From an uncultured Victivallales bacterium (GTDB lineage: Bacteria > Verrucomicrobiota > Lentisphaeria > Victivallales > UBA1829), in assembly GCA_944390795.1 (NCBI GenBank), contig CALXRI010000007.1, positions 62,001-126,000 of the forward strand: a stretch of DNA of 64,000 nt, given 5' to 3'. Positions 1 through 64,000 of the stretch are shown here, piece after piece (within the stretch, counting starts at the first letter, position 1; each line of letters opens with the position of its first letter). Below the pieces are notes generated by a model, which saw nothing but the letters and a program-made list of their open reading frames with translations, searched no databases and was not told the origin of the DNA. The position numbers were made by a program, and so were the translations under genes.

Positions 1-1
1 G

Positions 2-673
2 GGCAATCATGTCTTTCAGGATGAATATCTCCGCGGACACAATTTCCAATATGTTCCGGACGATCTCGGAGCCGAACGCATCCGCCGCTTCGGCATTTCC
101 CTGCTGACGACGGATGCGGTCTATCCGGAACTCTTTGACTCCTTCCGCAAAAGTTCGCCCCGAAAAGCCGGGGAATATTTCGACGCCTACCGCAGGGCCT
201 TCCGCAACGGCTTCAATATCAAGCATCTGACGGATTACACTTATCTGATCGTCAATGACGCTATGGATGAGGAGCAGTCGGCCGAGGAAGTAAGGAAATC
301 CATGCATCAGGCGATCGCGGAAGGCCGTTTCCTCACCCGGTGGCATGACATTCACCGTTTTGAAAATTTTCTGCCAGGCACCTGGCTGGAAGCCCAGATT
401 CTGGCATGGCTGGAAATGCGGGAGCAGCCCGTATGGCTGGAAAACTGGAAGGGAATGCGGATTCTGGACGCGGTCTGGCATGCTTCCGGAAAGAAAGCGG
501 TGATCCGCCTGGAAAAAAGTGAGGACATCCCCATGCTTCTACGGATTGGAGTCCGCAGTTTTGATTTTGCAGCGGATCTGGACGGCAGACCTGTTCCATT
601 CCGGCAGGACTCTCTGAACGGCGCGGCGGAAATCCCGATCCCGGGCGCAGGAACATTGACTCTCTCTTTCTGA
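2..673 (+). CDS. C-terminal part of a gene of unknown function (5' end outside window)
   Basis: The frame is open from the left edge and closes with TGA, giving 223 visible residues; an ATG at 263 lies inside it and is not the start, because the upstream codons read as good protein in the same frame. The visible part is soluble, with no membrane segment, and is rich in aromatic and charged residues (clusters of Trp/Glu in the middle). It ends in a short beta-rich stretch of the kind often found at the C-terminus of carbohydrate-active proteins. I do not recognise a family and assign no function. It converges on recD, with 263 bp between them. Confidence 0.7.
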   Translation, partial: GNHVFQDEYLRGHNFQYVPDDLGAERIRRFGISLLTTDAVYPELFDSFRKSSPRKAGEYFDAYRRAFRNGFNIKHLTDYTYLIVNDAMDEEQSAEEVRKSMHQAIAEGRFLTRWHDIHRFENFLPGTWLEAQILAWLEMREQPVWLENWKGMRILDAVWHASGKKAVIRLEKSEDIPMLLRIGVRSFDFAADLDGRPVPFRQDSLNGAAEIPIPGAGTLTLSF

Positions 674-849
674 AAACGGCATCCGTGCGAGGTTTTCCGG
701 AAGAAGCGTTCAGAACGTTTTGCAGAAAGGAAACAAGACAGGCTGGTTCAGAATCTCCGCCCGTCCCCCCTGCCCGGCAGCGAGCAGCTTCTCTCTCCCG
801 TTTTCCCGTGCTCCGCCTCGCAGCATGTTGTTTTCATGACGTTCCCGCC

Positions 850-892
850 GCGCTTCCGGCTGGCAGGAGCCGCCCGTGACATCCGGAAGCGC
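850..892. terminator. Inverted repeat between converging genes
   Basis: A perfect 10-bp stem, GCGCTTCCGG (850-859) and CCGGAAGCGC (883-892), with a 23-nt loop, sits 45 bp beyond the recD stop in the convergent 263-bp spacer. There is no T-tract on either strand, so a canonical rho-independent terminator is not proven. It could be an mRNA 3'-end stabiliser. I see nothing else in this spacer. Confidence 0.4.
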
Positions 893-936
893 CTTCAGGA
901 CCGGACAATTGCCCATGGCGGCATTCCCGCGCGGAT

Positions 937-2859
937 TCAGAGCGGATGCCTGAGACGGTCCGCAAGCCCGGACTGGCGGATTGTCAGACGCTTGAGCGCG
1001 GTGGCAATCACGGTGCGGTCCGCCCACAGTTCCACATGCTCCTCCGCGCGCGTGATTGCCGTATAGAGCAGTTCGCGCGTCAGAATCGGCGTGTCGTGAT
1101 CCGGCAGAATGATGAGCACATTCTGAAATCCCGATCCCTGCGACTTGTGAATCGTCATGGCGAACACAGCCTCATGTTCCGGGAGTTCGAACACATGGAA
1201 CGAACGGAAGGCTCCCGGTCTGCGCGAATCGGGAAAATACACCCGGGTTCCCCCTGAATCGGAATGCCAGACCAGACCGATATCCCCGTTGAAGAGCCCC
1301 GTCTCCGGATGGTTGCGCACAATCATCAGCGGCAATCCGGCGCTGAACGGCTCCGTCATGCGCAGATGCGCCCGGAGCGCGGCGTTGACCGCAAGTGTTC
1401 CATATGGCCCGTTCCGGAGCGCGCAGAGAATCTTGAAACGCCCGATCAGGTCAAAGGCGCAATGCATCGCCCCTTCTCCGCCGCACTCGGCAAGATCGCG
1501 CAGTTCGCGGAAGGCGTGGAAAGTCTCCTCTCCGGGAAGACGGATCCGAGGTTCGGAAATCCGCTGAAACAGCGCACGCTCGAATCCCCCGCGCGGCAGC
1601 TTCCTTGTATGAAAATCGGCGGCATCGCAGTCCGCCACACGGTCTGTGACGCGTTGCAGTGCTTCCGGGGAATCCACGTTCCGGATCGCCGAACCGATCG
1701 CACTGATGTTCGGCGCATTCCCCGAGCGGTGGTTCTTCACCAGCTCCGCAATGCATCCGGAGAGCGGCAGCGTGTCGGAAACAACGGGGAAAGTCCACGC
1801 CGTCTGGCGCTGAAACGCCGCTGCGGTCCGTTCCCGCATGACATTGCGCGCTCCGCATGCGCAGAGATCCGCCAGAACCGCGCCGGCATCCACCGATGCA
1901 AGCTGATCCTTGTCACCGAGGAGAACAATCTTCGCCGCGGGACGCACCGCACGGAGCAGCTTTGCCATCAGGGGAAGCGAAACCATCGAAGCTTCATCCA
2001 CGACAACCAGGTCCGCGTGCAGGGGATTTTTTTCGTTGTGGCGGAACTGGGTCGAACCCCGCAGAGGCCCCAGAAGCGAATGGATCGTGCCGCAGGGAAT
2101 CTGTTCCAGACGCTCGCGAATCGCCGGAGAGCAGGAGAGTCCGGCGATTCCCTGCGTCACCGATTCCCGGAGTCTCGCCTGGGCTTTTCCTGTCGGCGCG
2201 CAGAGAGCAATTTCAAGATCGGGGTTGCGCTCAAGTTCCAGTGCGAGGAAGGCCGCCGCAACCGTGGTTTTCCCGGTGCCGGGTCCGCCGGTGATGATGG
2301 AGAAATTTCCGGAACATGCCAGAAAGACGGCGGACTGCTGAAAGTCGAGTTCCGCTCCGGCGGCGGTCTTCCGGAAATACGGAGAAAGCGCGGCAAGACG
2401 TCCCGGCGCAAGATCGGGAGGAACCTGTTCCGCGGCGCACCGCCGGAGGACCGCATCCGCCAGCGACGTCTCATAAAGAAAATAACGGTTCAGGTAGAGT
2501 CTGCTGGCATTGTCGATCACCAGCGGCGCAACCGGATGCGCCGTCTCGGGATACCATGCAACGACGCAGGGGAACATGCGCAGCCCGGGGAGCCACTCCT
2601 CCAGGAGGGGAAGACGGACGCGCGGCGTTTCCTCCTCCGGTTCGGGATCCCCGGAAACCGGGGGAAACCACCGCCCCGCATAAAGGTTCAGGTCGCAGCA
2701 GCTGTTTCCCGCACGGACAGCGTACGAGGCGAGCGCCGCGGCGGCAAAAAGCATCGGACTGTCCGTATGCGCCCGTTTTAACAGAAATCCGGCAAATGCA
2801 AGGTCAATGGGGGCGAAGGCCTCCTCCCCGTTGAGCTGTTTCAATTCGTCAAGCCTCAT
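937..2859 (-). CDS. recD: RecBCD exonuclease V subunit RecD (alpha), 5'-3' helicase
   Basis: 640 residues, close to the usual RecD length. A P-loop GGPGTGKTT is at residues 191-199, a Walker B with DEAS near 288-291, and the C-terminal superfamily 1 motifs TIHKSQG and YTAITRA precede the end. In the RecBCD complex RecD is the 5'-3' DNA helicase that, with RecB, unwinds double-strand ends in the cytoplasm before Chi-dependent RecA loading. The start ATG lies 4 bp after the recB stop with AAAGG just upstream, so the gene is the last of a recC-recB-recD operon. No motif appears degraded. The assignment rests on the helicase motifs and the operon partners. Confidence 0.93.
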   Translation of the reverse strand: MRLDELKQLNGEEAFAPIDLAFAGFLLKRAHTDSPMLFAAAALASYAVRAGNSCCDLNLYAGRWFPPVSGDPEPEEETPRVRLPLLEEWLPGLRMFPCVVAWYPETAHPVAPLVIDNASRLYLNRYFLYETSLADAVLRRCAAEQVPPDLAPGRLAALSPYFRKTAAGAELDFQQSAVFLACSGNFSIITGGPGTGKTTVAAAFLALELERNPDLEIALCAPTGKAQARLRESVTQGIAGLSCSPAIRERLEQIPCGTIHSLLGPLRGSTQFRHNEKNPLHADLVVVDEASMVSLPLMAKLLRAVRPAAKIVLLGDKDQLASVDAGAVLADLCACGARNVMRERTAAAFQRQTAWTFPVVSDTLPLSGCIAELVKNHRSGNAPNISAIGSAIRNVDSPEALQRVTDRVADCDAADFHTRKLPRGGFERALFQRISEPRIRLPGEETFHAFRELRDLAECGGEGAMHCAFDLIGRFKILCALRNGPYGTLAVNAALRAHLRMTEPFSAGLPLMIVRNHPETGLFNGDIGLVWHSDSGGTRVYFPDSRRPGAFRSFHVFELPEHEAVFAMTIHKSQGSGFQNVLIILPDHDTPILTRELLYTAITRAEEHVELWADRTVIATALKRLTIRQSGLADRLRHPL

Positions 2860-2863
2860 CCTT

Positions 2864-5800
2864 TCACCCCAGCAGTTGTTCCAGACGCCTCAGAAGCGCA
2901 AACGGCGGACGGTCGTAATAAATGCCCGCACCGGGATGCTCCGGCGTGACGCCGCGGACAAAAAGATAGTAGACCCCGCCGAAATACCGTTCATGTTCCT
3001 CCTCCGCATATTTTCCGATTTTGAGACGGAGAAATTTGATCAGCGCAAGACAGTAGATCAGATACTGGAGGAAATAAAAGTGATTCAGCATTGCCGCCCG
3101 GATGCCGTCCGGCTGGAAACTGCCCGGATCGCCGCCGAGACGGTTGGACTTCCAGTCCGCGACATAAAAGCGTCCCCCGTGCTGAAACACAAGATCGATG
3201 AAGCCGTTCAGAAAACCGCCGGAGATCGTTCCCCGCGGGAAATTCCAGGACGGCACGCCGAGCTTCTGCGCCACGTGCGCCTCAAGAGAAGAGCGCAGTT
3301 CTTCAATGCGGAACCCCTTTGCAAAACGACAGTGGAACTGCATCTCGCTGACGCGATCCGTGCGCGGGATTTCCGAAAGCGTGAAGATTTTCCCATCCGC
3401 GTCCGTGAGCGGAGATGCAAGCACATTCCGGACCATCGTCATCGTCAGCGAAATCCGTTCGGCTTTTTCCATGCCGTCTCCGGAGACGCCGTAAAGGGAG
3501 AGTTTCTCCTCGACCAGCTCGGCCAGATTTTTTTCCGGAGCCTGAAAATCGATCTTTTCAAAAATTTCATGCCATGCGTTGCCGGTCCGCACGCCGCCGG
3601 GAACAGCAAAGATTCCCTCCGGCTTCGCCGAACCGGAAGAAAGGCCGTCGGCATCATGATCGTAGTCGGCAGGGGTGTCTGCCGTGCCGGAAGTCAGGCC
3701 GGAATAGCTCGTAATCCGCCAGTTTGCGTCGATTCCGCTGTTCCAGAAAGGCAGATGCAGTGTTCCCGTATCCGTCCCGCTCATCAGATAAGGGGGCGGC
3801 GTTTCCGTTTCGGGAAGCGGAGGCGCAAACCACTCGGGAGGCACGGCGTTCCGCACGGACTCCTGCGACGAAGCAAGGGCGGCTCGCAAATCTTTCAGCG
3901 CCGGCAGAGCCGGAAGAGTGCGCATCCGGAAAAGCCAGTCCAGTGCGGAGATCGGATTTCTGCACTCTCCCCAGAAGATGTGACAGTAGTATTTCGCACG
4001 GGTGATCGCGACGTAGGCAAGGCGCAGAAGCTCCTGGAGCCGCTCTCCCGAAGCCAGTGCGGCGGACTCCGGGGACGCGGTGAGATCGCGTTCGAGACGA
4101 CCGTCCGGGAGATGATAGTTTTCCGCGTGTTTGTCGGCGTTCCAGGTGAACAGCGTCGGAAGCATGACCAGCGGGAATTCAAGGCCCTTGCTCTTGTGCA
4201 CCGTCATGATCCGGACTGCGGCGCGGTCGGTTTCCAGCAGAATCTCATATTCCTCGTCCTTCTCCCGGAGACGATCCGAACGCTGACGCTTGAAGAAGCT
4301 CAGCATGCCGGATACGGAAAGGGAGCGCACAGCGCTCTCACGATGCAGAATTTCTCCCAGATGAAGAAGATCGGTCAGGTCGCGCTCTCCGGACCTTTTC
4401 CCGAGAATACGTTCCCGGACCTTGAATTCACGCAGCAGTTCATGAAACATTTCGGTAAACGAGCTGTTTTCCCAGTGTCTGCGGAGACGTTCGAGTTTTT
4501 CCTGCATCCCGTCCAGCGGCAGCCCGCTTCCGTCTTCCCTGTCCGCCGCGTGAATCCGGATCAGTTCGGGCAATCCGTAACCGATGATTTCCGTATTCAT
4601 CGCCCGGAGCACGGCGGAAACATTTCCCGGATCGGCAATTGCGTTCAGCACATGTTCCAGTTCTCCCGCCGCGGCGGAATCAAATACATTGCAGGCTTTT
4701 GCAATCACAGCAGGAATACCGTGTTCCGCAAGTGCGGACTGGACGAGTTTCCCCTCGGCCCCGGAAAAGACAAGCACAGTGAAATCCCCCGGACGGACAC
4801 CGGGTTCCGCCCGCTCCGGCAGACGCAGAGAGACATCGCCGAGCATTCTGCGGATTTCCGCGGCACAGAGCTGTATGGTGCGCTTCGCCAGCTGTTCCGA
4901 TGTCGGCAGTTTTTCCTCGAGAGGAAGCCACGTGATTTTCAGCGGGCAAGGATCCTCCGATCCATTGCGCAGAAGGCCCGGGCGGGTATTGCCGTCCTCG
5001 CCGACGGGCGCCCGGACCTCCGCAAACGTGATTCCCGGATCGGCAAACGGATATGGATGCTCATGGAAAATTGTGTTGACGGCACGGATCATCGCCCCGG
5101 ACGAGCGGTAATTCGCCGTCAAACCGTATTTGACGCCGTGCGGCGACTCCAGACAATCGGATTCCGCCACGCGGTAGGCGGCAATGTCTCCGCCCCGGAA
5201 GGCATAGATCGCCTGACGCGGGTCGCCGACCATGAAGAGCGTCGGACAGGGGCCGCCGCCGAACAGCGAATGAAAGATTTCATACTGTACGGGATCCGTA
5301 TCCTGAAACTCATCGACAATCGCGGCGCGGTATCGGCCTCTGACCGCCCGGACAAACGAATCGTCCCCGGAACGGATGGCGGCACGGACGCGCAGCAGCA
5401 GATCGCTGAAAGTCAGGAAATTTTCCCTGCGCTTCTTCCGTTCGAACTCCCGGCGGACAAACCGCAGAGCGGCAGGCAGAAGCGTATCGCAATAAAGCTG
5501 AAGCAGCGGCAGAACTTCCGCATTCTTCACGAAGAACGGATCGCGCAGGCGTTCCAGGACATGAGCGGCCTGCGCTTTCTTCTTCCCCGAAATGTGTGAT
5601 TGAACCAGTTCCGGGGAGAACTTTTTCAGCGTCGCGAGAACGCCATGGAGAGAAGAACTGTTTTTCCATTCCAGCAGAATCCGTTCTCCCTCCGCACAAT
5701 CCTCGGGATAATACCCTTTGTTCATAATGTCGCCGAAGCCGGTCAGGATGCCGGGATGAACCGCGTCGGAGAGATCATTCAGCAGACGGGCGATGCCGGC

Positions 5801-6466
5801 AAGAATCGGGGCTGTTTCAAATGGTTCCCGCGCGCGTGTTCCGAGATGGAGATCCGGACGCTCATAGAGATTGGCAATGGTTCTGAAATGCGCATCCGGC
5901 GTGAAGGCGCTGAACTCCTGAAGGGCGGCACGAAGGGAGGAGCAGTCTGATGCGTAAAACTCCTTCCGGTAAAAATCCGTCAGGAGCTCGCGGATGATCT
6001 CCTCCAGGTCCGTCCGGATGACGGTATCGAAAAGTCCGCCGCTTTCAAACGCATGCTCCGCAAGCATCCGCTGACAGAAGCCGTGGATCGTGGAAACCGT
6101 CCCCGCATCAAATTCAAGAAAGGCATTGCGCAGACGCCGGACAAGCACATCCTCCGCAGCGGAGTTTTCCGCGTGCTCCAGAATGGCGCGGATGCGCGGC
6201 AGCTCCTTTTGCGGAACCGCGCCGCCGGTCATGCAGTGCAGAGCGTTGCGGAGCATGGCGCGAATCCGGCTCCGGAGTTCGGCGGTCGCAGCCTCCGTGT
6301 AGGTGACCACAAGAATCGAGGAGACCGGAAGATCACGTTCCAGCACAAGACGCAGGACAAGATTCTGAATATTGTAGGTCTTACCCGTTCCAGCCGCGGC
6401 CTCGATCATGCAGACGCCTTCGAGCGGACAGGTGATGGAATCAAGCTCCGGGATTTCACGTTTCAT
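2864..6466 (-). CDS. recB: RecBCD exonuclease V subunit RecB (beta), helicase-nuclease
   Basis: 1200 residues, near the length of Escherichia coli RecB. The N-terminal UvrD-like helicase has AAAGTGKT at residues 23-30 and VDEFQDTDP at about 384-392; the later motif TVHKSKGLE is also intact. The C-terminal RecB-family nuclease is present, with the DLVF Asp near residue 1090 and the DWKSN motif about 14 residues further, so it should be active. RecB is the 3'-5' helicase and the only nuclease of the complex. Its ATG overlaps the recC 3' end by 11 bp and has GAGGTGAAGG directly upstream, which fits translational coupling. recD follows after 4 bp. Confidence 0.95.
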   Translation of the reverse strand: MKREIPELDSITCPLEGVCMIEAAAGTGKTYNIQNLVLRLVLERDLPVSSILVVTYTEAATAELRSRIRAMLRNALHCMTGGAVPQKELPRIRAILEHAENSAAEDVLVRRLRNAFLEFDAGTVSTIHGFCQRMLAEHAFESGGLFDTVIRTDLEEIIRELLTDFYRKEFYASDCSSLRAALQEFSAFTPDAHFRTIANLYERPDLHLGTRAREPFETAPILAGIARLLNDLSDAVHPGILTGFGDIMNKGYYPEDCAEGERILLEWKNSSSLHGVLATLKKFSPELVQSHISGKKKAQAAHVLERLRDPFFVKNAEVLPLLQLYCDTLLPAALRFVRREFERKKRRENFLTFSDLLLRVRAAIRSGDDSFVRAVRGRYRAAIVDEFQDTDPVQYEIFHSLFGGGPCPTLFMVGDPRQAIYAFRGGDIAAYRVAESDCLESPHGVKYGLTANYRSSGAMIRAVNTIFHEHPYPFADPGITFAEVRAPVGEDGNTRPGLLRNGSEDPCPLKITWLPLEEKLPTSEQLAKRTIQLCAAEIRRMLGDVSLRLPERAEPGVRPGDFTVLVFSGAEGKLVQSALAEHGIPAVIAKACNVFDSAAAGELEHVLNAIADPGNVSAVLRAMNTEIIGYGLPELIRIHAADREDGSGLPLDGMQEKLERLRRHWENSSFTEMFHELLREFKVRERILGKRSGERDLTDLLHLGEILHRESAVRSLSVSGMLSFFKRQRSDRLREKDEEYEILLETDRAAVRIMTVHKSKGLEFPLVMLPTLFTWNADKHAENYHLPDGRLERDLTASPESAALASGERLQELLRLAYVAITRAKYYCHIFWGECRNPISALDWLFRMRTLPALPALKDLRAALASSQESVRNAVPPEWFAPPLPETETPPPYLMSGTDTGTLHLPFWNSGIDANWRITSYSGLTSGTADTPADYDHDADGLSSGSAKPEGIFAVPGGVRTGNAWHEIFEKIDFQAPEKNLAELVEEKLSLYGVSGDGMEKAERISLTMTMVRNVLASPLTDADGKIFTLSEIPRTDRVSEMQFHCRFAKGFRIEELRSSLEAHVAQKLGVPSWNFPRGTISGGFLNGFIDLVFQHGGRFYVADWKSNRLGGDPGSFQPDGIRAAMLNHFYFLQYLIYCLALIKFLRLKIGKYAEEEHERYFGGVYYLFVRGVTPEHPGAGIYYDRPPFALLRRLEQLLG

Positions 6467-9400
6467 CCTTCACCTCGCTGTTCAGAAACGGACGGTGCAC
6501 AATGCGGGCAAGTTTCGCAAATTCCGCCACAAATTCCGGCGAATCAAAATCATCCGGGGAAAAGAAGAGCGCAACGGCCGGATCGTCGGCCCAGTCACCG
6601 AATCGCACGTTGTTCCACGGCAGATGCGTATAGAACGCCTTGCGGGCCTCGTTGAGATTCTCCCGGTGCGACGCATAGGCGTAAGATGCGGATTGAAAGA
6701 GCGCCAGCGGGACCGTGCATCCCCGCAGGAAAAGCGAGAGCAGTTCCCGCAGGCGCTCCACGCTTTCCTCCCGGTTCAAACCTTCCATAAGAAGCACGAC
6801 GCCTTTTTCCCGGTCCCATGCCAGGGAACGGGCGGCGGGACCGCGCACGGCAGAAAGGAGAAGGTGCCGCAGATACCAGCGGACGGCGTCGGAGCCTTTG
6901 AGCTTTGCATTTCTGCAGTATGTCTGCGTCAATCCGGAGGGATCAAGCGGAACGTCTCCGGTCAGAAGCGTCTCATCCAGGCGAATCTCCAGCGGCACGG
7001 CCTGCGAGGCCAGCAGCAGTTTCTGAAACCCGGCGGGAAGTCTCCGTGCCGTTTCCCATTCTTTCCGGAACAGCTCTTCACCGGTGGAACCGACCGGAAG
7101 ACGGCTGGTTTTTTTCAGAATGTGATACTGCTCTCCGCGCGGAATGCCGCGCTGCATCCAATCCATGACGGATTTCCCCACGGCATATTTTTCCAGACCG
7201 TTCAGCACAAGAGGTTCATCGTTTTCCTGTTCCGGCGGCAGTCCGGCGGAATCATCTCTGTACTGGAGCCCGGCCGCCTGCCGGAGGTAATACGCCTGCG
7301 GCGCACAGAAAAAATCCTCCAGATTCCGCAGAGTCGTTTCTCCGGACAGAGGCTGCACTTCGCAGGGGGGCAGACTCTCCCGCAGCCGGCACGGAGCCTG
7401 ACCTTTTCCCGTCAGGGTTTCCGCCAGCGCCGAAGCGGCTTTGAAATCCGCTTCGGAATAGGAGAAAAGCCCGGGATTCCTCCCGTTGAAGTAGGCGAAT
7501 TCAAATGCCTGAAGACGATGCTCCGTCACCAGCTTTTCCGGGGCGATGTCGAAGGATGCTCCCAGCGTGTCGATCAACTCCGCCAGGGGAGAGGCGGGCG
7601 GATACTCCTTTTCGCCCCGGCAGTCCATCCCCTGATAGAACAGGAGAAGATGCTCCCGGGCGGCAAGGACAGATTCCAGAAAGAGATAACGGTCCTCCAG
7701 ACTGGGCGACGGATCAAGACGGCGTTTCTCGCTGGCTAGAAGGCTGAATCCGACCGTCGTGTCCCTGCGCGGGAATGCTCCATCCCGGAGTCCGAGAATC
7801 GCCACAACCTTCATGGGAATGCTCCGCATCGGCACCAGCGAGCAGAAGGTGATTCCCCCGTGCAGGAAGGATTCGGAAGAGTTCAGCTCACCGAATCCGT
7901 GTTCAAGCAGGGAAAGAACCAGTTCCGGAGAAAGTTCCTCCGCAAGTTCCAATTCCCGGCCGTATTCGGCCAGCTGACGCAAAGCGCCGCGGATGGCGGA
8001 AAGTTCCAGATAGGAATCATCTCCGCACAGGAAAAATTCATCCAGAACGGCAAGAAGCAGTTCGCACCATGATTCGAGCGGACGCGCGACGGAAAGGCGC
8101 TCCCGGAGGGAAAAAAGCGCCTGCACAAAATGGATGAAGCGTCCCAGCGTCTCCGCATCGGAGCCTTCGACGGTGTCCAGCGAAACAACCTCCTCACGTC
8201 CCTGTTCCGCCTCGTCGCGCAGGACTGCGTAACCAAGCAGAAGACGATCCAGCCCCTGTTCCCAGGAGTATTCCTCGAAGCCGACGCCGCAGAGTTCCTC
8301 GCGATGTGCCGCATCGACCCCCCAGCGGATGCCGCTTGCCGCGGCCCATTGCCGCATCAGATTGAGATCGCCGTCGGAAAGCTCCCAGCGGCGCCGGAGC
8401 GGGGGATGTTCCAGAAGATCAAAGACTGCGGAGATTTCATATTTGCCGTCACGGAGCCTGAGGAGCGAAAGAAATGCGGCGGCGGTCCGGTTGCTGTCCC
8501 GGATGCTGCGGTCGGAAAACGCATAGAAGTCCTTCAGGCGGCCCGTTCCGAACACAGCGTTGACATACGGCTCGTAAGCGGAGATGTCCGGTGCCATCAC
8601 GATGATGTCGCGCGGCTGGATTCGCTTGTCCTGAAGCAGCGCAAGGAGCTGGTCGTGAAGGACCTCAACCTCGCGCAGAGCACTGTGGCAGTTGTGAATC
8701 GATATGGAACGGTCGGAGGGGCCGCGGGCGAGAGGAGGAGCCGCATCATGGCCGGCTGGAGAAACTCCGCCCCGCCTCACATTCTCCAGCACATCCTGCT
8801 GGATTGCGCCGAGCATGGAGGACCGTCCCGCCGAAAACGGTTCAAAGCAGCTGTATTCCTCCGCAATGTCAGTTTCGGGAATCTCCGTCATCAGGGAAAA
8901 GAAATCGCGCCCGCGCGTCCCGAGCGACGCCAGAAGCGGATTCCCGCCGGCAAGCATACTGGCATCCCCCCCCATTCTCCGGGCCAGTCTCGAAGCCTGG
9001 CGTCCGGAAAGGACATCGCTCCAGTAGTCTTCACAGGGATTCACATAAAAGAAATGGACATCGCGGAACTCTCCGAGCTTGACGAAAAACTGCAGATATA
9101 CGGGCGCCATTGCATTGATTCCGAAAACAGTCACACGTTCCGGCGCGGCGTGATCGGGGAGCGTCCGCAAAGCAAGAAAATCGCGGAAGTATCCGTCCAT
9201 TCCGTGTCCGCTCCCGACAAGTTCAAGGAAAAGCCGCGCCTGCCAGTTTTTCCCAATCGGCGGAACAGTGCGCCACTGCGCCAGAACATCAGCGCGGTAA
9301 ATCTGATACTGGTCAAAAAGTCCGGCGATTCTTGCGGCCAGCTGATATTTTTTGAGATCGGCAGCTCCGGTATCATGCGAAAAATATTTCTCCAGTTCCG

Positions 9401-9734
9401 GATAGCTTTCCGGATGATCCATGAAAATATGGAAGAGACGCCAGGTCATTCGCTCCCTGGACAGATTGCGCATCTCCTCATGATAGCCGGAAAAGATGCG
9501 TTCGAAGACCGAGGAGATAAACGTGTTCAGAAACGGAAAATTCAGATTTGCGGCCACGGGAGAGGATTCCGCCAGTTTCAGACGGAGCCACGCGGCCATG
9601 CCCTGCGTCTGCACCACGACGGTTTCCGGCGTCAGCCATGCCGCACAGGGATGCATATAGACCTGTCTGCAGAATTGATCCGCCAGACGTTCCAGTTTAT
9701 TGCCCGTATAAAGGTAAAGCACGGTTCTCCCCAT
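6456..9734 (-). CDS. recC: RecBCD exonuclease V subunit RecC (gamma)
   Basis: 1092 residues at the listed ATG, matching the RecC family. The N-terminus (LYLYTGNKLERLADQF) resembles the family start, and the body is a catalytically dead helicase/nuclease fold, so no Walker motif is expected. In the complex it holds RecB and RecD and recognises Chi. A GTG at 9722, preceded by GGGGAG four bases upstream, lines up better with known RecC N-termini and may be the true start; the ATG at 9734 has no ribosome binding site. It is first in a recC-recB-recD operon and overlaps recB by 11 bp. A TTGAAA hexamer and TATTAT-like sequence lie upstream, but their 19-bp spacing is poor. Confidence 0.93.
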   Translation of the reverse strand: MGRTVLYLYTGNKLERLADQFCRQVYMHPCAAWLTPETVVVQTQGMAAWLRLKLAESSPVAANLNFPFLNTFISSVFERIFSGYHEEMRNLSRERMTWRLFHIFMDHPESYPELEKYFSHDTGAADLKKYQLAARIAGLFDQYQIYRADVLAQWRTVPPIGKNWQARLFLELVGSGHGMDGYFRDFLALRTLPDHAAPERVTVFGINAMAPVYLQFFVKLGEFRDVHFFYVNPCEDYWSDVLSGRQASRLARRMGGDASMLAGGNPLLASLGTRGRDFFSLMTEIPETDIAEEYSCFEPFSAGRSSMLGAIQQDVLENVRRGGVSPAGHDAAPPLARGPSDRSISIHNCHSALREVEVLHDQLLALLQDKRIQPRDIIVMAPDISAYEPYVNAVFGTGRLKDFYAFSDRSIRDSNRTAAAFLSLLRLRDGKYEISAVFDLLEHPPLRRRWELSDGDLNLMRQWAAASGIRWGVDAAHREELCGVGFEEYSWEQGLDRLLLGYAVLRDEAEQGREEVVSLDTVEGSDAETLGRFIHFVQALFSLRERLSVARPLESWCELLLAVLDEFFLCGDDSYLELSAIRGALRQLAEYGRELELAEELSPELVLSLLEHGFGELNSSESFLHGGITFCSLVPMRSIPMKVVAILGLRDGAFPRRDTTVGFSLLASEKRRLDPSPSLEDRYLFLESVLAAREHLLLFYQGMDCRGEKEYPPASPLAELIDTLGASFDIAPEKLVTEHRLQAFEFAYFNGRNPGLFSYSEADFKAASALAETLTGKGQAPCRLRESLPPCEVQPLSGETTLRNLEDFFCAPQAYYLRQAAGLQYRDDSAGLPPEQENDEPLVLNGLEKYAVGKSVMDWMQRGIPRGEQYHILKKTSRLPVGSTGEELFRKEWETARRLPAGFQKLLLASQAVPLEIRLDETLLTGDVPLDPSGLTQTYCRNAKLKGSDAVRWYLRHLLLSAVRGPAARSLAWDREKGVVLLMEGLNREESVERLRELLSLFLRGCTVPLALFQSASYAYASHRENLNEARKAFYTHLPWNNVRFGDWADDPAVALFFSPDDFDSPEFVAEFAKLARIVHRPFLNSEVKDET

Positions 9735-10419
9735 TCAAATCGTTATTCTGTATAATAAATACGGGAAAGGAAAAGATTTCAAGTTTCTTTTCCCTTTTTC
9801 TGATTTTAAATGGCGGAGGCGCCGGAATCCATTCCTCGGTTGACTGTGGTTGATCCCGAAAACTGGACAACAGCATCAGAACGGCATGGACGGGCGTGGA
9901 CGCTGTCTGGATCATGCAAAGATGGAGCGTTTCCGGCGGGCTTTGAAATATGAGAACATCAAAATCAAGGAGCATGTCAGCTTGTCGCAGCTCCCTTTCG
10001 TCGTCCAGCATCATGTCGAACATTCTCTGTCCCGCGGCTTCATCTTTCTGGTCGATCGTGGACAGCGACGGATAACAGTATTCGGAAAAATCGTCGTTGT
10101 CATGTCCGACCAGAGCGACATCCTGCGGGATACGGATCCCGGCACGCAGCAGCTCGCGTGTCAGCTTTGCAGCCATCACGTCATTGTATGCCAGCACGGC
10201 GTCCAGTTTCCTGGAACGGATTTCACGCACGTAATTTTCCGGCGTGATACCGAAACGCACCAGATCCTCACCGCGGTTGCATTTCCTGTAACCTGCGATT
10301 CGCTGTGTATCACTGTAATAATATTTTTCATCAGGAAGCCAGAGTCCGATACGTTCGCGTCCCGTTTCCTGCAAATGCCGCATGGCGGCCATGATGCCGG
10401 TTTCCCTGTCGATTTTCAC
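9697..10419 (-). pseudogene. Remnant of a LacI-type transcriptional regulator (effector-binding half only)
   Basis: The frame begins at GTG and reads as the second half of a LacI/periplasmic-binding-protein domain: VKIDRETG, a hinge-like GRERIGLW, and the VALVGHDNDDFSEY block followed by PSLSTIDQ. Family members need about 170 further N-terminal residues including a DNA-binding domain, which are absent; a GNAT gene lies there instead. Another frame upstream (about 10425-10530) reads as LacI-like IPAAVLVECVFPG. It joins this one if a single base is added to the 7-A run at 10426-10432 (T on the plus strand). Beyond about 9950 the C-terminus also loses similarity and runs into recC. I read this as a decayed gene. 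Confidence 0.6.
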
Positions 10420-10551
10420 GTGTGATTTTTTTCATCAAGCTTCATTTTTTCCAGGACAACCATGCAGACCGCTCCCGGAAACACACATTCCACCAAGACA
10501 GCGGCCGGAATCGGATCCGGAAATCCCGCAAGCGCTCCTCTCCGCAGGATT

Positions 10552-11046
10552 TCATGCGCCGGACCGTTTGCCGCAGAGCTCGTAATCGAAAAAATCACCG
10601 GAGAAACTGTCGCTCGTCCTCCGGCGGACAAGACGGAAACCGCCTCTTTCATACATCCGTCTTGCGGGAAGTTGAAGTTCAGTTGTGGTGACAATGATTG
10701 TTTCCGGGCTCCAGCGGGAAAAAATTCTTTTCACGGCCTCGGACATCTGGGCCGTCCCCCATCCGCGCCCTTTGCAGGATGCCGCAATGCAGTTGTGGCC
10801 GATTTTCACGCATGTCGGGGCCCTTCTCGGATCCCAGGAAACAAATCCGACCGCTTCGCCGTTCCATGCGGAGACAAACCCGCACCGGTCGGCAATCGCG
10901 GGACGGTCAAAGAAGAAATCGTCAAAATTCCTCCATTCCGCTTCCCAGTGCAGAGCAAAGCGGCGGTCGAAACCGTAGGCGTCTCGCAGCAGTGCATAAA
11001 GCGTTCCCCGCCGGAAGGAACTGACAGGACGGAATTCGGGAGTCAT
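10552..11046 (-). CDS. GNAT-family N-acetyltransferase
   Basis: 164 residues from an ATG that has GGAGG six bases upstream; upstream ATG and TTG codons in frame lack proper spacing. The acetyl-CoA binding region is visible as the run around GHNCIAASCKGRGWGTAQM, in which GRGWG is the usual Q/RxxGxG loop. After it comes the typical strand 'ETIIVTTTE' and a C-terminal MYERGGFR motif, as in RimI-like enzymes. Such proteins transfer acetyl from acetyl-CoA to an amine on a small molecule or protein; the substrate cannot be told. It lies 57 bp downstream of dctM on the same strand and may be transcribed with the TRAP genes. Confidence 0.85.
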   Translation of the reverse strand: MTPEFRPVSSFRRGTLYALLRDAYGFDRRFALHWEAEWRNFDDFFFDRPAIADRCGFVSAWNGEAVGFVSWDPRRAPTCVKIGHNCIAASCKGRGWGTAQMSEAVKRIFSRWSPETIIVTTTELQLPARRMYERGGFRLVRRRTSDSFSGDFFDYELCGKRSGA

Positions 11047-11103
11047 GCGCATCCTCCCGGACAAGGCGATGGAACGGGCCGCGGCATTCCCATGCGCGCC
11101 TTT

Positions 11104-12405
<1,302 letters not shown>

Positions 12406-12406
12406 G

Positions 12407-12907
12407 TCAGTTTTCCTCCCTTTCCCGTTCAAAGTTCTTCCGCGCATCCGCCAGAAGATTGCGGATCTCCGCAAGCAGCACGAACAGGCCGCCGAGCGGA
12501 AGCGGCAGGAACATCACCACGTCCGACACCTGCAGCGCGGGCAGGACATTCCAGTTCACCGTCGCCTGGCGCACCAGCATCCAGCCGCCGATCTCGAAGA
12601 CGATCACGACAAACGCCAGTGTCACGGCATGCGCGAAAAGCGCAAGACGTTTTCTCGTTTTCGCATCGAAACGGGAGGTCAGGGCGTCGATCCCCAGATG
12701 CGCGGAACGGTCGAACGCGGCCGCGATTCCGAAGATGCTCACATACACGAGAAGGACCGTCGCCAGCTCCTCGGTCCATTTGACCTGCGCGCCCCACAGA
12801 TAGCGGGAGGCGACTCCGAGGAGCACATCCAGCACGAGCAGTCCCACCATGACGGCCAGCACGCCGTCCAGAATCCGCATCGCATAATGATACAGTTTCG
12901 CAGTCAT
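12407..12907 (-). CDS. dctQ: TRAP transporter small permease (DctQ)
   Basis: 166 residues with four membrane segments, the standard topology of the small TRAP subunit. It has the family-typical region WTEELATVLLVYVSIFG in the second helix and AHLGIDAL just after it. It pairs with DctM in the inner membrane. The ATG overlaps the dctP stop codon (ATGA) and its own stop is one base from the dctM start, so the three genes are surely one translationally coupled unit. Confidence 0.92.
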   Translation of the reverse strand: MTAKLYHYAMRILDGVLAVMVGLLVLDVLLGVASRYLWGAQVKWTEELATVLLVYVSIFGIAAAFDRSAHLGIDALTSRFDAKTRKRLALFAHAVTLAFVVIVFEIGGWMLVRQATVNWNVLPALQVSDVVMFLPLPLGGLFVLLAEIRNLLADARKNFEREREEN

Positions 12908-13929
12908 TCCTTCACCTCTCCGATTCGTTTGACATATTTCATGATGCGTTCCGGCTGGTTCTCCCGCAGCGGCCGGAGTTTTTCGGCAAACGCATTCCTG
13001 TCAACCTGAAGGAACTGGACGCCCTGTTTTCCGGCGCGTTCCACGGCAGTTTTATCCGCCTCCTTCCAGAGTTCCCGCTGTTTCAGGCTGGAGTCGCGGG
13101 CTGCGCGTTCCACCCATTCGCGCTGCTGTTCCGTCAGGGAGTCCCAGGTTTTGCGGCTTATCATCAGCATGTCGGGCACCCGGGTATGTTCATTGAGCGT
13201 GAAATACTTGCAGACCTCCATATGCCGCCCCGTGTCGAAACTCGGCAGGTTGTTCTCGGCGCCGTCCACGGTGCCCTGCGAAAGCGCGGTATAAAGCTCC
13301 CCCCACGGGATCGGGGTCGGCGCGCCGCCCAGCGCACTGACGATGTCCATGGCGAGACGGCTCTGCTGCGTCCGGATCTTCATCCCCCTGAGATCGTCCG
13401 GCGTGCGGACCGGCTTTTTCGTCGTGTAGAAACTGCGCTGGCCGGAATCATAGTAGCAGAGCGCACGCATGCCTTTCGTCAGCTCGCCGAGCTCCCTTCC
13501 GACAGGTCCGTCAAGCACCTTCCAGAAATGCTTCTCATTGCGGAAGACATAGGGCAGCCCCAGAGCAACCAGTTCCGGCACGCTGGATTCCAGCACAGCG
13601 GAAGATGTTTTGCTGAGATCGATATGACCGTTCTGCGTCTGTTTCAGGCATTCCGCCTCGGATCCGATCATGCCGGACGGATAAATGGCAAGGTCCATGG
13701 TCCCCTTCGAATAGTGTTTCAGACGCTCCTTCATATAGACCATGGCCGCATGGACGGGATGCTCCGTGGGAAGCCCGTGGCCGAGTTTCAGGATTTTGAC
13801 GCCCCTCCCCGCATTGTTCCGTTCCCGGATCACGCCGGCGTAAATGACTCCCACGATCACAGCGGCGACCAGAACGCCTGCGCAAACTGCGGATAACGTT
13901 CCCGAAAAGACTTTTCCGTGCTCCCCCAT
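12904..13929 (-). CDS. dctP: TRAP transporter substrate-binding protein (DctP)
   Basis: 341 residues from the ATG at 13929, chosen because AGGAG lies seven bases upstream; the track start further out has no such site. The N-terminus has one long hydrophobic helix (about residues 12-32), so the protein is exported and may stay membrane-anchored; no clear cleavage site or lipobox is visible. The family core follows: KILKLGHGLPTEHPVH, PSGMIGSEAE, the RTPDDLRGMKIRTQQS block with the Arg that usually grips the ligand carboxylate, and WGELYTALSQGTVDGAEN. It delivers a carboxylated solute to DctQM. A KDPG-type aldolase elsewhere in the window makes uronates a conceivable substrate, but that is only a guess. 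Confidence 0.92.
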   Translation of the reverse strand: MGEHGKVFSGTLSAVCAGVLVAAVIVGVIYAGVIRERNNAGRGVKILKLGHGLPTEHPVHAAMVYMKERLKHYSKGTMDLAIYPSGMIGSEAECLKQTQNGHIDLSKTSSAVLESSVPELVALGLPYVFRNEKHFWKVLDGPVGRELGELTKGMRALCYYDSGQRSFYTTKKPVRTPDDLRGMKIRTQQSRLAMDIVSALGGAPTPIPWGELYTALSQGTVDGAENNLPSFDTGRHMEVCKYFTLNEHTRVPDMLMISRKTWDSLTEQQREWVERAARDSSLKQRELWKEADKTAVERAGKQGVQFLQVDRNAFAEKLRPLRENQPERIMKYVKRIGEVKE

Positions 13930-14125
13930 GATTTCTCCTGAAGTTCCAATCCGTCTGTTCCATGAATTCCAGACATCAATAAACACCGGATTTCCAAATC
14001 CGCAAGGGCGCATATCTGAAAAAAAAGATCAATATATGCCGTCTGCCCGGCGATGCCGGTTTCCCGGAACAGTCCCTCCTCTCAGCGAAGACCCGGCGCG
14101 GGAAAGGAAGTTCCCGGCATTCCCG

Positions 14126-14163
14126 TTTTTCCGGAAAAATCCGGTTTTCACATGATTTTTCCG
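14126..14163. promoter_or_regulatory. Cluster of TTTTTCCG / CGGAAAAA inverted repeats in a divergent spacer
   Basis: The 489-bp spacer between dctP (minus) and the ABC ATPase (plus) has no gene. It contains a perfect 14-bp palindrome TTTTTCCGGAAAAA (14126-14139), overlapped by a 10-bp inverted repeat CGGAAAAATC / GATTTTTCCG (14132-14141 and 14154-14163). The same half-site therefore occurs three times within 38 bp, as expected for an operator cluster. Another short palindrome, CAGAATTCTG, is at 14209-14218. Which gene is controlled is not known. Confidence 0.4.
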
Positions 14164-14238
14164 AAAAAAAATTGTCGTTTCCATGAAAAATGCGTGAACT
14201 TTTTTTGTCAGAATTCTGTCATAAGCGAAAACACGCAC

Positions 14239-14270
14239 TTGAAAAACGGAGTTGAAGGATTATCTAAAAT
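14239..14270 (+). promoter_or_regulatory. Possible sigma-70 type promoter of the ABC transporter operon
   Basis: TTGAAA at 14239-14244 and TATCTA at 14261-14266 are separated by 16 bp, about 150 bp before the ATPase start. The -10 match is only moderate (an overlapping TAAAAT is further away), so this is a candidate and not a certain promoter. Confidence 0.35.
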
Positions 14271-14418
14271 ACCTCATTGCGAATTCAGCAGGAGACAACT
14301 GAATGCGGAATCCGGGGGAATTCCCGTTCCGTTTGTCTTGTTTTTAAACGCGGCGCATGCCGTGAGACGGAAAACGAAGGCAAACCAACGCAGATAAACA
14401 AACAGGAGAAAAACAGGC

Positions 14419-15384
14419 ATGATAGAGGCCAGCAACGTCAGGAAGAACTTCGGCGCCAGAACCGTTGTCGGGGGCGTGAGCTTCTCGGTCGGGAAAGGCG
14501 AGGTGCTCGGGTTCCTCGGTCCGAACGGCGCGGGAAAGTCCACCACGATGCGGATGATTACAGGTTTTCTTCCGCTCAGCGCGGGAAAAATCACAATCGG
14601 CGGGTATGATATTGAGGAAAATCCTGTGGAAGCCAAACAGCTTTTCGGGTATCTTCCGGAAAACGCGCCCGCCTATCAGGACATGACGGTTGCGGGTTTT
14701 CTGGACTTCTCCGCTTCGATCCGTCGTCTTTCCGGAAAGAAGAAAGCCGATGCGATCGCACGTGCAGTGAAACTCTGCCATCTGGAAAACGTCCTGCAGC
14801 AGACAATCGACACGTTGTCGAAAGGCTATCGTCACCGCGTCGGATTCGCGCAGGCGATTCTGCACGATCCGCCGGTTCTGATTCTCGACGAGCCGACCGA
14901 CGGACTTGACCCGAACCAGAAGCATGAGATGCGCGAACTGATCCGCGAAATGAGCAGAACCAAGGCGATCATCGTCTCCACGCATATTCTGGAAGAGGTC
15001 GAGGCGATCTGCACAAGGGTCATCATCATCGACCGCGGCAAACTGGTCTTCAACGGCACGCCGCGCGAACTCCAGGAGAAGGCGCCGTACGGACACCGTC
15101 TGCGCCTGACCGTCTGCGCGTCCGACGACGCGCCCGTCCGCGCGATGCTGGAAAAACTCCCCCAGGTGCGCAAGGCGGAACTCCTCGGGAAACAGGAAAA
15201 GACGGTTTCCCTCGCCGTTTATCCCGCCGGATCGGAAAAGGATTTCGTCTCCGCCGTCAAAAAGGCGCTTGACGAACACAAATGGGAGTTCTGCGAGCTT
15301 TATCTTGAACACGGAAGGCTGGACGAAGTCTTCCGGAGCCTGACAACTTCGGATGCCGTCGAAGGAAAGGAGGGTGCGGCATGA
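14419..15384 (+). CDS. ABC transporter ATP-binding protein, GldA/CcmA-like
   Basis: 321 residues. The ABC ATPase core is complete: Walker [10 protein letters not shown] at 34-42, signature LSKGYRHR at 133-140 (LSGGQ variant typical of the GldA/NatA group), and [10 protein letters not shown] from 156. About 100 further C-terminal residues after the core match the extension of this group. It powers an ABC-2 type exporter from the cytoplasmic face. Its stop overlaps the permease ATG (ATGA), and the GldG-like and DUF4340 genes follow, a gene order seen in many Gram-negative bacteria. The start has AGGAG upstream (ACAGGAG). The exported substrate is unknown. Confidence 0.93.
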
Positions 15385-16115
15385 GAAACGTTCTGACCAT
15401 CATCCGCCGCGAACTCGGCGCAACCTTCACATCGCCCGTGGCGTATGTCTTTCTGGTGATCTTTCTGGCGCTGAGCGGATTCTTCACCTTCATGATCGGC
15501 GGATTCTTCCTCCGCAACGAGGCGGATCTGAGCAGCTTCTTCTTCTGGTTCCCGTGGCTTTTCATTCTGCTGGTCCCGGCGGTCGGGATGCGCCAGTGGG
15601 CGGAAGAGCGGCGTCAGGGAACGCTGGAACTGCTGTTCACGATGCCGGTTTCCATTCCGGAGGCGGTGCTCGGAAAATTCCTCGCGGGGTGGATCTTCCT
15701 CGGGATCGCGCTTGTCCTGACCTGCCCGATCGTGTTCACTGTCTGCTATCTGGGCAGTCCGGATCCGGGACCGATCGCGACCGGCTACACGGGATGTTTC
15801 CTGCTGGCGGGAGCATATCTCGCGATCAGCGGCATGACATCGGCCTTCACGCGCAACCAGATCGTCAGTTTCATCACGTCTACCGTGCTCTGCCTGCTTC
15901 TGGTGCTGATCGGCTTTCCGCCCGTGACGAATCTGCTGCTGAAATGGGGCGCGCCCGCATGGACGCTCGACCTTTCGGCGGATCTCAGCGTCTTTTATCA
16001 TTTCACGGGAATGCAGCGCGGCGTCTTCGACCTGCGCGACATTGTCTATTTCCTGTCCCTGACGGCCTTTGCGCTGTTTGTCACGGGAAGCGTCCTGAAA
16101 AACCGCCGCGCCTGA
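15381..16115 (+). CDS. ABC-2 type permease, GldF-like
   Basis: 244 residues with six hydrophobic segments. The N-terminal pattern (IIRRELGATFTSPVAYVFLVIF) and the amphipathic MRQWAEERRQGTLELLFTMP loop are typical of the ABC-2 permease family related to the gliding protein GldF and to NosY. The start overlaps the ATPase stop by four bases. It should form the inner-membrane pore with the ATPase and work with the downstream GldG-like protein. In Bacteroidota GldAFG is needed for gliding, but the wider family occurs in non-gliding bacteria, so motility should not be inferred. Confidence 0.9.
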   Translation: MRNVLTIIRRELGATFTSPVAYVFLVIFLALSGFFTFMIGGFFLRNEADLSSFFFWFPWLFILLVPAVGMRQWAEERRQGTLELLFTMPVSIPEAVLGKFLAGWIFLGIALVLTCPIVFTVCYLGSPDPGPIATGYTGCFLLAGAYLAISGMTSAFTRNQIVSFITSTVLCLLLVLIGFPPVTNLLLKWGAPAWTLDLSADLSVFYHFTGMQRGVFDLRDIVYFLSLTAFALFVTGSVLKNRRA

Positions 16116-16139
16116 GCGCAGTTGAAGGAGTCATGACTT

Positions 16140-18080
16140 ATGAAATCAAACGGCAACAGCAAAAAAACGCTTGCGTGGATCAGCTCCGTCGCCGGCATCC
16201 TGATCGCCGGTGCGATCCTGATCTTCGTGAATGCGCTTCTCAAGCCCGCAGCCCTGCGTTGGGACTGCACCGAGGAGAAGCGTTACACCCTTTCACAGGG
16301 CACTGAAAACATCCTCAGACATCTGGACAAGGTCGTCAGCATCCGCTTCTATTATTCGCGCAATGCCTCCGACATGCCCGTCGTCCTGAAAAACTACGCC
16401 ACGCGCGTCGAAGACCTGCTCGGCGAATTCCAGCGCGCGGGCGGCGACAGGATCAAACTCAGCAAACTGAATCCGCTCCCCGATTCCGACGAGGAGGATT
16501 CCGCCGTGCTCGACGGCGTCTCGGGCCACTCGCTCGACATGTTCGGTTCCGGCGATCCGGTTTACTTCGGCGTGGCCGTTAGCTGCGGCGGAAAAACCGC
16601 GGTTCTGCCCTTCCTCTCTCCGGAGAACGAAGCCCAGCTGGAATACGATCTTGCGCGCGCCGTCACCGAAGTGACAGCGGCGAAAAAAGTCCGGCTCGGC
16701 ATTCTCAGCTCGCTGCCTGTGATGGGCGGCTTCAACGGTGCGCCGATGATGATGAGCAATCCGCAGAGAACGCCTCCATGGTGGATTGTCAGCGAACTCA
16801 AACGCAATTACGACGTCGTGGAGATTCCCGCGACCGGAACGGAAATCGCCGAAGACATCGACGTGATTCTGGCGCTCCATCCGCAGAACCTGGGCGACGA
16901 ACTGCTTTTCGCACTTGACCAGTTCATCCTGCGCGGCGGAAAGATGCTCGCGTTTCTTGACCCGCTCGCGGTGTCCGCGATGCGTCAGCCCTACCAGCCG
17001 CAGCCGGACGCCTCCGCGTTCGACAAGCTCCTGCAGGCATGGGGCTTCTCCTTCAGCAACGGCAAAATCGTCGCCGACAGGAAACTCGCGACCAGGATTC
17101 GCGGCGCATACGGCAACGTCGAGTCGATGCCGACCGTTCTCACGCTCGGCAAGGCGGATGTCAACGCGTCCGTCCCCGCGCTCGCTTCGCTGAATTCGCT
17201 GCTGCTCTTCTGCCCCGGCGAGTTCTCCGGCAAAGCGGCAGACGGCCTGAAACAGACCGTGCTTCTGCACTCCTCCGACGATGCGGGGCTGATCAGCTCC
17301 TTCGAGGCGCAGATGCCCGGCGAGCAGATTCTGAAAAACTTGAAATCCGAACACCATGAATATGTTCTGGCAATGCAGCTTGCCGGAACCTTCCCCACGG
17401 CGTTTCCCGACGGCAAACCCGCCGCCGCTTCCACGGACGAAAAGGATGCCGGGGACGGCAAGGACGCGAAAGACTCCAAGGACAAAACTGCGGAAAGGAA
17501 AGACGGCAGTCTGAAGAAATCCGCCAAACCCGGCGTGGTCGTCCTCGTCGGCGACGCGGACATGCTGTTCGACTCCTTCTGCATCCGGCAGGGGAATTTC
17601 CTCGGACAGACGATCGCTCAGCCGATCAACGACAATCTGAATTTCGCGCTGAACATGATCGATCAGCTCAGCGGCGACGAGAATCTCTTTGAGATCCGCG
17701 CGCGCGGCACGGCTTCGCGTCCGTTCACCGTTGTCCGCGATCTCCAGGCGGCGGCGGAGAAAGAGTTCCAGGGCAAAATCGTTCAGCTGGAAGAGGAGCT
17801 CCGCAGCGTGCAGAACCAGATCAACGAGCTCCAGCGCCAGCGCAAACCCGGTGAAAAGGAACTGCTCTCCTCCGAACAGCGCAAGGTCCTTGCCGACTTC
17901 CGGAAGAAGGAAGTCGAGGCGAGAAAGGAACTCAAACTGGTCCGCAGACAGCTTCGCGCCGAAATCGACTCTCTCGAAAACACCCTGATTTTCATGAACA
18001 TCGCCCTGATGCCGATTCTGGTGATCGCCGCCGGAATCACGGTGGCGGCGGTCAAACGCACAAGGAGCGCCCATCGATGA
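16140..18080 (+). CDS. GldG-family auxiliary component of the ABC transporter
   Basis: 646 residues; GAAGGAG lies nine bases before the ATG. One N-terminal membrane helix (about 8-32) is followed by the family hallmark RWDCTEEKRYTLSQGT, then a large periplasmic domain of the type called ABC-type uncharacterised transport system (IFT52/GldG-like). A low-complexity Lys/Asp/Ser stretch lies near residues 430-465, a predicted coiled coil near 530-600, and a second membrane helix at the very C-terminus. It is expected to be anchored at both ends in the inner membrane. The last codons overlap the next gene (ATGA). Function in non-gliding species is not established. Confidence 0.88.
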   Translation: MKSNGNSKKTLAWISSVAGILIAGAILIFVNALLKPAALRWDCTEEKRYTLSQGTENILRHLDKVVSIRFYYSRNASDMPVVLKNYATRVEDLLGEFQRAGGDRIKLSKLNPLPDSDEEDSAVLDGVSGHSLDMFGSGDPVYFGVAVSCGGKTAVLPFLSPENEAQLEYDLARAVTEVTAAKKVRLGILSSLPVMGGFNGAPMMMSNPQRTPPWWIVSELKRNYDVVEIPATGTEIAEDIDVILALHPQNLGDELLFALDQFILRGGKMLAFLDPLAVSAMRQPYQPQPDASAFDKLLQAWGFSFSNGKIVADRKLATRIRGAYGNVESMPTVLTLGKADVNASVPALASLNSLLLFCPGEFSGKAADGLKQTVLLHSSDDAGLISSFEAQMPGEQILKNLKSEHHEYVLAMQLAGTFPTAFPDGKPAAASTDEKDAGDGKDAKDSKDKTAERKDGSLKKSAKPGVVVLVGDADMLFDSFCIRQGNFLGQTIAQPINDNLNFALNMIDQLSGDENLFEIRARGTASRPFTVVRDLQAAAEKEFQGKIVQLEEELRSVQNQINELQRQRKPGEKELLSSEQRKVLADFRKKEVEARKELKLVRRQLRAEIDSLENTLIFMNIALMPILVIAAGITVAAVKRTRSAHR

Positions 18081-19225
18081 AATCGAAACATCTGATCATT
18101 CTGGCCTGTGTCGTCATCATTCTCGGAATCATTTACGCCGTGCAGCGCAAAGATTCCGGAAACACTGCGCCCTCCGGACCGCGGGAACTGGTTCCCGCCT
18201 CCTTCAGCAGCGACGGACTCGCCGACATCAAGTTCAAAGGAAAAGACGGAGCCGTCACGCTGAAGCAGACGCCGTCCGGATGGGTTGTGGCGGAACGCCA
18301 CGATTATCCGGCGGATACGGCGAAACTCCGGGAGTTCTTCATCAAGCTGTGTGATGCGCGCATCGCGCAGGAACTCCCGCTGACCGCGCAGCAGGCGGAG
18401 GAACTCTCCCTGACGCCGGAAAAGGCCGTGACCGTGACAATGTCCGCGGGGGACGCAAAAGACGCGCATACCTTCCTGTTCGGTTCCGAACACACCCGGG
18501 GCGGCAGCGCCGTTGCGAACAGCCCCTACGGAGGCATGATGAGCGGAGGCGGCCGCTACATCCGGCTTGCCGACGGACGCAACGCGCTTGTGCAGGAGAC
18601 CTTCCCCGAAGTCGGCACAGTCGCCGCCGACTGGCTGAACAAGGAGTTCTTCCGGATTTCCGATCTCAGACACGCCGTGCTGAAACGCGGCGGAAAAACC
18701 GAATGGGAACTGGAGACAAAAGACGGCTCGCTTGCGCTGAAAGGCGCGATCCCCGCGAACCGCGAGGCGGACGATGCGAAGATCTCTTCCCTGAAGAACG
18801 CCTACTCCTGGATCCGCTTCACCGACGTCGCCGATCCGAAAGCCGCACCGGCGAAAACCGGCATGGACATGGCGCCGGAACTGACATTGACCGACAGCGA
18901 CGACCTTGTTTACACGATCCGCCCGGGCGCGGGCGCGGACGGCAAATATTTCCTCCGGGTTTCCGTCGCATGGAAAGGCGCGGCGAAACGCACGCCGCCC
19001 GCCGGGGAAAAAGCGGAGGACAAGGCAAAACTGGATGCCGAATTTGCAAAAACCGTCAAGGAGCGGCAGGAGAAAGCCGCCAGACTCGAAAAAATGCTGG
19101 CGCCCTGGACGTTCGAGGTCGGGAAAGACGTGTATGAAAGTTCCACTCCTTCCCGGGACGCTTTCCTGAAGGACAAACCGAAAAAAGCGGAGGAGTCCGC
19201 GGCTCCGGCAGCTTCCGGGAAATAA
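18077..19225 (+). CDS. DUF4340 domain-containing protein
   Basis: 382 residues. An N-terminal membrane helix (about 5-20) is followed by a periplasmic beta-rich domain with the DUF4340 features: ADIKFKGKDGAVTLKQTPSGW near residue 50 and repeated beta units of the same kind (VLKRGGKTEWELETKDGS). A Glu/Lys/Ala-rich helical segment lies near 310-345. DUF4340 proteins regularly follow GldG-like genes, and here the start overlaps the upstream stop by four bases, so it is most likely the accessory subunit of the same machine. The biochemical role is unknown. The strong terminator at 19243-19278 ends the operon. Confidence 0.87.
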   Translation: MKSKHLIILACVVIILGIIYAVQRKDSGNTAPSGPRELVPASFSSDGLADIKFKGKDGAVTLKQTPSGWVVAERHDYPADTAKLREFFIKLCDARIAQELPLTAQQAEELSLTPEKAVTVTMSAGDAKDAHTFLFGSEHTRGGSAVANSPYGGMMSGGGRYIRLADGRNALVQETFPEVGTVAADWLNKEFFRISDLRHAVLKRGGKTEWELETKDGSLALKGAIPANREADDAKISSLKNAYSWIRFTDVADPKAAPAKTGMDMAPELTLTDSDDLVYTIRPGAGADGKYFLRVSVAWKGAAKRTPPAGEKAEDKAKLDAEFAKTVKERQEKAARLEKMLAPWTFEVGKDVYESSTPSRDAFLKDKPKKAEESAAPAASGK

Positions 19226-19242
19226 ACATTCATCCATACAAA

Positions 19243-19278
19243 AAAATGGGGGAACGCATAATTGCGTTCCCCCATTTT
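19243..19278. terminator. Strong bidirectional rho-independent terminator
   Basis: A perfect 16-bp stem, AAAATGGGGGAACGCA against TGCGTTCCCCCATTTT, with a TAAT loop, flanked by an A-run on the left and T-run on the right. It lies 17 bp after the DUF4340 stop and downstream of the convergent M24-like gene, so it can serve both transcripts. Confidence 0.9.
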
Positions 19279-19359
19279 CAGTTTCATGAATTCCGGAATT
19301 TTTTCCAAGGTCCGGAATGCATGCCGCGGCGTCCCGCAGAAGGGGACGCTTTTTTTTCG

Positions 19360-20517
19360 TCAGAGCTCGATGACCTTCATGAATTTCTCGGAGAAGCGCT
19401 CCACGCCGCCCGCCTTGATCCGGACGCCGTTTTCCCAGCGGAGTCCGAAATCGGGACCGGAGAAGAAGGTATCCACCTGGAAGGTCATGTTCTCGGCCAG
19501 ATCGTAGTTGGAAACGGATTCCATCCACGGCTGCTCGACCTCCATCATGCCGATCGAATGGCAGGGGCCGTAAAGCATGTAATCGCCGTATCCCTGCTCG
19601 CGAACCCAGTTCTCCCAGTTGATGACAACATCTTTCGCGGGTTTTCCCGCCGCCATGAGTTCCATGGTCTTGATGTGCGCCTTGAGCCCGAATTCGACGA
19701 GGTCCTTCTGGAGGCCCTCGAATTTGCCGAAGATCACCGGCAGCCCGACGCTCGAGGAATAGCCGCCGACGCGCGCGCCGATGTTCAGCTGGATGATCTC
19801 GTTCGCCTGGATGACCTTGTTGATCGGGCGGCAGATCGCGTTGTTGGTGCGCGGACCGCTGAAGCAGTAGAGGGAGTGCCCCTCGTATTCGCCGCCGTTC
19901 TTGTAGATTTCGCGCTGCGCAATGCCGATGACCTGAAATTCGGTCATGCCGACTTTCATCTCGTTGAGAATCGCATCGATCGCGATTTCGCTGATGCGGA
20001 ACGCCTCGCGCATGCAGGCGAGTTCGTTTTCGGATTTGACATAACGCATCGGAAGAAGGGTCTCGTCCGCCTTGACAAGTTCGGTTTCCGGAAGCTCCTT
20101 CCTGAGGGACATGTAAACGGGAAGCGTCATGACGGAATACCCGACAAGACCGAGTTTCCTGAGCGGCCTGTCGCCCATCGCCATCTTGACGACGTCAGCA
20201 TAGTGCGCAACCGGAATGCCCGGATACTGCGGCTCGGCGGACTCGCGGTATTCGATCATCTTGAGGATGTTCGGAACGACGCTGCGCCCCATTGCATACT
20301 TTTCGCTCTCCGGGCCGATCAGAAGCACGGGCTTGCCTTCCGCCGGAACGAAAACGCCCGCGGCTTCGAAGGTCGGCCAGTATTCCGTCAGGTAACGGAT
20401 GTTGGCAAAGTCGGCCTCGTTGCCGTGCACGAGACATGCGTCAAGTCCGGCGTTCCGGATGTTCGCCTGGAATTTCGCGATTCTGTCGAAGTACTCCTGT
20501 TTCGGAATGGATGCCAT
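19360..20517 (-). CDS. Creatinase/M24-fold protein lacking the dinuclear metal ligands
   Basis: 385 residues from the second in-frame ATG, which has AAGGAG seven bases upstream; the first ATG two codons earlier is too close to that site. It has the two-domain creatinase/prolidase shape: N-terminal creatinase_N-like domain (to about 155) and C-terminal pita-bread domain. In metal M24 peptidases the ligands are Asp, Asp, His, Glu, Glu. Here the first Asp is Asn245 (LNIGA), the second falls in a Ser run (YSSSVG, 253-258), His320 (GPCHSIG) is kept, the first Glu is Asp349, and the last Glu362 is kept. Creatinase also works without metals, so a C-N hydrolase acting on a small molecule is as likely as loss of activity. 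It is divergent from a TIM-barrel isomerase-like gene. Confidence 0.8.
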   Translation of the reverse strand: MASIPKQEYFDRIAKFQANIRNAGLDACLVHGNEADFANIRYLTEYWPTFEAAGVFVPAEGKPVLLIGPESEKYAMGRSVVPNILKMIEYRESAEPQYPGIPVAHYADVVKMAMGDRPLRKLGLVGYSVMTLPVYMSLRKELPETELVKADETLLPMRYVKSENELACMREAFRISEIAIDAILNEMKVGMTEFQVIGIAQREIYKNGGEYEGHSLYCFSGPRTNNAICRPINKVIQANEIIQLNIGARVGGYSSSVGLPVIFGKFEGLQKDLVEFGLKAHIKTMELMAAGKPAKDVVINWENWVREQGYGDYMLYGPCHSIGMMEVEQPWMESVSNYDLAENMTFQVDTFFSGPDFGLRWENGVRIKAGGVERFSEKFMKVIEL

Positions 20518-20685
20518 TTTCATTCTCCTTGTTTTAGGGTTGGGCAGTTCCTGAAACGAATATAGATTTCCCGGAATGCCGAATCAAGGCCGTTCCATTG
20601 AAAAAATCGTTTTTTTATACCACTAAAAAACAGTTTTGAACTTAAAAAAGAAATTTGAAATATATCACTATAGTTATTGCGGCAC

Positions 20686-20713
20686 TTGATTTCATGCCTT
20701 TCCGCATTATATT
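20686..20713 (+). promoter_or_regulatory. Probable promoter of the TIM-barrel/regulator operon
   Basis: TTGATT at 20686-20691 and TATATT at 20708-20713 with 16-bp spacing, ending 32 bp before the ATG at 20746. It lies in the 228-bp AT-rich spacer between the divergent M24-like and TIM-barrel genes. Confidence 0.5.
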
Positions 20714-20745
20714 GTATCGCCGCGAGAAAAGAAAGAAAGGAAGGA

Positions 20746-21627
20746 ATGGTTCCACTGACACACTGTTACCCGTGGGCCGGCGTCTGCCGGGAAGACCGCA
20801 GAAACATCATGCGCGAATTCGTTGACGCAGGGGCGCAGCACCTTGTCCTGACCAGCAGCCTGCTCGGGGAAGGCCTGAAATCCACGGGTTTCCTGATGGA
20901 ATTCCAATCCGACCTGAATGAATTCGGACTGGATTTCGCCGATGCGCATGCACTGTGGGGAACCTGGGAAGATCCCGGCATGCCGCTGGAACGATGGCAT
21001 GAAACAGTGGTGCTCCGCCACCGCGCCTCCATCCGCCTCTGCGCCGCATTCGGCGTGGGAACGATCACCTTTCACACGGGAAACACGTTCAACAGCGTAT
21101 TCGGGAGACAACTGACTCTGGAGGACTACTTCCGGATGCTGATCCGTTCCCTGGAAGAGCTTCTGCCCGACGCGGAGAAACACGGAGTGATTCTGGCCCT
21201 GGAGAATCAGTGGACGCCGCTGAACCACAGCAGCAGCCTCCTGCGCGTGATGGAATATTTCCGCTCGGACCATCTCGGCCTTTGTTACGACTCCGGGCAT
21301 GGAAATCTGACGGAAAAGGGAGCCTCCCTCCCCGGACGCTCCTGTGTGCCGCCGATCTGGAACGATCTCGGCATTCCGGTGAAGTGGGAGGAAAATCTGA
21401 TCGAAAAATTCTGTCCTTATCTGGTGAACTGTCACCTGCACGACAATCACGGAGCGGAGGACGAGCACAATCTCCCGGGAAACGGCAATGTGGACTGGGA
21501 ACGCATTCTGCAGGTGCTGAAACGCGCGCCGCGCCTGCAATGCATCCAGAATGAAGCACATACCCGCGACATCGGGCGGATGTGCCGGACATTCACGGAA
21601 CTGACAGGAGTTTCACTGCGGAAATGA
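20746..21627 (+). CDS. Xylose-isomerase-like TIM-barrel protein (sugar phosphate isomerase/epimerase family)
   Basis: 293 residues from MVPLTHCYPWAG, chosen because the purine-rich AAGGAAGG lies immediately before it and homologous length fits the paralogue at 35621. Four metal-binding positions of the AP-endonuclease-2/xylose-isomerase fold are visible: Glu in ALENQ, Asp-His in YDSGH, His in CHLHDN, and Glu in IQNEAH. Proteins of this fold isomerise or epimerise sugars or act on inositol-like compounds with a divalent metal. The specific substrate is unknown. The stop overlaps the regulator start (ATGA), suggesting that the regulator controls its own operon. It is clearly a paralogue of 35621-36502. 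Confidence 0.85.
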   Translation: MVPLTHCYPWAGVCREDRRNIMREFVDAGAQHLVLTSSLLGEGLKSTGFLMEFQSDLNEFGLDFADAHALWGTWEDPGMPLERWHETVVLRHRASIRLCAAFGVGTITFHTGNTFNSVFGRQLTLEDYFRMLIRSLEELLPDAEKHGVILALENQWTPLNHSSSLLRVMEYFRSDHLGLCYDSGHGNLTEKGASLPGRSCVPPIWNDLGIPVKWEENLIEKFCPYLVNCHLHDNHGAEDEHNLPGNGNVDWERILQVLKRAPRLQCIQNEAHTRDIGRMCRTFTELTGVSLRK

Positions 21628-22670
21628 ATCGGGGAAAACCGGAAAAATACATCGCGCTGGCGGGGGAAATCCAGCGTCTCATGCAGGAACTGGGACTGAA
21701 ATCAGGAGACTGCCTGCCCTCGGAACGCAGACTTGCCGAACATTTCCGGTGCAATCATATCACGGTGCGCAAATCGCTGCGCCTTCTGGCACAGAAGAAC
21801 ATCATCCACACGATCGCAAGCAAAGGAAATTTCGCGGGCGCGCCTCCCCTCCAGCGCGGACGATCCAATCTGATCGGATTCCTTTTCCCGGATGACGAGA
21901 TTTTCTACTATAAAATTTTTTCCGCCGTGGAGAAAATGATCGCATCCAACAAAATGCATCCCGTCGTCCACCTGACGGGGGGATCGGAATGCAAGGAAGC
22001 CGAACTGCTGGACTATTGCGAAAAAGCCGGTTTCCTTGCGCTGATCGCGGTCCCGAACCGTCTCTGCGCGGAGCATTACCGGCGCATGAGCATCCCCGTT
22101 CTCTTCTTCGACGTCCCGATGGAAGGTCTGGATATTCCGCAGATCGTGACCGACGACTATTCCGGAGCCTTTTCCGCCACGGAACACCTGATCGGCTACG
22201 GACACAGGAGAATCGCACACATCGGAAGCGAATACGATTTCACCGGGGAACAGCGTCTGAACGGCTTCCTCGACGCACTGGAGAAAAACCGGATCCGGAC
22301 TGACAGGAATCTGGTCAAAATGCGCTATCCGAGCCGCGAATGGGGCTACTATGCCGCACGGGAACTCTTCAAGGGAGAGAAAGCGCCGACCGCCGTTTTC
22401 TGTTCCAACGACACCATCGCCTCCGGCGTGATGAGCTTCTGCGCGCAGAACGGAATCAGAGTTCCGCAGGAGCTTTCCATCGTCGGTTTCGGAAACACGC
22501 TGACCTCCGAGGATCTGAATCTGAGCAGCGTCAGCCAGAACAGCGAAAAAATCGTCAACACCCTCTGCGGAAATCTGAATCTGGTGCTCCGCGGAGAGAC
22601 GCCGCCGCCGAAAATCATCATTCCGACCTCGTTCATCTCCCGCGGCACTGTGGCGGTTCCGCGCGGATAA
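21624..22670 (+). CDS. GntR/LacI-hybrid transcriptional regulator
   Basis: 348 residues from MNRGKPEKY, the ATG overlapping the upstream TGA. Residues 1-75 form a GntR-type winged helix (LPSERRLAEHFRCNHITVRKSL is the recognition region). The rest is a LacI-type periplasmic-binding effector domain, with the signatures HLIGYGHRRIAHIG, AVFCSNDTIASGVM and LSIVGFGNT. This is the AraR-like architecture in which a sugar or related ligand releases the operator. It lies in an operon with the TIM-barrel gene and opposite the creatinase-fold gene, and the spacer between those two is the likely target. Confidence 0.9.
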   Translation: MNRGKPEKYIALAGEIQRLMQELGLKSGDCLPSERRLAEHFRCNHITVRKSLRLLAQKNIIHTIASKGNFAGAPPLQRGRSNLIGFLFPDDEIFYYKIFSAVEKMIASNKMHPVVHLTGGSECKEAELLDYCEKAGFLALIAVPNRLCAEHYRRMSIPVLFFDVPMEGLDIPQIVTDDYSGAFSATEHLIGYGHRRIAHIGSEYDFTGEQRLNGFLDALEKNRIRTDRNLVKMRYPSREWGYYAARELFKGEKAPTAVFCSNDTIASGVMSFCAQNGIRVPQELSIVGFGNTLTSEDLNLSSVSQNSEKIVNTLCGNLNLVLRGETPPPKIIIPTSFISRGTVAVPRG

Positions 22671-22682
22671 TCACCGGTGCAT

Positions 22683-23627
22683 TCAGCTCCGTACGAGTTC
22701 GAGTCCCGCATCCGCAACCATCCGGGCGTCCTCTTCCGGCGTCCGTCCCGGCGTGACCAGATAGCCGCCTGTCATGAACGCATCGGCTCCGGCGTTGAAA
22801 ATCCACGACTGGAAGGAACGCATGTTGCGTTCACGCCCGCCGCAGACACGGATGGAGGTCTCCGGCATCATCAGGCGTGCGACCGCAAGAATCCGCATGC
22901 AGTCCTGCGGCGTGAGGTTGTCCGCGTTCTCCAGCAGAGTTCCCGGAATCGGCGTGAGAAAATTGACCGGGACGGAATCGACTTCAAGCGAGCGGACCGT
23001 TTCCAGAAGCTCGACGCGCTGCTCCAGGCTCTCCCCGATGCCGAAAATCCCGCCGGAACAGACCGAAAGACCGACCTTCTTCGCGGCCTTCACCGCATCA
23101 AGCTGGCTCTGAAAGGAGCGCGTCGTGCAGACCACGGGAAAATAACTCGGCGCGGCTTCCAGATTATGGTGGCAGCGGTCGAGTCCCGCGTTTTTGAGTT
23201 CCGTCAGAACCTCCTCGTCGAGAATGCCGAGCGAAGCGCAGGGCTTGATCCGGAGTTTCGACGCGATTCTGGAGACGGCCTCGCAGAGCGTGTCAAGTTC
23301 CGGTCCTTTGCAAACCTTGCGTCCGGCGGTCACAATTCCATAGCGGACCGCGCCGTGTTTTTCCGCCGCTTCCGCCGCCTTGAAAATCTCGTCGGCGGAA
23401 AGCATCGGCCAGGTCCGGATCGGTGCGCGGGATCGCGCGGACTGGGCGCAGAACGCGCAGTTTTCCGTGCAGTTCCCGCACCGGGCGTTCACAATGGAAC
23501 AGGTTCTGATCTTGTTTCCCGCATACGCCTCGCGCGCCGCCGTCGCCCGTTTCAGAAGTTCCATCAGACCGGTCTGCGACGTATCCTTCAACAGCGCGAG
23601 CGCCTCTTCCGTATCAATGCCTTTCAA
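22683..23627 (-). CDS. bioB: Biotin synthase BioB (radical SAM)
   Basis: 314 residues. The start is an unusual TTG at 23625-23627, supported by AAGGAG eight bases upstream and by the alignment of the N-terminus (residue 1 is followed by KGIDTEEALALL); the longer open frame further upstream overlaps the radical SAM gene and is not coding. The 4Fe-4S cluster motif is Cys53-x3-Cys57-x2-Cys60 (CTENCAFC). The 2Fe-2S ligands typical of BioB lie in the later CTTRSF and CHHN segments and at Arg in SIRVCGGRE. It inserts sulphur into dethiobiotin. The TTG overlaps the upstream stop (TTGA), so translation is probably coupled. No other biotin gene is in the window. Confidence 0.93.
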   Translation of the reverse strand: MKGIDTEEALALLKDTSQTGLMELLKRATAAREAYAGNKIRTCSIVNARCGNCTENCAFCAQSARSRAPIRTWPMLSADEIFKAAEAAEKHGAVRYGIVTAGRKVCKGPELDTLCEAVSRIASKLRIKPCASLGILDEEVLTELKNAGLDRCHHNLEAAPSYFPVVCTTRSFQSQLDAVKAAKKVGLSVCSGGIFGIGESLEQRVELLETVRSLEVDSVPVNFLTPIPGTLLENADNLTPQDCMRILAVARLMMPETSIRVCGGRERNMRSFQSWIFNAGADAFMTGGYLVTPGRTPEEDARMVADAGLELVRS

Positions 23628-25456
23628 TGTCTTTTCTCCTTGTGTGAGGATCCTTTCGATCCGTATCCGTGTTTTCCCCCGCCGCGGAATTTCGTATTTC
23701 TGCCGAACGGTTCCGCGCCGTTCTTCCCGATCCGCTCCCCGGCGAAATTGCGGCAGCCGTCGCGCCGGTGCTTGAGCATCGCAAGCTGCGTGCGCCGTTC
23801 GCGGAGGCCCCGGTTCACCTCGATGACTTCTCCGTCCGGCGTTTTTCCGGAATAATACATCGCCGCCCCCATCGTGAGCGGAAGCGGAATATAGTCCTGC
23901 GCCTGTTCCAGACTCCAGTTGTGCGAAGCGAGAAAGTCGTCCACAACCTTCATCTCCTCCTCCGTGCAGCCGGGAAAATTCGAGATGAACAGCGGAATCA
24001 GATACTGCTCCTTTCCGCATTCGCGGCTGACACGTTCGAAGATCCGCATGAACTCCTCCAGCTCCTCCGGCTGGCCTTTCCGCATCAGGGAAAGGACGCG
24101 CCTGTGCAGATGTTCGGGCGCCACTTTCATGTGACCGGAAACATGGTGCCGGATGATCTCGGCGGTCAGCTCCGGCTGCATCAGCGCAAGATCGAGCCGG
24201 ATGCCCGAATTGATGAAAACGTGTTTCACGCCCTCCACGTGCCGCAGGCGGCGCAGAAGACGGATCAGCGGCTGTTCGTCGGCGACGTAGTTCGGACAGT
24301 GGTTCGGGAACATGCAGCTTGAGCGGCGGCATTTTTTACAGAGTTCGGGATTCGCCGGATGGTGTCCGTAGGAGTTGCCCGCTGGACCGCCGACATCGCT
24401 GATCGTGCCGTGGAAGAACTTCTGTTTCTTCAGACGCTCGACACTGCGCAGGATCGACTCCTGCGAGCGGGAGATCACATGCCGTCCCTGATGGGACACG
24501 AGTCCGCAGAAAGCGCATCCGCCGGGACACCCCCGCACGGCCGGAATCGAGTCGCGGACCGTTTCAAACGCGGGAATCCGCTCCTTGTAGGACGGATGCG
24601 GCCTCCATGCGTAGGGAAATTCGCAGACGCGGTCGAATTCGGCGGATGACATCGGCGGCTGCGGCGGTTCAACGAGCAGATAACGGCCGCTGTAATCCTG
24701 AAGGAGCCGTTTGCCGCACCACGCGTTCATCTCGCGTTCGAGAATGATCATTTCCCGCATCATCGCATCTTTATCGCTTTTCATCTCTTCAAAGGAGGGC
24801 AGAAGAACGCAGGAATCGTCAATGCTGAATTCGGCGGACGCCTTTCCTGTAAGAAAACGGACAGAGCCCGGAATGCCGTCAAGCGGTTCGCCGCGTTCGA
24901 TCCGATGGAAAACCTCCGGCGTGGAGAGTTCCCCCTGTCCGTAAATCAGGATGTCCGCCTTGGAATCGACGAGCACCCCGGGACGGACCTTGTCCTGCCA
25001 GTAGTCGTAATGGGCGACGCGGCGCATGCTCGCCTCCATCCCGCCGAGCACGGTCGGAATGCCGGGAAACGCCGCTTTGCAGAGCTGCGTATAGACAACC
25101 GACGCCATCGGAGGCTTGAGGCCGGTGCGACCGCCGGGGGAATAGATGTCTTCGCGACGGAAGCGGCGGCCGACCGTGTAGATGCAGAGCATGGAATCCA
25201 TGTTTCCGGCGGTGATCGCACAGGCAAGACGCGGACGCCCCATGACTTTGAGAGAATCCGGATTCTTCCAGTCGGGCTGTGCGACGATGCCGACGCGCCA
25301 GCCTTCCGCGAGAAGCAGACGGCCGATCAGCGCCATGGCAAAGGACGGGTGATCCACGTAGGCGTCGCCGGTCACAATCAGAATGTCGAGCTCCTTCCAG
25401 CCCAGGCGGTCCATTTCCGCACGGCTCATCGGAATGAATTCCGGTTCATACTTCAT
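23624..25456 (-). CDS. YgiQ-family radical SAM protein
   Basis: 610 residues from MKYEPEFIPMSR; the ATG has AGGAG nine bases upstream. The order is that of YgiQ proteins: an N-terminal cobalamin-binding-like Rossmann domain (IVTGDAYVDHPSFAMALIG), then the radical SAM domain with C-x3-C-x2-C in CPGGCAFC, an extra Cys cluster (CKKCRRSSC), and the HVSGHMKVAPEH motif. The tail is rich in Arg, Lys and Gly, as is often seen in the family. Function of YgiQ is unknown. The stop overlaps the bioB TTG start by four bases, so the two form an operon. Confidence 0.9.
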   Translation of the reverse strand: MKYEPEFIPMSRAEMDRLGWKELDILIVTGDAYVDHPSFAMALIGRLLLAEGWRVGIVAQPDWKNPDSLKVMGRPRLACAITAGNMDSMLCIYTVGRRFRREDIYSPGGRTGLKPPMASVVYTQLCKAAFPGIPTVLGGMEASMRRVAHYDYWQDKVRPGVLVDSKADILIYGQGELSTPEVFHRIERGEPLDGIPGSVRFLTGKASAEFSIDDSCVLLPSFEEMKSDKDAMMREMIILEREMNAWCGKRLLQDYSGRYLLVEPPQPPMSSAEFDRVCEFPYAWRPHPSYKERIPAFETVRDSIPAVRGCPGGCAFCGLVSHQGRHVISRSQESILRSVERLKKQKFFHGTISDVGGPAGNSYGHHPANPELCKKCRRSSCMFPNHCPNYVADEQPLIRLLRRLRHVEGVKHVFINSGIRLDLALMQPELTAEIIRHHVSGHMKVAPEHLHRRVLSLMRKGQPEELEEFMRIFERVSRECGKEQYLIPLFISNFPGCTEEEMKVVDDFLASHNWSLEQAQDYIPLPLTMGAAMYYSGKTPDGEVIEVNRGLRERRTQLAMLKHRRDGCRNFAGERIGKNGAEPFGRNTKFRGGGKHGYGSKGSSHKEKRH

Positions 25457-25518
25457 CGTTTCCGTCTCCTGTTTCCAAACCTGGTAATGTACACCCGGAA
25501 CGGCCAACTATCAAACGG

Positions 25519-25722
25519 AAAAATGCACTTGCATTTTTCTCGGGGTCAAGGGGCGTTGACCCTTGTCGAGATCCAGCGTCGAAACGCTGGTCGCGCGGAG
25601 CGCGAAATCCCCGCCCGGAGCGGTTCAGACCGCTCAGTGACGAGAACTTTTCCTGTGGAAAAGTTCGAGAGCTCCGGGCGTATTCATTGAGATGGAAGAA
25701 TGCGTGAGCATTCTTTCATCTC
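25519..25722. repeat. Non-coding chain of small hairpins, unique part
   Basis: This is the first half of the 744-bp gap between the YgiQ gene and the RND gene. It holds successive perfect or near-perfect stems: AAAAATGC/GCATTTTT (25519-25538); GGGTCAA/TTGACCC (25543-25562); CCAGCGT/ACGCTGG (25573-25590); TCGCGC/GCGCGA (25591-25605). A 9-bp outer stem CGCCCGGAG/CTCCGGGCG (25612-25680) encloses GAGCGGT/ACCGCTC (25618-25635) and GAACTTTTCC/GGAAAAGTTC (25644-25666), a branched structure. Last is a 15-bp stem with one G-T pair and a GTGA loop (25689-25722). No reading frame here looks like protein. I infer a structured RNA or a mobile non-coding element. Confidence 0.75.
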
Positions 25723-25726
25723 TTAA

Positions 25727-25927
25727 ATAGCAATGAAACACAAGAGATTCGGAAATATCCCACAGCCTACGCGCTGTGTCGGCGCCTCTCGAAGCTCCGC
25801 TTCTCGTCCTTGAGCGGGCGGAACCGCCGCAGGAAAAGAAATTTCGCCTCCGGCGACCAGCTTACGCAGCTGGAACGCGGCAGGACTGAAAGGAAAGCAC
25901 GAATCAAAATTGCTGGCGCAATTTTTT
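25727..25927. repeat. 201-bp tandem direct repeat, copy 1
   Basis: Identical base for base to 25932-26132, with a period of 205 bp. Internal stems continue the hairpin chain: CACAGC/GCTGTG (25761-25778), GAAGC/GCTTC (25791-25803), GGCGG/CCGCC (25817-25828), TCGCC/GGCGA (25844-25856), CCAGCT/AGCTGG (25857-25873), and AAAATTGC/GCAATTTT (25906-25925) followed by a T-run, which is terminator-like on the plus strand. The short open frames in it arise from the repeat and are the same in both copies; none has a ribosome binding site. Confidence 0.9.
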
Positions 25928-25931
25928 TTAT

Positions 25932-26132
25932 ATAGCAATGAAACACAAGAGATTCGGAAATATCCCACAGCCTACGCGCTGTGTCGGCGCCTCTCGAAGC
26001 TCCGCTTCTCGTCCTTGAGCGGGCGGAACCGCCGCAGGAAAAGAAATTTCGCCTCCGGCGACCAGCTTACGCAGCTGGAACGCGGCAGGACTGAAAGGAA
26101 AGCACGAATCAAAATTGCTGGCGCAATTTTTT
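25932..26132. repeat. 201-bp tandem direct repeat, copy 2
   Basis: Perfect second copy of 25727-25927, separated from it by four bases. The terminator-like last hairpin is at 26111-26130, with six T instead of eight. Perfect identity suggests a recent duplication or gene-conversion-like maintenance. Confidence 0.9.
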
Positions 26133-26190
26133 CTAATTGCACAGCTTCGCGCGCTGAATTTGTTTCGTCTCCGGCGACCGGCTTGACATA
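26133..26190. repeat. Degenerate partial third repeat unit
   Basis: Contains TTTCGTCTCCGGCGACCGG, which matches the repeat's internal TTTCGCCTCCGGCGACCAG at 17 of 19 positions, next to an AATTGC fragment like the last hairpin. It ends close to the RND stop codon, so the array seems to have eroded there. Confidence 0.5.
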
Positions 26191-26200
26191 TACAAGGCAC

Positions 26201-29200
26201 TTACAGGTCCCCGCGCGGGACAATCCGGTAGAAGATCGCATAGAGAACAGGAACAACAATCAGCGTCAGGATACAGGCGAATGTTAGTCCGAACATGATC
26301 GTAACCGCCATTGCGGCGAAGAATGCGTCGAAGACGAGCGGCAGCATGCCCAGCACCGTTGTGAACGCCGCCATGGCAACCGGGCGCATTCTGCTGACGG
26401 AGGATTCGACGACCGCAGCGAACGGATCTCCTCCGGACCGCAGGCGCGCGTTGATCTCGTCAATCAGAATAATTGCATTTTTGATGAGCATTCCGGAGAG
26501 GCTCAGGAATCCGAGCAGCGCCATGAATCCGAACGGCTGTCCGGTCAGGAGCAACCCGCAGGTGACTCCGACAACCGCCAGCGGAACCGTCAGCCAGACA
26601 ACAAGCGACTGCCTTGCGGAATTGAAGAGAAACAGCAGGATCAGCGCCATGATGACAACAAAGGGAGGCAGCTTCGAAAATACTCCGTCGGACGCATTTC
26701 TGGAGTCCTCATATTCCCCGCCCCATTCCAGTTTGCATCCGGGAGGCAGGGGAATCGCCTCGATCTTCGGACGCAGTTCATGGAACAGTGTGCTGGAAAG
26801 TCCCTTTACAGGATCACATTTGACTGTGATTGTGGGAATCCGGTTGCGCTGCACAATGATCGGATTCTCCCAAACAATGTCAGTCCGGTCAAAAATCTGG
26901 GTAAGCGGAATCATTTTTTTCGCGTTCGGACTCCAGATCATGATGCTCCGGAAATGCTCGATGGAACGGAGCTTCTTGTCGGCGCGCGCAATAATCGGGA
27001 TCAGTTCGTCACCATCCCGGAAAGTCCCGACAGGAAGTCCCTCGAAGTTTTCCCGGATTGCGTCGGACGCCTCCTGTTCACTGATTCCCGCACGGCTGGC
27101 GCGCGGTTCCGAAAAAACCGGACGGATCACTTTCATGGGATCGCGCCAGTCGCTATAGATCGCCCGCGCATTCGGATTTTCGCGCATGATGCGCATGGCC
27201 TGTTCGGCAAGCGGCCTCAGCTGAGCCGGATCATTGGAGCTGAAACGCGCCTGGATCGCGCCATTTGCGCCGGGGCCGAGCCGGAACTGGTAGGGAATCA
27301 CGCTGATGTCAGGGAAATGAGTCTGCCCGTATGCGTGAACACGATCGATCAGCGAAGGAATTTTCCGCCAGTCCTTCACGCTGACAAGCAGCTGGCCGAA
27401 CCCGGCATCGGGCTCCTCGGGCGCATAGGTGAGAAGGAAACGCAGCGCGCCGCCGCCAATGAAACGGCTGACATCCGTGACGCCGGGAAGGGTTTTGACA
27501 TATGCCTCGACAGCGGCGGTCCGTTCATTCGTAGACGCGATGTTCACACCGTAAGGCAGACGCACGTCGATCAGGAACTGGGGACGGGTGGAAGCGGGAA
27601 AGAAATTCTTGTCCACATAACGGAACGCCCAGATGCTCGCGCCGAGAAGCGCCGCCATCAGGACGACGGTCGCAATCCGGTGGGAAAGGGCAAACACCAG
27701 CAGTCTGCGATAAGCGCGGAAAAGCGGTCTGTCATACGGGTCGGAAACTTTGCCGTCCGTGCCGTCCGGCGCTTTCCGGAATGCGCGGCAGCAGAGAAGC
27801 GGCGTAATCGTGACGGCGGCAATCCAGCTCAATGCAAGCGCAATCAGAAGCACGTAAAAGAGCGAACCGCAGAACTCGCCTGTGCTGTCCTCGGAAAGTC
27901 CGATTGCGCCGAACGCCGTCACGGCAATGACCGTCGCGCCGAGCAGCGGCCACATGGTCTGACCGACAACTTCGCGCGCGGCATGCAGCTTGTCATCGCC
28001 GCGCCGGATCCGGATCATCATGCCCTCGGTAATGACAATCGCATTGTCCACGAGCATCCCGAGCGCGATAATCAGCGCGCCGAGGGAAACGCGCTGAAGC
28101 GCAATCTGGAAGGCATTCATTGCAAAGAGCGTCCCGCAAATCGTCAGAAAAAGCACGAATCCGATCAGAAGCCCGCTCCTGAATCCCATGAAAATCAGGA
28201 GGACGGCAATCACAATCGCCACGGCCTCGGCAAGATTCTCCACAAACCCGCGGACCGCCCGGGAAACGGAATCCGACTGCATCGAAATCGTATGGAGACT
28301 CATTTCGGCGGGAAACATCGGCGCAAGCTCCGCAAGTTTCTTCTGGACGGACTCCCCCATTTTCACAACATTGCCTCCGCTTACGGTGGAAATTCCAATC
28401 CCGACAGCGGGCTCTCCGTTGAAAAAGAGCATCTCCGAAGGAGGCTCCTTCTTCGTCAATGTGACGGTCGCCACGTCTCCGAGCGTAATCAGGCTGTCGG
28501 TCCTCCGGGTGATCACAATATGCCGGATTGCCTCCGGAGTGATGTCTCCGGCATCCATTTCGATCGGCAGCCATTCACCGCCGATGCCGATCCAGCCCTC
28601 GTCGGAAACAAGATTGCGCTCCTTGAGAATCTTGAAAATATCTTCCGGAGCGATGCCGAGGGATCCCATTTTCACCCGGTTGAGCGTCACATAAAGAGCT
28701 TCCGGCAGCACGCCGAACAACTTGATCTTCTTGACATCCCGCGCAAAAAGCAGCTGCTTCTGAAGATATTTTGCGAATTCATGCAGCTGCACATGCGTGG
28801 CGCCCTTGCCGGTCAGCGCGTAGAATGCTCCGTAAACGTCGCCGTAATCATCGACGACACGCGGCTCCGAGGCTCCCGGGGGAAGCAGGGAATGTGAATC
28901 CGCGATTTTGTTGCGCAGTTCATCCCAGATCTGAGGCAACGACTTCCGATCGTATTTGTCACGCATTTCCGCACGCACAATGGAAAGTCCATACGAGGAT
29001 TTCGACTGAATCTCCTTGAGCTGCCCCATCTGCTGGACAGCCTCTTCGATTTTCGAAGTCACCTCCTGCGCAGTCTCGCGCGGAGACGCCCCCGGATAGG
29101 CGGTAATGATCTGCGCCTCCTTGATGGTGAACTCGGGATCCTCAAGACGGGGCAGCTGATAATAGGCCGCAACCCCCGCGATGATCACCAGAATCGTAAC

Positions 29201-29248
29201 CGTCCAGGTAAGAAGCGGTTTCCGGATCGACCATTCTGCAATGTTCAT
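26201..29248 (-). CDS. RND efflux transporter permease (AcrB/MdtC type)
   Basis: 1015 residues, standard for the hydrophobe/amphiphile efflux RND family. The N-terminus (SIRKPLLTWTVTILVIIAG) is the first of 12 membrane helices, and two large periplasmic loops follow helices 1 and 7. The proton-relay Asp in helix 4 is seen in GMLVDNAIVITEG, and PGASPRETAQEV near residue 53 is typical of the family. It exports small molecules across the envelope with an adaptor and TolC. The ATG overlaps the adaptor stop (ATGA). A TolC-family gene is present at 44226-45638, but nothing shows that the two work together. The hairpin/repeat block lies directly downstream. Confidence 0.94.
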   Translation of the reverse strand: MNIAEWSIRKPLLTWTVTILVIIAGVAAYYQLPRLEDPEFTIKEAQIITAYPGASPRETAQEVTSKIEEAVQQMGQLKEIQSKSSYGLSIVRAEMRDKYDRKSLPQIWDELRNKIADSHSLLPPGASEPRVVDDYGDVYGAFYALTGKGATHVQLHEFAKYLQKQLLFARDVKKIKLFGVLPEALYVTLNRVKMGSLGIAPEDIFKILKERNLVSDEGWIGIGGEWLPIEMDAGDITPEAIRHIVITRRTDSLITLGDVATVTLTKKEPPSEMLFFNGEPAVGIGISTVSGGNVVKMGESVQKKLAELAPMFPAEMSLHTISMQSDSVSRAVRGFVENLAEAVAIVIAVLLIFMGFRSGLLIGFVLFLTICGTLFAMNAFQIALQRVSLGALIIALGMLVDNAIVITEGMMIRIRRGDDKLHAAREVVGQTMWPLLGATVIAVTAFGAIGLSEDSTGEFCGSLFYVLLIALALSWIAAVTITPLLCCRAFRKAPDGTDGKVSDPYDRPLFRAYRRLLVFALSHRIATVVLMAALLGASIWAFRYVDKNFFPASTRPQFLIDVRLPYGVNIASTNERTAAVEAYVKTLPGVTDVSRFIGGGALRFLLTYAPEEPDAGFGQLLVSVKDWRKIPSLIDRVHAYGQTHFPDISVIPYQFRLGPGANGAIQARFSSNDPAQLRPLAEQAMRIMRENPNARAIYSDWRDPMKVIRPVFSEPRASRAGISEQEASDAIRENFEGLPVGTFRDGDELIPIIARADKKLRSIEHFRSIMIWSPNAKKMIPLTQIFDRTDIVWENPIIVQRNRIPTITVKCDPVKGLSSTLFHELRPKIEAIPLPPGCKLEWGGEYEDSRNASDGVFSKLPPFVVIMALILLFLFNSARQSLVVWLTVPLAVVGVTCGLLLTGQPFGFMALLGFLSLSGMLIKNAIILIDEINARLRSGGDPFAAVVESSVSRMRPVAMAAFTTVLGMLPLVFDAFFAAMAVTIMFGLTFACILTLIVVPVLYAIFYRIVPRGDL

Positions 29249-30399
29249 TCGGGCATCTCCCCCCGTCCGCGCCCGAGCGTTTTCCGGCTTCCGGTTTCAG
29301 GCAGTTCCCGGACGCGGTCCCCGTCATGAAGCACCATCACTCCGGAGGCGGCGATCATGTCCCCGGGTTTCAATTGCGGGGACGTGATGCTGATGACGGA
29401 CTCATAGGCGGCGCCTGTTTTCACGGGAACGGCACGCACCCTTCCATCCGCGCCGATCAGCCACACGCAGCTTTCTCCGTCCTTCGTGAAAAGCGCCTGG
29501 AAAGGAACATCGAACATGGTGCGGTTGCGTTCCGCTTCCGCTTTGTGCTGGAGATCGGGAACGTAGACAGCCATCGTCATCCCCGGGAAGAGACGAATGC
29601 CTTTTTTTCCGGCGATCCGGAAAGTGACGCGGAAAGTCTGAGTCACGGAATCGGCCTCCGTTGAGGTTTCCTTCAGCGAAAGCTTGAAACGCTGCCCCGG
29701 CAGCGCCGGAACTGTTCCATAAAATCCTCCGCTTTCCTCGGCAAGACGGTTGACCTCTCCGATATTGTTGGGAATTCCGACGCTGAAATCCTTCTCCGGA
29801 ACGTCGATCGACACCTGCAGCGCATCCAGATTCTGAAGGCGGATCAGCGGCTCGTTCGCCTTGATATGCTGGTAGGTATCGGCATAGGTCGTGGAGGTGA
29901 CGCCGCTGAACGGGGCATAAATTTCAGAATAGCGCAGATCTTCGCGCGCATTGCGGAGCGCGGCCTCGCTCATGTCCAGATCACGTTTCTTTTTTTCATA
30001 TTCAGTTGCGGCAACGACTTTTTTGCCGTAAAGAGTCTTATAGCGTTCGTAATCCTTGAGAGCCTCCTGGTATTTTGCTTCAGCGGAGTCCACCGCCGCC
30101 TGAAATACCGCGGGATCCAGCTTCGCCAGGAGATCGCCTTTTTTGAACCGCTTCCCGGAACCGGCGTTGAACTGAATCAAACGCCCGTCCACACGGAAGG
30201 ATAGATTCACCTGTTCCTCCGGGCGGATGATGCCGGGGAACATCCGGTAGCGTCCCGCCGGAATCGGTTCGAGCTTATAGAAGCGCACAGGAAGAATTTT
30301 TTCCTTCACTGCGGCGGCATCCTTTTTTTCACAACCTGTCAGACAAACGCAGCAGAGAAGCGCAAAGAAAAACATGGCCCGTGTTTCATGCAGCATCAT
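29245..30399 (-). CDS. RND efflux periplasmic adaptor (membrane fusion protein), lipoprotein
   Basis: 384 residues. The N-terminus is a lipoprotein signal with lipobox LTGC (Cys23), so it is probably tethered to the inner membrane. The HlyD/MFP pattern follows: a first barrel/lipoyl half (LSFRVDGRLIQF, KRFKKGDLLAKLD), an alpha hairpin (about residues 85-150) and the second lipoyl half (IYAPFSGVTSTTYADTYQHIK). It bridges the RND pump and an outer-membrane channel. It is first in a two-gene operon with the pump. ATG-ATG at the start gives two options one codon apart; GGGGG lies upstream. Confidence 0.92.
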   Translation of the reverse strand: MMLHETRAMFFFALLCCVCLTGCEKKDAAAVKEKILPVRFYKLEPIPAGRYRMFPGIIRPEEQVNLSFRVDGRLIQFNAGSGKRFKKGDLLAKLDPAVFQAAVDSAEAKYQEALKDYERYKTLYGKKVVAATEYEKKKRDLDMSEAALRNAREDLRYSEIYAPFSGVTSTTYADTYQHIKANEPLIRLQNLDALQVSIDVPEKDFSVGIPNNIGEVNRLAEESGGFYGTVPALPGQRFKLSLKETSTEADSVTQTFRVTFRIAGKKGIRLFPGMTMAVYVPDLQHKAEAERNRTMFDVPFQALFTKDGESCVWLIGADGRVRAVPVKTGAAYESVISITSPQLKPGDMIAASGVMVLHDGDRVRELPETGSRKTLGRGRGEMPE

Positions 30400-30540
30400 T
30401 CATCCCCCATTTTCATCATGAACCGCGTCGCGTCAATCCTGCGAAACGATCCGTTTTGTGATTGATCTTGTTTCTGAAAAGGAACAATACCAGAAGGAAA
30501 CGGAAAGTCAAGAAAAAAACAAAAAACTTTACGGGAATGA

Positions 30541-30579
30541 AAAAAACGGAACAAACTGTTCAGCGGCTTGTTCCGTTTT
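30541..30579. terminator. Rho-independent terminator
   Basis: A 13-bp perfect stem AAAAACGGAACAA / TTGTTCCGTTTTT around a 13-nt loop. It lies 86 bp downstream of the EIIA gene (minus strand) and is T-rich on both strands, so it most likely ends the EIIA transcript before the RND operon promoter. Confidence 0.85.
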
Positions 30580-30664
30580 TGATCCTGCAAGAAAGCCTCC
30601 CGGAACCATCGGCATTTCAATCTCAAAGAGAAGGAAAGCGCTTTCCCCGGGGAAAGGCGGAAAC

Positions 30665-31120
30665 TCAGTCTCTGTTCAGGATGGCGTAGACCTTCTTCTT
30701 GTCAGTTCCCGCTTCCAGGATTTCATTCATGATATTCTTCTCTTTAAGCTTGATGGAAATGCTTCCGAGCAGCTTGAGATACGCCTCCTGGTCTTTCTCG
30801 TCAGCGGCGAGAAACACGATCAGCCTGACCGGTTCGTTGTCCAGCGTCTTGTAGTCGGAGATCGGAGTCTGGCAGATGCCGACAATGACAAGAGGAGAGG
30901 GAAACTCCGCAACACGGATATGAGGAAGCGCAAGTCCGTTCCCGATACCGGTTGTCATCATTTTCTCGCGCTTCCAGATGGCTTCCCGCAGCTGTGCCTC
31001 ATCCAGTGTGCAGCGGGTAGTTGCATATGTGATGATCTCTTCAAGAACCGCTTTCTTTGTTTCACCTTCGAGAACGAGAATGGAATCCGCATGAAGGTAT
31101 TTCACAAATTCAGGTTTCAT
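30665..31120 (-). CDS. PTS EIIA domain protein, PtsN/fructose type
   Basis: 152 residues from MKPEFVKYLH, with AAGGAG upstream; the longer frame runs through the tRNA promoter region and is rejected. The sequence is a lone EIIA-2 domain, with the phosphorylatable His67 in GLALPHIRV and the family stretches REAIWKREKMMTTGIGNG and VRLIVFLAADEK. A lone EIIA without EIIB/EIIC usually has a regulatory role (nitrogen-related PTS, potassium or carbon control) and not sugar import. It is monocistronic: divergent from the tRNA gene and followed by a terminator. Confidence 0.88.
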   Translation of the reverse strand: MKPEFVKYLHADSILVLEGETKKAVLEEIITYATTRCTLDEAQLREAIWKREKMMTTGIGNGLALPHIRVAEFPSPLVIVGICQTPISDYKTLDNEPVRLIVFLAADEKDQEAYLKLLGSISIKLKEKNIMNEILEAGTDKKKVYAILNRD

Positions 31121-31245
31121 GTCCGTTGTCTCTCCTTTCAGAAATTTATGATGAAATCTTTCCATAAAGTTACCATCAATTTCTTCAAAAGTCAAGTCTG
31201 CAAAGAAGAATATCTCCGGAATAAACTTTTTTTTTAATTCCGGAC

Positions 31246-31273
31246 TTGCGTTTTCCCAAAACGGTGTTATATT
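31246..31273 (+). promoter_or_regulatory. Probable promoter of tRNA-Thr
   Basis: TTGCGT (31246-31251) and TATATT (31268-31273) with 16-bp spacing, 17 bp before the mature tRNA 5' end. Confidence 0.55.
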
Positions 31274-31289
31274 CCTTCCCCATCGGCAA

Positions 31290-31365
31290 GCCAATCTAGC
31301 TCAGTCGGTAGAGCAGCTCATTCGTAATGAGCAGGTCATCGGTTCGAATCCGATGATTGGCTCCA
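31290..31365 (+). tRNA. tRNA-Thr (anticodon CGT)
   Basis: A complete cloverleaf. The acceptor stem is GCCAATC/GATTGGC and the D-arm contains AGCTCAGTCGGTAGAGC. The anticodon stem GCTCA/TGAGC encloses the loop TTCGTAA with anticodon CGT (codon ACG, threonine). The T-arm has GGTTCGAATCC. The discriminator is T and CCA is encoded (31363-31365). A T-run follows directly and can act as the terminator. The gene is divergent from the EIIA gene. Confidence 0.97.
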
Positions 31366-31516
31366 TTTTTCCTCCGCACCTGACACGCTTCGGAAATCCG
31401 TCCCGCAGCGGAAAGGCGTTTTCCGCGTTTCATCGCGAGAGACAGCCTGCCGGACAAAAGCAGAAAGCGACCATCCTGTTCGCCCTCCGGATTCATCCAG
31501 GGTTCACGGATCGGAA

Positions 31517-34426
31517 TTACAGATGGTTGCCGGTCTTCGCATGGAATCCGACGCCGGGCATGGCGGTCAGACCGACGGCGAAACTCAGATAGCGGGACCA
31601 CGTCCGGTCGCCGTAGCCGTCCCGGTCGCAGGAGGCTCCCCCCATGAACTGCAGATACCAGCAGTGGAAATCCCGCGTCAGGGTGAAGCCCGCATTCTGA
31701 ACCAGAGCTTTCTCCACATCATAACTGACGGTAATCATGCCTTTCAGACGATCGTCGATCATGGATGGGAAATTCAGGGAAAAAGTCAGATACTGATGAC
31801 GCTCGAAATAAGAACGGAAGCGGGAAGTGGCATTGATCGCGGCAAGGGTCGAACCCATCGAATACGCACTCCGCTGCTCATAGCCGTCGGAATACAGATA
31901 ACTGGCCGATACGATCCAGTCGTCGGTAATCTTGTAGGAAAGAGTCGTGTTCCAGCGGTTGATCAGCTTGTTCGAGATGCCGGGCTGACCGACGCGCTTG
32001 CTGCCGCGCAGCACCTGCTCGTCATGCGGATTGTTGCCGCCGAGATCCAGCAGCAGGTCCGTTGTGAAAGTCAGGTTTGCAAACGGTGTGAAACGGAACA
32101 TCGTCCCCAGATCTCCGACATGATTGAAGCCGGAGGTTCTGTCGAAATGGAAGTCCCAGTAGTTTTCGAGAGACATCCACTCATAAATCTGGGAGTCTCG
32201 GCGGGTCTGCAAACGGTTCTGCAAGCCGAAACGGATGAAGTTCTGGCGCTCGATCTGATCGACATCGTCAAAATAATACAATTTCTTGTAGCTGACAGTC
32301 GGATCGGGAATCAGCGTGTAGTTAATGTAAGGCACCGCCACATGCCGCAGTCCGTCAATTTCCCAGAAGGCGTTTTTCGGAGTCTGCCAGGCGCGGTAGA
32401 ACTTCGTGTTGGCTTCCAGCCCGAATTCCGCGGCGAAACGGTAACGGGCGCCGCCTTTGCGATCGTAATTCTGAACCTTCAGATACGGATCCGGCCAGGA
32501 GTCCAGATCGTCGGCGTAAATCATGGAATAAAGATCCTCGACATCAACGGACCGCTTCGAGGACCGGGAGTAAGCTGTGAAGCGTCCGCCGGCACGGGGA
32601 ATCAGGTTGATCGCGTCAAACAGCTTGATCGGATAATAGAACATGTGCAGGGTGTCAAACCGGAAGGCGCTGTAATCGCGCGGATCTTCAAAATATCCGG
32701 AGAACGCGCCGGGGTTCAGGGCGGCAAGCCGGGCGGCTTTCTCACGGTTTGACAGCGGACCGGCAAGAATCCTTCTCGCCTGCTCCTGTTCCGCCGGGGA
32801 GAGATTCGCCCGTTCCCGGTTGTAAACACCATACAGATTCAGGTTCGGATTCTCCGCCCGGTCATAATCATAGCTCCGCCAGTCCATCCGGTAATAGCCG
32901 ACGCTGGACTGCCCCTGGTAGTAAATGTTTTTGAACAGCTCCTGACGCTGGAAATCAAGACGGAATTCCGGAAGGCGCTCCATGGTGCTGTCAAAGGAGT
33001 TCACCTTGACAACAGTCTGGAACGTTGCGGAAAAACGCTCGCCCTGATATTCCAGGGCGGCGAAAGTCGGCGGCTGGATATTGGAATCATACCGGGCCTT
33101 GAAATAATCCTCCAGGAAATTGTAGTCGCTGATCAGATCAAACTGTCCGCGGAAATCCAAACGCGGCGTAAGATGAGTCAGGTTCGAGATTTTGAATTCA
33201 AAGCGGTCCCGCGGAATGCGGTAGCGGCTGTTTTTCTTCACCCATTGCGGCATGCTCATGTCATCGGGGGCGTCACCGTGTTCGCTCTCCCAGAATTCGT
33301 AGGGACTGCGGTCATGGATGGAGTAGGCGAAAATCTCGGTCAGGGATTCCGGCGTCTGAATGTCGGAGGTTGCGCCGTAGCCGAACCCGCGTTCCTCGTA
33401 AAAGTCGAGAAGCGCGGCGGCCTTGACAAGCGCCGGTTCATCCAGAAGCTGGAACTCCTTGCTGGTTCGCAGATAATAGCCCCAGTCGGAGGAACTTCCG
33501 AACTCGAAACGCCCGCCGAAGGAGTTGGAATCCGCCGGCTTATAGAATGCGGGGAACCAGAAAACCGGAAAATCCCACACTCTCACAATGTTGTTGAAGG
33601 ACCACGCGGAGTGCTCCCCCTGATCGGGATTGTAGTTGGTCACACCGCGGTTCGCTTCGCGCGGGGAAAGAGTCAGAGTGGAAGCGCCGATTGAATAATG
33701 GGCATTATTGTCAAGCTCGTATTCGCAAGTTGTCATTTTCGCGTCGTGCAGCTTGATTTTGCCGTTCGGGAAGCGCTCCGCAAATTTTCCCGAGCAGTAC
33801 AGAAGTCCCGTCTTTATCATGAAATCACGGAACTCCAGGGCCCCCGTATCCAGATTTCCGGAGGCGCGGCCGGCCTTCATGTAAGCAGCCGTCGTATAGA
33901 CCGTGGCCTTGATCTTCTGCTGACCGGTGGGCAGCGTTTCCACGCCGTTGACGACAACCCGGCAGGCCGGATCCCGGAGCAGATCGTCATACTCCTCCTG
34001 CGTCAAGGTCACGGAAGAGGACGCCGTTCCGGAAAAGACGACATTGCCGGAAACTTCAAGGTCTTTCGTTTCCAGATTGAGCACGGCCTTGTCGCAGGTG
34101 ATCTGAAAGTTGCCGGAACGGATGACAACATGCCCTTCCGCAATCAGATTCGCGCCGACATATTTGTAGGAATCGGCGCTGGTATCCAGCTTTTCCTGAG
34201 AAAGATCGCCGACTTTGGGAAACGGAGTCGCCTTGAACTGAAGCGCATTTTTATTGAACAGACCGGACTTTACGGAGGAATTGGCCCCCTGCTGATATCC
34301 GTCCGCATGCAGACGCCCGCAGACAATCAGAAGGAATGCTCCCGTTATGACAACATGCGTCCGCCTGTATTTTTTCTGCTTTCTCTTTCGCACAATACAC
34401 TCATGGTAAAATTTACAGTTGAACAT
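31517..34426 (-). CDS. lptD: LPS assembly protein LptD-like outer-membrane protein
   Basis: 969 residues at the longest frame. A basic N-region and hydrophobic stretch (about residues 12-42, ending CGRLHA) form a signal peptide. The listed ATG has no ribosome binding site, and the GTG at 34393 is an alternative that gives a cleaner signal. An OstA/LptA-like beta-jellyroll (GANLIAEGHVVIRSGNFQITCDKAVLN, then EVSGNVVFSG) lies near 85-135. The long remainder alternates aromatic and charged residues, as in a beta-barrel, and contains several WDFPVFWFPAFY-like strands. LptD inserts LPS into the outer membrane, which supports a true LPS-bearing envelope. The partner LptE is not in the window. Assignment to the family is firm; exact equivalence is less so. 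Confidence 0.8.
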   Translation of the reverse strand: MFNCKFYHECIVRKRKQKKYRRTHVVITGAFLLIVCGRLHADGYQQGANSSVKSGLFNKNALQFKATPFPKVGDLSQEKLDTSADSYKYVGANLIAEGHVVIRSGNFQITCDKAVLNLETKDLEVSGNVVFSGTASSSVTLTQEEYDDLLRDPACRVVVNGVETLPTGQQKIKATVYTTAAYMKAGRASGNLDTGALEFRDFMIKTGLLYCSGKFAERFPNGKIKLHDAKMTTCEYELDNNAHYSIGASTLTLSPREANRGVTNYNPDQGEHSAWSFNNIVRVWDFPVFWFPAFYKPADSNSFGGRFEFGSSSDWGYYLRTSKEFQLLDEPALVKAAALLDFYEERGFGYGATSDIQTPESLTEIFAYSIHDRSPYEFWESEHGDAPDDMSMPQWVKKNSRYRIPRDRFEFKISNLTHLTPRLDFRGQFDLISDYNFLEDYFKARYDSNIQPPTFAALEYQGERFSATFQTVVKVNSFDSTMERLPEFRLDFQRQELFKNIYYQGQSSVGYYRMDWRSYDYDRAENPNLNLYGVYNRERANLSPAEQEQARRILAGPLSNREKAARLAALNPGAFSGYFEDPRDYSAFRFDTLHMFYYPIKLFDAINLIPRAGGRFTAYSRSSKRSVDVEDLYSMIYADDLDSWPDPYLKVQNYDRKGGARYRFAAEFGLEANTKFYRAWQTPKNAFWEIDGLRHVAVPYINYTLIPDPTVSYKKLYYFDDVDQIERQNFIRFGLQNRLQTRRDSQIYEWMSLENYWDFHFDRTSGFNHVGDLGTMFRFTPFANLTFTTDLLLDLGGNNPHDEQVLRGSKRVGQPGISNKLINRWNTTLSYKITDDWIVSASYLYSDGYEQRSAYSMGSTLAAINATSRFRSYFERHQYLTFSLNFPSMIDDRLKGMITVSYDVEKALVQNAGFTLTRDFHCWYLQFMGGASCDRDGYGDRTWSRYLSFAVGLTAMPGVGFHAKTGNHL

Positions 34427-34541
34427 TACGCAATTTAATACAGATACGGAAGGATTTCAAGGCAGGAAACAAAGAATCCCCGCTTTTCTGCGCGAAACAG
34501 CGGAAGGCAGGAGGCGCATCGCGCAGGATTACGCGTAGGTC

Positions 34542-35354
34542 TCAATCCTGCAGGCCGTAAAGGGAGCGAAGATGCGAAGGCGACATGGCACGGTGTTTCT
34601 TGAAGATGCGGGAGAAGTGAAATTCGTCCTCGAAACCGCATTCGCAGGAAATCTCGCTGACGCGCATATGGGAGGTCATCAGGAGTTTTTCCGCATGCCG
34701 CAGCCGGCACTCCAGAAGATACTGTCCCGGCGACCATCCGGTCATCTGCCGGAAGATCCGGCGAAAATGAACATACGAGATGGAAAGCTTTTCCGCCTCC
34801 CGTTCAAAATCCCATGCGAGCTGCGGCGCATCGGCAATCTTCTCCCGCAGAAGATGAAGCCTGCGGACATACGGGCTGGAACTGCGCACGCATCCCGGAG
34901 ACTGCTCCTGAAGCTGCAGAAGAAGCTCCTCCAGAAGAAGCACCGCCCGGGCATGCTGGGAATCCCCGGGAATCCGCACATATTTCTGGAGCGACCGGAC
35001 AGCCTCCATGAAAGGCTCGTTCGCCGTGATCCGGATGAAGAGGTTTTTCTCCCTGAGACGCAGAAGACCGCTTCTGAGATAACGTTTCACCCGCTCCCCC
35101 TTGAAACAGACATGCGCCTGGCGCCGCAGCATGCCGGGACGCGATCCGTAGGAAAAGGAAACGCCTGGATAAGTGATGAAGGCAAGCGGGCCTTCCGCGA
35201 TTTCAGCGGGGTGGTCGTTCACTTTCGCGAAAACCTCTCCGTCGAAGACATACTGAATTCCGTAATATCCCTCGAAGCGTCTGTCTACGGCAGTGTTGTC
35301 CACCCAGTCGGAGATTCCGCAGGTAACGAAACTGATGTCGCTGAAATAATTCAT
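34542..35354 (-). CDS. AraC-family transcriptional regulator
   Basis: 270 residues. The N-terminal part (to about 160) is a cupin-like effector domain (VFDGEVFAKVNDHPAEIAEGPLAFITYPG). The C-terminal 100 residues carry the two helix-turn-helices: LSISYVHFRRIFRQMTGWSPGQYL and the signature ISCECGFEDEFHFSRIFKKH. Such proteins mostly activate sugar or stress genes on ligand binding. It lies 266 bp downstream of the TIM-barrel gene on the same strand, and it may regulate that operon. No other target is suggested by position. Confidence 0.92.
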   Translation of the reverse strand: MNYFSDISFVTCGISDWVDNTAVDRRFEGYYGIQYVFDGEVFAKVNDHPAEIAEGPLAFITYPGVSFSYGSRPGMLRRQAHVCFKGERVKRYLRSGLLRLREKNLFIRITANEPFMEAVRSLQKYVRIPGDSQHARAVLLLEELLLQLQEQSPGCVRSSSPYVRRLHLLREKIADAPQLAWDFEREAEKLSISYVHFRRIFRQMTGWSPGQYLLECRLRHAEKLLMTSHMRVSEISCECGFEDEFHFSRIFKKHRAMSPSHLRSLYGLQD

Positions 35355-35620
35355 TTCTCAAGCCCCGTTTTCGATTTCCCGTCCGCGGACGCAGGCAGTT
35401 TTCCCATAATCTGAAACATTGCGCAGGACAGGATCGGGCATCCTCTCCGTGAAGGGCGCCGCGTCTTTTTCTGAACCTCGTCTTTCTTCATCAAACCACT
35501 CCCGCCGGGATTCTTCCGGAAATATACATCATCAGGCGGGTCAAGACAAATCCACAGAAAAAGAAGCCGGAAAAAACGGCGGAACACGGAGATGAATGCG
35601 CGTGCGAGCCGGTTCTGCCG

Positions 35621-36502
35621 TCACGGCTTCATCAGTTCCTCGAATGTCCGGCAGAGTTTTGCTATGGAAACGCGCTGAGACATGACGTTGGTCTCATTCT
35701 GCATGCTCCTGATGCGCGGACACTGTTTCAAGGCGGGAATCAGCTTCTTCCAGTCGACCGTCCCCGTGCCGGGGAGGTGATGCTCGTCCGCATATCCGCT
35801 GTTGTCATGAAGGTGACATGTCACGATATGCGGAGCGAGTTTTCCGAACGCATCCGGCTCCTGCACGACCCCGCTTTTCCAGCAGAGGTTCATGTAAGAC
35901 GCGTATTTTGCGGGATCTTTGCCGGGAGTCTTCGCCATGACGTTCGCATGTCCGGCATCAAAGCAGCAGCCGAGAACCGGCGTATTGAAATAATCCAGGA
36001 AATAAAGCACCTCGTCCGGGGTGTTGAAAGGTTCGAAACTGTTTTCCAGAGCGATGACTATTCCGAGCGCCTCCGCCGCCGGAATCAGTTTCTCGAGAGA
36101 ATCGACGGCCAGCGCGCGCATTTCTTCAAGCGTGGTGTTCTTGTAGTAGCAGTCATAGGCGCCGATGTGCATCACATAGGAACGGCAGCCGAGGTCGGAA
36201 GCATACGCCATGCAGAGTTTGTGATCCTCAATCATCGCACTCCGCCGGGGCCGGTCCGTAATGTTCAGATCCCAGGCGGTGCCCCAGAGTCCGTGACACT
36301 CGAATATCTTCATGCCGCTTTCCCGGAGCCAGCCGAGCAGCGTGGTGTAAAATCCTGGCTCCTGCACAAGGCGCTTTCCCCATGAAGTCTCCAGGACGAC
36401 GTTCTCCGCGCCGTTGTCGGAAAATTCGCTCAGGATGTTGACGATGAAATCATCGCTGATTTTCCCCCAGGGGAAAAAGTGTGACAGGGGAATCGTTTTC
36501 AT
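35621..36502 (-). CDS. Xylose-isomerase-like TIM-barrel protein, paralogue of 20746-21627
   Basis: 293 residues from MKTIPLSHFFPWG, whose ATG has GGAGG nine bases upstream and overlaps the histidine-kinase stop. It has the same length and the same four metal-site motifs as the paralogue: Glu in ALENS, FDAGH, CHLHDN, and QNETN. It shares the HGLWGTAWD and LPGTGTVDW segments as well. The fold suggests metal-dependent isomerisation or epimerisation of a sugar-like compound. It is the last gene of a long minus-strand string and is co-transcribed with a sensor kinase, an unusual pairing. The substrate is unknown. Confidence 0.85.
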   Translation of the reverse strand: MKTIPLSHFFPWGKISDDFIVNILSEFSDNGAENVVLETSWGKRLVQEPGFYTTLLGWLRESGMKIFECHGLWGTAWDLNITDRPRRSAMIEDHKLCMAYASDLGCRSYVMHIGAYDCYYKNTTLEEMRALAVDSLEKLIPAAEALGIVIALENSFEPFNTPDEVLYFLDYFNTPVLGCCFDAGHANVMAKTPGKDPAKYASYMNLCWKSGVVQEPDAFGKLAPHIVTCHLHDNSGYADEHHLPGTGTVDWKKLIPALKQCPRIRSMQNETNVMSQRVSIAKLCRTFEELMKP

Positions 36503-38469
36503 GAATCTTGTCCTCCATTGTTGTCTGAAACCTGCTCTACAGGCAGAATTACATCGAAAGCGGCGCCCCGCCGGGGCAGGTTGCCGCACTGAAGCCAGCC
36601 ATTATGGGCCAGAATGGTCCCGTATGCCATGGCAAGCCCCATGCCGGTTCCCTTTCCGACAGGTTTGGTTGTGAAAAAGGGTTCGAAGACCCGGGATTTC
36701 ACGGCGGGATCAATGCCGGTCCCGGTATCCTCAATCCGGATGACGCACAGCTTCCGCGCCGGGTCCGGTGTCACTTCGGAAGGAGGGTCAAGCGCAATTC
36801 CCAGCGCATGCGGATCGCCGATCCGGATCGTGAGAATCTGCTCCTCGCTCTCCGCATTGCCCTGCATTGCGTCCTTGGCGTTGATCATCAGGTTGAGAAG
36901 CGTCTGCTGCAGCTGAATCGCGTCGCCGCGTACGATGTATCTCCTCCCGTCGTCAAAAATCCGGAACGTGATGCCGGACTGCGTCCCCGGGAGAAAAAGA
37001 TCCGCGCACTTGTCCACAAGACCGCGCACATCCACGTCGGCGTTCTGGTAGTTTCCCTTCCTCGCAAAGCTGAGCATCTGCGAAGTCAGCGTTCCGGCAA
37101 GTTCCGTGATATGGTCGATTTTATCCAGATTGCGCCGGACATCCTCGTCCTCGACGTCATGCATGTAGCGGATAATGTCAAGATGCCCCTGAATGGCATG
37201 CAGATAGTTGTTGAAGTCATGCGCGATTCCTCCCGCAAGACGGCCGATTGCCTCGAGACGCTGCCTGTGCGACAGCTGGGAATGCCATTCCTCCCGTTCC
37301 CGCTCCAGCTTCCGGCGTTCCGTCACATCGCGTCCGAAGGTGATCAGAAGCGGCGCGTTTTCAAACGGAATCATTGTGATGGACAGCTCCAGCTCCGTCT
37401 CCTTTTCCGGAACGATGATGGAGCAGGAAACGGATAAATCCTCCGCGGTGCGCACAACTCCGGAGTCGGAATTCTGTTCCAGAAGATGACGCCAGACCTC
37501 CGGATTCAATCCGGCAACCTCTTCGAAGGAATGATTGATGACCGCCGAAAAGGTGTCCGCTCCGAGCATTTTGAGCGCCGCGCGGTTTGCATCGATCACC
37601 CAGCCGTTTTCATTCATGATGACAATCATGTCGCTGGCATTCTGCACCAGCATCCGGTAGCGCTCCTGCGATTCCCGGAGATTCTGCTCCAGCTTGAGCG
37701 CGCGTCCGTATCCGCCGAAAAATGCGAGAATGATGTCCAGCGTGCGCCGTGACTCTCCCGGATTCTCATGCGTGATCCTGGAAAGATAGATCGTCGTCGG
37801 AACGCTCAGGATCAATACGAAAATCGCACGGGCGAAATAGGACGAAGTGAGTTGTTCCCACCATGCGGAAGTTCCCCAGTAGGCAATCGTCACGAACACG
37901 ATATGATCGATCAGCTGGATCAGCAGCAGCGAGCCCGTCACTGTGACATACAGCCGGCAGCGGAAATTCAGCAGGCGCTGAAAGAAAATCGGAAGCAGGA
38001 AAAGGTCGAACGTCAGTGAAATCACCGTCGCAGCCATCATCCGCAGACTGGCGGAAAGAAGAAACCCGAAGGATTCCGTTACAATGCTCTGCGGCATCGT
38101 ATATCCCGGCCAGGTGGTCTGCACCAGGGTAATCGAGGCAAGATAAGCGTAAAATCCGAGCGACGCCATGACGCCGATGATCAGACGCTGGGCCGCAAGT
38201 GTGCCGTCCGTCAGGTAAACCACCACGAGAAGCGCCAGAAACGGCAGGAAAAGAACCGAAGAGGAAAGAGAAAAATCCAGTCCCTGATAACCGATCAGCA
38301 TCCGGAGCCCGGAGGCCCCCGTCAGCTGAGTGAAGACAAGAAGAACGCCGGCGGCAATGTAAAATGGCGTCGAACCGAGAACCTTGCGCAGACCGTGAAG
38401 AATCAGCAGTCCTGCGAGGATGAACGTCATCTCCAGAAGAGTGAGACAGCATCCGTAAAAAATTTCCAC
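36499..38469 (-). CDS. Membrane sensor histidine kinase with PAS domain
   Basis: 656 residues starting with GTG. Residues 1-235 contain seven or eight membrane helices and form an integral-membrane sensor, not a periplasmic loop sensor. A PAS domain follows (about 265-385, LVQNASDMIVIMNENGWVIDANRAAL), then the kinase core: H-box GGIAHDFNN with His417, N-box LNLMINAKDAM, G1 DTGTGID, and G2 GTGMGLA. All residues needed for autophosphorylation are present. No receiver domain is fused and no response regulator gene is nearby, so it is an orphan kinase. The gene follows mcsB by 33 bp and overlaps the TIM-barrel gene by four bases. Confidence 0.9.
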   Translation of the reverse strand: MEIFYGCCLTLLEMTFILAGLLILHGLRKVLGSTPFYIAAGVLLVFTQLTGASGLRMLIGYQGLDFSLSSSVLFLPFLALLVVVYLTDGTLAAQRLIIGVMASLGFYAYLASITLVQTTWPGYTMPQSIVTESFGFLLSASLRMMAATVISLTFDLFLLPIFFQRLLNFRCRLYVTVTGSLLLIQLIDHIVFVTIAYWGTSAWWEQLTSSYFARAIFVLILSVPTTIYLSRITHENPGESRRTLDIILAFFGGYGRALKLEQNLRESQERYRMLVQNASDMIVIMNENGWVIDANRAALKMLGADTFSAVINHSFEEVAGLNPEVWRHLLEQNSDSGVVRTAEDLSVSCSIIVPEKETELELSITMIPFENAPLLITFGRDVTERRKLEREREEWHSQLSHRQRLEAIGRLAGGIAHDFNNYLHAIQGHLDIIRYMHDVEDEDVRRNLDKIDHITELAGTLTSQMLSFARKGNYQNADVDVRGLVDKCADLFLPGTQSGITFRIFDDGRRYIVRGDAIQLQQTLLNLMINAKDAMQGNAESEEQILTIRIGDPHALGIALDPPSEVTPDPARKLCVIRIEDTGTGIDPAVKSRVFEPFFTTKPVGKGTGMGLAMAYGTILAHNGWLQCGNLPRRGAAFDVILPVEQVSDNNGGQDS

Positions 38470-38502
38470 AGTGTCAGCGCCTTTCCCCGTTTTGCCGCGG
38501 AT

Positions 38503-39567
38503 TCATTCCTGCAGGAATTTCCGCAGAAGCGCGGCGCGCGCGACGTCGCGGCCGTCCTGATCCAGTTCCCGTCCTTCGTATTTCTGGAGATGCGCGGCCT
38601 GCACCAGAAGAAACAGTTCATTGACCGTGTGAATGTTCACGGAGCGGAACATGTTCAGGTCGACGCCGAGCCGCAGCGCGGAAAGAGAATTGAGCGACTC
38701 GTCACCGGAAATGATGTAGGAGTGTTTCAGCAGTCCGTAGGCACGCCCGATATGATTCATCAGATAGTTCTGACGGTTCGCAAGGAGAAGCGCGCGCGCC
38801 TTTTTTTCATGGGCGATGATCTGCGCAATCACCGACGTGAGACGGCGGATGATCTGCTCTTCGCTTTCCCCGAGCGTGCTCTGATTGGAAATCTGGTAGA
38901 GATTGCCCAGCGTCTGACTGCCTTCCCCGTAGAAACCGCGCGCCGCCAGTCCGAGCTTGTTGACACCCTGTACAACGGCCTGCACCTGATTTGTCAGGAC
39001 AAGCCCCGGAAGATGGAGCATCACGGAAGCGCGCAGTCCGGTTCCAAGATTCGTCGGACAGGATGTCAGATAGCCGAAGGTCTTGTCAAAGGCGAACGGC
39101 AGTTCCATGGAAAGTTCATCGTCCAGCAGGCTGATCCTCCGCCAGATTTCATTCAGCTGAAATCCCGGGGCAAGCACCTGAAGACGCAGATGATCCTCCT
39201 CATTGACCATCACAAACACCCCCTGCCCGCGGTTCGTCACCAGCCCCGCGCCGCGGCGGGGATTCAGAAACTCCCGACTGATGAGGTGGCGTTCCAGCAG
39301 AAACCGGCGGTCCAGTTCGGAAAGCTCGTCCACCTTGAACTCGCAGGTTTCCGTCTCCTTCATGGAATCCGCACGCTCCAGCACGCCGAACACCGAATCG
39401 CGGACAGCCGTCAGCGAAACGTCGTCGGAACGGACGGGAAACGGCTCGCCGGAAAGATTGCGCGCAAGACGGATGCGGCTGCTGATGGCAATGTCATCTT
39501 CGGGACCGTTGTCCATCAGCCAGCAGACAGGCTGGCGGAAAAGCGCGTCGATCCGTTCATTCGCCAT
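38503..39567 (-). CDS. mcsB: Protein-arginine kinase McsB
   Basis: 354 residues from MANERIDALF, with AAGGAG seven bases upstream. It shows the bacterial phosphagen-kinase-like pattern: ISSRIRLARNL near residue 30, the CPTNLGTGLRAS block with the catalytic Cys, and IGRAYGLLKHSYIISGDESLN towards the end. McsB phosphorylates arginines on proteins, marking them for ClpC/ClpP degradation in Firmicutes. It overlaps mcsA by 11 bp, the usual pair. ctsR and clpC, the usual Firmicutes neighbours, are absent. Here the pair sits between a CDC123-like gene and a histidine kinase. Confidence 0.92.
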   Translation of the reverse strand: MANERIDALFRQPVCWLMDNGPEDDIAISSRIRLARNLSGEPFPVRSDDVSLTAVRDSVFGVLERADSMKETETCEFKVDELSELDRRFLLERHLISREFLNPRRGAGLVTNRGQGVFVMVNEEDHLRLQVLAPGFQLNEIWRRISLLDDELSMELPFAFDKTFGYLTSCPTNLGTGLRASVMLHLPGLVLTNQVQAVVQGVNKLGLAARGFYGEGSQTLGNLYQISNQSTLGESEEQIIRRLTSVIAQIIAHEKKARALLLANRQNYLMNHIGRAYGLLKHSYIISGDESLNSLSALRLGVDLNMFRSVNIHTVNELFLLVQAAHLQKYEGRELDQDGRDVARAALLRKFLQE

Positions 39568-40132
39568 TGCCCTTCTCCTTTCCCTCCCCTTCAAGCGCCC
39601 TCTTCAGCTCCTGAATCCTGTCCCGCAGGACGGCTGCCTCCTCGTATTCCTCGTTCCGGATCCGGATCTCCAGTTCCTGCTGGCAGGCGGCAATTTTCCT
39701 GCGGAGTGCGACCTTTTCAATCACATCCTCGGTCCGATGGTCCGTTTCATGATTGCAGGGCGTCTTCCCGAGATGCGTCAGACCTCGGTGCATATTTTCC
39801 AGGACACCGGACAGCACTTCGGAAAACACCAGGTAGCATTCGGGACAGCCGAGACGACCGGTTTTGCGGAAACGCTCCGTATCCCAGCCGCAGGCGGCGC
39901 ATTTCACGGACGGGGCAGCGGACGTCTCCTCGGCTCCGCCCGCGTTTTCCTGCCCGTTTTCATTGGTGAAATTGTAGAGCATTTCAGCAAGGTTGAAGCT
40001 CTGCAGAATCGGTTCCGTTTCCGCATTTTTCGCGGCGCACTCCGCGCAGAGGTGAAACACCTTCTTTTCACCGTTGATGATCTCCTGGACATGAATTGTG
40101 GCGGGATTCTTGTTGCAGATCTGACACAGCAT
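39557..40132 (-). CDS. mcsA: McsA, zinc-finger activator of McsB
   Basis: 191 residues. Four CxxC pairs are seen at Cys3/6, 29/32, 78/81 and 96/99, matching the two zinc fingers of McsA. The C-terminus is a UVR motif (about 145-185; NEEYEEAAVLRDRI). In Firmicutes McsA binds and activates McsB and links it to ClpC. It overlaps mcsB and follows the CDC123-like gene by 26 bp. Confidence 0.92.
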   Translation of the reverse strand: MLCQICNKNPATIHVQEIINGEKKVFHLCAECAAKNAETEPILQSFNLAEMLYNFTNENGQENAGGAEETSAAPSVKCAACGWDTERFRKTGRLGCPECYLVFSEVLSGVLENMHRGLTHLGKTPCNHETDHRTEDVIEKVALRRKIAACQQELEIRIRNEEYEEAAVLRDRIQELKRALEGEGKEKGNGE

Positions 40133-40158
40133 GGAGGAGGCTCCTTGAATATTGAGGT

Positions 40159-40887
40159 TCAGAATGACACGTTCACATCCCCGCTGAGCGTGCGGGGCGG
40201 CGGGACGATGAAACAGCCCGAAGTGCCGTTCCAGTCACGGTCCCAGCTGCCGAGCATCAACGGATCGGTCGGGGGACCCCAGGGGTTGATGTCGACAATC
40301 AGGATCTTCCCGCCTGCCGTGAAATAGATGTCCATCGCGCAGTCACGCTGATCGAGAACCGGCGCGATTTCATTCACGAACTTTTCCGCTTTCGACCAGT
40401 AGGTTTTCCGGAGCTCCACCAGACGCCGGAAATGGCGGATGAGCCAATACTGGCTCATTGCCTGCAGTTTTCCGCCGCGGATGAAAAGCCGGAACTCGCG
40501 CGTCACATCCATCCGGCGGAAAGGACGGACGCAGATCCGGGAAACACACCCGGATTCGGCGGCGGAACGCACTTTCGAGCTTTCCGCGAGCACCGCCCAT
40601 GCGCTTCCGGCGGAACTGACCGCGCCGCGTTTCCGGAGAAAACGCTCCGTGTCGGTCGGAGCGGCGGCATCAACGGAAACAAAACGCATCCCGCTGAACG
40701 TGCGGAGCGCAAGACTCAGGCGCGGCAGAAGGGCCCCGACCACATCGCCCTTCGTCTCGCCGGCGGCAAGCGCAGCAATCTCAGGAGCCTTCAAACTCAG
40801 AAACACTGCGGGAAAACTGTAGGAGGACAACTTCGGATACCAATCCTGCATGCGGTAGAAATCGTAGTTTTTTACAATAAATCCCAT
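40159..40887 (-). CDS. CDC123/D123-family ATP-grasp protein
   Basis: 242 residues. Three blocks match the D123 family of which eukaryotic Cdc123 is the type: an N-terminal WYPKLSSYSFPAVFLSL; a middle VRPFRRMDVTREFRLFIRGGKLQAMSQY, where the family has 'R.W..i....EFRcFV....l..isQ'; and a C-terminal DIYFTAGGKILIVDINPWGPPTDPLML, where the family has Asp...Asp-x-Asn-Pro and 'TDsLLF'. The last block supplies the metal/ATP acidic residues of an ATP-grasp fold. Eukaryotic Cdc123 is an assembly factor for initiation factor eIF2; bacterial members are barely studied and predicted to be peptide or protein ligases. Here it lies between a membrane protein and mcsA, downstream of def and gltX. Target unknown. 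Confidence 0.72.
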   Translation of the reverse strand: MGFIVKNYDFYRMQDWYPKLSSYSFPAVFLSLKAPEIAALAAGETKGDVVGALLPRLSLALRTFSGMRFVSVDAAAPTDTERFLRKRGAVSSAGSAWAVLAESSKVRSAAESGCVSRICVRPFRRMDVTREFRLFIRGGKLQAMSQYWLIRHFRRLVELRKTYWSKAEKFVNEIAPVLDQRDCAMDIYFTAGGKILIVDINPWGPPTDPLMLGSWDRDWNGTSGCFIVPPPRTLSGDVNVSF

Positions 40888-40910
40888 GCCTCACCTTACC
40901 TTCCTTGGCT

Positions 40911-41861
40911 TTAAAACAGATCCCCGTCATCCTTCCGCGGCGGATTCAGCTGTTTCTGCACTCGGCTGAACACTATCAGATGATAGAGGAAAAATGCAAT
41001 GAAGAACACCGTCTGGAAACTCAGGAACGGCAGCGCCATTCCGGAAAAAAGAGATGCGACAATCAGCGGAGGAAATGCCGCATACAGCGTAAGAATCAGG
41101 ACGGTCCGGAACCCCATTTTCCGCTCCGCGCCGTTCACGGACCAGAAATACTGCGCCAGCGCGAAAAAAAGCACGGAGAAAAAACCGAGCAGCAGCATTC
41201 CGAAAAATGCCATGGAAAAAATCACAACCGCCACGCCGGAGATCATCTGTCCTGCGACAAGAGCGGGATTATCCACGGAAAAGCCGTCCGGCCACAGAGC
41301 AAGATCTTCCATTCTTTCTCCGTTTTTCAGGCTGAAACGACCTGCAAGATACGTCCCGAGTTCCTCCCGGGAAGCAACCAGTTTCATCAGCGGGATTTCC
41401 TGCGCCAGACGTCCGTCAAGCAGAGTGTTCATCACCATGTACTGCTCCTGCGCCGTGCCGGACGCATTCCGGAACCATGTCACGATTGCACGGTCAAGCA
41501 GAACAATTCCGTAATCGGAATCCCATTTCCGCGTTGCGGACGGCTGAAAGGACGAACCAGGAAAATAATCAAAGCGCATCCGGGGATTCAGAATATAGCT
41601 CTGCGCCTTTTCGGGATTTTTCAGCAGGCGGATTCCGGCGTCCCGCGAGATCTTCACTCCGCCGATCTGCTCGAACAGCACATTGCAGACACGCCGGATC
41701 TCCCTGCCGAGAAACCAGGCGTTCGCCGAGGCAAGACAAACGGACAGAAGAAAGATCAGAAGAACAAAGTGAAAAAGAGCCCGCCAGACGGAACGGTTCA
41801 TCAGCTGAAGAAAAACCGTCGTTCCGGTGCAGACCTGAAACACTGTTCTGAAAAAATTCAT
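40911..41861 (-). CDS. Integral membrane protein, possibly DUF1189-like
   Basis: 316 residues. One N-terminal membrane helix (about 27-47) precedes an extracytoplasmic domain of about 150 residues, and four hydrophobic segments follow near 205-300. This N-helix/soluble domain/C-terminal helical bundle layout, plus the amphipathic FLQLMNRSVWRALFHF start, resembles DUF1189 proteins, but I see no diagnostic motif. It begins four bases after the def stop and ends 23 bp before the CDC123-like gene, so it is certainly in the operon. No function can be assigned. Confidence 0.8.
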   Translation of the reverse strand: MNFFRTVFQVCTGTTVFLQLMNRSVWRALFHFVLLIFLLSVCLASANAWFLGREIRRVCNVLFEQIGGVKISRDAGIRLLKNPEKAQSYILNPRMRFDYFPGSSFQPSATRKWDSDYGIVLLDRAIVTWFRNASGTAQEQYMVMNTLLDGRLAQEIPLMKLVASREELGTYLAGRFSLKNGERMEDLALWPDGFSVDNPALVAGQMISGVAVVIFSMAFFGMLLLGFFSVLFFALAQYFWSVNGAERKMGFRTVLILTLYAAFPPLIVASLFSGMALPFLSFQTVFFIAFFLYHLIVFSRVQKQLNPPRKDDGDLF

Positions 41862-41865
41862 CGTC

Positions 41866-42480
41866 TCAGGAAACCAGTCGTTTGATGCTGTAATGTCTGT
41901 TTCCGGATTTCCGGATGATCTTTTCCAGAGCGGGAAGAATCTCCTCGAAATCCGGGGATTTCACACGCTGGACAAATACCACGCCCTCCAGATGATCGAG
42001 CTCGTGCTGAAGCGCGCGCGCCAGAAGTCCGCCGCAGTCCAGATGAAGGGGGGGACCGTCCAGAATCTGCGCCCTGAGCACCACGGAAACGGGCCGCTCC
42101 ACTGGCGCATATATTTTCGGAACGCTCAGGCAGCCCTCCTCGCGCGTCTCCAGCGCGGGGGAAAAGGAAACGATCTCGGGATTGATGAGAACTACCGGCA
42201 TCCTGTGGCAGAGTTCCGCTTCGCCGGGAGAGAGCGGCATGATGACATTGCCCGCCTTGTCCGTCGGCGGATCGACATGCAGCGCCACAATCCGCAGCGG
42301 CACTCCCACCTGTGTAGCGGCAAGCCCGATGCCGTCTTTGGCATACATCGTCTCAATCAGTTTTTTCCCGAAATCGCGGATCTCATCGTCGATGCGCTGC
42401 ACCATCTTCGCCTTCGCATGCAGCACGTTGTCGCCGAGAGTCCGGACCGTCAGAATTTTCTTTTTTCCGATATTGAGCAT
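41866..42480 (-). CDS. def: Peptide deformylase
   Basis: 204 residues from MLNIGKKKIL, chosen because GGAGG lies eight bases upstream; a longer frame reaches into gltX. All three catalytic motifs are intact: GIGLAATQVG (from 50), EGCLS (115-119) and HELDH (159-163), which hold the metal Cys and two His and the catalytic Glu. It removes formyl from nascent protein N-termini. It is 16 bp after gltX and four before the membrane-protein gene, within a translation/modification-flavoured operon. Confidence 0.95.
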   Translation of the reverse strand: MLNIGKKKILTVRTLGDNVLHAKAKMVQRIDDEIRDFGKKLIETMYAKDGIGLAATQVGVPLRIVALHVDPPTDKAGNVIMPLSPGEAELCHRMPVVLINPEIVSFSPALETREEGCLSVPKIYAPVERPVSVVLRAQILDGPPLHLDCGGLLARALQHELDHLEGVVFVQRVKSPDFEEILPALEKIIRKSGNRHYSIKRLVS

Positions 42481-42496
42481 TTCCCTATCCTCCATC

Positions 42497-44089
42497 TCAG
42501 CTCGCGGAGCCGAGGGCAAGGGTTTTCCGGATTCTGGACGCGCAGTCCCCCGTTCCGATCACGGCGGCCGTTTCATACATGCTCCCGCCGACCGTCACTC
42601 CGGTCACGGCGACCCGCAGCGGCTGATTGAGCCTGCATGCCCCCATGCCATGCGCGGACTCGACTTCGCGCAGCGTCTGTTCAACCTCCGTTTCATTCAT
42701 CGACGGCTTCCGTTCAAAAATATCGGCAAGCGCGGCAAGCGCCGTCCTTGTCGTTTCGTCGGAAAGCAGCTTGCGGAATCCCTTCGGATCATATTCGAGT
42801 TCGCCGCAGAAGAAGTATTTCCACGCGTTCACGTCCTGATAGGTTTTCGTGCGGGTCTGCATCAGCGCGGCGACCTTGGAGAAAAGTTCCCGGGAAGCGG
42901 ACGCGCGCCACTCCCAGCGTCCGGCAAAATCCCAAGCCTCGGATTCGAAGCGTGCAAGCGGCATTTCCGCCAGATACATTCCGTTCATGTTCACAAGCTT
43001 GACAAGGTCGAACTGCGCGGGAGAACGCTGTGCGCGGTCGATGGAAAACGCCTCGACCAGCTCCTGTCTCGTCATTTTCTCACGGTTGTCGCCGGGCGAC
43101 CATCCGAGCAGCGAAAGATAGTTGAAGAGAGCTTCCGGCAGAAATCCCTTTTCCCGGAAATCGCCCACAAACGCGTCGCCGTCGCGTTTGCTGTACGGCT
43201 TGCCGGAGGCGTTCACCAGCATCGGCAGATGCGCATAGGTCGGCGGCGTGAATCCAAGCGCCTGAAACAGGAACAGATGGCGGTATGTGTTCTCCACATG
43301 ATCGTCGCCCCGCACGATATGAGTCACACGCTGCGTCACGTCGTCGCAGACGTTCGCCAGATGGAAGACAGGACTGCCGTCGCTGCGGATGATGACCAGA
43401 TCCTTGATTCCGTCGAGCGGTTTCGCCAGATCCCCTTTCACGAGATCATGGAAAAACACCTCGCGTCGCAAGAACTCGAACGCGGCGGCCCCCGCAATCA
43501 CCTTGGGTTCGACAAGCGCCTCAATCTCGCGGATGTTGGAAGCGTCAAGCGTGAAAATCACATTTCCTGCGCCATCAAAAACCCTCAGGTCCTTGAAACC
43601 GGCAAGCCCGGCTGCATTTTCGACGGTTTTCCCCTTGTGGTTGACCACGGACCAGGTCAGCCCCGCGCGGGAAATCGAGAACGGCGCATCCACCGCCAGT
43701 TCCGTGCGGACGCGTCCGCAGGCGCGTACAAAGGGAAAGGAATCGCAGTCATAAGGCAGACGGAACAGCACAGGGGAACCGGGTTGTCCGGGATTGAGTT
43801 CATAAGCGCATCCTCTGGCGACCAGATCGCGCGCAGCCTGCTTGTGGTGCTCACTCTGCGAAGTCTGGTACATCACTTCGCCGTCATAATCAAGCCCGAG
43901 CCATTTCATGCACTCGAACAGGGCGTCGATCGCCTGTTTCGTGGAACGCTCCAGATCGGTATCCTCGATGCGGAGCAGGAACTCCCCCCCGCAATGGCGT
44001 GTGTAAAGCCAGTTGAAAATTGCGGTTCTGATATTGCCGATATGAACCTGTCCCGTGGGGGACGGCGCGAATCTGGCCCTGAAATCCAT
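42497..44089 (-). CDS. gltX: Glutamyl-tRNA synthetase
   Basis: 530 residues from MDFRARFAPSP, whose ATG has AAGGAG seven bases upstream. Class I motifs are present: HIGN (HIGH) at residues 16-19, and SKRDG (KMSKS) in GKPYSKRDGD. The region between about residues 98 and 215, where most GluRS have a compact zinc-binding or zinc-like segment (CYC...CRH), is here longer and unlike the usual sequence and has no zinc motif. The C-terminal anticodon domain appears present. It charges tRNA-Glu; a discriminating or non-discriminating form cannot be told. It is the first gene of the eight-gene string running to 35621. Confidence 0.93.
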   Translation of the reverse strand: MDFRARFAPSPTGQVHIGNIRTAIFNWLYTRHCGGEFLLRIEDTDLERSTKQAIDALFECMKWLGLDYDGEVMYQTSQSEHHKQAARDLVARGCAYELNPGQPGSPVLFRLPYDCDSFPFVRACGRVRTELAVDAPFSISRAGLTWSVVNHKGKTVENAAGLAGFKDLRVFDGAGNVIFTLDASNIREIEALVEPKVIAGAAAFEFLRREVFFHDLVKGDLAKPLDGIKDLVIIRSDGSPVFHLANVCDDVTQRVTHIVRGDDHVENTYRHLFLFQALGFTPPTYAHLPMLVNASGKPYSKRDGDAFVGDFREKGFLPEALFNYLSLLGWSPGDNREKMTRQELVEAFSIDRAQRSPAQFDLVKLVNMNGMYLAEMPLARFESEAWDFAGRWEWRASASRELFSKVAALMQTRTKTYQDVNAWKYFFCGELEYDPKGFRKLLSDETTRTALAALADIFERKPSMNETEVEQTLREVESAHGMGACRLNQPLRVAVTGVTVGGSMYETAAVIGTGDCASRIRKTLALGSAS

Positions 44090-44114
44090 CGTATTGCTCC
44101 TTAAAATAAAGTAT

Positions 44115-44141
44115 GCGCAAAAGTCCGAAGTGCTTTTGCGC
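44115..44141. terminator. Hairpin between tolC and gltX
   Basis: Perfect 9-bp stem GCGCAAAAG / CTTTTGCGC with a 9-nt loop. On the minus strand it is followed by a T-rich stretch (ATACTTTATTTT), so it probably terminates the TolC-family transcript about 85 bp past its stop, 26 bp before the gltX start. It may partly read through into gltX. Confidence 0.55.
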
Positions 44142-44225
44142 GCTGCATAAAGACAATTTCTGAAAATGAACTCTTTTCCGGAAGCCGCGAAAAAAACGCC
44201 GCGGGACATTCCGGAATGCAGACGG

Positions 44226-45638
44226 TCAGTATTCGCCTGTCGCCGCCATCAGCTGAGCCTTGGCGTTGTGCATGTTGATGACATAGGTCGCAAGAGAGGT
44301 TTCCGCGTCGACCAGGTCGCGCTGCGCCTCGTTCAGACGGGTCAGCTCGGTATTCCCGGCACGGTATTCCTCCTCGACAAGGTCACGGATCTTCCGGTAG
44401 AGTTCCAGACTTTTCTGGGAGATCTTGACCTGCTTCAGACATGTCAGATAGTTGTCATATGCGGTTCGGACTTCGGCGACAACGGTGATCCACGTATTTG
44501 CCAGCGAGTAGTCGCTCTGAAGCATCGCGGCCTGGAAGCGCCGCATGTTGAAGAATGTTTCACCGCCGCTGAACAGCTCCCAGGAGACATTCCCTCCGTA
44601 ACTGAAGTAAAAGGTTTCGCTTTTATTGGTGCGGCTGCGGGAATCGTCATACGCCTTGATGCGGCTCTGACCGACATTATAGCCGATGTTCGCATTCAGG
44701 GAGACGGTCGGCCCGAAGGAGCAGATGGATCCCCAGTAATTGTATTTGGCGACTTCAAGCGCCTCGCGGTATGCCTTCAGGTCGGGACGGCTCGCCAGGG
44801 CGGTGTCCAGATAAACGGCGAGACTGGAGAGAACCTCGCCGTCGGGCGACGGCACACCGGGGAACTGCACTTCCTCGTGAATCGTCCCTTCGGTCAGCCC
44901 CATCAGCTGGGCAAGCGCGTATTTGGAGGCGGCAAGCTGATACTGCGCGGCATACAGGTCGGATTCCGCGGAGTTGTAATAGGCCTTGAAGTTGAGCACA
45001 TCGCTCAGAGGAACGGCACCGACTTCGAACTTCAGTTCGTTTTCCTTCAACTGGGAATTCTGAAATCTCATGTTTTCCCTGGCGATCATGATTTTGGCAT
45101 TCGCCAGCAGGATGTCGTTGTAAGCGTAGGCGACGGTTCGCACAAGAATGCGGCGGGCGTCGAGTTCCAGCGCCTCGCTCTGCTTCCAGTTGTGACGGGC
45201 GGCGAGAAGGTTCATCTCCCGGACAAAAGAGTCGAAGAGCAGCCAGTTCGCGGTTGCGCTGGGACCGTTTTCAAACGAGCGGGAGCCGTTCTGGATGTTG
45301 TTGTAAACATTGTTGGGCTCATTGAACGTATGGGTAATGGAATATCCCGCGGTGATGGTCGGCATATAGGGGGCGAACGCCGCGTAATAGGAGGCTCTCG
45401 CGGCGACAACCGCGAAATATTTTGTCTTGAAGTCCGGATTGTTCTGGACCGCAAGGTTCTGGGCATCCTCCAGCGTCAGAAGTTTCTGGCTGATATCCAG
45501 TTTCCTGTGTTCCGAACCGGGAATGCTGGTGAATGCGCTTCTTGAAATCGCCACCGGCGGTTTCGGATACGACGTGCACCCTGAGAGGACAACCAGTCCA
45601 GACAGGGCGAATACCGCTGCAATACGTTTTCTGTCCAT
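44226..45638 (-). CDS. TolC-family outer-membrane efflux lipoprotein
   Basis: 470 residues from MDRKRIAAVF, with AAGGA upstream. The signal peptide ends in lipobox LSGC (Cys20), so it is an outer-membrane lipoprotein like OprM or NodT. The paired long-helix OEP repeats are visible, each starting with LDEALNLA-like text (LTLEDAQNLAVQNNPDFK and the later YLDTALASRPDLKAYREAL). It forms the trimeric exit duct for efflux or secretion. The RND pair at 26.2-30.4 kb is a possible partner but is not adjacent. Confidence 0.92.
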   Translation of the reverse strand: MDRKRIAAVFALSGLVVLSGCTSYPKPPVAISRSAFTSIPGSEHRKLDISQKLLTLEDAQNLAVQNNPDFKTKYFAVVAARASYYAAFAPYMPTITAGYSITHTFNEPNNVYNNIQNGSRSFENGPSATANWLLFDSFVREMNLLAARHNWKQSEALELDARRILVRTVAYAYNDILLANAKIMIARENMRFQNSQLKENELKFEVGAVPLSDVLNFKAYYNSAESDLYAAQYQLAASKYALAQLMGLTEGTIHEEVQFPGVPSPDGEVLSSLAVYLDTALASRPDLKAYREALEVAKYNYWGSICSFGPTVSLNANIGYNVGQSRIKAYDDSRSRTNKSETFYFSYGGNVSWELFSGGETFFNMRRFQAAMLQSDYSLANTWITVVAEVRTAYDNYLTCLKQVKISQKSLELYRKIRDLVEEEYRAGNTELTRLNEAQRDLVDAETSLATYVINMHNAKAQLMAATGEY

Positions 45639-45719
45639 TTCGTAAAATCCTTTAGCCTGTTTATCAAAAGTCCTGCGGCCTGCCCTATGCATTACCCATC
45701 TGTTGTTTTATAAGCAGGT

Positions 45720-45748
45720 ACTATACACTGATTTCCCCCTGAATTCAA
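45720..45748 (-). promoter_or_regulatory. Probable promoter of the TolC-family gene
   Basis: On the minus strand, TTGAAT (45743-45748) and TATAGT (45720-45725) with exact 17-bp spacing, about 80 bp before the start codon. Confidence 0.6.
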
Positions 45749-45800
45749 ACAGAAAGCGGCATCGAAATGATTTTTTTATTAAATTATTTTGCTCCTGAAA

Positions 45801-45851
45801 TAAAAATTCCCTCCCCGGGACCCGCCGGCCGGGAAACGGCAAGACCGGGGA
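45801..45851 (-). terminator. Terminator of the GH20/regulator operon
   Basis: TCCCCGG (45812-45818) pairs with CCGGGGA (45845-45851), with a GC-rich loop that can fold further. On the minus strand it is followed by GGGAATTTTTATTT. It lies 26 bp past the GH20 stop. Confidence 0.55.
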
Positions 45852-45876
45852 ATGACGGGAAATGAGCAAGTCCGGC

Positions 45877-47637
45877 TCAGACCTCTTTCGTCCGCTCCAG
45901 CTGCCGCCGGAAATCCGCATTGAGTTTCTCCAGGTAGCCGAAACGGGAGCGGATGAAATCCTCCACCGTGCTCTCCGCATAGAAATCCCGGAGGAGAGAA
46001 CGCATTTCCTCCCGGAAAACGGCAAGTTTTTCCGCCAGCGCGGCGGAGTAGCGTTTCATCATGTTCAGGCGGTAATCCGGAATCGCCTTCCCGAGCTGTC
46101 CGTCATAATACTGGAGATAATTGACGATGCGCGTCCGTTCCGCAACCAGGGATTCGGCGGCGGCGGCATACCGCAGGAAATTCAGGCGGCGCACTCCCGG
46201 ATTGACACCCGCAATCCGGTCATAGGAATACGGCGTCTTCCCGATATGAAGAACCGCCTCCGACAAGGCGGGTTCGAGAATTTCGCCGTAAAACAGCAGG
46301 GAGAAATCCCGGATGAACGCATCCAGGCTCTGCGGAATACCGCTCCACATGCTCATGGCGCCATACGCGATCGGAAACCAGGCACTTTCATGAGGTTCCG
46401 CGGGACAGTCCGCCGAAGCGATTCTGGTCCATCCGGTCGCGACCACGCATTCCAGACGGTTTTCGACCGCGCTTTTGGCCCAGGCGTCCAGATTCCGCGC
46501 ACGGATTTCCAGCGGGGGAAGAGAGCCGGCCCAGTTGTCGCATCCGGCAAAACCGCTCGCCCCCCAGACCCTCGCTCCGGAAGCGAGATATTCATGAAGA
46601 TAAGGAAAGACGTTGTTCTTCCCGCCGTAACCGTATGCCCAGTACATGAGCACGGCCTTCTTTCCGAGCTTCCAGCAGGCCTTCGCCTCGGACTCGGAAA
46701 GGTTCCTGTGCAGATTGCGCAGAATATCCTCCCACATGACCGGCGTTCTGCCGTGCGCGATCAGATAATCAATGCATGCCTCGGTTTTCCTGAGATAGGA
46801 GCCGCCTTTCCCCAGTTTTGCGCACTTCCCGCAGCGTCCGAGCAGATCCGTCTCATCCGCGCCGATATGGAAGTATTCCGTGTGCTCGGCGAAACATTCC
46901 ATCAGCTCCGACGCCATGGCCTCCCAGAGCTTCTGTGCGGCAGGCGATGACGCACAGTATTGAAACGGATGACCGTCTTCACGGAGATGCGCATATTTCC
47001 GGTGCTTCAGCAGATAATCCGCATGCGCGAGACACTGGAGCTTCGGCACGATCATGATATTCAGAGAACGGGCATAGCGGCTGAACTCGCGCATCTCCTC
47101 GAAGGTGTAGGCGTCCCTCACCCCGACGCCGGGGGCGCAGCGGTAATTGTATTTGTCTTCCAGTTCCAGCAGGATGGCGTTGATCTTGAGGGAAGCCAGA
47201 ATCCGCATCTCCTCCTTCAGCACAGCAAGCTTCGGCTGATATCCTTTCAGATCCCAGTGGATCATGCGGAGCGGAATGGACGCGTGATCCCGGATCTCCA
47301 TGCACTGTGCGGAGGCCGGGAGCTGCAGCAGTGTCTGAATCCCGTAAAACACACCGCCCGGCGAAGCCGCATCAATGCGGATGCAGTCCTCTGCGACACG
47401 CAGCACATAGGCGTCCGGCTCCCCTCCGGCATCCACCGGAGACATCCCGCGTGTCCCCGCGGTGAATTCCGCGAAAAAACCTTTCCTTCCCCTCACAATT
47501 TTCAAGTTCGGGAAACGTTCTTCGAGGAGCTCCTCCGTTTCCGCATTCACTCCCGCGCACCGGAGTCTGCGCAGGGAGTCCATGCGGCAGACACCGCGGG
47601 CGGGAACCATCTGTTTCACCGGCGGGATCAAGTTCAT
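45877..47637 (-). CDS. Glycoside hydrolase family 20 (beta-N-acetylhexosaminidase-like)
   Basis: 586 residues with no signal peptide, so probably cytoplasmic. An N-terminal GH20b-like alpha/beta domain (to about 118, with SPGGVFYGIQTL) leads into the catalytic barrel. The catalytic pair is Asp261-Glu262 in FHIGADETDLLG, which is the GH20 HxGxDE motif, as needed for substrate-assisted cleavage of N-acetylglucosamine or N-acetylgalactosamine residues. A C-terminal helical region of about 150 residues follows. The ATG overlaps the regulator stop, so the two genes are an operon for using a host or mucin-like amino sugar; that use is inferred. Confidence 0.88.
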   Translation of the reverse strand: MNLIPPVKQMVPARGVCRMDSLRRLRCAGVNAETEELLEERFPNLKIVRGRKGFFAEFTAGTRGMSPVDAGGEPDAYVLRVAEDCIRIDAASPGGVFYGIQTLLQLPASAQCMEIRDHASIPLRMIHWDLKGYQPKLAVLKEEMRILASLKINAILLELEDKYNYRCAPGVGVRDAYTFEEMREFSRYARSLNIMIVPKLQCLAHADYLLKHRKYAHLREDGHPFQYCASSPAAQKLWEAMASELMECFAEHTEYFHIGADETDLLGRCGKCAKLGKGGSYLRKTEACIDYLIAHGRTPVMWEDILRNLHRNLSESEAKACWKLGKKAVLMYWAYGYGGKNNVFPYLHEYLASGARVWGASGFAGCDNWAGSLPPLEIRARNLDAWAKSAVENRLECVVATGWTRIASADCPAEPHESAWFPIAYGAMSMWSGIPQSLDAFIRDFSLLFYGEILEPALSEAVLHIGKTPYSYDRIAGVNPGVRRLNFLRYAAAAESLVAERTRIVNYLQYYDGQLGKAIPDYRLNMMKRYSAALAEKLAVFREEMRSLLRDFYAESTVEDFIRSRFGYLEKLNADFRRQLERTKEV

Positions 47638-48698
47638 TTTCTTCTGTCCTTTCCATCTGTTTTTTCAAGTTCAATCAATTTCCCCGAACCGGAGACATGG
47701 TGAATGCGGGGAAGCATCCAGTCCTCCGGAGAATTTGCAATCATCAGATCAACGGCGGCCTCTCCCATGGCTTTGTAATCGACGCGATAGGAAATGATTG
47801 TGTCAAGATCTCCTTCAACGCCGTCAAAACCGCACAGAAGCGTCTTCGTGCGGAGATGCGCCTTCGACAGCATCCCCCGGAAACGGATCGCCGGGTAATC
47901 GGTGGCGAACAGGACCGCGCCGGGAGAGGCGGCGGGGTCCGCAAGCAGGCGCAGAAGGCGCCCGCAGTCGCCGTCCTCCCGGACGCTCCAGGCAAGACGG
48001 CGACGTTCCGCCTCAATCCGGAACGCTTCGGTCCGTTCGCAGAGATTGGCCAGTCCGAGATCGCAGAAGAGACCGCCGCAGAAACAGACACTGCGGACAC
48101 CCTTCGCCGCAAGATGATCCAGAAGAGCAGCCATCCCGGCATGATTGCCGCAGAGAACGCAGTGCATATCCGGAAACACGTTGTTGAGCATGATCTTGCG
48201 GAGGCGTCTCATGCGCAGAAGAGGATGCCCCCAGTCGATATGAGGCGTATAGAGAAGCAGAAGTCCGTCCGCATCATTCGGGATCTCCGACGCGGCGGGA
48301 CCATCGAGAAACGCCCGGCATGTCTCAAGTCCGAGTTCCGCGGCGCGCCGTTCCGCGCCCGCTGCCATTCTGAGGTTGTGTTCCAGCGACGGAGCGAATG
48401 CACTTTTCATTCCCAGAATGAATATGCGGCGGAGCGCCTCCGGAGCAGGAGTTCCGTCGAAAGCCGGAAGCTCCCGGGAAGGAACGGCGAAAACGCCGCG
48501 TCCCTTCTCCCTGCGGGCGAATCCCTCCCTTTCCAGTTGAGTCTGCACGCGGTAGGCTGTCATCTCGCTGATACCGTAAATCCCGCAGAGTTCGCGCCTG
48601 GAAGGAAGCCGGCCCGAAACGCCGTAAAAACCGTGCCGGATCCGCCGCTGCAGATCCAGCAGAATTTCCTTGTAAAGCGGGATTGAAACGGATTTCAT
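47634..48698 (-). CDS. GntR/LacI-hybrid transcriptional regulator
   Basis: 354 residues from MKSVSIPLYKE; a GTG eight codons earlier is possible. The N-terminal winged helix of GntR type (GRLPSRRELCGIYGISEMTAYRVQ) is followed by a LacI-type effector domain (ALRRIFILGMKSAF, AVLFATDYPAIRFRG, LLCGFDGVEG). It overlaps the GH20 start (ATGA), and it probably regulates that gene in response to an amino sugar or its breakdown product. It is less close to the other hybrid regulator than the shared architecture would suggest. Confidence 0.88.
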   Translation of the reverse strand: MKSVSIPLYKEILLDLQRRIRHGFYGVSGRLPSRRELCGIYGISEMTAYRVQTQLEREGFARREKGRGVFAVPSRELPAFDGTPAPEALRRIFILGMKSAFAPSLEHNLRMAAGAERRAAELGLETCRAFLDGPAASEIPNDADGLLLLYTPHIDWGHPLLRMRRLRKIMLNNVFPDMHCVLCGNHAGMAALLDHLAAKGVRSVCFCGGLFCDLGLANLCERTEAFRIEAERRRLAWSVREDGDCGRLLRLLADPAASPGAVLFATDYPAIRFRGMLSKAHLRTKTLLCGFDGVEGDLDTIISYRVDYKAMGEAAVDLMIANSPEDWMLPRIHHVSGSGKLIELEKTDGKDRRK

Positions 48699-48972
48699 AT
48701 GCTTTCCATACTGGTTCTTCACTTCCTGATTCTATACAACTATACATGCCGTGCAAAAAAAAACAAGAAGCAGATCGCTGTTTTCCATCAGGAAAATTCC
48801 TGTTCCGCCCCCTTTTCCACACGGCGGCACGCCGAAATCGGGAAATCCTTTTTCCTGATCCGGATTGAAAATCCCGGAAGGCGATGTAAGTTACTGCAGA
48901 ATCCGGTGCGCGGAATCCGCCTCGTGGCGGGATGAAATCGGAAACTAGTTTTAACACAGGAGCCGGATCCCG

Positions 48973-49734
48973 GTGAAACCCCTGAGCCTTGCCTTTTTTC
49001 TCCTGGCTGCCTGCGCCGCGGCAGCCGGAGAGACGGCGCTGCCGGAAAAAATCGGCGCACGCAGAGACCGTGCCGGCAACATTCTGCTCGGCGGCGCATT
49101 CATCAGAAAAAGCGACCGGACAATCTCTTTTCCGGGAAGAATCAATGTCCGGGAGGGGGTGATCGAGGTGCTCGTGTCCACGCGGCGGGGACGGATGCAC
49201 GAAAGCCTGATCGTGACGGACCTTGATCCGTTTCAACTTCAGATGGCGCTGATTCTCGCCGGCTATGCCAACGGCGACCGGAAAACGGGATCCGCATTCC
49301 ATATCGAAGTCATATCGGGGAAATCCGTCCGGACGCCCGTTGATGAGTGGCTCTACGACAACACGCGGAAAGGACCGAAGCCCCGCGGCAGATATTTCTT
49401 CGCCGGTTCCAGTTTCAAAAACGGCCAATGTCTCGCGTCCCTGGAAGGCAATCTCATCAACATCAACAGCATGGACAAAAATACGATTCTGAACGCAGAT
49501 CTGGATAAAGACGAGGCGCTGCGCGAATACATTGTCCGCACAGAAAAGCTTCCCCCGGCAAAGCTGAAAGATCCGGATTCCCCGCTGGAGGGCAGTGAGG
49601 AAATCCCGGTCCGCGTCATCCTCATCCCCGCAGCAGGGAAATCAGATGCCTCCGGAGAGACCGGGCAGGATTTGAAAGGCGGGAAAACAGATCCTCCGGA
49701 GAAACACGCGGAAGCTCCGCAGACGAGGCGCTGA
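48973..49734 (+). CDS. YdjY-domain exported protein
   Basis: 253 residues, start GTG with AGGAG ten bases upstream. A short signal peptide (LAFFLLAACAAAAGE) is followed by a YdjY-like domain; the signature is IEVLVSTRRGRMHESLIV and the AL/LLxGY helix (QMALILAGYANG). The C-terminal 60 residues are charged and probably disordered. Such proteins are common in Planctomycetota and relatives with unknown role; the domain may bind iron-sulphur or redox partners, but I see no cysteines to support that. It is divergent from the GntR/LacI gene. Confidence 0.75.
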   Translation: MKPLSLAFFLLAACAAAAGETALPEKIGARRDRAGNILLGGAFIRKSDRTISFPGRINVREGVIEVLVSTRRGRMHESLIVTDLDPFQLQMALILAGYANGDRKTGSAFHIEVISGKSVRTPVDEWLYDNTRKGPKPRGRYFFAGSSFKNGQCLASLEGNLININSMDKNTILNADLDKDEALREYIVRTEKLPPAKLKDPDSPLEGSEEIPVRVILIPAAGKSDASGETGQDLKGGKTDPPEKHAEAPQTRR

Positions 49735-49904
49735 TTCATGCGCCGGATCGGATTTTGCCTGATTCCCGGTTGCAATCGCGCACGAGGCATGCTACGTTAT
49801 TCTCTCCGGCGAACGACAGAAAAGCGGCCGCTTGAAACGGCATGCGGCGCGGCATGGACGGGAAGGATTCCCCCGTTCTCCCCGGACTTCGGAACATGAG
49901 GGCA

Positions 49905-51653
49905 ATGATGAAACCGGACATCTCCAGAGCCACGCAGAGAAATTGGACCCGGCTGCGAACCGATGGCAGAAAACGCCTGACGAAGCGGGCGAACAAACGC
50001 CGCTCCACAAAACGGATTCTGCCGCTGGAATATGTTTCCGATCCCGTACACATTCCATTTGTCCGGGCGGCGGCCGGCCGGGTGCGCCGGGAGAAAATTC
50101 CGCTGTCCCGGGCGATCTTCTCCTTTGCCGCCGCACTGCTTGAACGGAAAGGCATTCTGGGAAAACCTCACGTGCAGGCCGTATTGCAGGAATATGCTTC
50201 AGACGCGTCCGCTTTCCGCCTCTGTCCACCCCTGCCGGAAGACGAATGGGACATTCTCGGACTTCTCTATCAGAGCATGCTTCCGGAAGGGAGCAAAAAC
50301 AGAAACGGCTCCTATTACACGCCGGAATCCGTTGCGGTAAACATGACGAGGGATTTCGATTTTTCTCATGGGGAAACTTTTCTGGATCCCTGCTGCGGAA
50401 GCGGCTCCTTCCTGCTCGCCCTGCCCTGTCACGATCCGGAACGCATCTTCGGATTCGACAGGGATCCCGTCGCCGTCTTCATTGCGAAGGTGAATCTTCT
50501 TCTCAGATTTTCCGACCGGGAATTCACACCGCAGATCTTCCGCATGAATTATCTTGGAAAACACAGCGGAAACGCCCTGCTGCGCAGCATCCGCCGGAAA
50601 ACTTTCGACTACATCGCAACCAATCCCCCCTGGGGGGCGGTCTCCCGGGGCGCGCGTATTCCGCGGGAAATCCGCTCCGGGGAATCGTTCTCCTGCTTTT
50701 TCGTGAATGCCCGGCACCAGCTGAAAGATTCCGGACTGATCCGCTTTCTCTTTCCGGAATCGCTTCTCAACGTGAAAAATCACCGGGATCTCCGCTCCTT
50801 TCTGCTGAATTGCTGCGAACTGAAACGGATTACGCTGTACGACGGAACGTTTTCAGGCGTGACGACAAAATACATTGATGTGCTGTGCGGCAAACATCCG
50901 CCAACCCGGGAGGTGTATTTCCGCGATCCGTCCGGACTCCACAGGATTCCGGCGGACAGTTTCCGCATGACGGACAATTTTTCCTTCCTCACCCACGCGG
51001 ATCTGGAAATTCTCCGGAAAATCAAGGCGAAAGGCAGATACGACCTGTCCGGAAGCATCTGGGCTCTGGGAATTGTGACCGGCGACAACCGGGACAAGCT
51101 GAAACGCGTCCCGGAGCCTGGCTTCGAAGCGATCTACACGGGCAAGGAGATCGAACGCTACAGCCTCCGGCCGCCGGAAAATTATCTGCTGTACGACCGG
51201 ACAAAGCTGCAGCAGATCGCCCGGGAGGAATACTACCGGGCACCGGAAAAACTGGTTTACAAGTTCATTTCGGACAAACCGGTCTTCGCCTATGACAATA
51301 CGGGAAGTCTCTTCCTGAACAGCGCGAACATCCTGATCCCTTCCGTGCCTGGCATGAGCATCAAAACCGTTCTCGCATTTTTGAATTCGGCGCTGTTCCG
51401 CTTCTTCTACACCAGAATCTTCGGCGAGGTGAAAGTCCTGAAAGGAAATCTTGTCAGACTCCCGTTCCCGGAAATTTCGCCGGAGCAGGACCGCCGTTTC
51501 GAATTCCTCGTGAAACGGATCCTCGATGGCGACGCCGGTGCGGACAGCCATCTGCAGGACGCAATCGAAGCGCTGTATGATCTCACGCCGGAACAGACGG
51601 CGCACGTCCGGCGGATCCCCGGAAAAACCGGAACACATCTCCGCACGGCATAA
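49905..51653 (+). CDS. Solitary N6-adenine DNA methyltransferase, TaqI-type C-terminus
   Basis: About 582 residues; the start is chosen at 49905 for the GAGG just upstream (an ATG 3 bp later is equally good, and in-frame ATGs further 5' lack a site). An N-terminal Arg/Lys-rich region precedes the SAM-binding motif DPCCGSGSF (about 161-169) and the catalytic NPPW (about 240-243), the gamma-class order of N6-adenine methylases. The C-terminal half has the features of a target-recognition domain related to TaqI (YTGKEIERYSLRPPENYLLYD; FLNSANILIP). No restriction nuclease domain or gene is adjacent, so it is an orphan or part of a Type IIG-like family that has lost the nuclease. The site recognised is unknown. 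Confidence 0.85.
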   Translation: MMKPDISRATQRNWTRLRTDGRKRLTKRANKRRSTKRILPLEYVSDPVHIPFVRAAAGRVRREKIPLSRAIFSFAAALLERKGILGKPHVQAVLQEYASDASAFRLCPPLPEDEWDILGLLYQSMLPEGSKNRNGSYYTPESVAVNMTRDFDFSHGETFLDPCCGSGSFLLALPCHDPERIFGFDRDPVAVFIAKVNLLLRFSDREFTPQIFRMNYLGKHSGNALLRSIRRKTFDYIATNPPWGAVSRGARIPREIRSGESFSCFFVNARHQLKDSGLIRFLFPESLLNVKNHRDLRSFLLNCCELKRITLYDGTFSGVTTKYIDVLCGKHPPTREVYFRDPSGLHRIPADSFRMTDNFSFLTHADLEILRKIKAKGRYDLSGSIWALGIVTGDNRDKLKRVPEPGFEAIYTGKEIERYSLRPPENYLLYDRTKLQQIAREEYYRAPEKLVYKFISDKPVFAYDNTGSLFLNSANILIPSVPGMSIKTVLAFLNSALFRFFYTRIFGEVKVLKGNLVRLPFPEISPEQDRRFEFLVKRILDGDAGADSHLQDAIEALYDLTPEQTAHVRRIPGKTGTHLRTA

Positions 51654-51742
51654 GAAAACGCCGGAGGCGCCGCATTATTCCGCGCACCATCGGAATCCCG
51701 CAAAGATAAGCCATCCCGGGACAAAGCAAACGCCCGCATCGG

Positions 51743-51860
51743 AGACTTCGTCTGCAGCGGGGTGGCCTGGGCAGCCGGAGCGCGGCAGGACTCCCCCGAG
51801 AGGGCAAAGCAGTTGCCGCGATGCGGAGCATCGCACTGTTAAGCTGTTTTTTTTTAATAA
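51743..51860. repeat. Hairpin-chain element related to the 25.7-26.1 kb repeat
   Basis: In the 300-bp spacer after the methyltransferase, the 28 bp at 51765-51792 match 25860-25887 of the tandem repeat at 23 positions, including the run CGCGGCAGGACT. Small stems follow: GGCAA/TTGCC (51803-51817) and GCGATGC/GCATCGC (51818-51834), then a T9 run (51847-51855) that could end transcription. The rest of the spacer carries only the promoter described below. Confidence 0.5.
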
Positions 51861-51884
51861 AGAGGGGGAAAATGCAAAGTGCGC

Positions 51885-51913
51885 TTGATTGTAGGGGATT
51901 TCTGTGGTAAATT
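51885..51913 (+). promoter_or_regulatory. Probable promoter of the tandem NDP-kinase-fold gene
   Basis: TTGATT (51885-51890) and TAAATT (51908-51913) with exact 17-bp spacing, 40 bp before the ATG at 51954. Confidence 0.6.
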
Positions 51914-51953
51914 ACCGGGATCAGCAAATTTAAATGAGGAGAAATCTGTTACT

Positions 51954-53138
51954 ATGGCAGTGGAACTTTCGTTCGTTCTGATCACCCCTTACTCGCTCAT
52001 GAAATCCCGTACGGGGGGTATTCTCGCACGCCTTCTTTCCCGCACGGACCTTGATCTTGTCGGCGCCCAGATGCTCACGCCGTCCCGTGAATTTGCCGAA
52101 ACCTATGCGGCCTCCATGCGGAAACATGTCGGGAAACGCGATGAATTCGCGGCAAAACTCTTCAGCGACTACATGCTCGACAATCTCTCCCCGCTTCCCG
52201 ACGGTTCCCGGGAACGCGTTCTGATGCTCCTCTTCAAAGGAGAAAACGCCTGCGCCAAGCTCTCCGCCGTCGTCGGGCAGCTGCCGAACGCAAAAAACCG
52301 CAAGACCAACATCATCGGGGAAACCATCCGCGACACCTATGCCGACCTGGTCTTCAACCGCGACGGATCGCTCAACTATTTTGAACCTGCCGTTTTCACG
52401 CCGCCGCTCTCCGACGCCTGCGAGGAACGCCTGGAAATGCTTGCGGACTTCGCGGAGGCAAGCGAAAACATCGTGACGAACACAACGCATCAGGAACCCA
52501 ACAGCGAACGCACGCTGGTCATCATCAAGCCCGACAACTGGCGCTGTCCGAGCGTGAAGCCCGGCAACATCATCGATATGCTCAGCCGGACGGGTCTCCG
52601 CATCGTCGGATGCAAAATCTACCAGATGTCCGTGGCGGAGGCGCTGGAATTTTACGGTCCCGTCCAGAATGCCCTGCGCAAAAAGCTCGCGCCGGTCATC
52701 GGAAAAAAGGCCTATGACCGCCTTTCCGAGGAATTCGGCCTCAAGCTCCGTCCGGAATCCGAACAGATGCTGACGGATTCCATCGGACGGGACTACGCGG
52801 ACGACCAGTTCAACAAGATCGTGGAATTCATGTCCGGCCGCCGTCCGGACGAGTGTCCGTCGGACGAGCTGAACCGTCCGGGCAAAGTCAAATGCATGAT
52901 TCTGATTTATGAAGGGCCCGGCGCGGTCCGGAAAATCCGCGACGTGCTCGGCCCGACGGATCCGACCAAGGCGCCTGGCGGCACAATCCGCAGGGAATTC
53001 GGGCACGACGTCATGGTCAATACCGCGCACGCGTCCGATTCCCAGGAAAGCTTCGAACGCGAATCCAGGATCATCAAGATTCAGAACAATCCGATGGCGG
53101 CGCTGATCCGCACGCATCTGGCATCCATGAAACAATAA
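51954..53138 (+). CDS. Tandem nucleoside-diphosphate-kinase-fold protein, first domain degenerate
   Basis: 394 residues from MAVELSFVLITP; AGGAG lies 12 bases upstream. Two NDP-kinase-like domains are seen: residues 1-150 and 185-390, both beginning with the strand typical of NDK (FVLITPYSLMKS; LVIIKPDNW). In domain 2 the active-site NxxHxSD is present as NTAHASDS with His359. In domain 1 the same place reads FNRDGSL, so the catalytic His is Asp137. Domain 2 also has a longer insert (about 255-305) before GGTIRREFG. NDP kinases phosphorylate NDPs by ping-pong through this His. Whether this protein does so, or is a regulatory relative, is open. It is followed by aspC-like with a 18-bp gap. Confidence 0.85.
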   Translation: MAVELSFVLITPYSLMKSRTGGILARLLSRTDLDLVGAQMLTPSREFAETYAASMRKHVGKRDEFAAKLFSDYMLDNLSPLPDGSRERVLMLLFKGENACAKLSAVVGQLPNAKNRKTNIIGETIRDTYADLVFNRDGSLNYFEPAVFTPPLSDACEERLEMLADFAEASENIVTNTTHQEPNSERTLVIIKPDNWRCPSVKPGNIIDMLSRTGLRIVGCKIYQMSVAEALEFYGPVQNALRKKLAPVIGKKAYDRLSEEFGLKLRPESEQMLTDSIGRDYADDQFNKIVEFMSGRRPDECPSDELNRPGKVKCMILIYEGPGAVRKIRDVLGPTDPTKAPGGTIRREFGHDVMVNTAHASDSQESFERESRIIKIQNNPMAALIRTHLASMKQ

Positions 53139-53156
53139 AGGAAGGAATACGCCGAA

Positions 53157-54341
53157 ATGAATGATCTGAAGGCTACAAAGGGAACGATGGCGTTCCTCTC
53201 CCCGTCCGAAACACTGGCAATCGCAGCGAAAGCCAAGGCATTGAAGGCTGCCGGCGAAGACGTCTGCGCCATGGGCGCCGGCGAACCCGATTTCGATACG
53301 CCGCAGCATATCAAACAGGCGGCAGTCGACGCTCTTATGAGGGGGGAGACAAAATACACCCCGTCCTCCGGCATCCCCGCGCTCAAGAAAGCGATTGTGG
53401 AAAAATTCCGGAATGACAACGGCATTGAAACGGAACCATCCCGAGTCATTGTTTCACCCGGAGCGAAGTTCAGCGGATTTGCTGCGATCTGCACTCTCTG
53501 CGGCCCCGGCGACGAGGTGATCGTTCCGGCCCCCTACTGGGTCAGCTACACGGAAATGATCAAGGCGGCCGGTGCGACCGCCGTCATCGTCAACTGCCGT
53601 GCGGAGAACAATTTCGAACTGGAGCCGGAAGCGCTTCAGGCCGCAATTACGCCGCGCACGAAACTGCTGATTCTCAATTCGCCGTCGAATCCGACCGGGG
53701 CAGTCTACCGCGCTTCCACCATTGAGAAAATCGCGGAAATCGCGCTCCGGAACAACATCATGGTTCTGTCGGATGAAATTTATGAAAAGCTCGTCTACGA
53801 TCCGGAGCTCCCGCACAAGAGCATCGCATCGGTCTCCCCGGAAATGAACGAGCTCACGATCACGATCAACGGATTCAGCAAGGCGTATTCGATGCCGGGC
53901 TGGCGTCTCGGCTACCTCACGGCGCCGAAATGGCTGGCGGACCGAATCGTCGCATTCCAGAGCCACACGACCTCCAATCCGACGAGTTTTGCCCAGTACG
54001 GCGCGCTCGCCGCACTGACCGGTCCGCAGGGACCTGTCGAGGAAATGCGCCGCGCGTTTGCCAGACGCCGTGATATCATCTACTCGCTGTTTTCCGCGAT
54101 TCCAGGAGTCAGGACGATCCGTCCTTCCGGCGCGTTCTATCTTTTCTTTGACGTATCGAGCTTCGGACTGAACTCCACGGACTTCGTCAACCGTCTGCTG
54201 GACGAGGAAAAAGTCGCCGGAGTGCCGGGGAAAGCATTCGGGGACGATCACAGTCTCCGCGTTTCCTACGCATGTTCCGAGGAAACCATCCGCGAGGCGG
54301 CGGCAAGAATCGCACGTTTCTGCGGGAAACTTGCGGGATAA
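53157..54341 (+). CDS. aspC: Class I aminotransferase, aspartate aminotransferase type
   Basis: 394 residues; AAGGAAGG lies about 12 bases before the ATG. The fold-type I pattern is complete: GAGEPDFDTPQ at 40-50, NSPSNPTGAVY from 174, Asp206 in SDEIY, and the pyridoxal Lys242 in GFSKAYSMPGWRLGY. It is closest in style to the AspB/AspC group of aspartate/prephenate aminotransferases. It transfers amino groups between aspartate and 2-oxoglutarate or similar acids in the cytoplasm. It follows the NDP-kinase-like gene closely and is likely co-transcribed; the metabolic link is not clear. Confidence 0.9.
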   Translation: MNDLKATKGTMAFLSPSETLAIAAKAKALKAAGEDVCAMGAGEPDFDTPQHIKQAAVDALMRGETKYTPSSGIPALKKAIVEKFRNDNGIETEPSRVIVSPGAKFSGFAAICTLCGPGDEVIVPAPYWVSYTEMIKAAGATAVIVNCRAENNFELEPEALQAAITPRTKLLILNSPSNPTGAVYRASTIEKIAEIALRNNIMVLSDEIYEKLVYDPELPHKSIASVSPEMNELTITINGFSKAYSMPGWRLGYLTAPKWLADRIVAFQSHTTSNPTSFAQYGALAALTGPQGPVEEMRRAFARRRDIIYSLFSAIPGVRTIRPSGAFYLFFDVSSFGLNSTDFVNRLLDEEKVAGVPGKAFGDDHSLRVSYACSEETIREAAARIARFCGKLAG

Positions 54342-54445
54342 CCGCACTGTTTCACGCCGCCGGATGCGACGACAACCCGTGTCCGGCGGAGGAAAACAGG
54401 AAGCAACCGCGGGAACAGCCCCGGAAAAAACCGGAGGAGTCCGGA

Positions 54446-54745
54446 ATGGATATTGTATGGATCGCAGTCCGTTTTCTGATTCTGTTTGCCGTCACAGTCG
54501 CTGCGCTGGACGTTGCCATGTTTCTGGCAGACGTCCGCGTTCGTTCCACGATGTCGGTTTCCATTGCGCTCGGTCTGTTCTGCACGGTCCTGCTGATGAT
54601 TCCGTGGATCGGCTGGCTGGTCGCCGGATTCTTCGCGTTCCGCTGCCTGGCGAAACTGACGCACTCGCCGCCGCTGCCGGACTCTCTGGTCATGTCGGCG
54701 GGCGCGATTCTCGCGGCGCAGATCTGCAAGCTTCTGCTGTTCTGA
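54446..54745 (+). CDS. Small membrane protein of 99 residues
   Basis: Starts at MDIVWIAVRF with GGAGGAG eight bases upstream; longer frames reaching into aspC are shadows. Three hydrophobic segments (about 4-26, 38-62 and 79-98) fill the protein, with no charged core and no recognised motif. It lies between aspC and the sigma-54 activator, 25 bp before the latter, so it may be cotranscribed with it. It is annotated as a gene on the strength of the binding site and the clean hydrophobic pattern. Confidence 0.65.
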   Translation: MDIVWIAVRFLILFAVTVAALDVAMFLADVRVRSTMSVSIALGLFCTVLLMIPWIGWLVAGFFAFRCLAKLTHSPPLPDSLVMSAGAILAAQICKLLLF

Positions 54746-54770
54746 CAGATTCATTCAACGGAGGGACTTC

Positions 54771-56318
54771 ATGCCGGATCAGCTGAAAACAGAAATCGCC
54801 GTTTTGCAGGAGATCAGCTCCGCCGTCGTCCATGAGCGGAATGTCAGCTGTCTGCTCGACAAGGTGCTTGACATTCTGAACCGGAAAATGGGCATGTTGC
54901 GCGGCACGTTCACGCTCCGGCGGGGAGACCTGTTCATCATTGAAGCCTCGCAGGGACTGGATGAAAACGAGAAGAAACGCGGACGCTACAGGCTCGGCGA
55001 GGGCATCACAGGGCGCGTGGCCGAAACCGGCGAGCCATGTCTGGTCCCGGACATTTCCAAAGACAAGCGCTTCCTGAGCCGCACGGGGAAACATCAGCTT
55101 GACAGCACCCCCGTCGCGTTTCTCTGCGTCCCGGTCATCCAGAAGGAACGTGTGATCGCCACGCTTGGAATCGACCGCAAGGTTGTGCCGGGCGTGCAGC
55201 TCGACGAGGATCTGAAACTTCTGGAGATCATCGGCAATCTGATGGCCGACGCGGTAGCAGTCTACCATCAGGAGCGGGAGGAACGGGAAAGTCTGCTGGC
55301 GGAGAACAAACGCCTGCGCGAAGCCCTCACCGAAGGGGGGAATCCCGGCGAACTGATCGGAAACTGCCGTGCGATGCAGAATATTTACGCGCTGATCCGC
55401 CAGGTGGCCTCCAGCAACGCAACGGTGCTGATCCGGGGAAGCTCCGGAACCGGCAAGGAACTGGTCGCCAAGGCAATCCGCCAGCTCAGCGCGCGAGCCG
55501 ACAAGCCGTTTGTCACGCTGAACTGCGCCGCTCTGCCGGAAAATCTTGTCGAAAGTGAACTCTTCGGTCATGAAAAGGGCGCGTTCACCGGCGCTGTCAG
55601 CCGCAGAATCGGCCGTGCCGAGGCGGCGGACGGCGGCACGCTGTTTCTGGACGAGATCGGCGACCTGAGCCTGCCTGTCCAGGTGAAACTTCTGCGCTTC
55701 ATTCAGGAACGCACATTCTCCCGGATCGGAAGCAACGAGGAGATCCGGACCGATGTCCGGCTTCTGGCCGCGACCAGCCGGAATCTGGAACAGCTGATGG
55801 CGGAGGGAAAATTCCGTGAAGACCTCTATTACCGCCTGAACATCTTTCCGATCCTCCTGCCGGACCTCTCCAAGCGAAGAAGCGACATCGTCCTTCTTGC
55901 GGAGCACTTCATCTCCAAGCACAATCTGCGTTACGGCAAACATGTCAAGCGTCTTTCCACACCGGCGGTCAACATGCTGATGGCATATCACTGGCCGGGA
56001 AATGTCCGGGAACTTGAAAACTGCATCGAGCGTGCCGTCCTGACCGCCTCGGACGACTGCATTCACGGTTACAACCTTCCGCCCTCCCTGCAAACGGGAA
56101 AAGAGGCCGGATACGAACTGCTCCCCGAAGGAAAGGCATCCTTCAACACGATGGTCGAATCGTTTGAACGGGAGCTGATTGTCGAGGCGCTGAAGAAAAA
56201 CCGCGGCAACATGTCCGCCGCCGCGCGCGATCTCGATCTCTCCCCGCGTGTCATCCACTACAAGATCAACAGTTACGGCATCACGCCCGAATGGTACCGC
56301 CGCAAGGAGAATGAGTAG
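54771..56318 (+). CDS. nifA: NifA-like sigma-54-dependent transcriptional activator
   Basis: 515 residues. Residues 1-165 form a GAF domain ([19 protein letters not shown]), residues 192-420 the AAA+ domain with Walker [10 protein letters not shown] (222-230), GAFTGA (270-275) that contacts sigma-54, and [10 protein letters not shown]. The C-terminal Fis-type helix-turn-helix is [21 protein letters not shown]. The order and the ending NSYGI are those of NifA. It converts closed sigma-54 promoter complexes to open ones. No nif genes are in the window, and NifA-like proteins also serve other operons, so nitrogen fixation is not implied. GGAGGGAC lies before the start. Confidence 0.9.
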
Positions 56319-56390
56319 ATTCAACTCAGGACCTCCCGTCTGCCGCGGAACATATTGTTCTCTCCTTCAATCCCTTTCATTCATCCAGAA

Positions 56391-56418
56391 TGTTTATAAA
56401 AGAGCATGTTTATAAACA
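56391..56418. promoter_or_regulatory. Repeated TGTTTATAAA sites, one a perfect 12-bp palindrome
   Basis: TGTTTATAAA occurs at 56391 and again at 56407 (16 bp apart), the second as the full palindrome TGTTTATAAACA (56407-56418). They lie in the AT-rich 270-bp spacer before the sigma-factor gene, which otherwise has no gene. Two half-turn-spaced copies suggest an operator. Confidence 0.4.
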
Positions 56419-56588
56419 CAATAATTTTTTACTTTAAGAGCAAATATTCCATAAAAGCTGCAAGCAAATTCCGGATACCCTGAAACATTTTATATTGAAA
56501 AAACAGGAAATCGCTTGATTTTCGGAAAATTGTTCCATATATTATAAAAAATATAAAAAAATCGTTTTTCATACGGAGATTCAAATCA

Positions 56589-57143
56589 GTGAGTTTTACA
56601 ACGCATCCAAGTGTCATCCGGAATCTCGGGGACGGGAAAAGCGAGGCGTGGAACCGTTTCTTTGAACTCTACGCCCCCCTGATCCGTCTGCACGGCAAGG
56701 ACTGCGGCATCGACGACGATTCGCTGGATGATCTTGTACAGAACGTGATGATGTCGGTCTTTCACAGCAGCGCGCGCTTTGAATACGATCCGGCGAAAGG
56801 CCGTTTCCGGGATTATCTCCGCTTCATCATCCGGGCGCGCGCAAATGACATGCTGCGCGCCAGATATCGCAAAGTGAATCCGCCGGAGATTCCCGTCGTT
56901 GAAGAATGCCTGGACGAGCTCTACGCCGCCGAATGGGAAGAGCACGTCCGTACCGAAAGTCTGAAAAAACTCAAGACGGATGTTCTCGCGCGGCATTATC
57001 AGATTTTTCACATGCTTGACGTGCAGAACCGGAATGTCAAGGAGGTCGCACGTTTTTTCAGGATGTCCGCGGCATCTGTCTATTCCATCCGGAACCGGAC
57101 GGAACTCAAACTGCGCCGGATCGCGGAAAAAATGGATTTCTGA
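56589..57143 (+). CDS. ECF-type RNA polymerase sigma factor
   Basis: 184 residues, start GTG with GGAG ten bases upstream. Region 2 is seen as WNRFFELYAPLI and DDLVQNVMMSVF, followed by FRDYLRFIIRARANDMLR; region 4 is the C-terminal helix-turn-helix VKEVARFFRMSAASVYSIRNRTELKLRRI. It resembles the sigma factors with an R2-long linker abundant in Planctomycetota-like genomes. A Hanks-type kinase gene follows with one base between stop and ATG, so the sigma factor is probably controlled by, or works with, that kinase. No anti-sigma gene is adjacent. Confidence 0.85.
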   Translation: MSFTTHPSVIRNLGDGKSEAWNRFFELYAPLIRLHGKDCGIDDDSLDDLVQNVMMSVFHSSARFEYDPAKGRFRDYLRFIIRARANDMLRARYRKVNPPEIPVVEECLDELYAAEWEEHVRTESLKKLKTDVLARHYQIFHMLDVQNRNVKEVARFFRMSAASVYSIRNRTELKLRRIAEKMDF

Positions 57144-57144
57144 A

Positions 57145-57969
57145 ATGAAATGCGGACCGCCGAAAATACCGAACTTCACCCTGGTGGAAGAGTGCGGACG
57201 CGGATCCGTCGGCAGCGTCTGGCTCGCCGTCGACGCGGACGGAATTCTCCGCGCCGTCCGCATCATGGATCTTGCCGATCCGGCGAACAGCAGCAGAATT
57301 GAAGCGGAATCCCGCGCCGTCGCCCTGTACCGCAACGCGGCAGACCATCATCCGAATCTGCTTGACATTCTCTACGTCGGACGCACCGTCAGATATCTTT
57401 ATTACGTCACAGAACCCGCGGACAACGCGGCGTCATCCGCATGCGCGTACCGTGCGGACACCCTTGCGGACCGTCTGGAAAGACGCCCTTATTCCGCAGC
57501 GGAGACGCGTGAATATGTCGAAGCGCTTCTCAACGGCGTTGAACACCTGCATAAGAACCGTCTGGCGCACCGCGATCTGAAACCGGAAAACATTCTTTTC
57601 ATCCGCAATGAACTGAAAATCGCCGATCCCGGCCTTTCCTGCTCGATTTCAAGGATTTCCGACTCCGGAACCGAGGAATTCCGTCCGCGGGGGAAAGCAG
57701 GCGGAGAACAGGCGGACTTCTACGCGATCGGAAAAATCATCTACTGCCTTTACACCCGCGGAAACGTCGCCTGCTTTCCGGAAATTCCAGCGGGAATTGA
57801 CATCCGCTCCATCGCGGCGTGGAATGAAATCGCGCTGAAATGCTGCGGCGACGGCACTGCCTACCGCAGTATTGCGGAAATCCGGGAGGACGTCCGGAAA
57901 ATCGGCGGTCCCGCTCGATGGCGGGACATCCTGCGCCGCACCGGGCAATACGCGTTCCACGGACTTTGA
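57145..57969 (+). CDS. Hanks-type Ser/Thr protein kinase with altered catalytic residues
   Basis: 274 residues from MKCGPPKIPNF, one base after the sigma-factor stop; the longer frame overlaps it. The glycine loop is GRGSVGSVW (18-26) and the alpha-C Glu is Glu55. The catalytic loop AHRDLKPEN is intact with Asp144 and Asn149. Two key positions differ: the VAIK Lys is Arg39 (RAVRI), and DFG reads DPG (161-163; the Asp is kept). It ends soon after the kinase core, with no membrane or sensor domain. Activity may be weak or absent; it could act as a protein-binding pseudokinase controlling the sigma factor. It is convergent with the cyclophilin gene, 14 bp apart. Confidence 0.82.
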   Translation: MKCGPPKIPNFTLVEECGRGSVGSVWLAVDADGILRAVRIMDLADPANSSRIEAESRAVALYRNAADHHPNLLDILYVGRTVRYLYYVTEPADNAASSACAYRADTLADRLERRPYSAAETREYVEALLNGVEHLHKNRLAHRDLKPENILFIRNELKIADPGLSCSISRISDSGTEEFRPRGKAGGEQADFYAIGKIIYCLYTRGNVACFPEIPAGIDIRSIAAWNEIALKCCGDGTAYRSIAEIREDVRKIGGPARWRDILRRTGQYAFHGL

Positions 57970-57983
57970 CGTTTGCCGACGGC

Positions 57984-58496
57984 TCAGTCCACCCGGGCGG
58001 CGCGGATGATCGTCACGGTTTCAACCGGAACATCGTCATGTCCGGCCTTGGAGGAAGTCGAGAGCTTTTCAATTTTGTCGACCACGTCCATCCCCTCGAC
58101 AACCTGTCCGAACACACAGTAGCCGAATCCGCGCGGGGAGTTGTCCTGATGATCGAGGAAATCGTTGTCGACCGTGTTGATGAAGAACTGGCAGGTCGCG
58201 CTGTCGATCACGCCGGTGCGCGCCATGGCGATCGTGCCGCGCCTGTTGGAGCCGCCGTTCGCGGCCTCGTTCCGGATCGGCGGAAGCGTCGGCTTCGGAG
58301 ACATGTCGGAGGTCAGTCCGCCGCCCTGGATCATGAAGCCGGGAATGACCCGGTGGAAAATCGTGTTGACGTAATGGCCGGATTTCACGTAGGCGAGGAA
58401 ATTCTCCACCGTCACGGGCGTATCCTCTGCAAACAGTTCCAGCGTGATGGTTCCGAGGGTGGTTTCGATTTCGACTCTTGGGGCGTTCTCACTCAT
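57984..58496 (-). CDS. Cyclophilin-type peptidyl-prolyl isomerase
   Basis: 170 residues, no signal peptide, so cytoplasmic. The PPIase signatures are present: FHRVIPGFMIQGG with the catalytic Arg, and ATCQFFINT, FGQVVEGMDVV. AAGGA lies upstream of the ATG. It speeds Xaa-Pro bond isomerisation during folding. It is followed on the opposite strand by the kinase gene and preceded by ispE (20 bp), which is on the same strand. Confidence 0.92.
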   Translation of the reverse strand: MSENAPRVEIETTLGTITLELFAEDTPVTVENFLAYVKSGHYVNTIFHRVIPGFMIQGGGLTSDMSPKPTLPPIRNEAANGGSNRRGTIAMARTGVIDSATCQFFINTVDNDFLDHQDNSPRGFGYCVFGQVVEGMDVVDKIEKLSTSSKAGHDDVPVETVTIIRAARVD

Positions 58497-58515
58497 GTTT
58501 CATTCCTTAAATTTT

Positions 58516-59376
58516 TCAGGGTTTCATCAGGGCGAATGCGTATTGCTCCGCAAGGGCCTGCGCATGTTTCACGGCACGTTCCCGCGCCTCGAAACTCCCG
58601 TAAAAGACAAAAAGCGTCGGGCCGCTTCCGCTGACCATGACACGGGCTCCTTCCGCGGCAAGCTCCCGCTTCAGAATCGCCAGGAGCGGGAACTTCTCCA
58701 GCACGGCATGCTCCAGATCATTCCGCAGCAGCGATGCCGCGTGCGGGAAATCGGATGCGCGCAGCGCGTCCAGAAGCGGCCCCATCGTGCGGGAATCCGC
58801 TTCCGCGGCAGCGCGGTCCAGATGACGGTAGCTCCACGCCGCGCTCACGGGAAAGAGCGGCGCGGCGATCAGAAGCGGCAATGCCGCCGGAACATCGTCC
58901 GCAGCTTCCAGACGCTCCCCGACGCCCCGCCCGACCGCCGGAACAGAACGGAGAAAAAAGGGAACGTCGGCGCCGATCTTCACGGCAACGTCCGCAAGTT
59001 TGTCCGCATCCAGCGCGCGGAAACGGCGCTGCATCAGACGCAGCACGGCAGCCGCATCGGAACTGCCTCCCCCCATGCCCGCGGCCGTCGGAATGCGCTT
59101 GACAATCGAAATTTCAACACCGGATGCAATTCCGGCGCGCTTCCGATAAAGATCGGCGGCCTTCCAGCAGAGATTCGACTCATCGGCGGGAACCGCCGGA
59201 TCGGAACAGCGGATATGAATCTCTCCGCCGTCCGGGAAGCGCATGGACACGGTGTCCGCAACAGTTTGAACGGGGAAAAAAAGCGTCTCAATCTCGTGAT
59301 AGCCGTCCGAACGCCTGCCGCAGACGCGCAGGAACAAATTGACCTTCCCTGGAGTATCCAACGTGAATGATTCCAT
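58516..59376 (-). CDS. ispE: 4-diphosphocytidyl-2-C-methyl-D-erythritol kinase
   Basis: 286 residues. GHMP-kinase features are seen: the N-terminal PGKVNLFLRV strand, the GGGSSDAAAVL P-loop-like motif (about 98-108), and the C-terminal VSGSGPTLF. It phosphorylates CDP-methylerythritol in the non-mevalonate isoprenoid pathway. The start is ATG without a strong binding site. It is 26 bp after the oxidoreductase gene on the same strand and 20 bp before the cyclophilin gene. Confidence 0.92.
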   Translation of the reverse strand: MESFTLDTPGKVNLFLRVCGRRSDGYHEIETLFFPVQTVADTVSMRFPDGGEIHIRCSDPAVPADESNLCWKAADLYRKRAGIASGVEISIVKRIPTAAGMGGGSSDAAAVLRLMQRRFRALDADKLADVAVKIGADVPFFLRSVPAVGRGVGERLEAADDVPAALPLLIAAPLFPVSAAWSYRHLDRAAAEADSRTMGPLLDALRASDFPHAASLLRNDLEHAVLEKFPLLAILKRELAAEGARVMVSGSGPTLFVFYGSFEARERAVKHAQALAEQYAFALMKP

Positions 59377-59402
59377 ATGCCGTGCCGGTGTTTGCTGGAG
59401 GA

Positions 59403-60404
59403 TTATTTCCGGAAACGGTAGAGATCGTATTTCCGGTTGTAGGCGTCGATCTCCTCCGAGATCGCGACCGCCAGTTCCAGCGCGCGCAACCCCTGAGCGC
59501 CGGTCACGCGCGGCTGGACGATCATCGGTCCCTCCTTGGTTTTCCGGACCGCCTGCACGAAGTCGTTGATTTCGGCGGCAAGCGCATTTTTCTCGCAGAG
59601 ATTGACATGCTTGCTGGCGACGCCGAGAAAACTTTTCCGGATGATCTTCCCGGTGCTCTTGGCATAGTCCATGGAAATATAGGAATCCGTCTGAAAGACG
59701 CGGAACTTGCGCATGGGATCGGTGCTGACACGGCTGGCCGTCACATTGGCAACGGTGCCGTTCCGGAACTTGATGCGGACGTTCGCAATGTCCTCGGTCC
59801 TGCTCATGACGGGCATTCCGACCGCGTCGAAACGTTCCACGTCGCTGCCGACCATCGTGAGCACCAGATCAAGGTCATGAATCATCAGGTCCAGCACGAC
59901 GCTGACCTCCGTGCCGCGCCGGTGCAGCCCGGGGCGCGGCGGCGGATATTTCGCCAGGCGGTGCGCTTCGATGAACAATGTGTTGGAACGGTTTTTCTCC
60001 AGGAAGTCCATGGCGGCATTGAAACGCTCGACATGGCCGACGCCGAACACGAGATTGCGCATTTCGGCGGCCTTCACCATGGCGCGCGCCTCCTCGACGG
60101 TCGCCGCGATCGGCTTTTCCATCAGGATGTGCTTCCCCATTTCAATCAGAGGCATCGCGGTTTCATAGTGAGCGGTTGCGGGAACGGCAACGGTCAGGGC
60201 GTCGCACTGTTCCGCCAGCGCGGCGACGGTGTCGAACGCGGGAACGCCGTATTCTTTTCCGACATCCGCCGCTGCCCCCGGGGAAACATCATAGACGCCG
60301 ATCAGTTCGGCGTCCGGATTGGCCTTGTAAAGTCTCGTGTGATGATGTCCCAGAACGCCGACGCCGACCACGCCGACCCTGATTTTGTCTTTTTTTCCGA
60401 ACAT
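59403..60404 (-). CDS. Gfo/Idh/MocA-family oxidoreductase
   Basis: 333 residues from MFGKKDKIRV, with GGAG seven bases upstream. The Rossmann motif GVVGVGVLGHHH leads the chain, EKPIAATVEEA is the family's EKP signature (catalytic Lys), and GVGHVERFN follows. HDLDLVLTMVG in the second half is the C-terminal His region. The GHVERFN/ARVSxDPMRKFRVFQ pattern is like UDP-N-acetylglucosamine 3-dehydrogenases (GnnA) used in some lipid A pathways, which an LPS-bearing cell could use, but other sugar dehydrogenases fit also. It lies 23 bp after the aldolase. Confidence 0.87.
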   Translation of the reverse strand: MFGKKDKIRVGVVGVGVLGHHHTRLYKANPDAELIGVYDVSPGAAADVGKEYGVPAFDTVAALAEQCDALTVAVPATAHYETAMPLIEMGKHILMEKPIAATVEEARAMVKAAEMRNLVFGVGHVERFNAAMDFLEKNRSNTLFIEAHRLAKYPPPRPGLHRRGTEVSVVLDLMIHDLDLVLTMVGSDVERFDAVGMPVMSRTEDIANVRIKFRNGTVANVTASRVSTDPMRKFRVFQTDSYISMDYAKSTGKIIRKSFLGVASKHVNLCEKNALAAEINDFVQAVRKTKEGPMIVQPRVTGAQGLRALELAVAISEEIDAYNRKYDLYRFRK

Positions 60405-60427
60405 GACAGTCTCCGGAGCGGTGTGTT

Positions 60428-61039
60428 TCAGAGGGATTTCGCCAGCGCGACGGCTTTGCGGATGCCGTCCGCGTCCGCCTTGTTCAGCCAGGTTCCGCCC
60501 GCCGCGGCAACCTCCGGAACGGCGAGCCATTCACCGGCGTTGTCAATCGTGACGCCGCCGGTCGGCATGAACTTGATTCCGAGATGCCTGTAGGGAGCGG
60601 CAATGGACTTGAGCATCTTGATTCCGCCCGCGGCCTCCGCGGGGAAGAATTTGAAGAAACGGCAGCCGAGCTCATAAGCCTGTTCGATCTCCGACGGCGT
60701 GCAGATGCCGGGGGCGAACGCATAGCCGCATTTCAACGCCTCCTTGACAACCGTCGGATTGAAGCCCGGCGCGACGGCGAATTTCGCGCCCGCGTCGAAG
60801 GCACGGTGAAGATCCGCGGTATTGAGCACGGTTCCCGCGCCGAGGAACATCTCCGGAAAACGCCTGGAGGCTTCGCGGATGACCGACTCCGCCGCTTTGG
60901 TGCGGAATGTGATTTCCGCGACGGGAAGACCGCATTCGCAGAGAAGTTCACAGCGTTTCAGGCCGCTTTCGAGATCTTCAAGAACCAGAACGGGGATGAT
61001 TTTGTATTGCGCGAGAGTCTCGCCGATGGATGCCGTCAT
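60428..61039 (-). CDS. eda: 2-keto-3-deoxy-6-phosphogluconate aldolase-like (Eda)
   Basis: 203 residues from MTASIGETLA, with GAGGAG five bases upstream. Key residues of the KDPG/KHG aldolase family are in place: Glu42 in EITFRT, Arg46, and the Schiff-base Lys130 in FFKFFPAE; PTGGV follows. It splits 2-keto-3-deoxy-6-phosphogluconate to pyruvate and glyceraldehyde 3-phosphate, and may also act on 4-hydroxy-2-oxoglutarate. It is the first gene of the minus-strand group ending in the cyclophilin gene. Uronate catabolism is a reasonable but unproven setting. Confidence 0.9.
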   Translation of the reverse strand: MTASIGETLAQYKIIPVLVLEDLESGLKRCELLCECGLPVAEITFRTKAAESVIREASRRFPEMFLGAGTVLNTADLHRAFDAGAKFAVAPGFNPTVVKEALKCGYAFAPGICTPSEIEQAYELGCRFFKFFPAEAAGGIKMLKSIAAPYRHLGIKFMPTGGVTIDNAGEWLAVPEVAAAGGTWLNKADADGIRKAVALAKSL

Positions 61040-61316
61040 TTTCGCTCCTCCAGAATGTAATGTATTGTTGCAGTCTTCCAAAACACGACGGGGAAATATA
61101 CCATGATCTTTCCCGTTTTGCAAGTTGAAACGCTGCGCCTCCGCTCCGGGAAGCGCGGAAACACGCGCAATGTCGAAATGGCGCGGGAAATGTGCGACAT
61201 TTTGTCACGGTGAGACATGAAAAAGGCGCCCTCTCTCCCCTTCCCCACACCCGGAGTCCGCATCGAATATTCTGTTTTTACCTTATTATCATAATGTTGC
61301 AAAAATGCGAAAAAGA
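61040..61316. other. Intergenic region before dnaK with an inverted repeat, no gene seen
   Basis: This is the 345-bp divergent spacer between eda and dnaK, minus its last part. A 7-bp inverted repeat AATGTCG (61169-61175) / CGACATT (61195-61201) with a 19-bp spacer and a TGTC/GACA pair (61204-61218) are the only ordered elements. I find no CIRCE (HrcA) site and no convincing sigma-70 pair. Confidence 0.45.
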
Positions 61317-61334
61317 TTGGCATCAGGATTGCTT
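61317..61334 (+). promoter_or_regulatory. Candidate sigma-54 (-24/-12) promoter of dnaK
   Basis: TTGGCATCAGGATTGCTT has the invariant GG (61319-61320) and GC (61331-61332) exactly 10 bp apart and agrees with the consensus TGGCACGN4TTGCW at all but two positions. It would place transcription start near 61344, about 40 bp before the dnaK ATG. Confidence 0.6.
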
Positions 61335-61384
61335 AAATGAAAGGCGTCAACAAAAAAATAAAACACAAAGGAAAGGATGTCACT

Positions 61385-63298
61385 ATGGGAAAAATCCTCG
61401 GAATCGATTTGGGAACCACGAACAGCTGCATGGCCGTCATGGACGGCACCACCTTCAAGATCATCCCGAACGCGGAGGGCGCGAACACGACTCCGTCCGT
61501 TGTTGCGTTTACGAAAACAGGAGAAAGGCTCGTCGGTCAGACCGCAAAACGCCAGGCCGTAACGAACCCGAAGAACACGATCTTCTCCGTCAAGCGCTTC
61601 ATGGGCAGAAAATACTCCGAAGTGAAGGATGAAATCTCCCGCGTGCCGTATGAAGTGGTGGAAGGCAAGAACGGCGACGCCTATATCAAGGCCGGCGACA
61701 AGACCTACTCCCCGCCGGAAATCTCCGCAATGATCCTTCAGAAACTGAAAACCGACGCGGAAGCCTATCTGGGCGAAAAGATCACCGAAGCCGTCATCAC
61801 GGTTCCGGCCTACTTCAACGACACCCAGAGACAGGCGACCAAGGACGCCGGCAGAATCGCGGGTCTCGATGTGAAGCGGATCATCAACGAGCCGACCGCA
61901 GCCTCCCTCGCCTACGGGCTTGACAAGAAGAAAGACGAGACCATCGCGGTCTACGACCTCGGCGGCGGCACGTTCGATATCTCGATCCTCGAAATCGGCG
62001 ACGGCGTGTTCGAAGTGAAGGCCACCAACGGCGACACCCACCTCGGCGGCGACGACTTCGACCGCGTGGTGATGGACTGGCTCGCCGAAGAGTTCAAGAA
62101 GGAGAACGGCGTCGACCTCCGCAACGACCCGCAGGCGCTCCAGCGTCTGAAAGAGGCCGGCGAAAAGGCGAAATGCGAACTCTCTTCCAGCATGAGCTCG
62201 GACATCAATCTGCCGTTCATCACGATGAACCAGAGCGGCCCGCTCCATCTGCAGATGACTCTGACGCGCGCTCAGCTGGAAAAGCTCTGCGATCCGCTGA
62301 TCGAACGTTCGGTTCCTCCGTGCGAAGCGTGCATCCGCGACTCCGGACTCGGCAAGGACAAGATCAATGAAGTGATCCTCGTCGGCGGCATGACCAGAAT
62401 GCCCCGCGTGCAGGAAGTGGCCAAACGCATCTTCAACCGCGATCCCCACAAGGGCGTCAACCCGGACGAAGTGGTTGCGGCCGGCGCGGCGATCCAGGGC
62501 GGCGTGCTCGGCGGACAGGTCAACGACGTGGTTCTGCTGGACGTCACTCCGCTGTCGCTCGGCATCGAGACGCTCGGCGGCGTCACGACACGCCTGATCG
62601 AGCGCAATACGACGATTCCGACCAGAAAGAGCGAGATCTTCAGCACCGCGGCCGACAACCAGCCCTCCGTGGACATCCACGTGCTCCAGGGCGAGCGCAA
62701 CATGGCGGCGGACAACAAGTCGATCGGAAGATTCCGTCTGGACGGCATCGCGCCCGCGCCGAGAGGCGTTCCGCAGATTGAAGTCACCTTCGACATCGAC
62801 GTGAACGGCATCCTCAACGTCACGGCCAAGGACATGGGCACGGGCAAGGAGCAGAAGATCACGATCACGGCCGGAAGCGGACTCTCCGAGGAGGAGATCA
62901 AGAAGATGGTCAACGACGCCAAGGCGCACGAGGCCGAGGACAAGGCCGCGAAAGAGAAGATCGAGGTCAGGAACCACGCGGATTCGATGGTCTATCAGAC
63001 TGAGAAACAGCTCAAGGAACTCGGCGACAAGGTGCCCGAGAACCTCAGGCAGCCGATTCAGGCGAACATCGATCAGCTCAAACGCGGAATCGAGTCCAAT
63101 GACACAGAGGCCATGAAGAACACGATGCAGAAGCTCGAAGAGCAGCTGATGCAGATCGGACAGGCGGTCTACCAGCAGCAACAGCAGCAGGGCGGCGCCC
63201 AGAACGCCAACCCCGGCGCGCAGCAGCAGGGCGGACAGCAGCAGCAGGCCAAGGACGGCGACGTGGTCGACGCTGAAATCGTGGACGACGACAAATAA
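61385..63298 (+). CDS. dnaK: Chaperone DnaK (Hsp70)
   Basis: 637 residues from [21 protein letters not shown] lies upstream, and the 16-codon longer frame is rejected. Hsp70 hallmarks are visible: GIDLGTTNS at residues 5-13, [10 protein letters not shown] near 190, [12 protein letters not shown] near 335, and the VEIF-like substrate domain. The lid ends in a Gln-rich tail (PGAQQQGG region) and a C-terminal acidic DAEIVDDDK that binds co-chaperones. ATP-driven folding and protection of proteins. No grpE or dnaJ is adjacent; groES and groEL follow, with a hairpin between. Confidence 0.97.
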
Positions 63299-63319
63299 TG
63301 CAGGAATAAGGTTCGACCG

Positions 63320-63349
63320 TTTCCCCGGAGTGGCGAAACTCCGGGGAAA
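63320..63349 (+). terminator. Hairpin between dnaK and groES
   Basis: Perfect 12-bp stem TTTCCCCGGAGT / ACTCCGGGGAAA with a six-base loop, 21 bp after the dnaK stop, followed by only a broken T-tract (TGATTTTATTTC). Probably a partial terminator or an mRNA processing/stability site that sets the dnaK to groESL ratio. The next 62 bases lead to groES. Confidence 0.55.
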
Positions 63350-63411
63350 TGATTTTATTTCAGGAGAAACCCCTGGAAAAACACATATTACAAAAAGGAG
63401 AAGATCCAGCA

Positions 63412-63711
63412 ATGAGCAAGATCAACATTCAGCCCCTCGGAGACAGAGTTCTCGTTGAGCAGAAACAGGAAGCCGAACAGATCAAAGGCGGAATCGTGAT
63501 TCCGGATTCGGCCAAGGAGAAACCCCTGGAAGCCGTGGTTGTCGCGCTCGGAACGGGCAAACTCGACGACAAGGGCAACAAGATCCCCTTCGACGTGAAA
63601 GTCGGCGACGTCGTCCTCACCAGCAAATACGGCGGAACCGAAGTCAAGTATGACGACAAGGAATACAAGATCCTCAGCTCCGGCGACATTCTCGCCGTCA
63701 TCAGCAAGTAA
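63412..63711 (+). CDS. groES: Co-chaperonin GroES
   Basis: 99 residues from [15 protein letters not shown], with AAGGAG 11 bases upstream. The GroES mobile loop is seen as [22 protein letters not shown], and the C-terminal region [14 protein letters not shown] is complete. It caps GroEL. The groEL gene follows after 44 bp. Confidence 0.96.
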
Positions 63712-63740
63712 GTCCTGAAAATTCAGAAAAAAACAAATAA

Positions 63741-64000
<260 letters not shown>

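Follow-up and report, generated by a model that had tools for sequence, protein, structure and literature searches.

In eukaryotes, CDC123 attaches to domain 3 of eIF2-gamma, helps to assemble eIF2, and binds and hydrolyzes ATP, with R111 of the human protein contacting the ATP phosphates (PMC12860950). Human K104 is a catalytic-site lysine, and for the R2K clade Burroughs et al. proposed a function in ligating amino acids or peptides to protein (PMC4431377). Bacterial CDC123 proteins (R2K.1) were described there as two types, one linked to type VI secretion systems (T6SS) and one effector-like, or Legionella-type. In the same work, Burroughs, Zhang and Aravind already listed a CDC123 from Lentisphaera araneosa and included lentisphaerae in the range of the family (PMC4431377). 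Its main text mentions neither deformylase nor McsB nor arginine kinase by these terms. The other described system that bears on this locus is the arginine kinase pair McsA-McsB, which is encoded in Firmicutes as ctsR-mcsA-mcsB-clpC. In Chlamydia, by comparison, an mcsAB operon lies away from clpC (PMC10128030).

Here we describe a string of genes in which a CDC123-family gene stands between a peptide deformylase gene and mcsAB. It lies in a stretch of 64,000 nucleotides, called the window below, from the genome of a member of the Lentisphaeria that is closely related to Victivallales bacteria.

Anatomy and conservation of the gene string

A preliminary description of this DNA proposed eight genes running in one direction, from gltX to a TIM-barrel gene. 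An open reading frame check of the window bears this out, with all eight in the proposed order on the minus strand (Table 1). When the best start codons are used, the gaps are no longer than 33 bases, in keeping with the proposed limit of about 35, and the overlaps number two rather than several. The extent of the string needs amending, as its first gene had been missed. A tolC-like gene lies 5' of gltX on the same strand and is probably the first gene of a conserved upstream cluster. A promoter-like motif match sits just upstream of this gene. Promoter and terminator scans inside the string revealed no convincing break, although motif matches of this sort say little in either direction.

Table 1. 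Features of the gene string, in the direction of reading
Feature	Position in window	Strand	Profile or motif	Spacing
Promoter-like motif	45748-45720		TTGAAT-17-TATAGT (motif match alone)	just upstream of tolC
tolC-like outer membrane efflux protein	44226..45692	-	PF02321, TIGR01844	136 bases to gltX
gltX, glutamate-tRNA ligase	42497..44089 (read 44089-42497)	-	TIGR00464 over cut-off	
def, peptide deformylase	41866..42480	-	PF01327	gap after gltX 16
DUF1189/Yip1-like membrane protein	40911..41861	-		gap after def 4
CDC123-family protein, lysine-less, 242 aa	40159..40887	-	PF07065	gap after membrane gene 23
mcsA, activator of protein-arginine kinase	39557..40132	-	NF053706	gap after CDC123 26
mcsB, protein-arginine kinase	38503..39567	-	PF00217, NF002194 over cut-off	11-base overlap with mcsA
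Membrane sensor histidine kinase (VUPS sensor, PAS, HisKA, HATPase)	36499..38469	-	PF20973, PF00512, PF02518	gap 33
Xylose-isomerase-like TIM barrel (AP_endonuc_2)	35621..36502	-	PF01261	4-base overlap with kinase

Conservation of the gene order was examined in 80 named Lentisphaeria loci that contain CDC123, drawn from a search in which each species was represented by a single genome, and examined with profiles of the window genes; the denominators below count the loci with enough sequence. Upstream of CDC123, the order is strongly kept. The membrane gene is the immediate upstream neighbor in 75 of 77 loci, def is found upstream in 67 of 75 and tolC in 55 of 64, while gltX belongs to the cluster in 41 of 72 and is missing from the other 31. 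The downstream genes are rarely present: mcsA in 6/71 loci, mcsB in 6/69, the histidine kinase in 4/61 and the TIM barrel in 3/59. All six loci with mcsA (L032-L037) come from the genus of the window and its nearest relatives. The TIM-barrel gene occurs downstream only in L032-L034 and is a genus-level addition.

McsB itself is common, being present in 56 of 61 related genomes, mostly unlinked to CDC123. It usually lies on another contig or hundreds of kilobases away; in one nearly closed genome (G045), the two genes are about 860 kb apart. The string is therefore the end-to-end junction of two independently conserved clusters. Cluster A consists of tolC, gltX, def, the DUF1189-like membrane gene and CDC123, and cluster B, a separate stress and protein-quality-control cluster, of mcsA, mcsB and the sensor histidine kinase. 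The two stand head to tail only in the genus of the window and one neighboring genus. These genera group, with weak support (87/40), in the CDC123 tree, so the arrangement is compatible with a single joining.

The preliminary description had named conservation across relatives as the check on its proposal. The run of def, membrane gene and CDC123 is kept in most relatives, and the placement of a CDC123-fold protein beside the only deformylase detected in its genome is conserved across the order. The proposed functional link between CDC123 and McsAB is not supported, because the gene order shows separate clusters. The same data rule out McsAB as an obligate partner of CDC123.

The older part of cluster A is the pair of def and the DUF1189/Yip1-like gene. 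These two occur together in class outgroups (L218, L220, L221 and L222), where CDC123 is not beside the pair, and they are still paired in four genomes without CDC123 (G051, G056, G059 and G308). More broadly, the pairing is seen across the class with or without CDC123 (L211-L213, L218, L220-L222). The membrane gene, which stays with def where CDC123 is absent, is likewise ruled out as an obligate CDC123 partner. Among 43 members of this membrane protein family, 37 match DUF1189 (PF06691) and 17 match Yip1. The structural model (pLDDT 93) has an extracytoplasmic domain between the first and later membrane helices. A known transporter fold was considered and rejected, the best Foldseek match being MacB (E 0.027, TM 0.25). 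The best hit in a structure search (Z 6.3) was an unrelated chain, and neither search returned a clear relative, which does not in itself establish a new fold.

CDC123: fold, ATP-site residues and inheritance

The window protein matches the CDC123 profile PF07065 with 61.9 bits (cut-off 24), and the match is confined to the C-terminal lobe. A profile built from the family finds human CDC123 at 5e-18. The AlphaFold2 model, with a mean pLDDT of 90, predicts a full-length CDC123 fold made of pre-ATP-grasp, RAGNYA and kinase-like lobes. Its top structure matches are Cdc123 proteins (Z 23.2-23.9 over 220-231 residues; Foldseek E 9e-14), and the next fold family is that of the ATP-grasp enzymes, including RimK and Ddl ligases, at Z of 10.8 or less. 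Like the eukaryotic structures (PDB 8phd and 4zgp), the window protein has the ExR, Asp and DxN motifs and an N-terminal WYP region in addition to the predicted full-length fold. Unlike them, it is short and lacks the eukaryotic insert and tail.

Several R2K features are present. In 48 sequences from the order, E131, R133, D186, D199 and N201 are invariant; these are residues of the ExR on strand 1 of the kinase lobe, the Asp on strand 4 and the DxN on strand 5. Two outgroup sequences of family f9 carry H instead of N in DxN. In most sequences, conservation of the C-terminal tail, GDVNVSF, extends through its final residue.

The feature that defines the R2K clade, a lysine on RAGNYA strand 2 followed by a second lysine or arginine just downstream, is missing from the Lentisphaeria proteins. 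Human K104 and R111 correspond to S71 and T78 in the window protein. Across the 48 sequences, the first position holds S, F, T, G, C or A and the second T, V or I, never K or R, and neither position is K or R in any of 14 class outgroups. The residue register comes from a low-scoring N-terminal alignment and is supported also by a shared F..D...P.D pattern. In the HMMER alignment, an outgroup stretch, VVGLDSCAPSD, is matched to VPKLNWSTPKD of Schizosaccharomyces pombe Cdc123 (4zgp), a stretch that scores only 2.3 bits alone; the outgroup member has G at the strand-2 lysine and S at the second. Two other lysines are well kept in the order, K86 in 47 and K105 in 46 of the 48 sequences; the conservation of K86 does not extend to the class outgroups. 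The Lentisphaeria proteins belong to the CDC123 family by profile and fold but, because they lack the two-lysine feature, should not be filed as R2K ligases. The label "ATP-grasp enzyme" given in the preliminary description is therefore doubtful.

Within the order, 85 of 97 sampled genomes carry CDC123, and 14 more genomes of the class do as well. These 99 profile matches over the cut-off, from 388 genomes of the phylum, all fall within the class. The CDC123 tree requires nine changes of family label, the minimum possible. Since the tree follows taxonomy with the fewest possible changes, CDC123 is inherited vertically across the class as one copy rather than passed around.

The surroundings of the gene vary outside the order. 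In four genomes of the outgroup family f11 (L179-L182), CDC123 comes immediately after map and ffh, and in family f14 it follows a UDP-glucose dehydrogenase-like gene; the names map (methionine aminopeptidase), ffh (signal recognition particle) and dehydrogenase were read from translations rather than from profile searches. In the remaining genomes beyond the order and f11, CDC123 is solitary or has unrelated neighbors. A class-level family, f10, has no CDC123 by profile search in any of its eight listed genomes (G123, G127, G202, G213, G225, G241, G257 and G261), and in the same eight McsB is absent or very divergent.

These proteins share the Pfam D123 family with the previously described bacterial R2K.1 members. 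In contrast to the T6SS-linked and effector types, the Lentisphaeria gene is single-copy and class-inherited, accompanies def and the membrane gene, and lacks the lysines of the clade. Profile searches of the CDC123 neighbors in the window detected no T6SS, PAAR, SUKH, toxin or immunity genes. A class-wide, vertically inherited CDC123 thus appears to be new, although it may have been described earlier outside the open-access papers.

McsA, McsB and the sensor histidine kinase

The McsA of the window scores 131.6 bits against NF053706, below the 210-bit cut-off, in an alignment of nearly the whole length, and its sequence contains CxxC zinc motifs and a UVR motif (PF02151). McsB (221 bits against PF00217) retains intact active-site motifs: SSRIRLARN, NEEDH, TSCPTN, GEGS and SNQSTLGE. 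The preliminary description had stated that neither ctsR nor clpC accompanies this pair. For ctsR this holds, as PF05848 has no match in the assembly, which is 95% complete. A ClpC-type gene is nevertheless present on another contig (C2). It encodes AAA modules, two repeats of Clp_N and a UVR motif that scores just under its cut-off; the gene matches no NCBIfam ClpC model. McsAB without ctsR and with a ClpC-type gene elsewhere is not unusual outside Firmicutes, since such an arrangement has already been reported from Chlamydia (PMC10128030).

The mcsA-mcsB pair, the intact kinase motifs and the ClpC-type gene are shared with the Firmicutes and Chlamydia systems. What sets the window genome apart, besides the missing ctsR and the ClpC-type gene on another contig, is that its mcsAB pair is linked to a VUPS-sensor histidine kinase, as it is in most of the order. 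By our own count, such a kinase follows mcsA-mcsB in 26 of 35 assessable genomes of the order, one of which has a match to the kinase profile and none to the sensor profile. This kinase, with its PAS domain, is thus seen after the pair across much of the order, in the window as in L190-L207. In the class outgroups, where the available flanks are short, the pair occurs without it. No obvious response regulator lies beside the kinase in the window. In the open-access literature, we found no papers on VUPS with histidine kinases or on McsB in Lentisphaerae, and the recurrent link between mcsAB and this kinase may be less well known.

In several Lentisphaeria lineages, the McsB motifs NEEDH, GEGS and SRIRLARN are partly or wholly eroded (L205 and L207 in genus g5; L140, L143 and L200 in g7; L232 and L233; L234-L238, L240 and L241). 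Often mcsA is still adjacent in these lineages, and so is the histidine kinase in g5 and g7. Judged from these motifs, the eroded McsB proteins are probably pseudokinases.

A possible role for CDC123

We are nearly certain of the anatomy taken jointly: two clusters, a vertically inherited CDC123 and the lost residues. The best explanation overall, which we hold tentatively and at slightly less than an even chance, adds to the two joined clusters a CDC123 that acts as a binding or assembly chaperone and not as a ligase. Because both basic residues are lost, a binding or assembly role is favored over an ATP-driven ligase, and we infer an absence of ligase activity. That such a chaperone-like protein acts on a translation factor or nascent-chain factor, as the eukaryotic analogy suggests, is possible but somewhat improbable as it stands.

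To our knowledge, bacteria lack eIF2. By homology of domain 3, the bacterial candidates for a CDC123 target are EF-Tu and SelB. A true SelB over the cut-off is found in three of 61 relatives, one of which (G059) has no CDC123, and SelB was rejected as the target. SelB is rare and its occurrence does not match that of CDC123, which leaves EF-Tu or some unrelated nascent-chain factor as candidates. CDC123 would bind a translation GTPase whose domain 3 resembles that of EF-Tu, as eukaryotic CDC123 binds eIF2-gamma; the candidate target would be EF-Tu, which is ubiquitous, or another early nascent-chain factor. CDC123 would be made together with deformylase and would have its task at the start of the life of a protein. 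Such a task fits its presumed production with the sole detected deformylase, and its place beside map and ffh in f11.

Three other readings were weighed. The Lentisphaeria protein could still be an active ATP-dependent ligase, in which K86 and/or K105 have replaced the lost lysines and which joins single amino acids or peptides onto a protein. The sequence conservation of these two lysines and of the five invariant residues points in this direction, as do the RimK and Ddl ligases that are its next fold neighbors, and spatially equivalent residues have been argued to compensate in other R2K members (PMC4431377). However, the class outgroups do not share K86, and both the strand-2 lysine, otherwise absolutely conserved, and the second basic residue are missing from the whole class; we consider a retained ligase activity unlikely. 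CDC123 may instead be a mere passenger of def and its membrane gene, because that pair persists where CDC123 has been lost. In its general form, this reading makes cluster A a set of housekeeping neighbors under one promoter, stable in order only, in which the function of CDC123 has nothing to do with def, gltX, tolC or the membrane protein. The members do belong to different pathways (efflux, tRNA charging and deformylation), gltX is missing from the cluster in many loci, and CDC123 has other neighbors in the class outgroups. Yet the adjacency of the membrane gene and CDC123 is nearly constant across several families, and the separate outgroup placement is again beside nascent-chain genes, map and ffh. 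Adjacency of this kind, reflecting stable gene order alone, seems to us a minority prospect.

The third reading is that of the preliminary description, which placed CDC123, deformylase and McsAB in one protein-modification or translation-quality pathway. The tight spacing on one strand in the window speaks for it, as does the adjacency of CDC123 and McsAB kept in seven genomes of two genera. Against it, the genes lie apart in about 65 of the 71 named loci that could be assessed, though most genomes have both, and genus g5 combines an intact CDC123 with an McsB of eroded active site. A common pathway is very improbable.

Eukaryotic CDC123 has been suggested to descend from the conflict systems of toxin delivery and effectors. 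The Lentisphaeria proteins might represent a third bacterial kind, a class-wide, vertically inherited and lysine-less assembly chaperone for a translational GTPase or nascent-chain factor, a proposal that we regard as doubtful in this full form. That a vertically inherited CDC123 has been kept across the class beside deformylase, or beside map and ffh, points to a housekeeping function in the production of new proteins, and it becomes possible to test whether CDC123 already had a part in translation before there were eukaryotes. The missing ATP-site residues likewise allow a test of whether the chaperone role of CDC123 needs catalysis. If the chaperone reading is true, Lentisphaeria would hold a bacterial parallel to eIF2 assembly and possibly a clue to the origin of the role of CDC123 in translation.

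What the first reader, a model, noticed from the sequence alone, without database searches (positions are those of the whole stretch)
40159..40887. Bacterial homologue of eukaryotic CDC123 (D123 family)
Three family blocks and the ATP/metal Asp and Asn are visible. Eukaryotic CDC123 assembles initiation factor eIF2, which bacteria lack, so the bacterial target must be different. Placement next to McsA is informative.
Basis: partly seen in the sequence, partly recalled or inferred. Interest (0 to 1): 0.6.

Follow-up and report, generated by a model that had tools for sequence, protein, structure and literature searches.

The report
Housekeeping-like bacterial relative of CDC123
A gut-type bacterium carries a relative of the human translation-assembly protein CDC123 as a stable, single-copy gene next to a protein-maturation gene, so this family seems to have an ordinary cellular job in these bacteria and is not limited to the toxin-delivery role proposed before.

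Summary
The ORF at 40159-40887 (minus strand, 242 aa) is a D123/CDC123-family ATP-grasp protein: Pfam D123 E=7e-17, human CDC123 by profile E=1e-21, end-to-end hhalign probability 99.9%. Bacterial CDC123s, including a Lentisphaera one, were reported in 2015 (PMC4431377) and read as T6SS or effector proteins.

mcsA/mcsB adjoin the gene in 7 of 82 loci of the order, all in two genera. The conserved partner is a DUF1189-like membrane protein directly upstream (80 of 82), with peptide deformylase before it (76 of 82).

New to me: (1) it is single-copy and looks vertically inherited (118 of 137 genomes of the order; 136 of 197 of the class); (2) it is not tied to T6SS (marker in 9 of 197 genomes, absent here); (3) this lineage has lost both basic residues that I equate with the R2K signature lysines (0 and 1 of 99 basic) but keeps the Mg-ATP Asp/Asn, ExR and Gln. 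Best guess: an ATP-Mg-binding, chaperone-like housekeeping factor linked to nascent-protein maturation; its client is unknown.

The parts
40159..40887 (-). D123/CDC123-family ATP-grasp protein, 242 aa. Conserved D73, D79, S103xK105, R124, R130, E131-F-R133, Q146, D186, D199xN201, W215, C-terminal GDVxVSF; S71 and T78 where human CDC123 has K104 and R111
40911..41861 (-). DUF1189-like integral membrane protein, 316 aa (N-terminal hydrophobic helix, soluble middle part, further hydrophobic stretches from residue 199); 23 bp upstream of D123; conserved partner in 80 of 82 order loci
41866..42519 (-). peptide deformylase (def), upstream of the DUF1189-like gene in 76 of 82 order loci
42497..44209 (-). 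glutamyl-tRNA synthetase (gltX); matches begin near residue 36-45, so the true start is probably later than this ATG
44226..45692 (-). TolC-like outer membrane efflux protein (OEP)
39557..40132 (-). McsA-like protein, 26 bp downstream of D123; adjacency only in genera g1 and g3
38503..39594 (-). McsB-like protein arginine kinase

Best explanation
The gene encodes a D123-family ATP-grasp protein that is an inherited, single-copy housekeeping gene of this bacterial lineage (Lentisphaeria/Victivallales), the last gene of a conserved def - DUF1189-like - D123 unit. Shown: family membership, end-to-end collinearity with human CDC123 up to about residue 276, retention of the Mg-ATP Asp/Asn, ExR and Gln, loss of the basic residues at the human K104 and R111 positions, conserved upstream neighbours, vertical pattern, and no T6SS link. 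Inferred: it binds ATP-Mg in the usual cleft and uses ATP binding or slow hydrolysis, not ligation, to hold or release a client protein, much as eukaryotic CDC123 acts as an assembly chaperone for eIF2gamma. Because it travels with peptide deformylase and a membrane protein here, and with methionine aminopeptidase and SRP Ffh in another family of the class, the client is most likely a newly made protein or a translation/targeting factor. Family identity and housekeeping status: about 0.95. The chaperone-like, nascent-protein mechanism: about 0.35.
For: Family. Single copy, near-universal in the order: one match per genome in 135 of the 136 matching class genomes (the other, G191, is split over two contigs); 118 of 137 genomes of the order. 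Of the 10 order genomes that lack both D123 and the membrane protein I looked for def in 7: it was found in 2, both near contig ends, so those are probably assembly gaps. Neighbours: DUF1189-like directly upstream in 80 of 82, def in 76 of 82; the two genes overlap in 37 of 80 and are within -110..60 bp in 73 of 80; upstream conserved, downstream not. Vertical. Other family f13: map-ffh-D123 in 6 of 6 loci (families run on L116 only). Active site: D186 99/99, D199 98/99, N201 97/99, E131/R133/Q146 99/99. No T6SS: VipB in 9 of 197 genomes, 0 in own. No phage match, phage family or defence model.
Against: No experiment and no usable structure model. Gene neighbourhood is guilt by association: the def-DUF1189 pair exists without D123, so D123 may simply ride behind def. 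In genus g26 and a few other genomes D123 is absent while def-DUF1189 remains, so D123 is not needed by that pair. Family f6 (L095, L108) carries D123 away from the pair. Outside the order neighbours vary by family, and a deformylase or aminopeptidase lies beside it only in the order and in f13. Loss of the two basic residues could mean a pseudoenzyme without ATP chemistry.
Confidence: 0.4

Rival explanations
1. It is an active peptide or amino-acid ligase: it adds amino acids to a protein or small molecule, as proposed for the R2K clade, with other conserved basic residues (K86 in the order, K105, R124, R130) taking over from the lost pair.
For: The ATP-grasp assemblage with the ExR motif is almost entirely peptide-bond ligases (PMC4431377, parts 1-3 of 6 read); E131-x-R133, D186, D199xN201 kept, K105 in 93 of 99, R124 96 of 99, R130 98 of 99. 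An AMP-forming acyl ligase lies directly downstream in families f13, f16 and f20.
Against: Both signature basic residues are replaced (0 of 99 and 1 of 99 basic). No ligation product is known even for eukaryotic CDC123 (PMC8844851, passages).
Confidence: 0.25
2. A degenerate ATP-binding pseudoenzyme that acts as a scaffold or regulator for the DUF1189-like membrane protein encoded upstream.
For: Tight coupling to that gene in 80 of 82 loci, loss of two phosphate-side residues, conserved C-terminal tail in 84 of 99 by a strict pattern.
Against: Mg-ATP Asp/Asn almost invariant; D123 has no adjacent DUF1189-like gene in any of the 18 loci outside the order, and 9 order genomes have the membrane gene without D123 (in one of these, G190, the contig ends there).
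Confidence: 0.2
3. A T6SS / polymorphic-toxin accessory or injected effector, the published reading of bacterial CDC123.
For: Other bacterial D123 genes do sit in such loci: Sagittula (VgrG-DUF4123-HNH-SMI1/KNR4-D123-PAAR) and Methylobacter (HNH-SMI1-D123).
Against: VipB in 9 of 197 class genomes, not in own; no toxin, immunity or VgrG neighbours recognised among the families that I ran; single copy and vertical.
Confidence: 0.03
4. Part of an McsA-McsB arginine-phosphorylation module.
For: Adjacent, 26 bp gap, same strand in this window.
Against: 7 of 82 order loci only, two genera; McsB in 178 of 197 class genomes, many without D123.
Confidence: 0.03

Closest known systems
Eukaryotic CDC123 (human 8PHD/8PHV; S. 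pombe 4ZGN-4ZGQ), eIF2 assembly chaperone
   Same: Same family; collinear from the N-terminal WY to about human residue 276; Mg-ATP D233/D246/N248, E177xR179 and Q192 kept
   Different: K104 and R111 replaced by S71 and T78; no acidic insert; no C-terminal extension beyond about human 276, instead a short GDVxVSF end; no eIF2 expected in bacteria; neighbours are def and a membrane protein
Bacterial CDC123 of T6SS/polymorphic toxin loci (Burroughs, Zhang, Aravind 2015, PMC4431377)
   Same: Same Pfam family; the paper names a Lentisphaera araneosa homologue, so presence in this lineage was reported
   Different: Four plasmid comparators (Sagittula, Methylobacter, Aneurinibacillus, Sinorhizobium) keep Arg and Lys at the two signature positions; here both are lost. 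No T6SS; single-copy, vertical, beside def
R2K.2 and R2K.3 families (Pfam R2K_2 PF18299, R2K_3 PF14243)
   Same: Weak similarity over the kinase-like half (25.9 and 23.3 bits)
   Different: Below both curated cut-offs while D123 is well above its own

Membership tests
D123 / CDC123 (PF07065) | Score above Pfam's curated cut-off | tested here: met
   61.9 bits against 24; 49 of 49 aligned proteins hit at E<=0.01
D123 / CDC123 (PF07065) | Closest solved relatives are Cdc123 proteins, collinear over the length | tested here: met
ATP-grasp superfamily | Asp in strand 4 and [DE]xN in strand 5 of the kinase-like domain | tested here: met
   D186 99/99, D199 98/99, N201 97/99
ATP-grasp superfamily | ATP-grasp fold | tested here: inconclusive
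   AlphaFold2 on 4 sequences, pLDDT 50.6, not used
R2K clade | Conserved basic residue in strand 2 of RAGNYA (human K104) | tested here: not met
   S71 in the window; 0 of 99 basic
R2K clade | Second Lys/Arg in the following loop (I equate it with human R111; the parts of the paper that I read give no number) | tested here: not met
   T78 in the window; 1 of 99 basic
R2K clade | ExR motif in strand 5 | tested here: met
   E131-x-R133, 99 of 99
Functional CDC123 | Assembles eIF2 via eIF2gamma domain III | not testable with these tools
   no eIF2 expected in bacteria; no interaction data. SelB, a bacterial relative of eIF2gamma (recalled), passes its curated cut-off in only 7 of 197 class genomes, so it cannot be the general client
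T6SS-associated bacterial CDC123 | Gene lies in a T6SS/polymorphic toxin locus | tested here: not met
Legionella-type effector CDC123 | Extended N- and C-terminal regions | tested here: not met
   242 aa, no extension seen; relatives mostly 227-272 aa, two outliers of 145 and 297

The most novel reading that the evidence does not exclude
A bacterial class uses a CDC123 relative as a core, ATP-dependent assembly factor for a translation GTPase or a nascent protein, so the translation-linked chaperone role of CDC123 predates eukaryotes or arose twice, and it does so with a rebuilt ATP site that dispenses with both signature lysines.
Probability: 0.12. Interest if true: 0.85.

Novelty: new variant of a known kind. 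Interest (0 to 1): 0.5.

Why it matters
The only survey of bacterial CDC123 that my searches found treats bacterial members as weapons or effectors and derives eukaryotic CDC123 from such a system (PMC4431377; searches). A stable housekeeping version beside peptide deformylase gives a second possible bacterial context, and one that can be tested genetically. The natural loss of both signature basic residues, with the metal site kept, is also a built-in test of which ATP contacts the CDC123 chaperone function really needs.

Tried and rejected
McsA/McsB partnership: rejected as general. T6SS: rejected for this lineage. SelB as the general client: rejected (7 of 197 over cut-off). Joint loss of D123 and the membrane gene as evidence of coupling: withdrawn, because most of the checked genomes also lack def and look like assembly gaps. 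Phage origin: no tblastn match in 50,697 phage records with one relative (L115) as query, no PHROG, no PADLOC model. AlphaFold2: poor model, so no fold search was made. Whether the acyl ligase seen next to D123 in f13/f16/f20 exists elsewhere in the window's genome was not settled.

Rows left out: L072 (G006), whose D123 is split into two ORFs, is left out of the 99-row counts. G191 (D123 split over two contigs) and 35 other matching order genomes were not fetched: 100 of 136 matching genomes were (82 of 118 of the order, 18 of 18 others). Four named comparators from plasmids were used of six hits. The tree is the 'quick' kind with long comparator branches, so the place of eukaryotic CDC123 is not read from it.

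Full report
OBSERVATION. The ORF at window 40159-40887, minus strand, reads 242 aa from an ATG. It hits Pfam D123 at E=7.4e-17 and 61.9 bits against a cut-off of 24; R2K_2 and R2K_3 are below their cut-offs. phmmer finds human CDC123 8phd at 3.1e-5; a profile of 49 proteins finds human CDC123 at 1.1e-21 and S. pombe Cdc123 at 3.5e-12. hhalign of that profile against six CDC123-type proteins gives probability 99.86 in the local alignment, window 10-227 to human 8-276.

WHERE IT IS. The window is part of G000, a 3.44 Mb, 66-contig genome. Named near relatives (85-91% identical D123) are 'uncultured Lentisphaeria bacterium' and 'uncultured Victivallales bacterium', so I take the order to be Victivallales and the class Lentisphaeria.

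DISTRIBUTION. D123 is found in 51 of 61 genomes of the close-relatives set and 136 of 197 genomes of the class. By the handle tables that is 118 of 137 genomes of the order and 18 of 60 of other orders; no genome of family f21 is among the matches. All but one matching genome have exactly one match; the exception, G191, is split over two contigs. In a phylum sample 74 of 288 match, all within the class; since the class holds 197 of these handles, at least 91 of the 288 are from other classes and none matched. Of 19 order genomes without D123, ten also lack the upstream membrane gene. I checked seven of these ten: deformylase was found in two, both near contig ends, so these look like assembly gaps. 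Nine have the membrane gene without D123. Regions around it show a tRNA nucleotidyltransferase-like gene in the place of D123 in the four genomes of genus g26 (by eye; Pfam run on one of the four), a contig end in G190, and other genes in the rest. So D123 is near-universal in the order but has been lost in places.

NEIGHBOURS. I fetched 100 of the 136 matching loci. In the 82 order loci a DUF1189-like membrane protein lies directly upstream on the same strand in 80, peptide deformylase upstream in 76, and mcsA/mcsB downstream in 7, all in genera g1 and g3 of the window's own family. The two exceptions are family f6 (L095, L108). The membrane gene and D123 overlap in 37 of 80 and lie within -110 to 60 bp in 73 of 80. 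As a control, genes in the 2 kb upstream are shared with a median of 35 of 41 genera (82 loci), those in the 2 kb downstream with a median of 0 and a maximum of 2 (68 loci long enough, 34 genera). D123 is thus the last gene of the conserved unit, and McsA lies in the part where gene order is not kept. McsB is present in 178 of 197 class genomes, including many without D123. The membrane protein matches Pfam DUF1189 in 47 of 57 members at E<=0.05 (best 1.2e-10) and Yip1 in 19 of 57. In the window the E-value is only 0.0048, under the curated cut-off. It evolves fast (median 23% identity), yet stays adjacent.

OTHER ORDERS. None of the 18 loci outside the order has these neighbours. In family f13 (six loci, three genera) D123 follows methionine aminopeptidase and SRP Ffh; in the five loci of g55/g56 it is followed by an AMP-forming acyl-CoA ligase and pdxJ, with an EF-P-like gene further on in g55 (families run on L116). 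The acyl ligase also follows D123 in f16 and f20. Others have DAHP synthase, a LolD-like ATPase plus a lipoprotein-like gene (named by eye), LpxK on the other strand, or UDP-glucose dehydrogenase. The def-DUF1189 pair also occurs without adjacent D123 in f14, f16, f21 and f24, so it is older than, or independent of, the link to D123. Linkage with deformylase in one order and with aminopeptidase plus Ffh in another family hints at nascent-protein maturation, but that is two settings out of about ten and was noticed after the fact.

RESIDUES. Mapping on MAFFT and confirmed by hhalign: human D233, D246, N248, E177, R179, Q192 correspond to D186, D199, N201, E131, R133, Q146; conservation is 99, 98, 97, 99, 99 and 99 of 99. 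Human K104, which the 2015 paper names as the strand-2 lysine, maps to S71: 0 of 99 are basic there. Human R111, which a 2025 paper places near the terminal phosphate of ATP (PMC12860950, passages), maps to T78: 1 of 99 basic. Four other bacterial D123 proteins keep Arg and Lys at these places. That R111 is the second 'R2K' residue is my reading; the paper gives no number in the parts I read. The gap-free stretch GMRFVSVDAAAPTDTERF / GSVFPKLNWSAPRDAYWI is anchored by F, AP and D. A conserved C-terminus, G[DNEK][VI]xV[SKR]F, ends 84 of 99 proteins.

HISTORY. In a 55-row quick tree the 49 class proteins form one group (SH-aLRT 99) and 18 group labels need 19 changes, the least possible being 17. 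This fits vertical inheritance in the class. The branches to eukaryotic and T6SS-type members are long, and I draw nothing from their order.

KNOWN WORK. PMC4431377 (abstract, parts 1-3 of 6 read) defines the R2K clade, lists lentisphaerae among bacterial CDC123 holders and uses a Lentisphaera araneosa protein as a query. It describes bacterial members as T6SS-linked or as possible host-delivered effectors. My plasmid search recovered that type as a control: Sagittula VgrG-DUF4123-HNH-SMI1/KNR4-D123-PAAR and Methylobacter HNH-SMI1-D123. In the class, the T6SS marker VipB is in 9 of 197 genomes and not in G000. Searches of the paper library for CDC123 with ATP-grasp, with Lentisphaer, with bacterial homolog and related terms, for R2K and for D123 returned no other account of lentisphaerial CDC123; most subscription papers are not held there. 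PMC8844851 (passages) states that no CDC123-made modification of eIF2gamma has been detected.

MECHANISM. Shown: family, retained metal-ATP residues, lost basic pair, conserved operon position, vertical single copy. Inferred: ATP-Mg binding, chaperone-like action on a client linked to nascent-protein maturation or translation. I prefer a chaperone reading over a ligase because both signature basic residues are gone and no ligation is known for the eukaryotic relative; the ligase reading remains open because other basic residues (K105, R124, R130) are nearly invariant. SelB is excluded as a general client (7 of 197 over cut-off); EF-Tu and IF2 were not tested.

VERDICT. A real, already recognised family member, but a distinct variant with a housekeeping setting that my searches did not find described. 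The McsA argument should be dropped.

Noticed in passing
window 40911-42519; L168-L173, L176-L178, L180-L183: Peptide deformylase and a DUF1189/Yip1-like membrane protein form a pair across the class, with or without D123; 13 of 16 fetched regions show it.
   Followed up: partly
L116:6653-12569 and L117-L120: map-ffh-D123-acyl-CoA ligase-pdxJ cassette with very short spacing in another family of the class; the acyl ligase also follows D123 in f16 and f20.
   Followed up: partly
window 38503-40132; class-wide: McsB-type arginine kinase in 178 of 197 genomes of this class, far outside the Firmicutes from which it is best known (recalled); copies in f21 and genus g5 score much lower.
   Followed up: no
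window D123 residues 236-242 and relatives: Conserved extreme C-terminus GDVxVSF, lost in family f8 and a few others; may be a docking tail.
   Followed up: partly
L072:6968-7777: D123 of G006 is split into two reading frames; assembly error or a broken gene.
   Followed up: no
L184:1390-5020, L188: Sagittula plasmids carry VgrG-DUF4123-HNH-SMI1-D123-PAAR, the published T6SS setting of bacterial CDC123.
   Followed up: yes
window 45877-47637 and 35621-36589: Glycosyl hydrolase family 20-like gene and a xylose-isomerase-like TIM barrel gene flank the operon.
   Followed up: no
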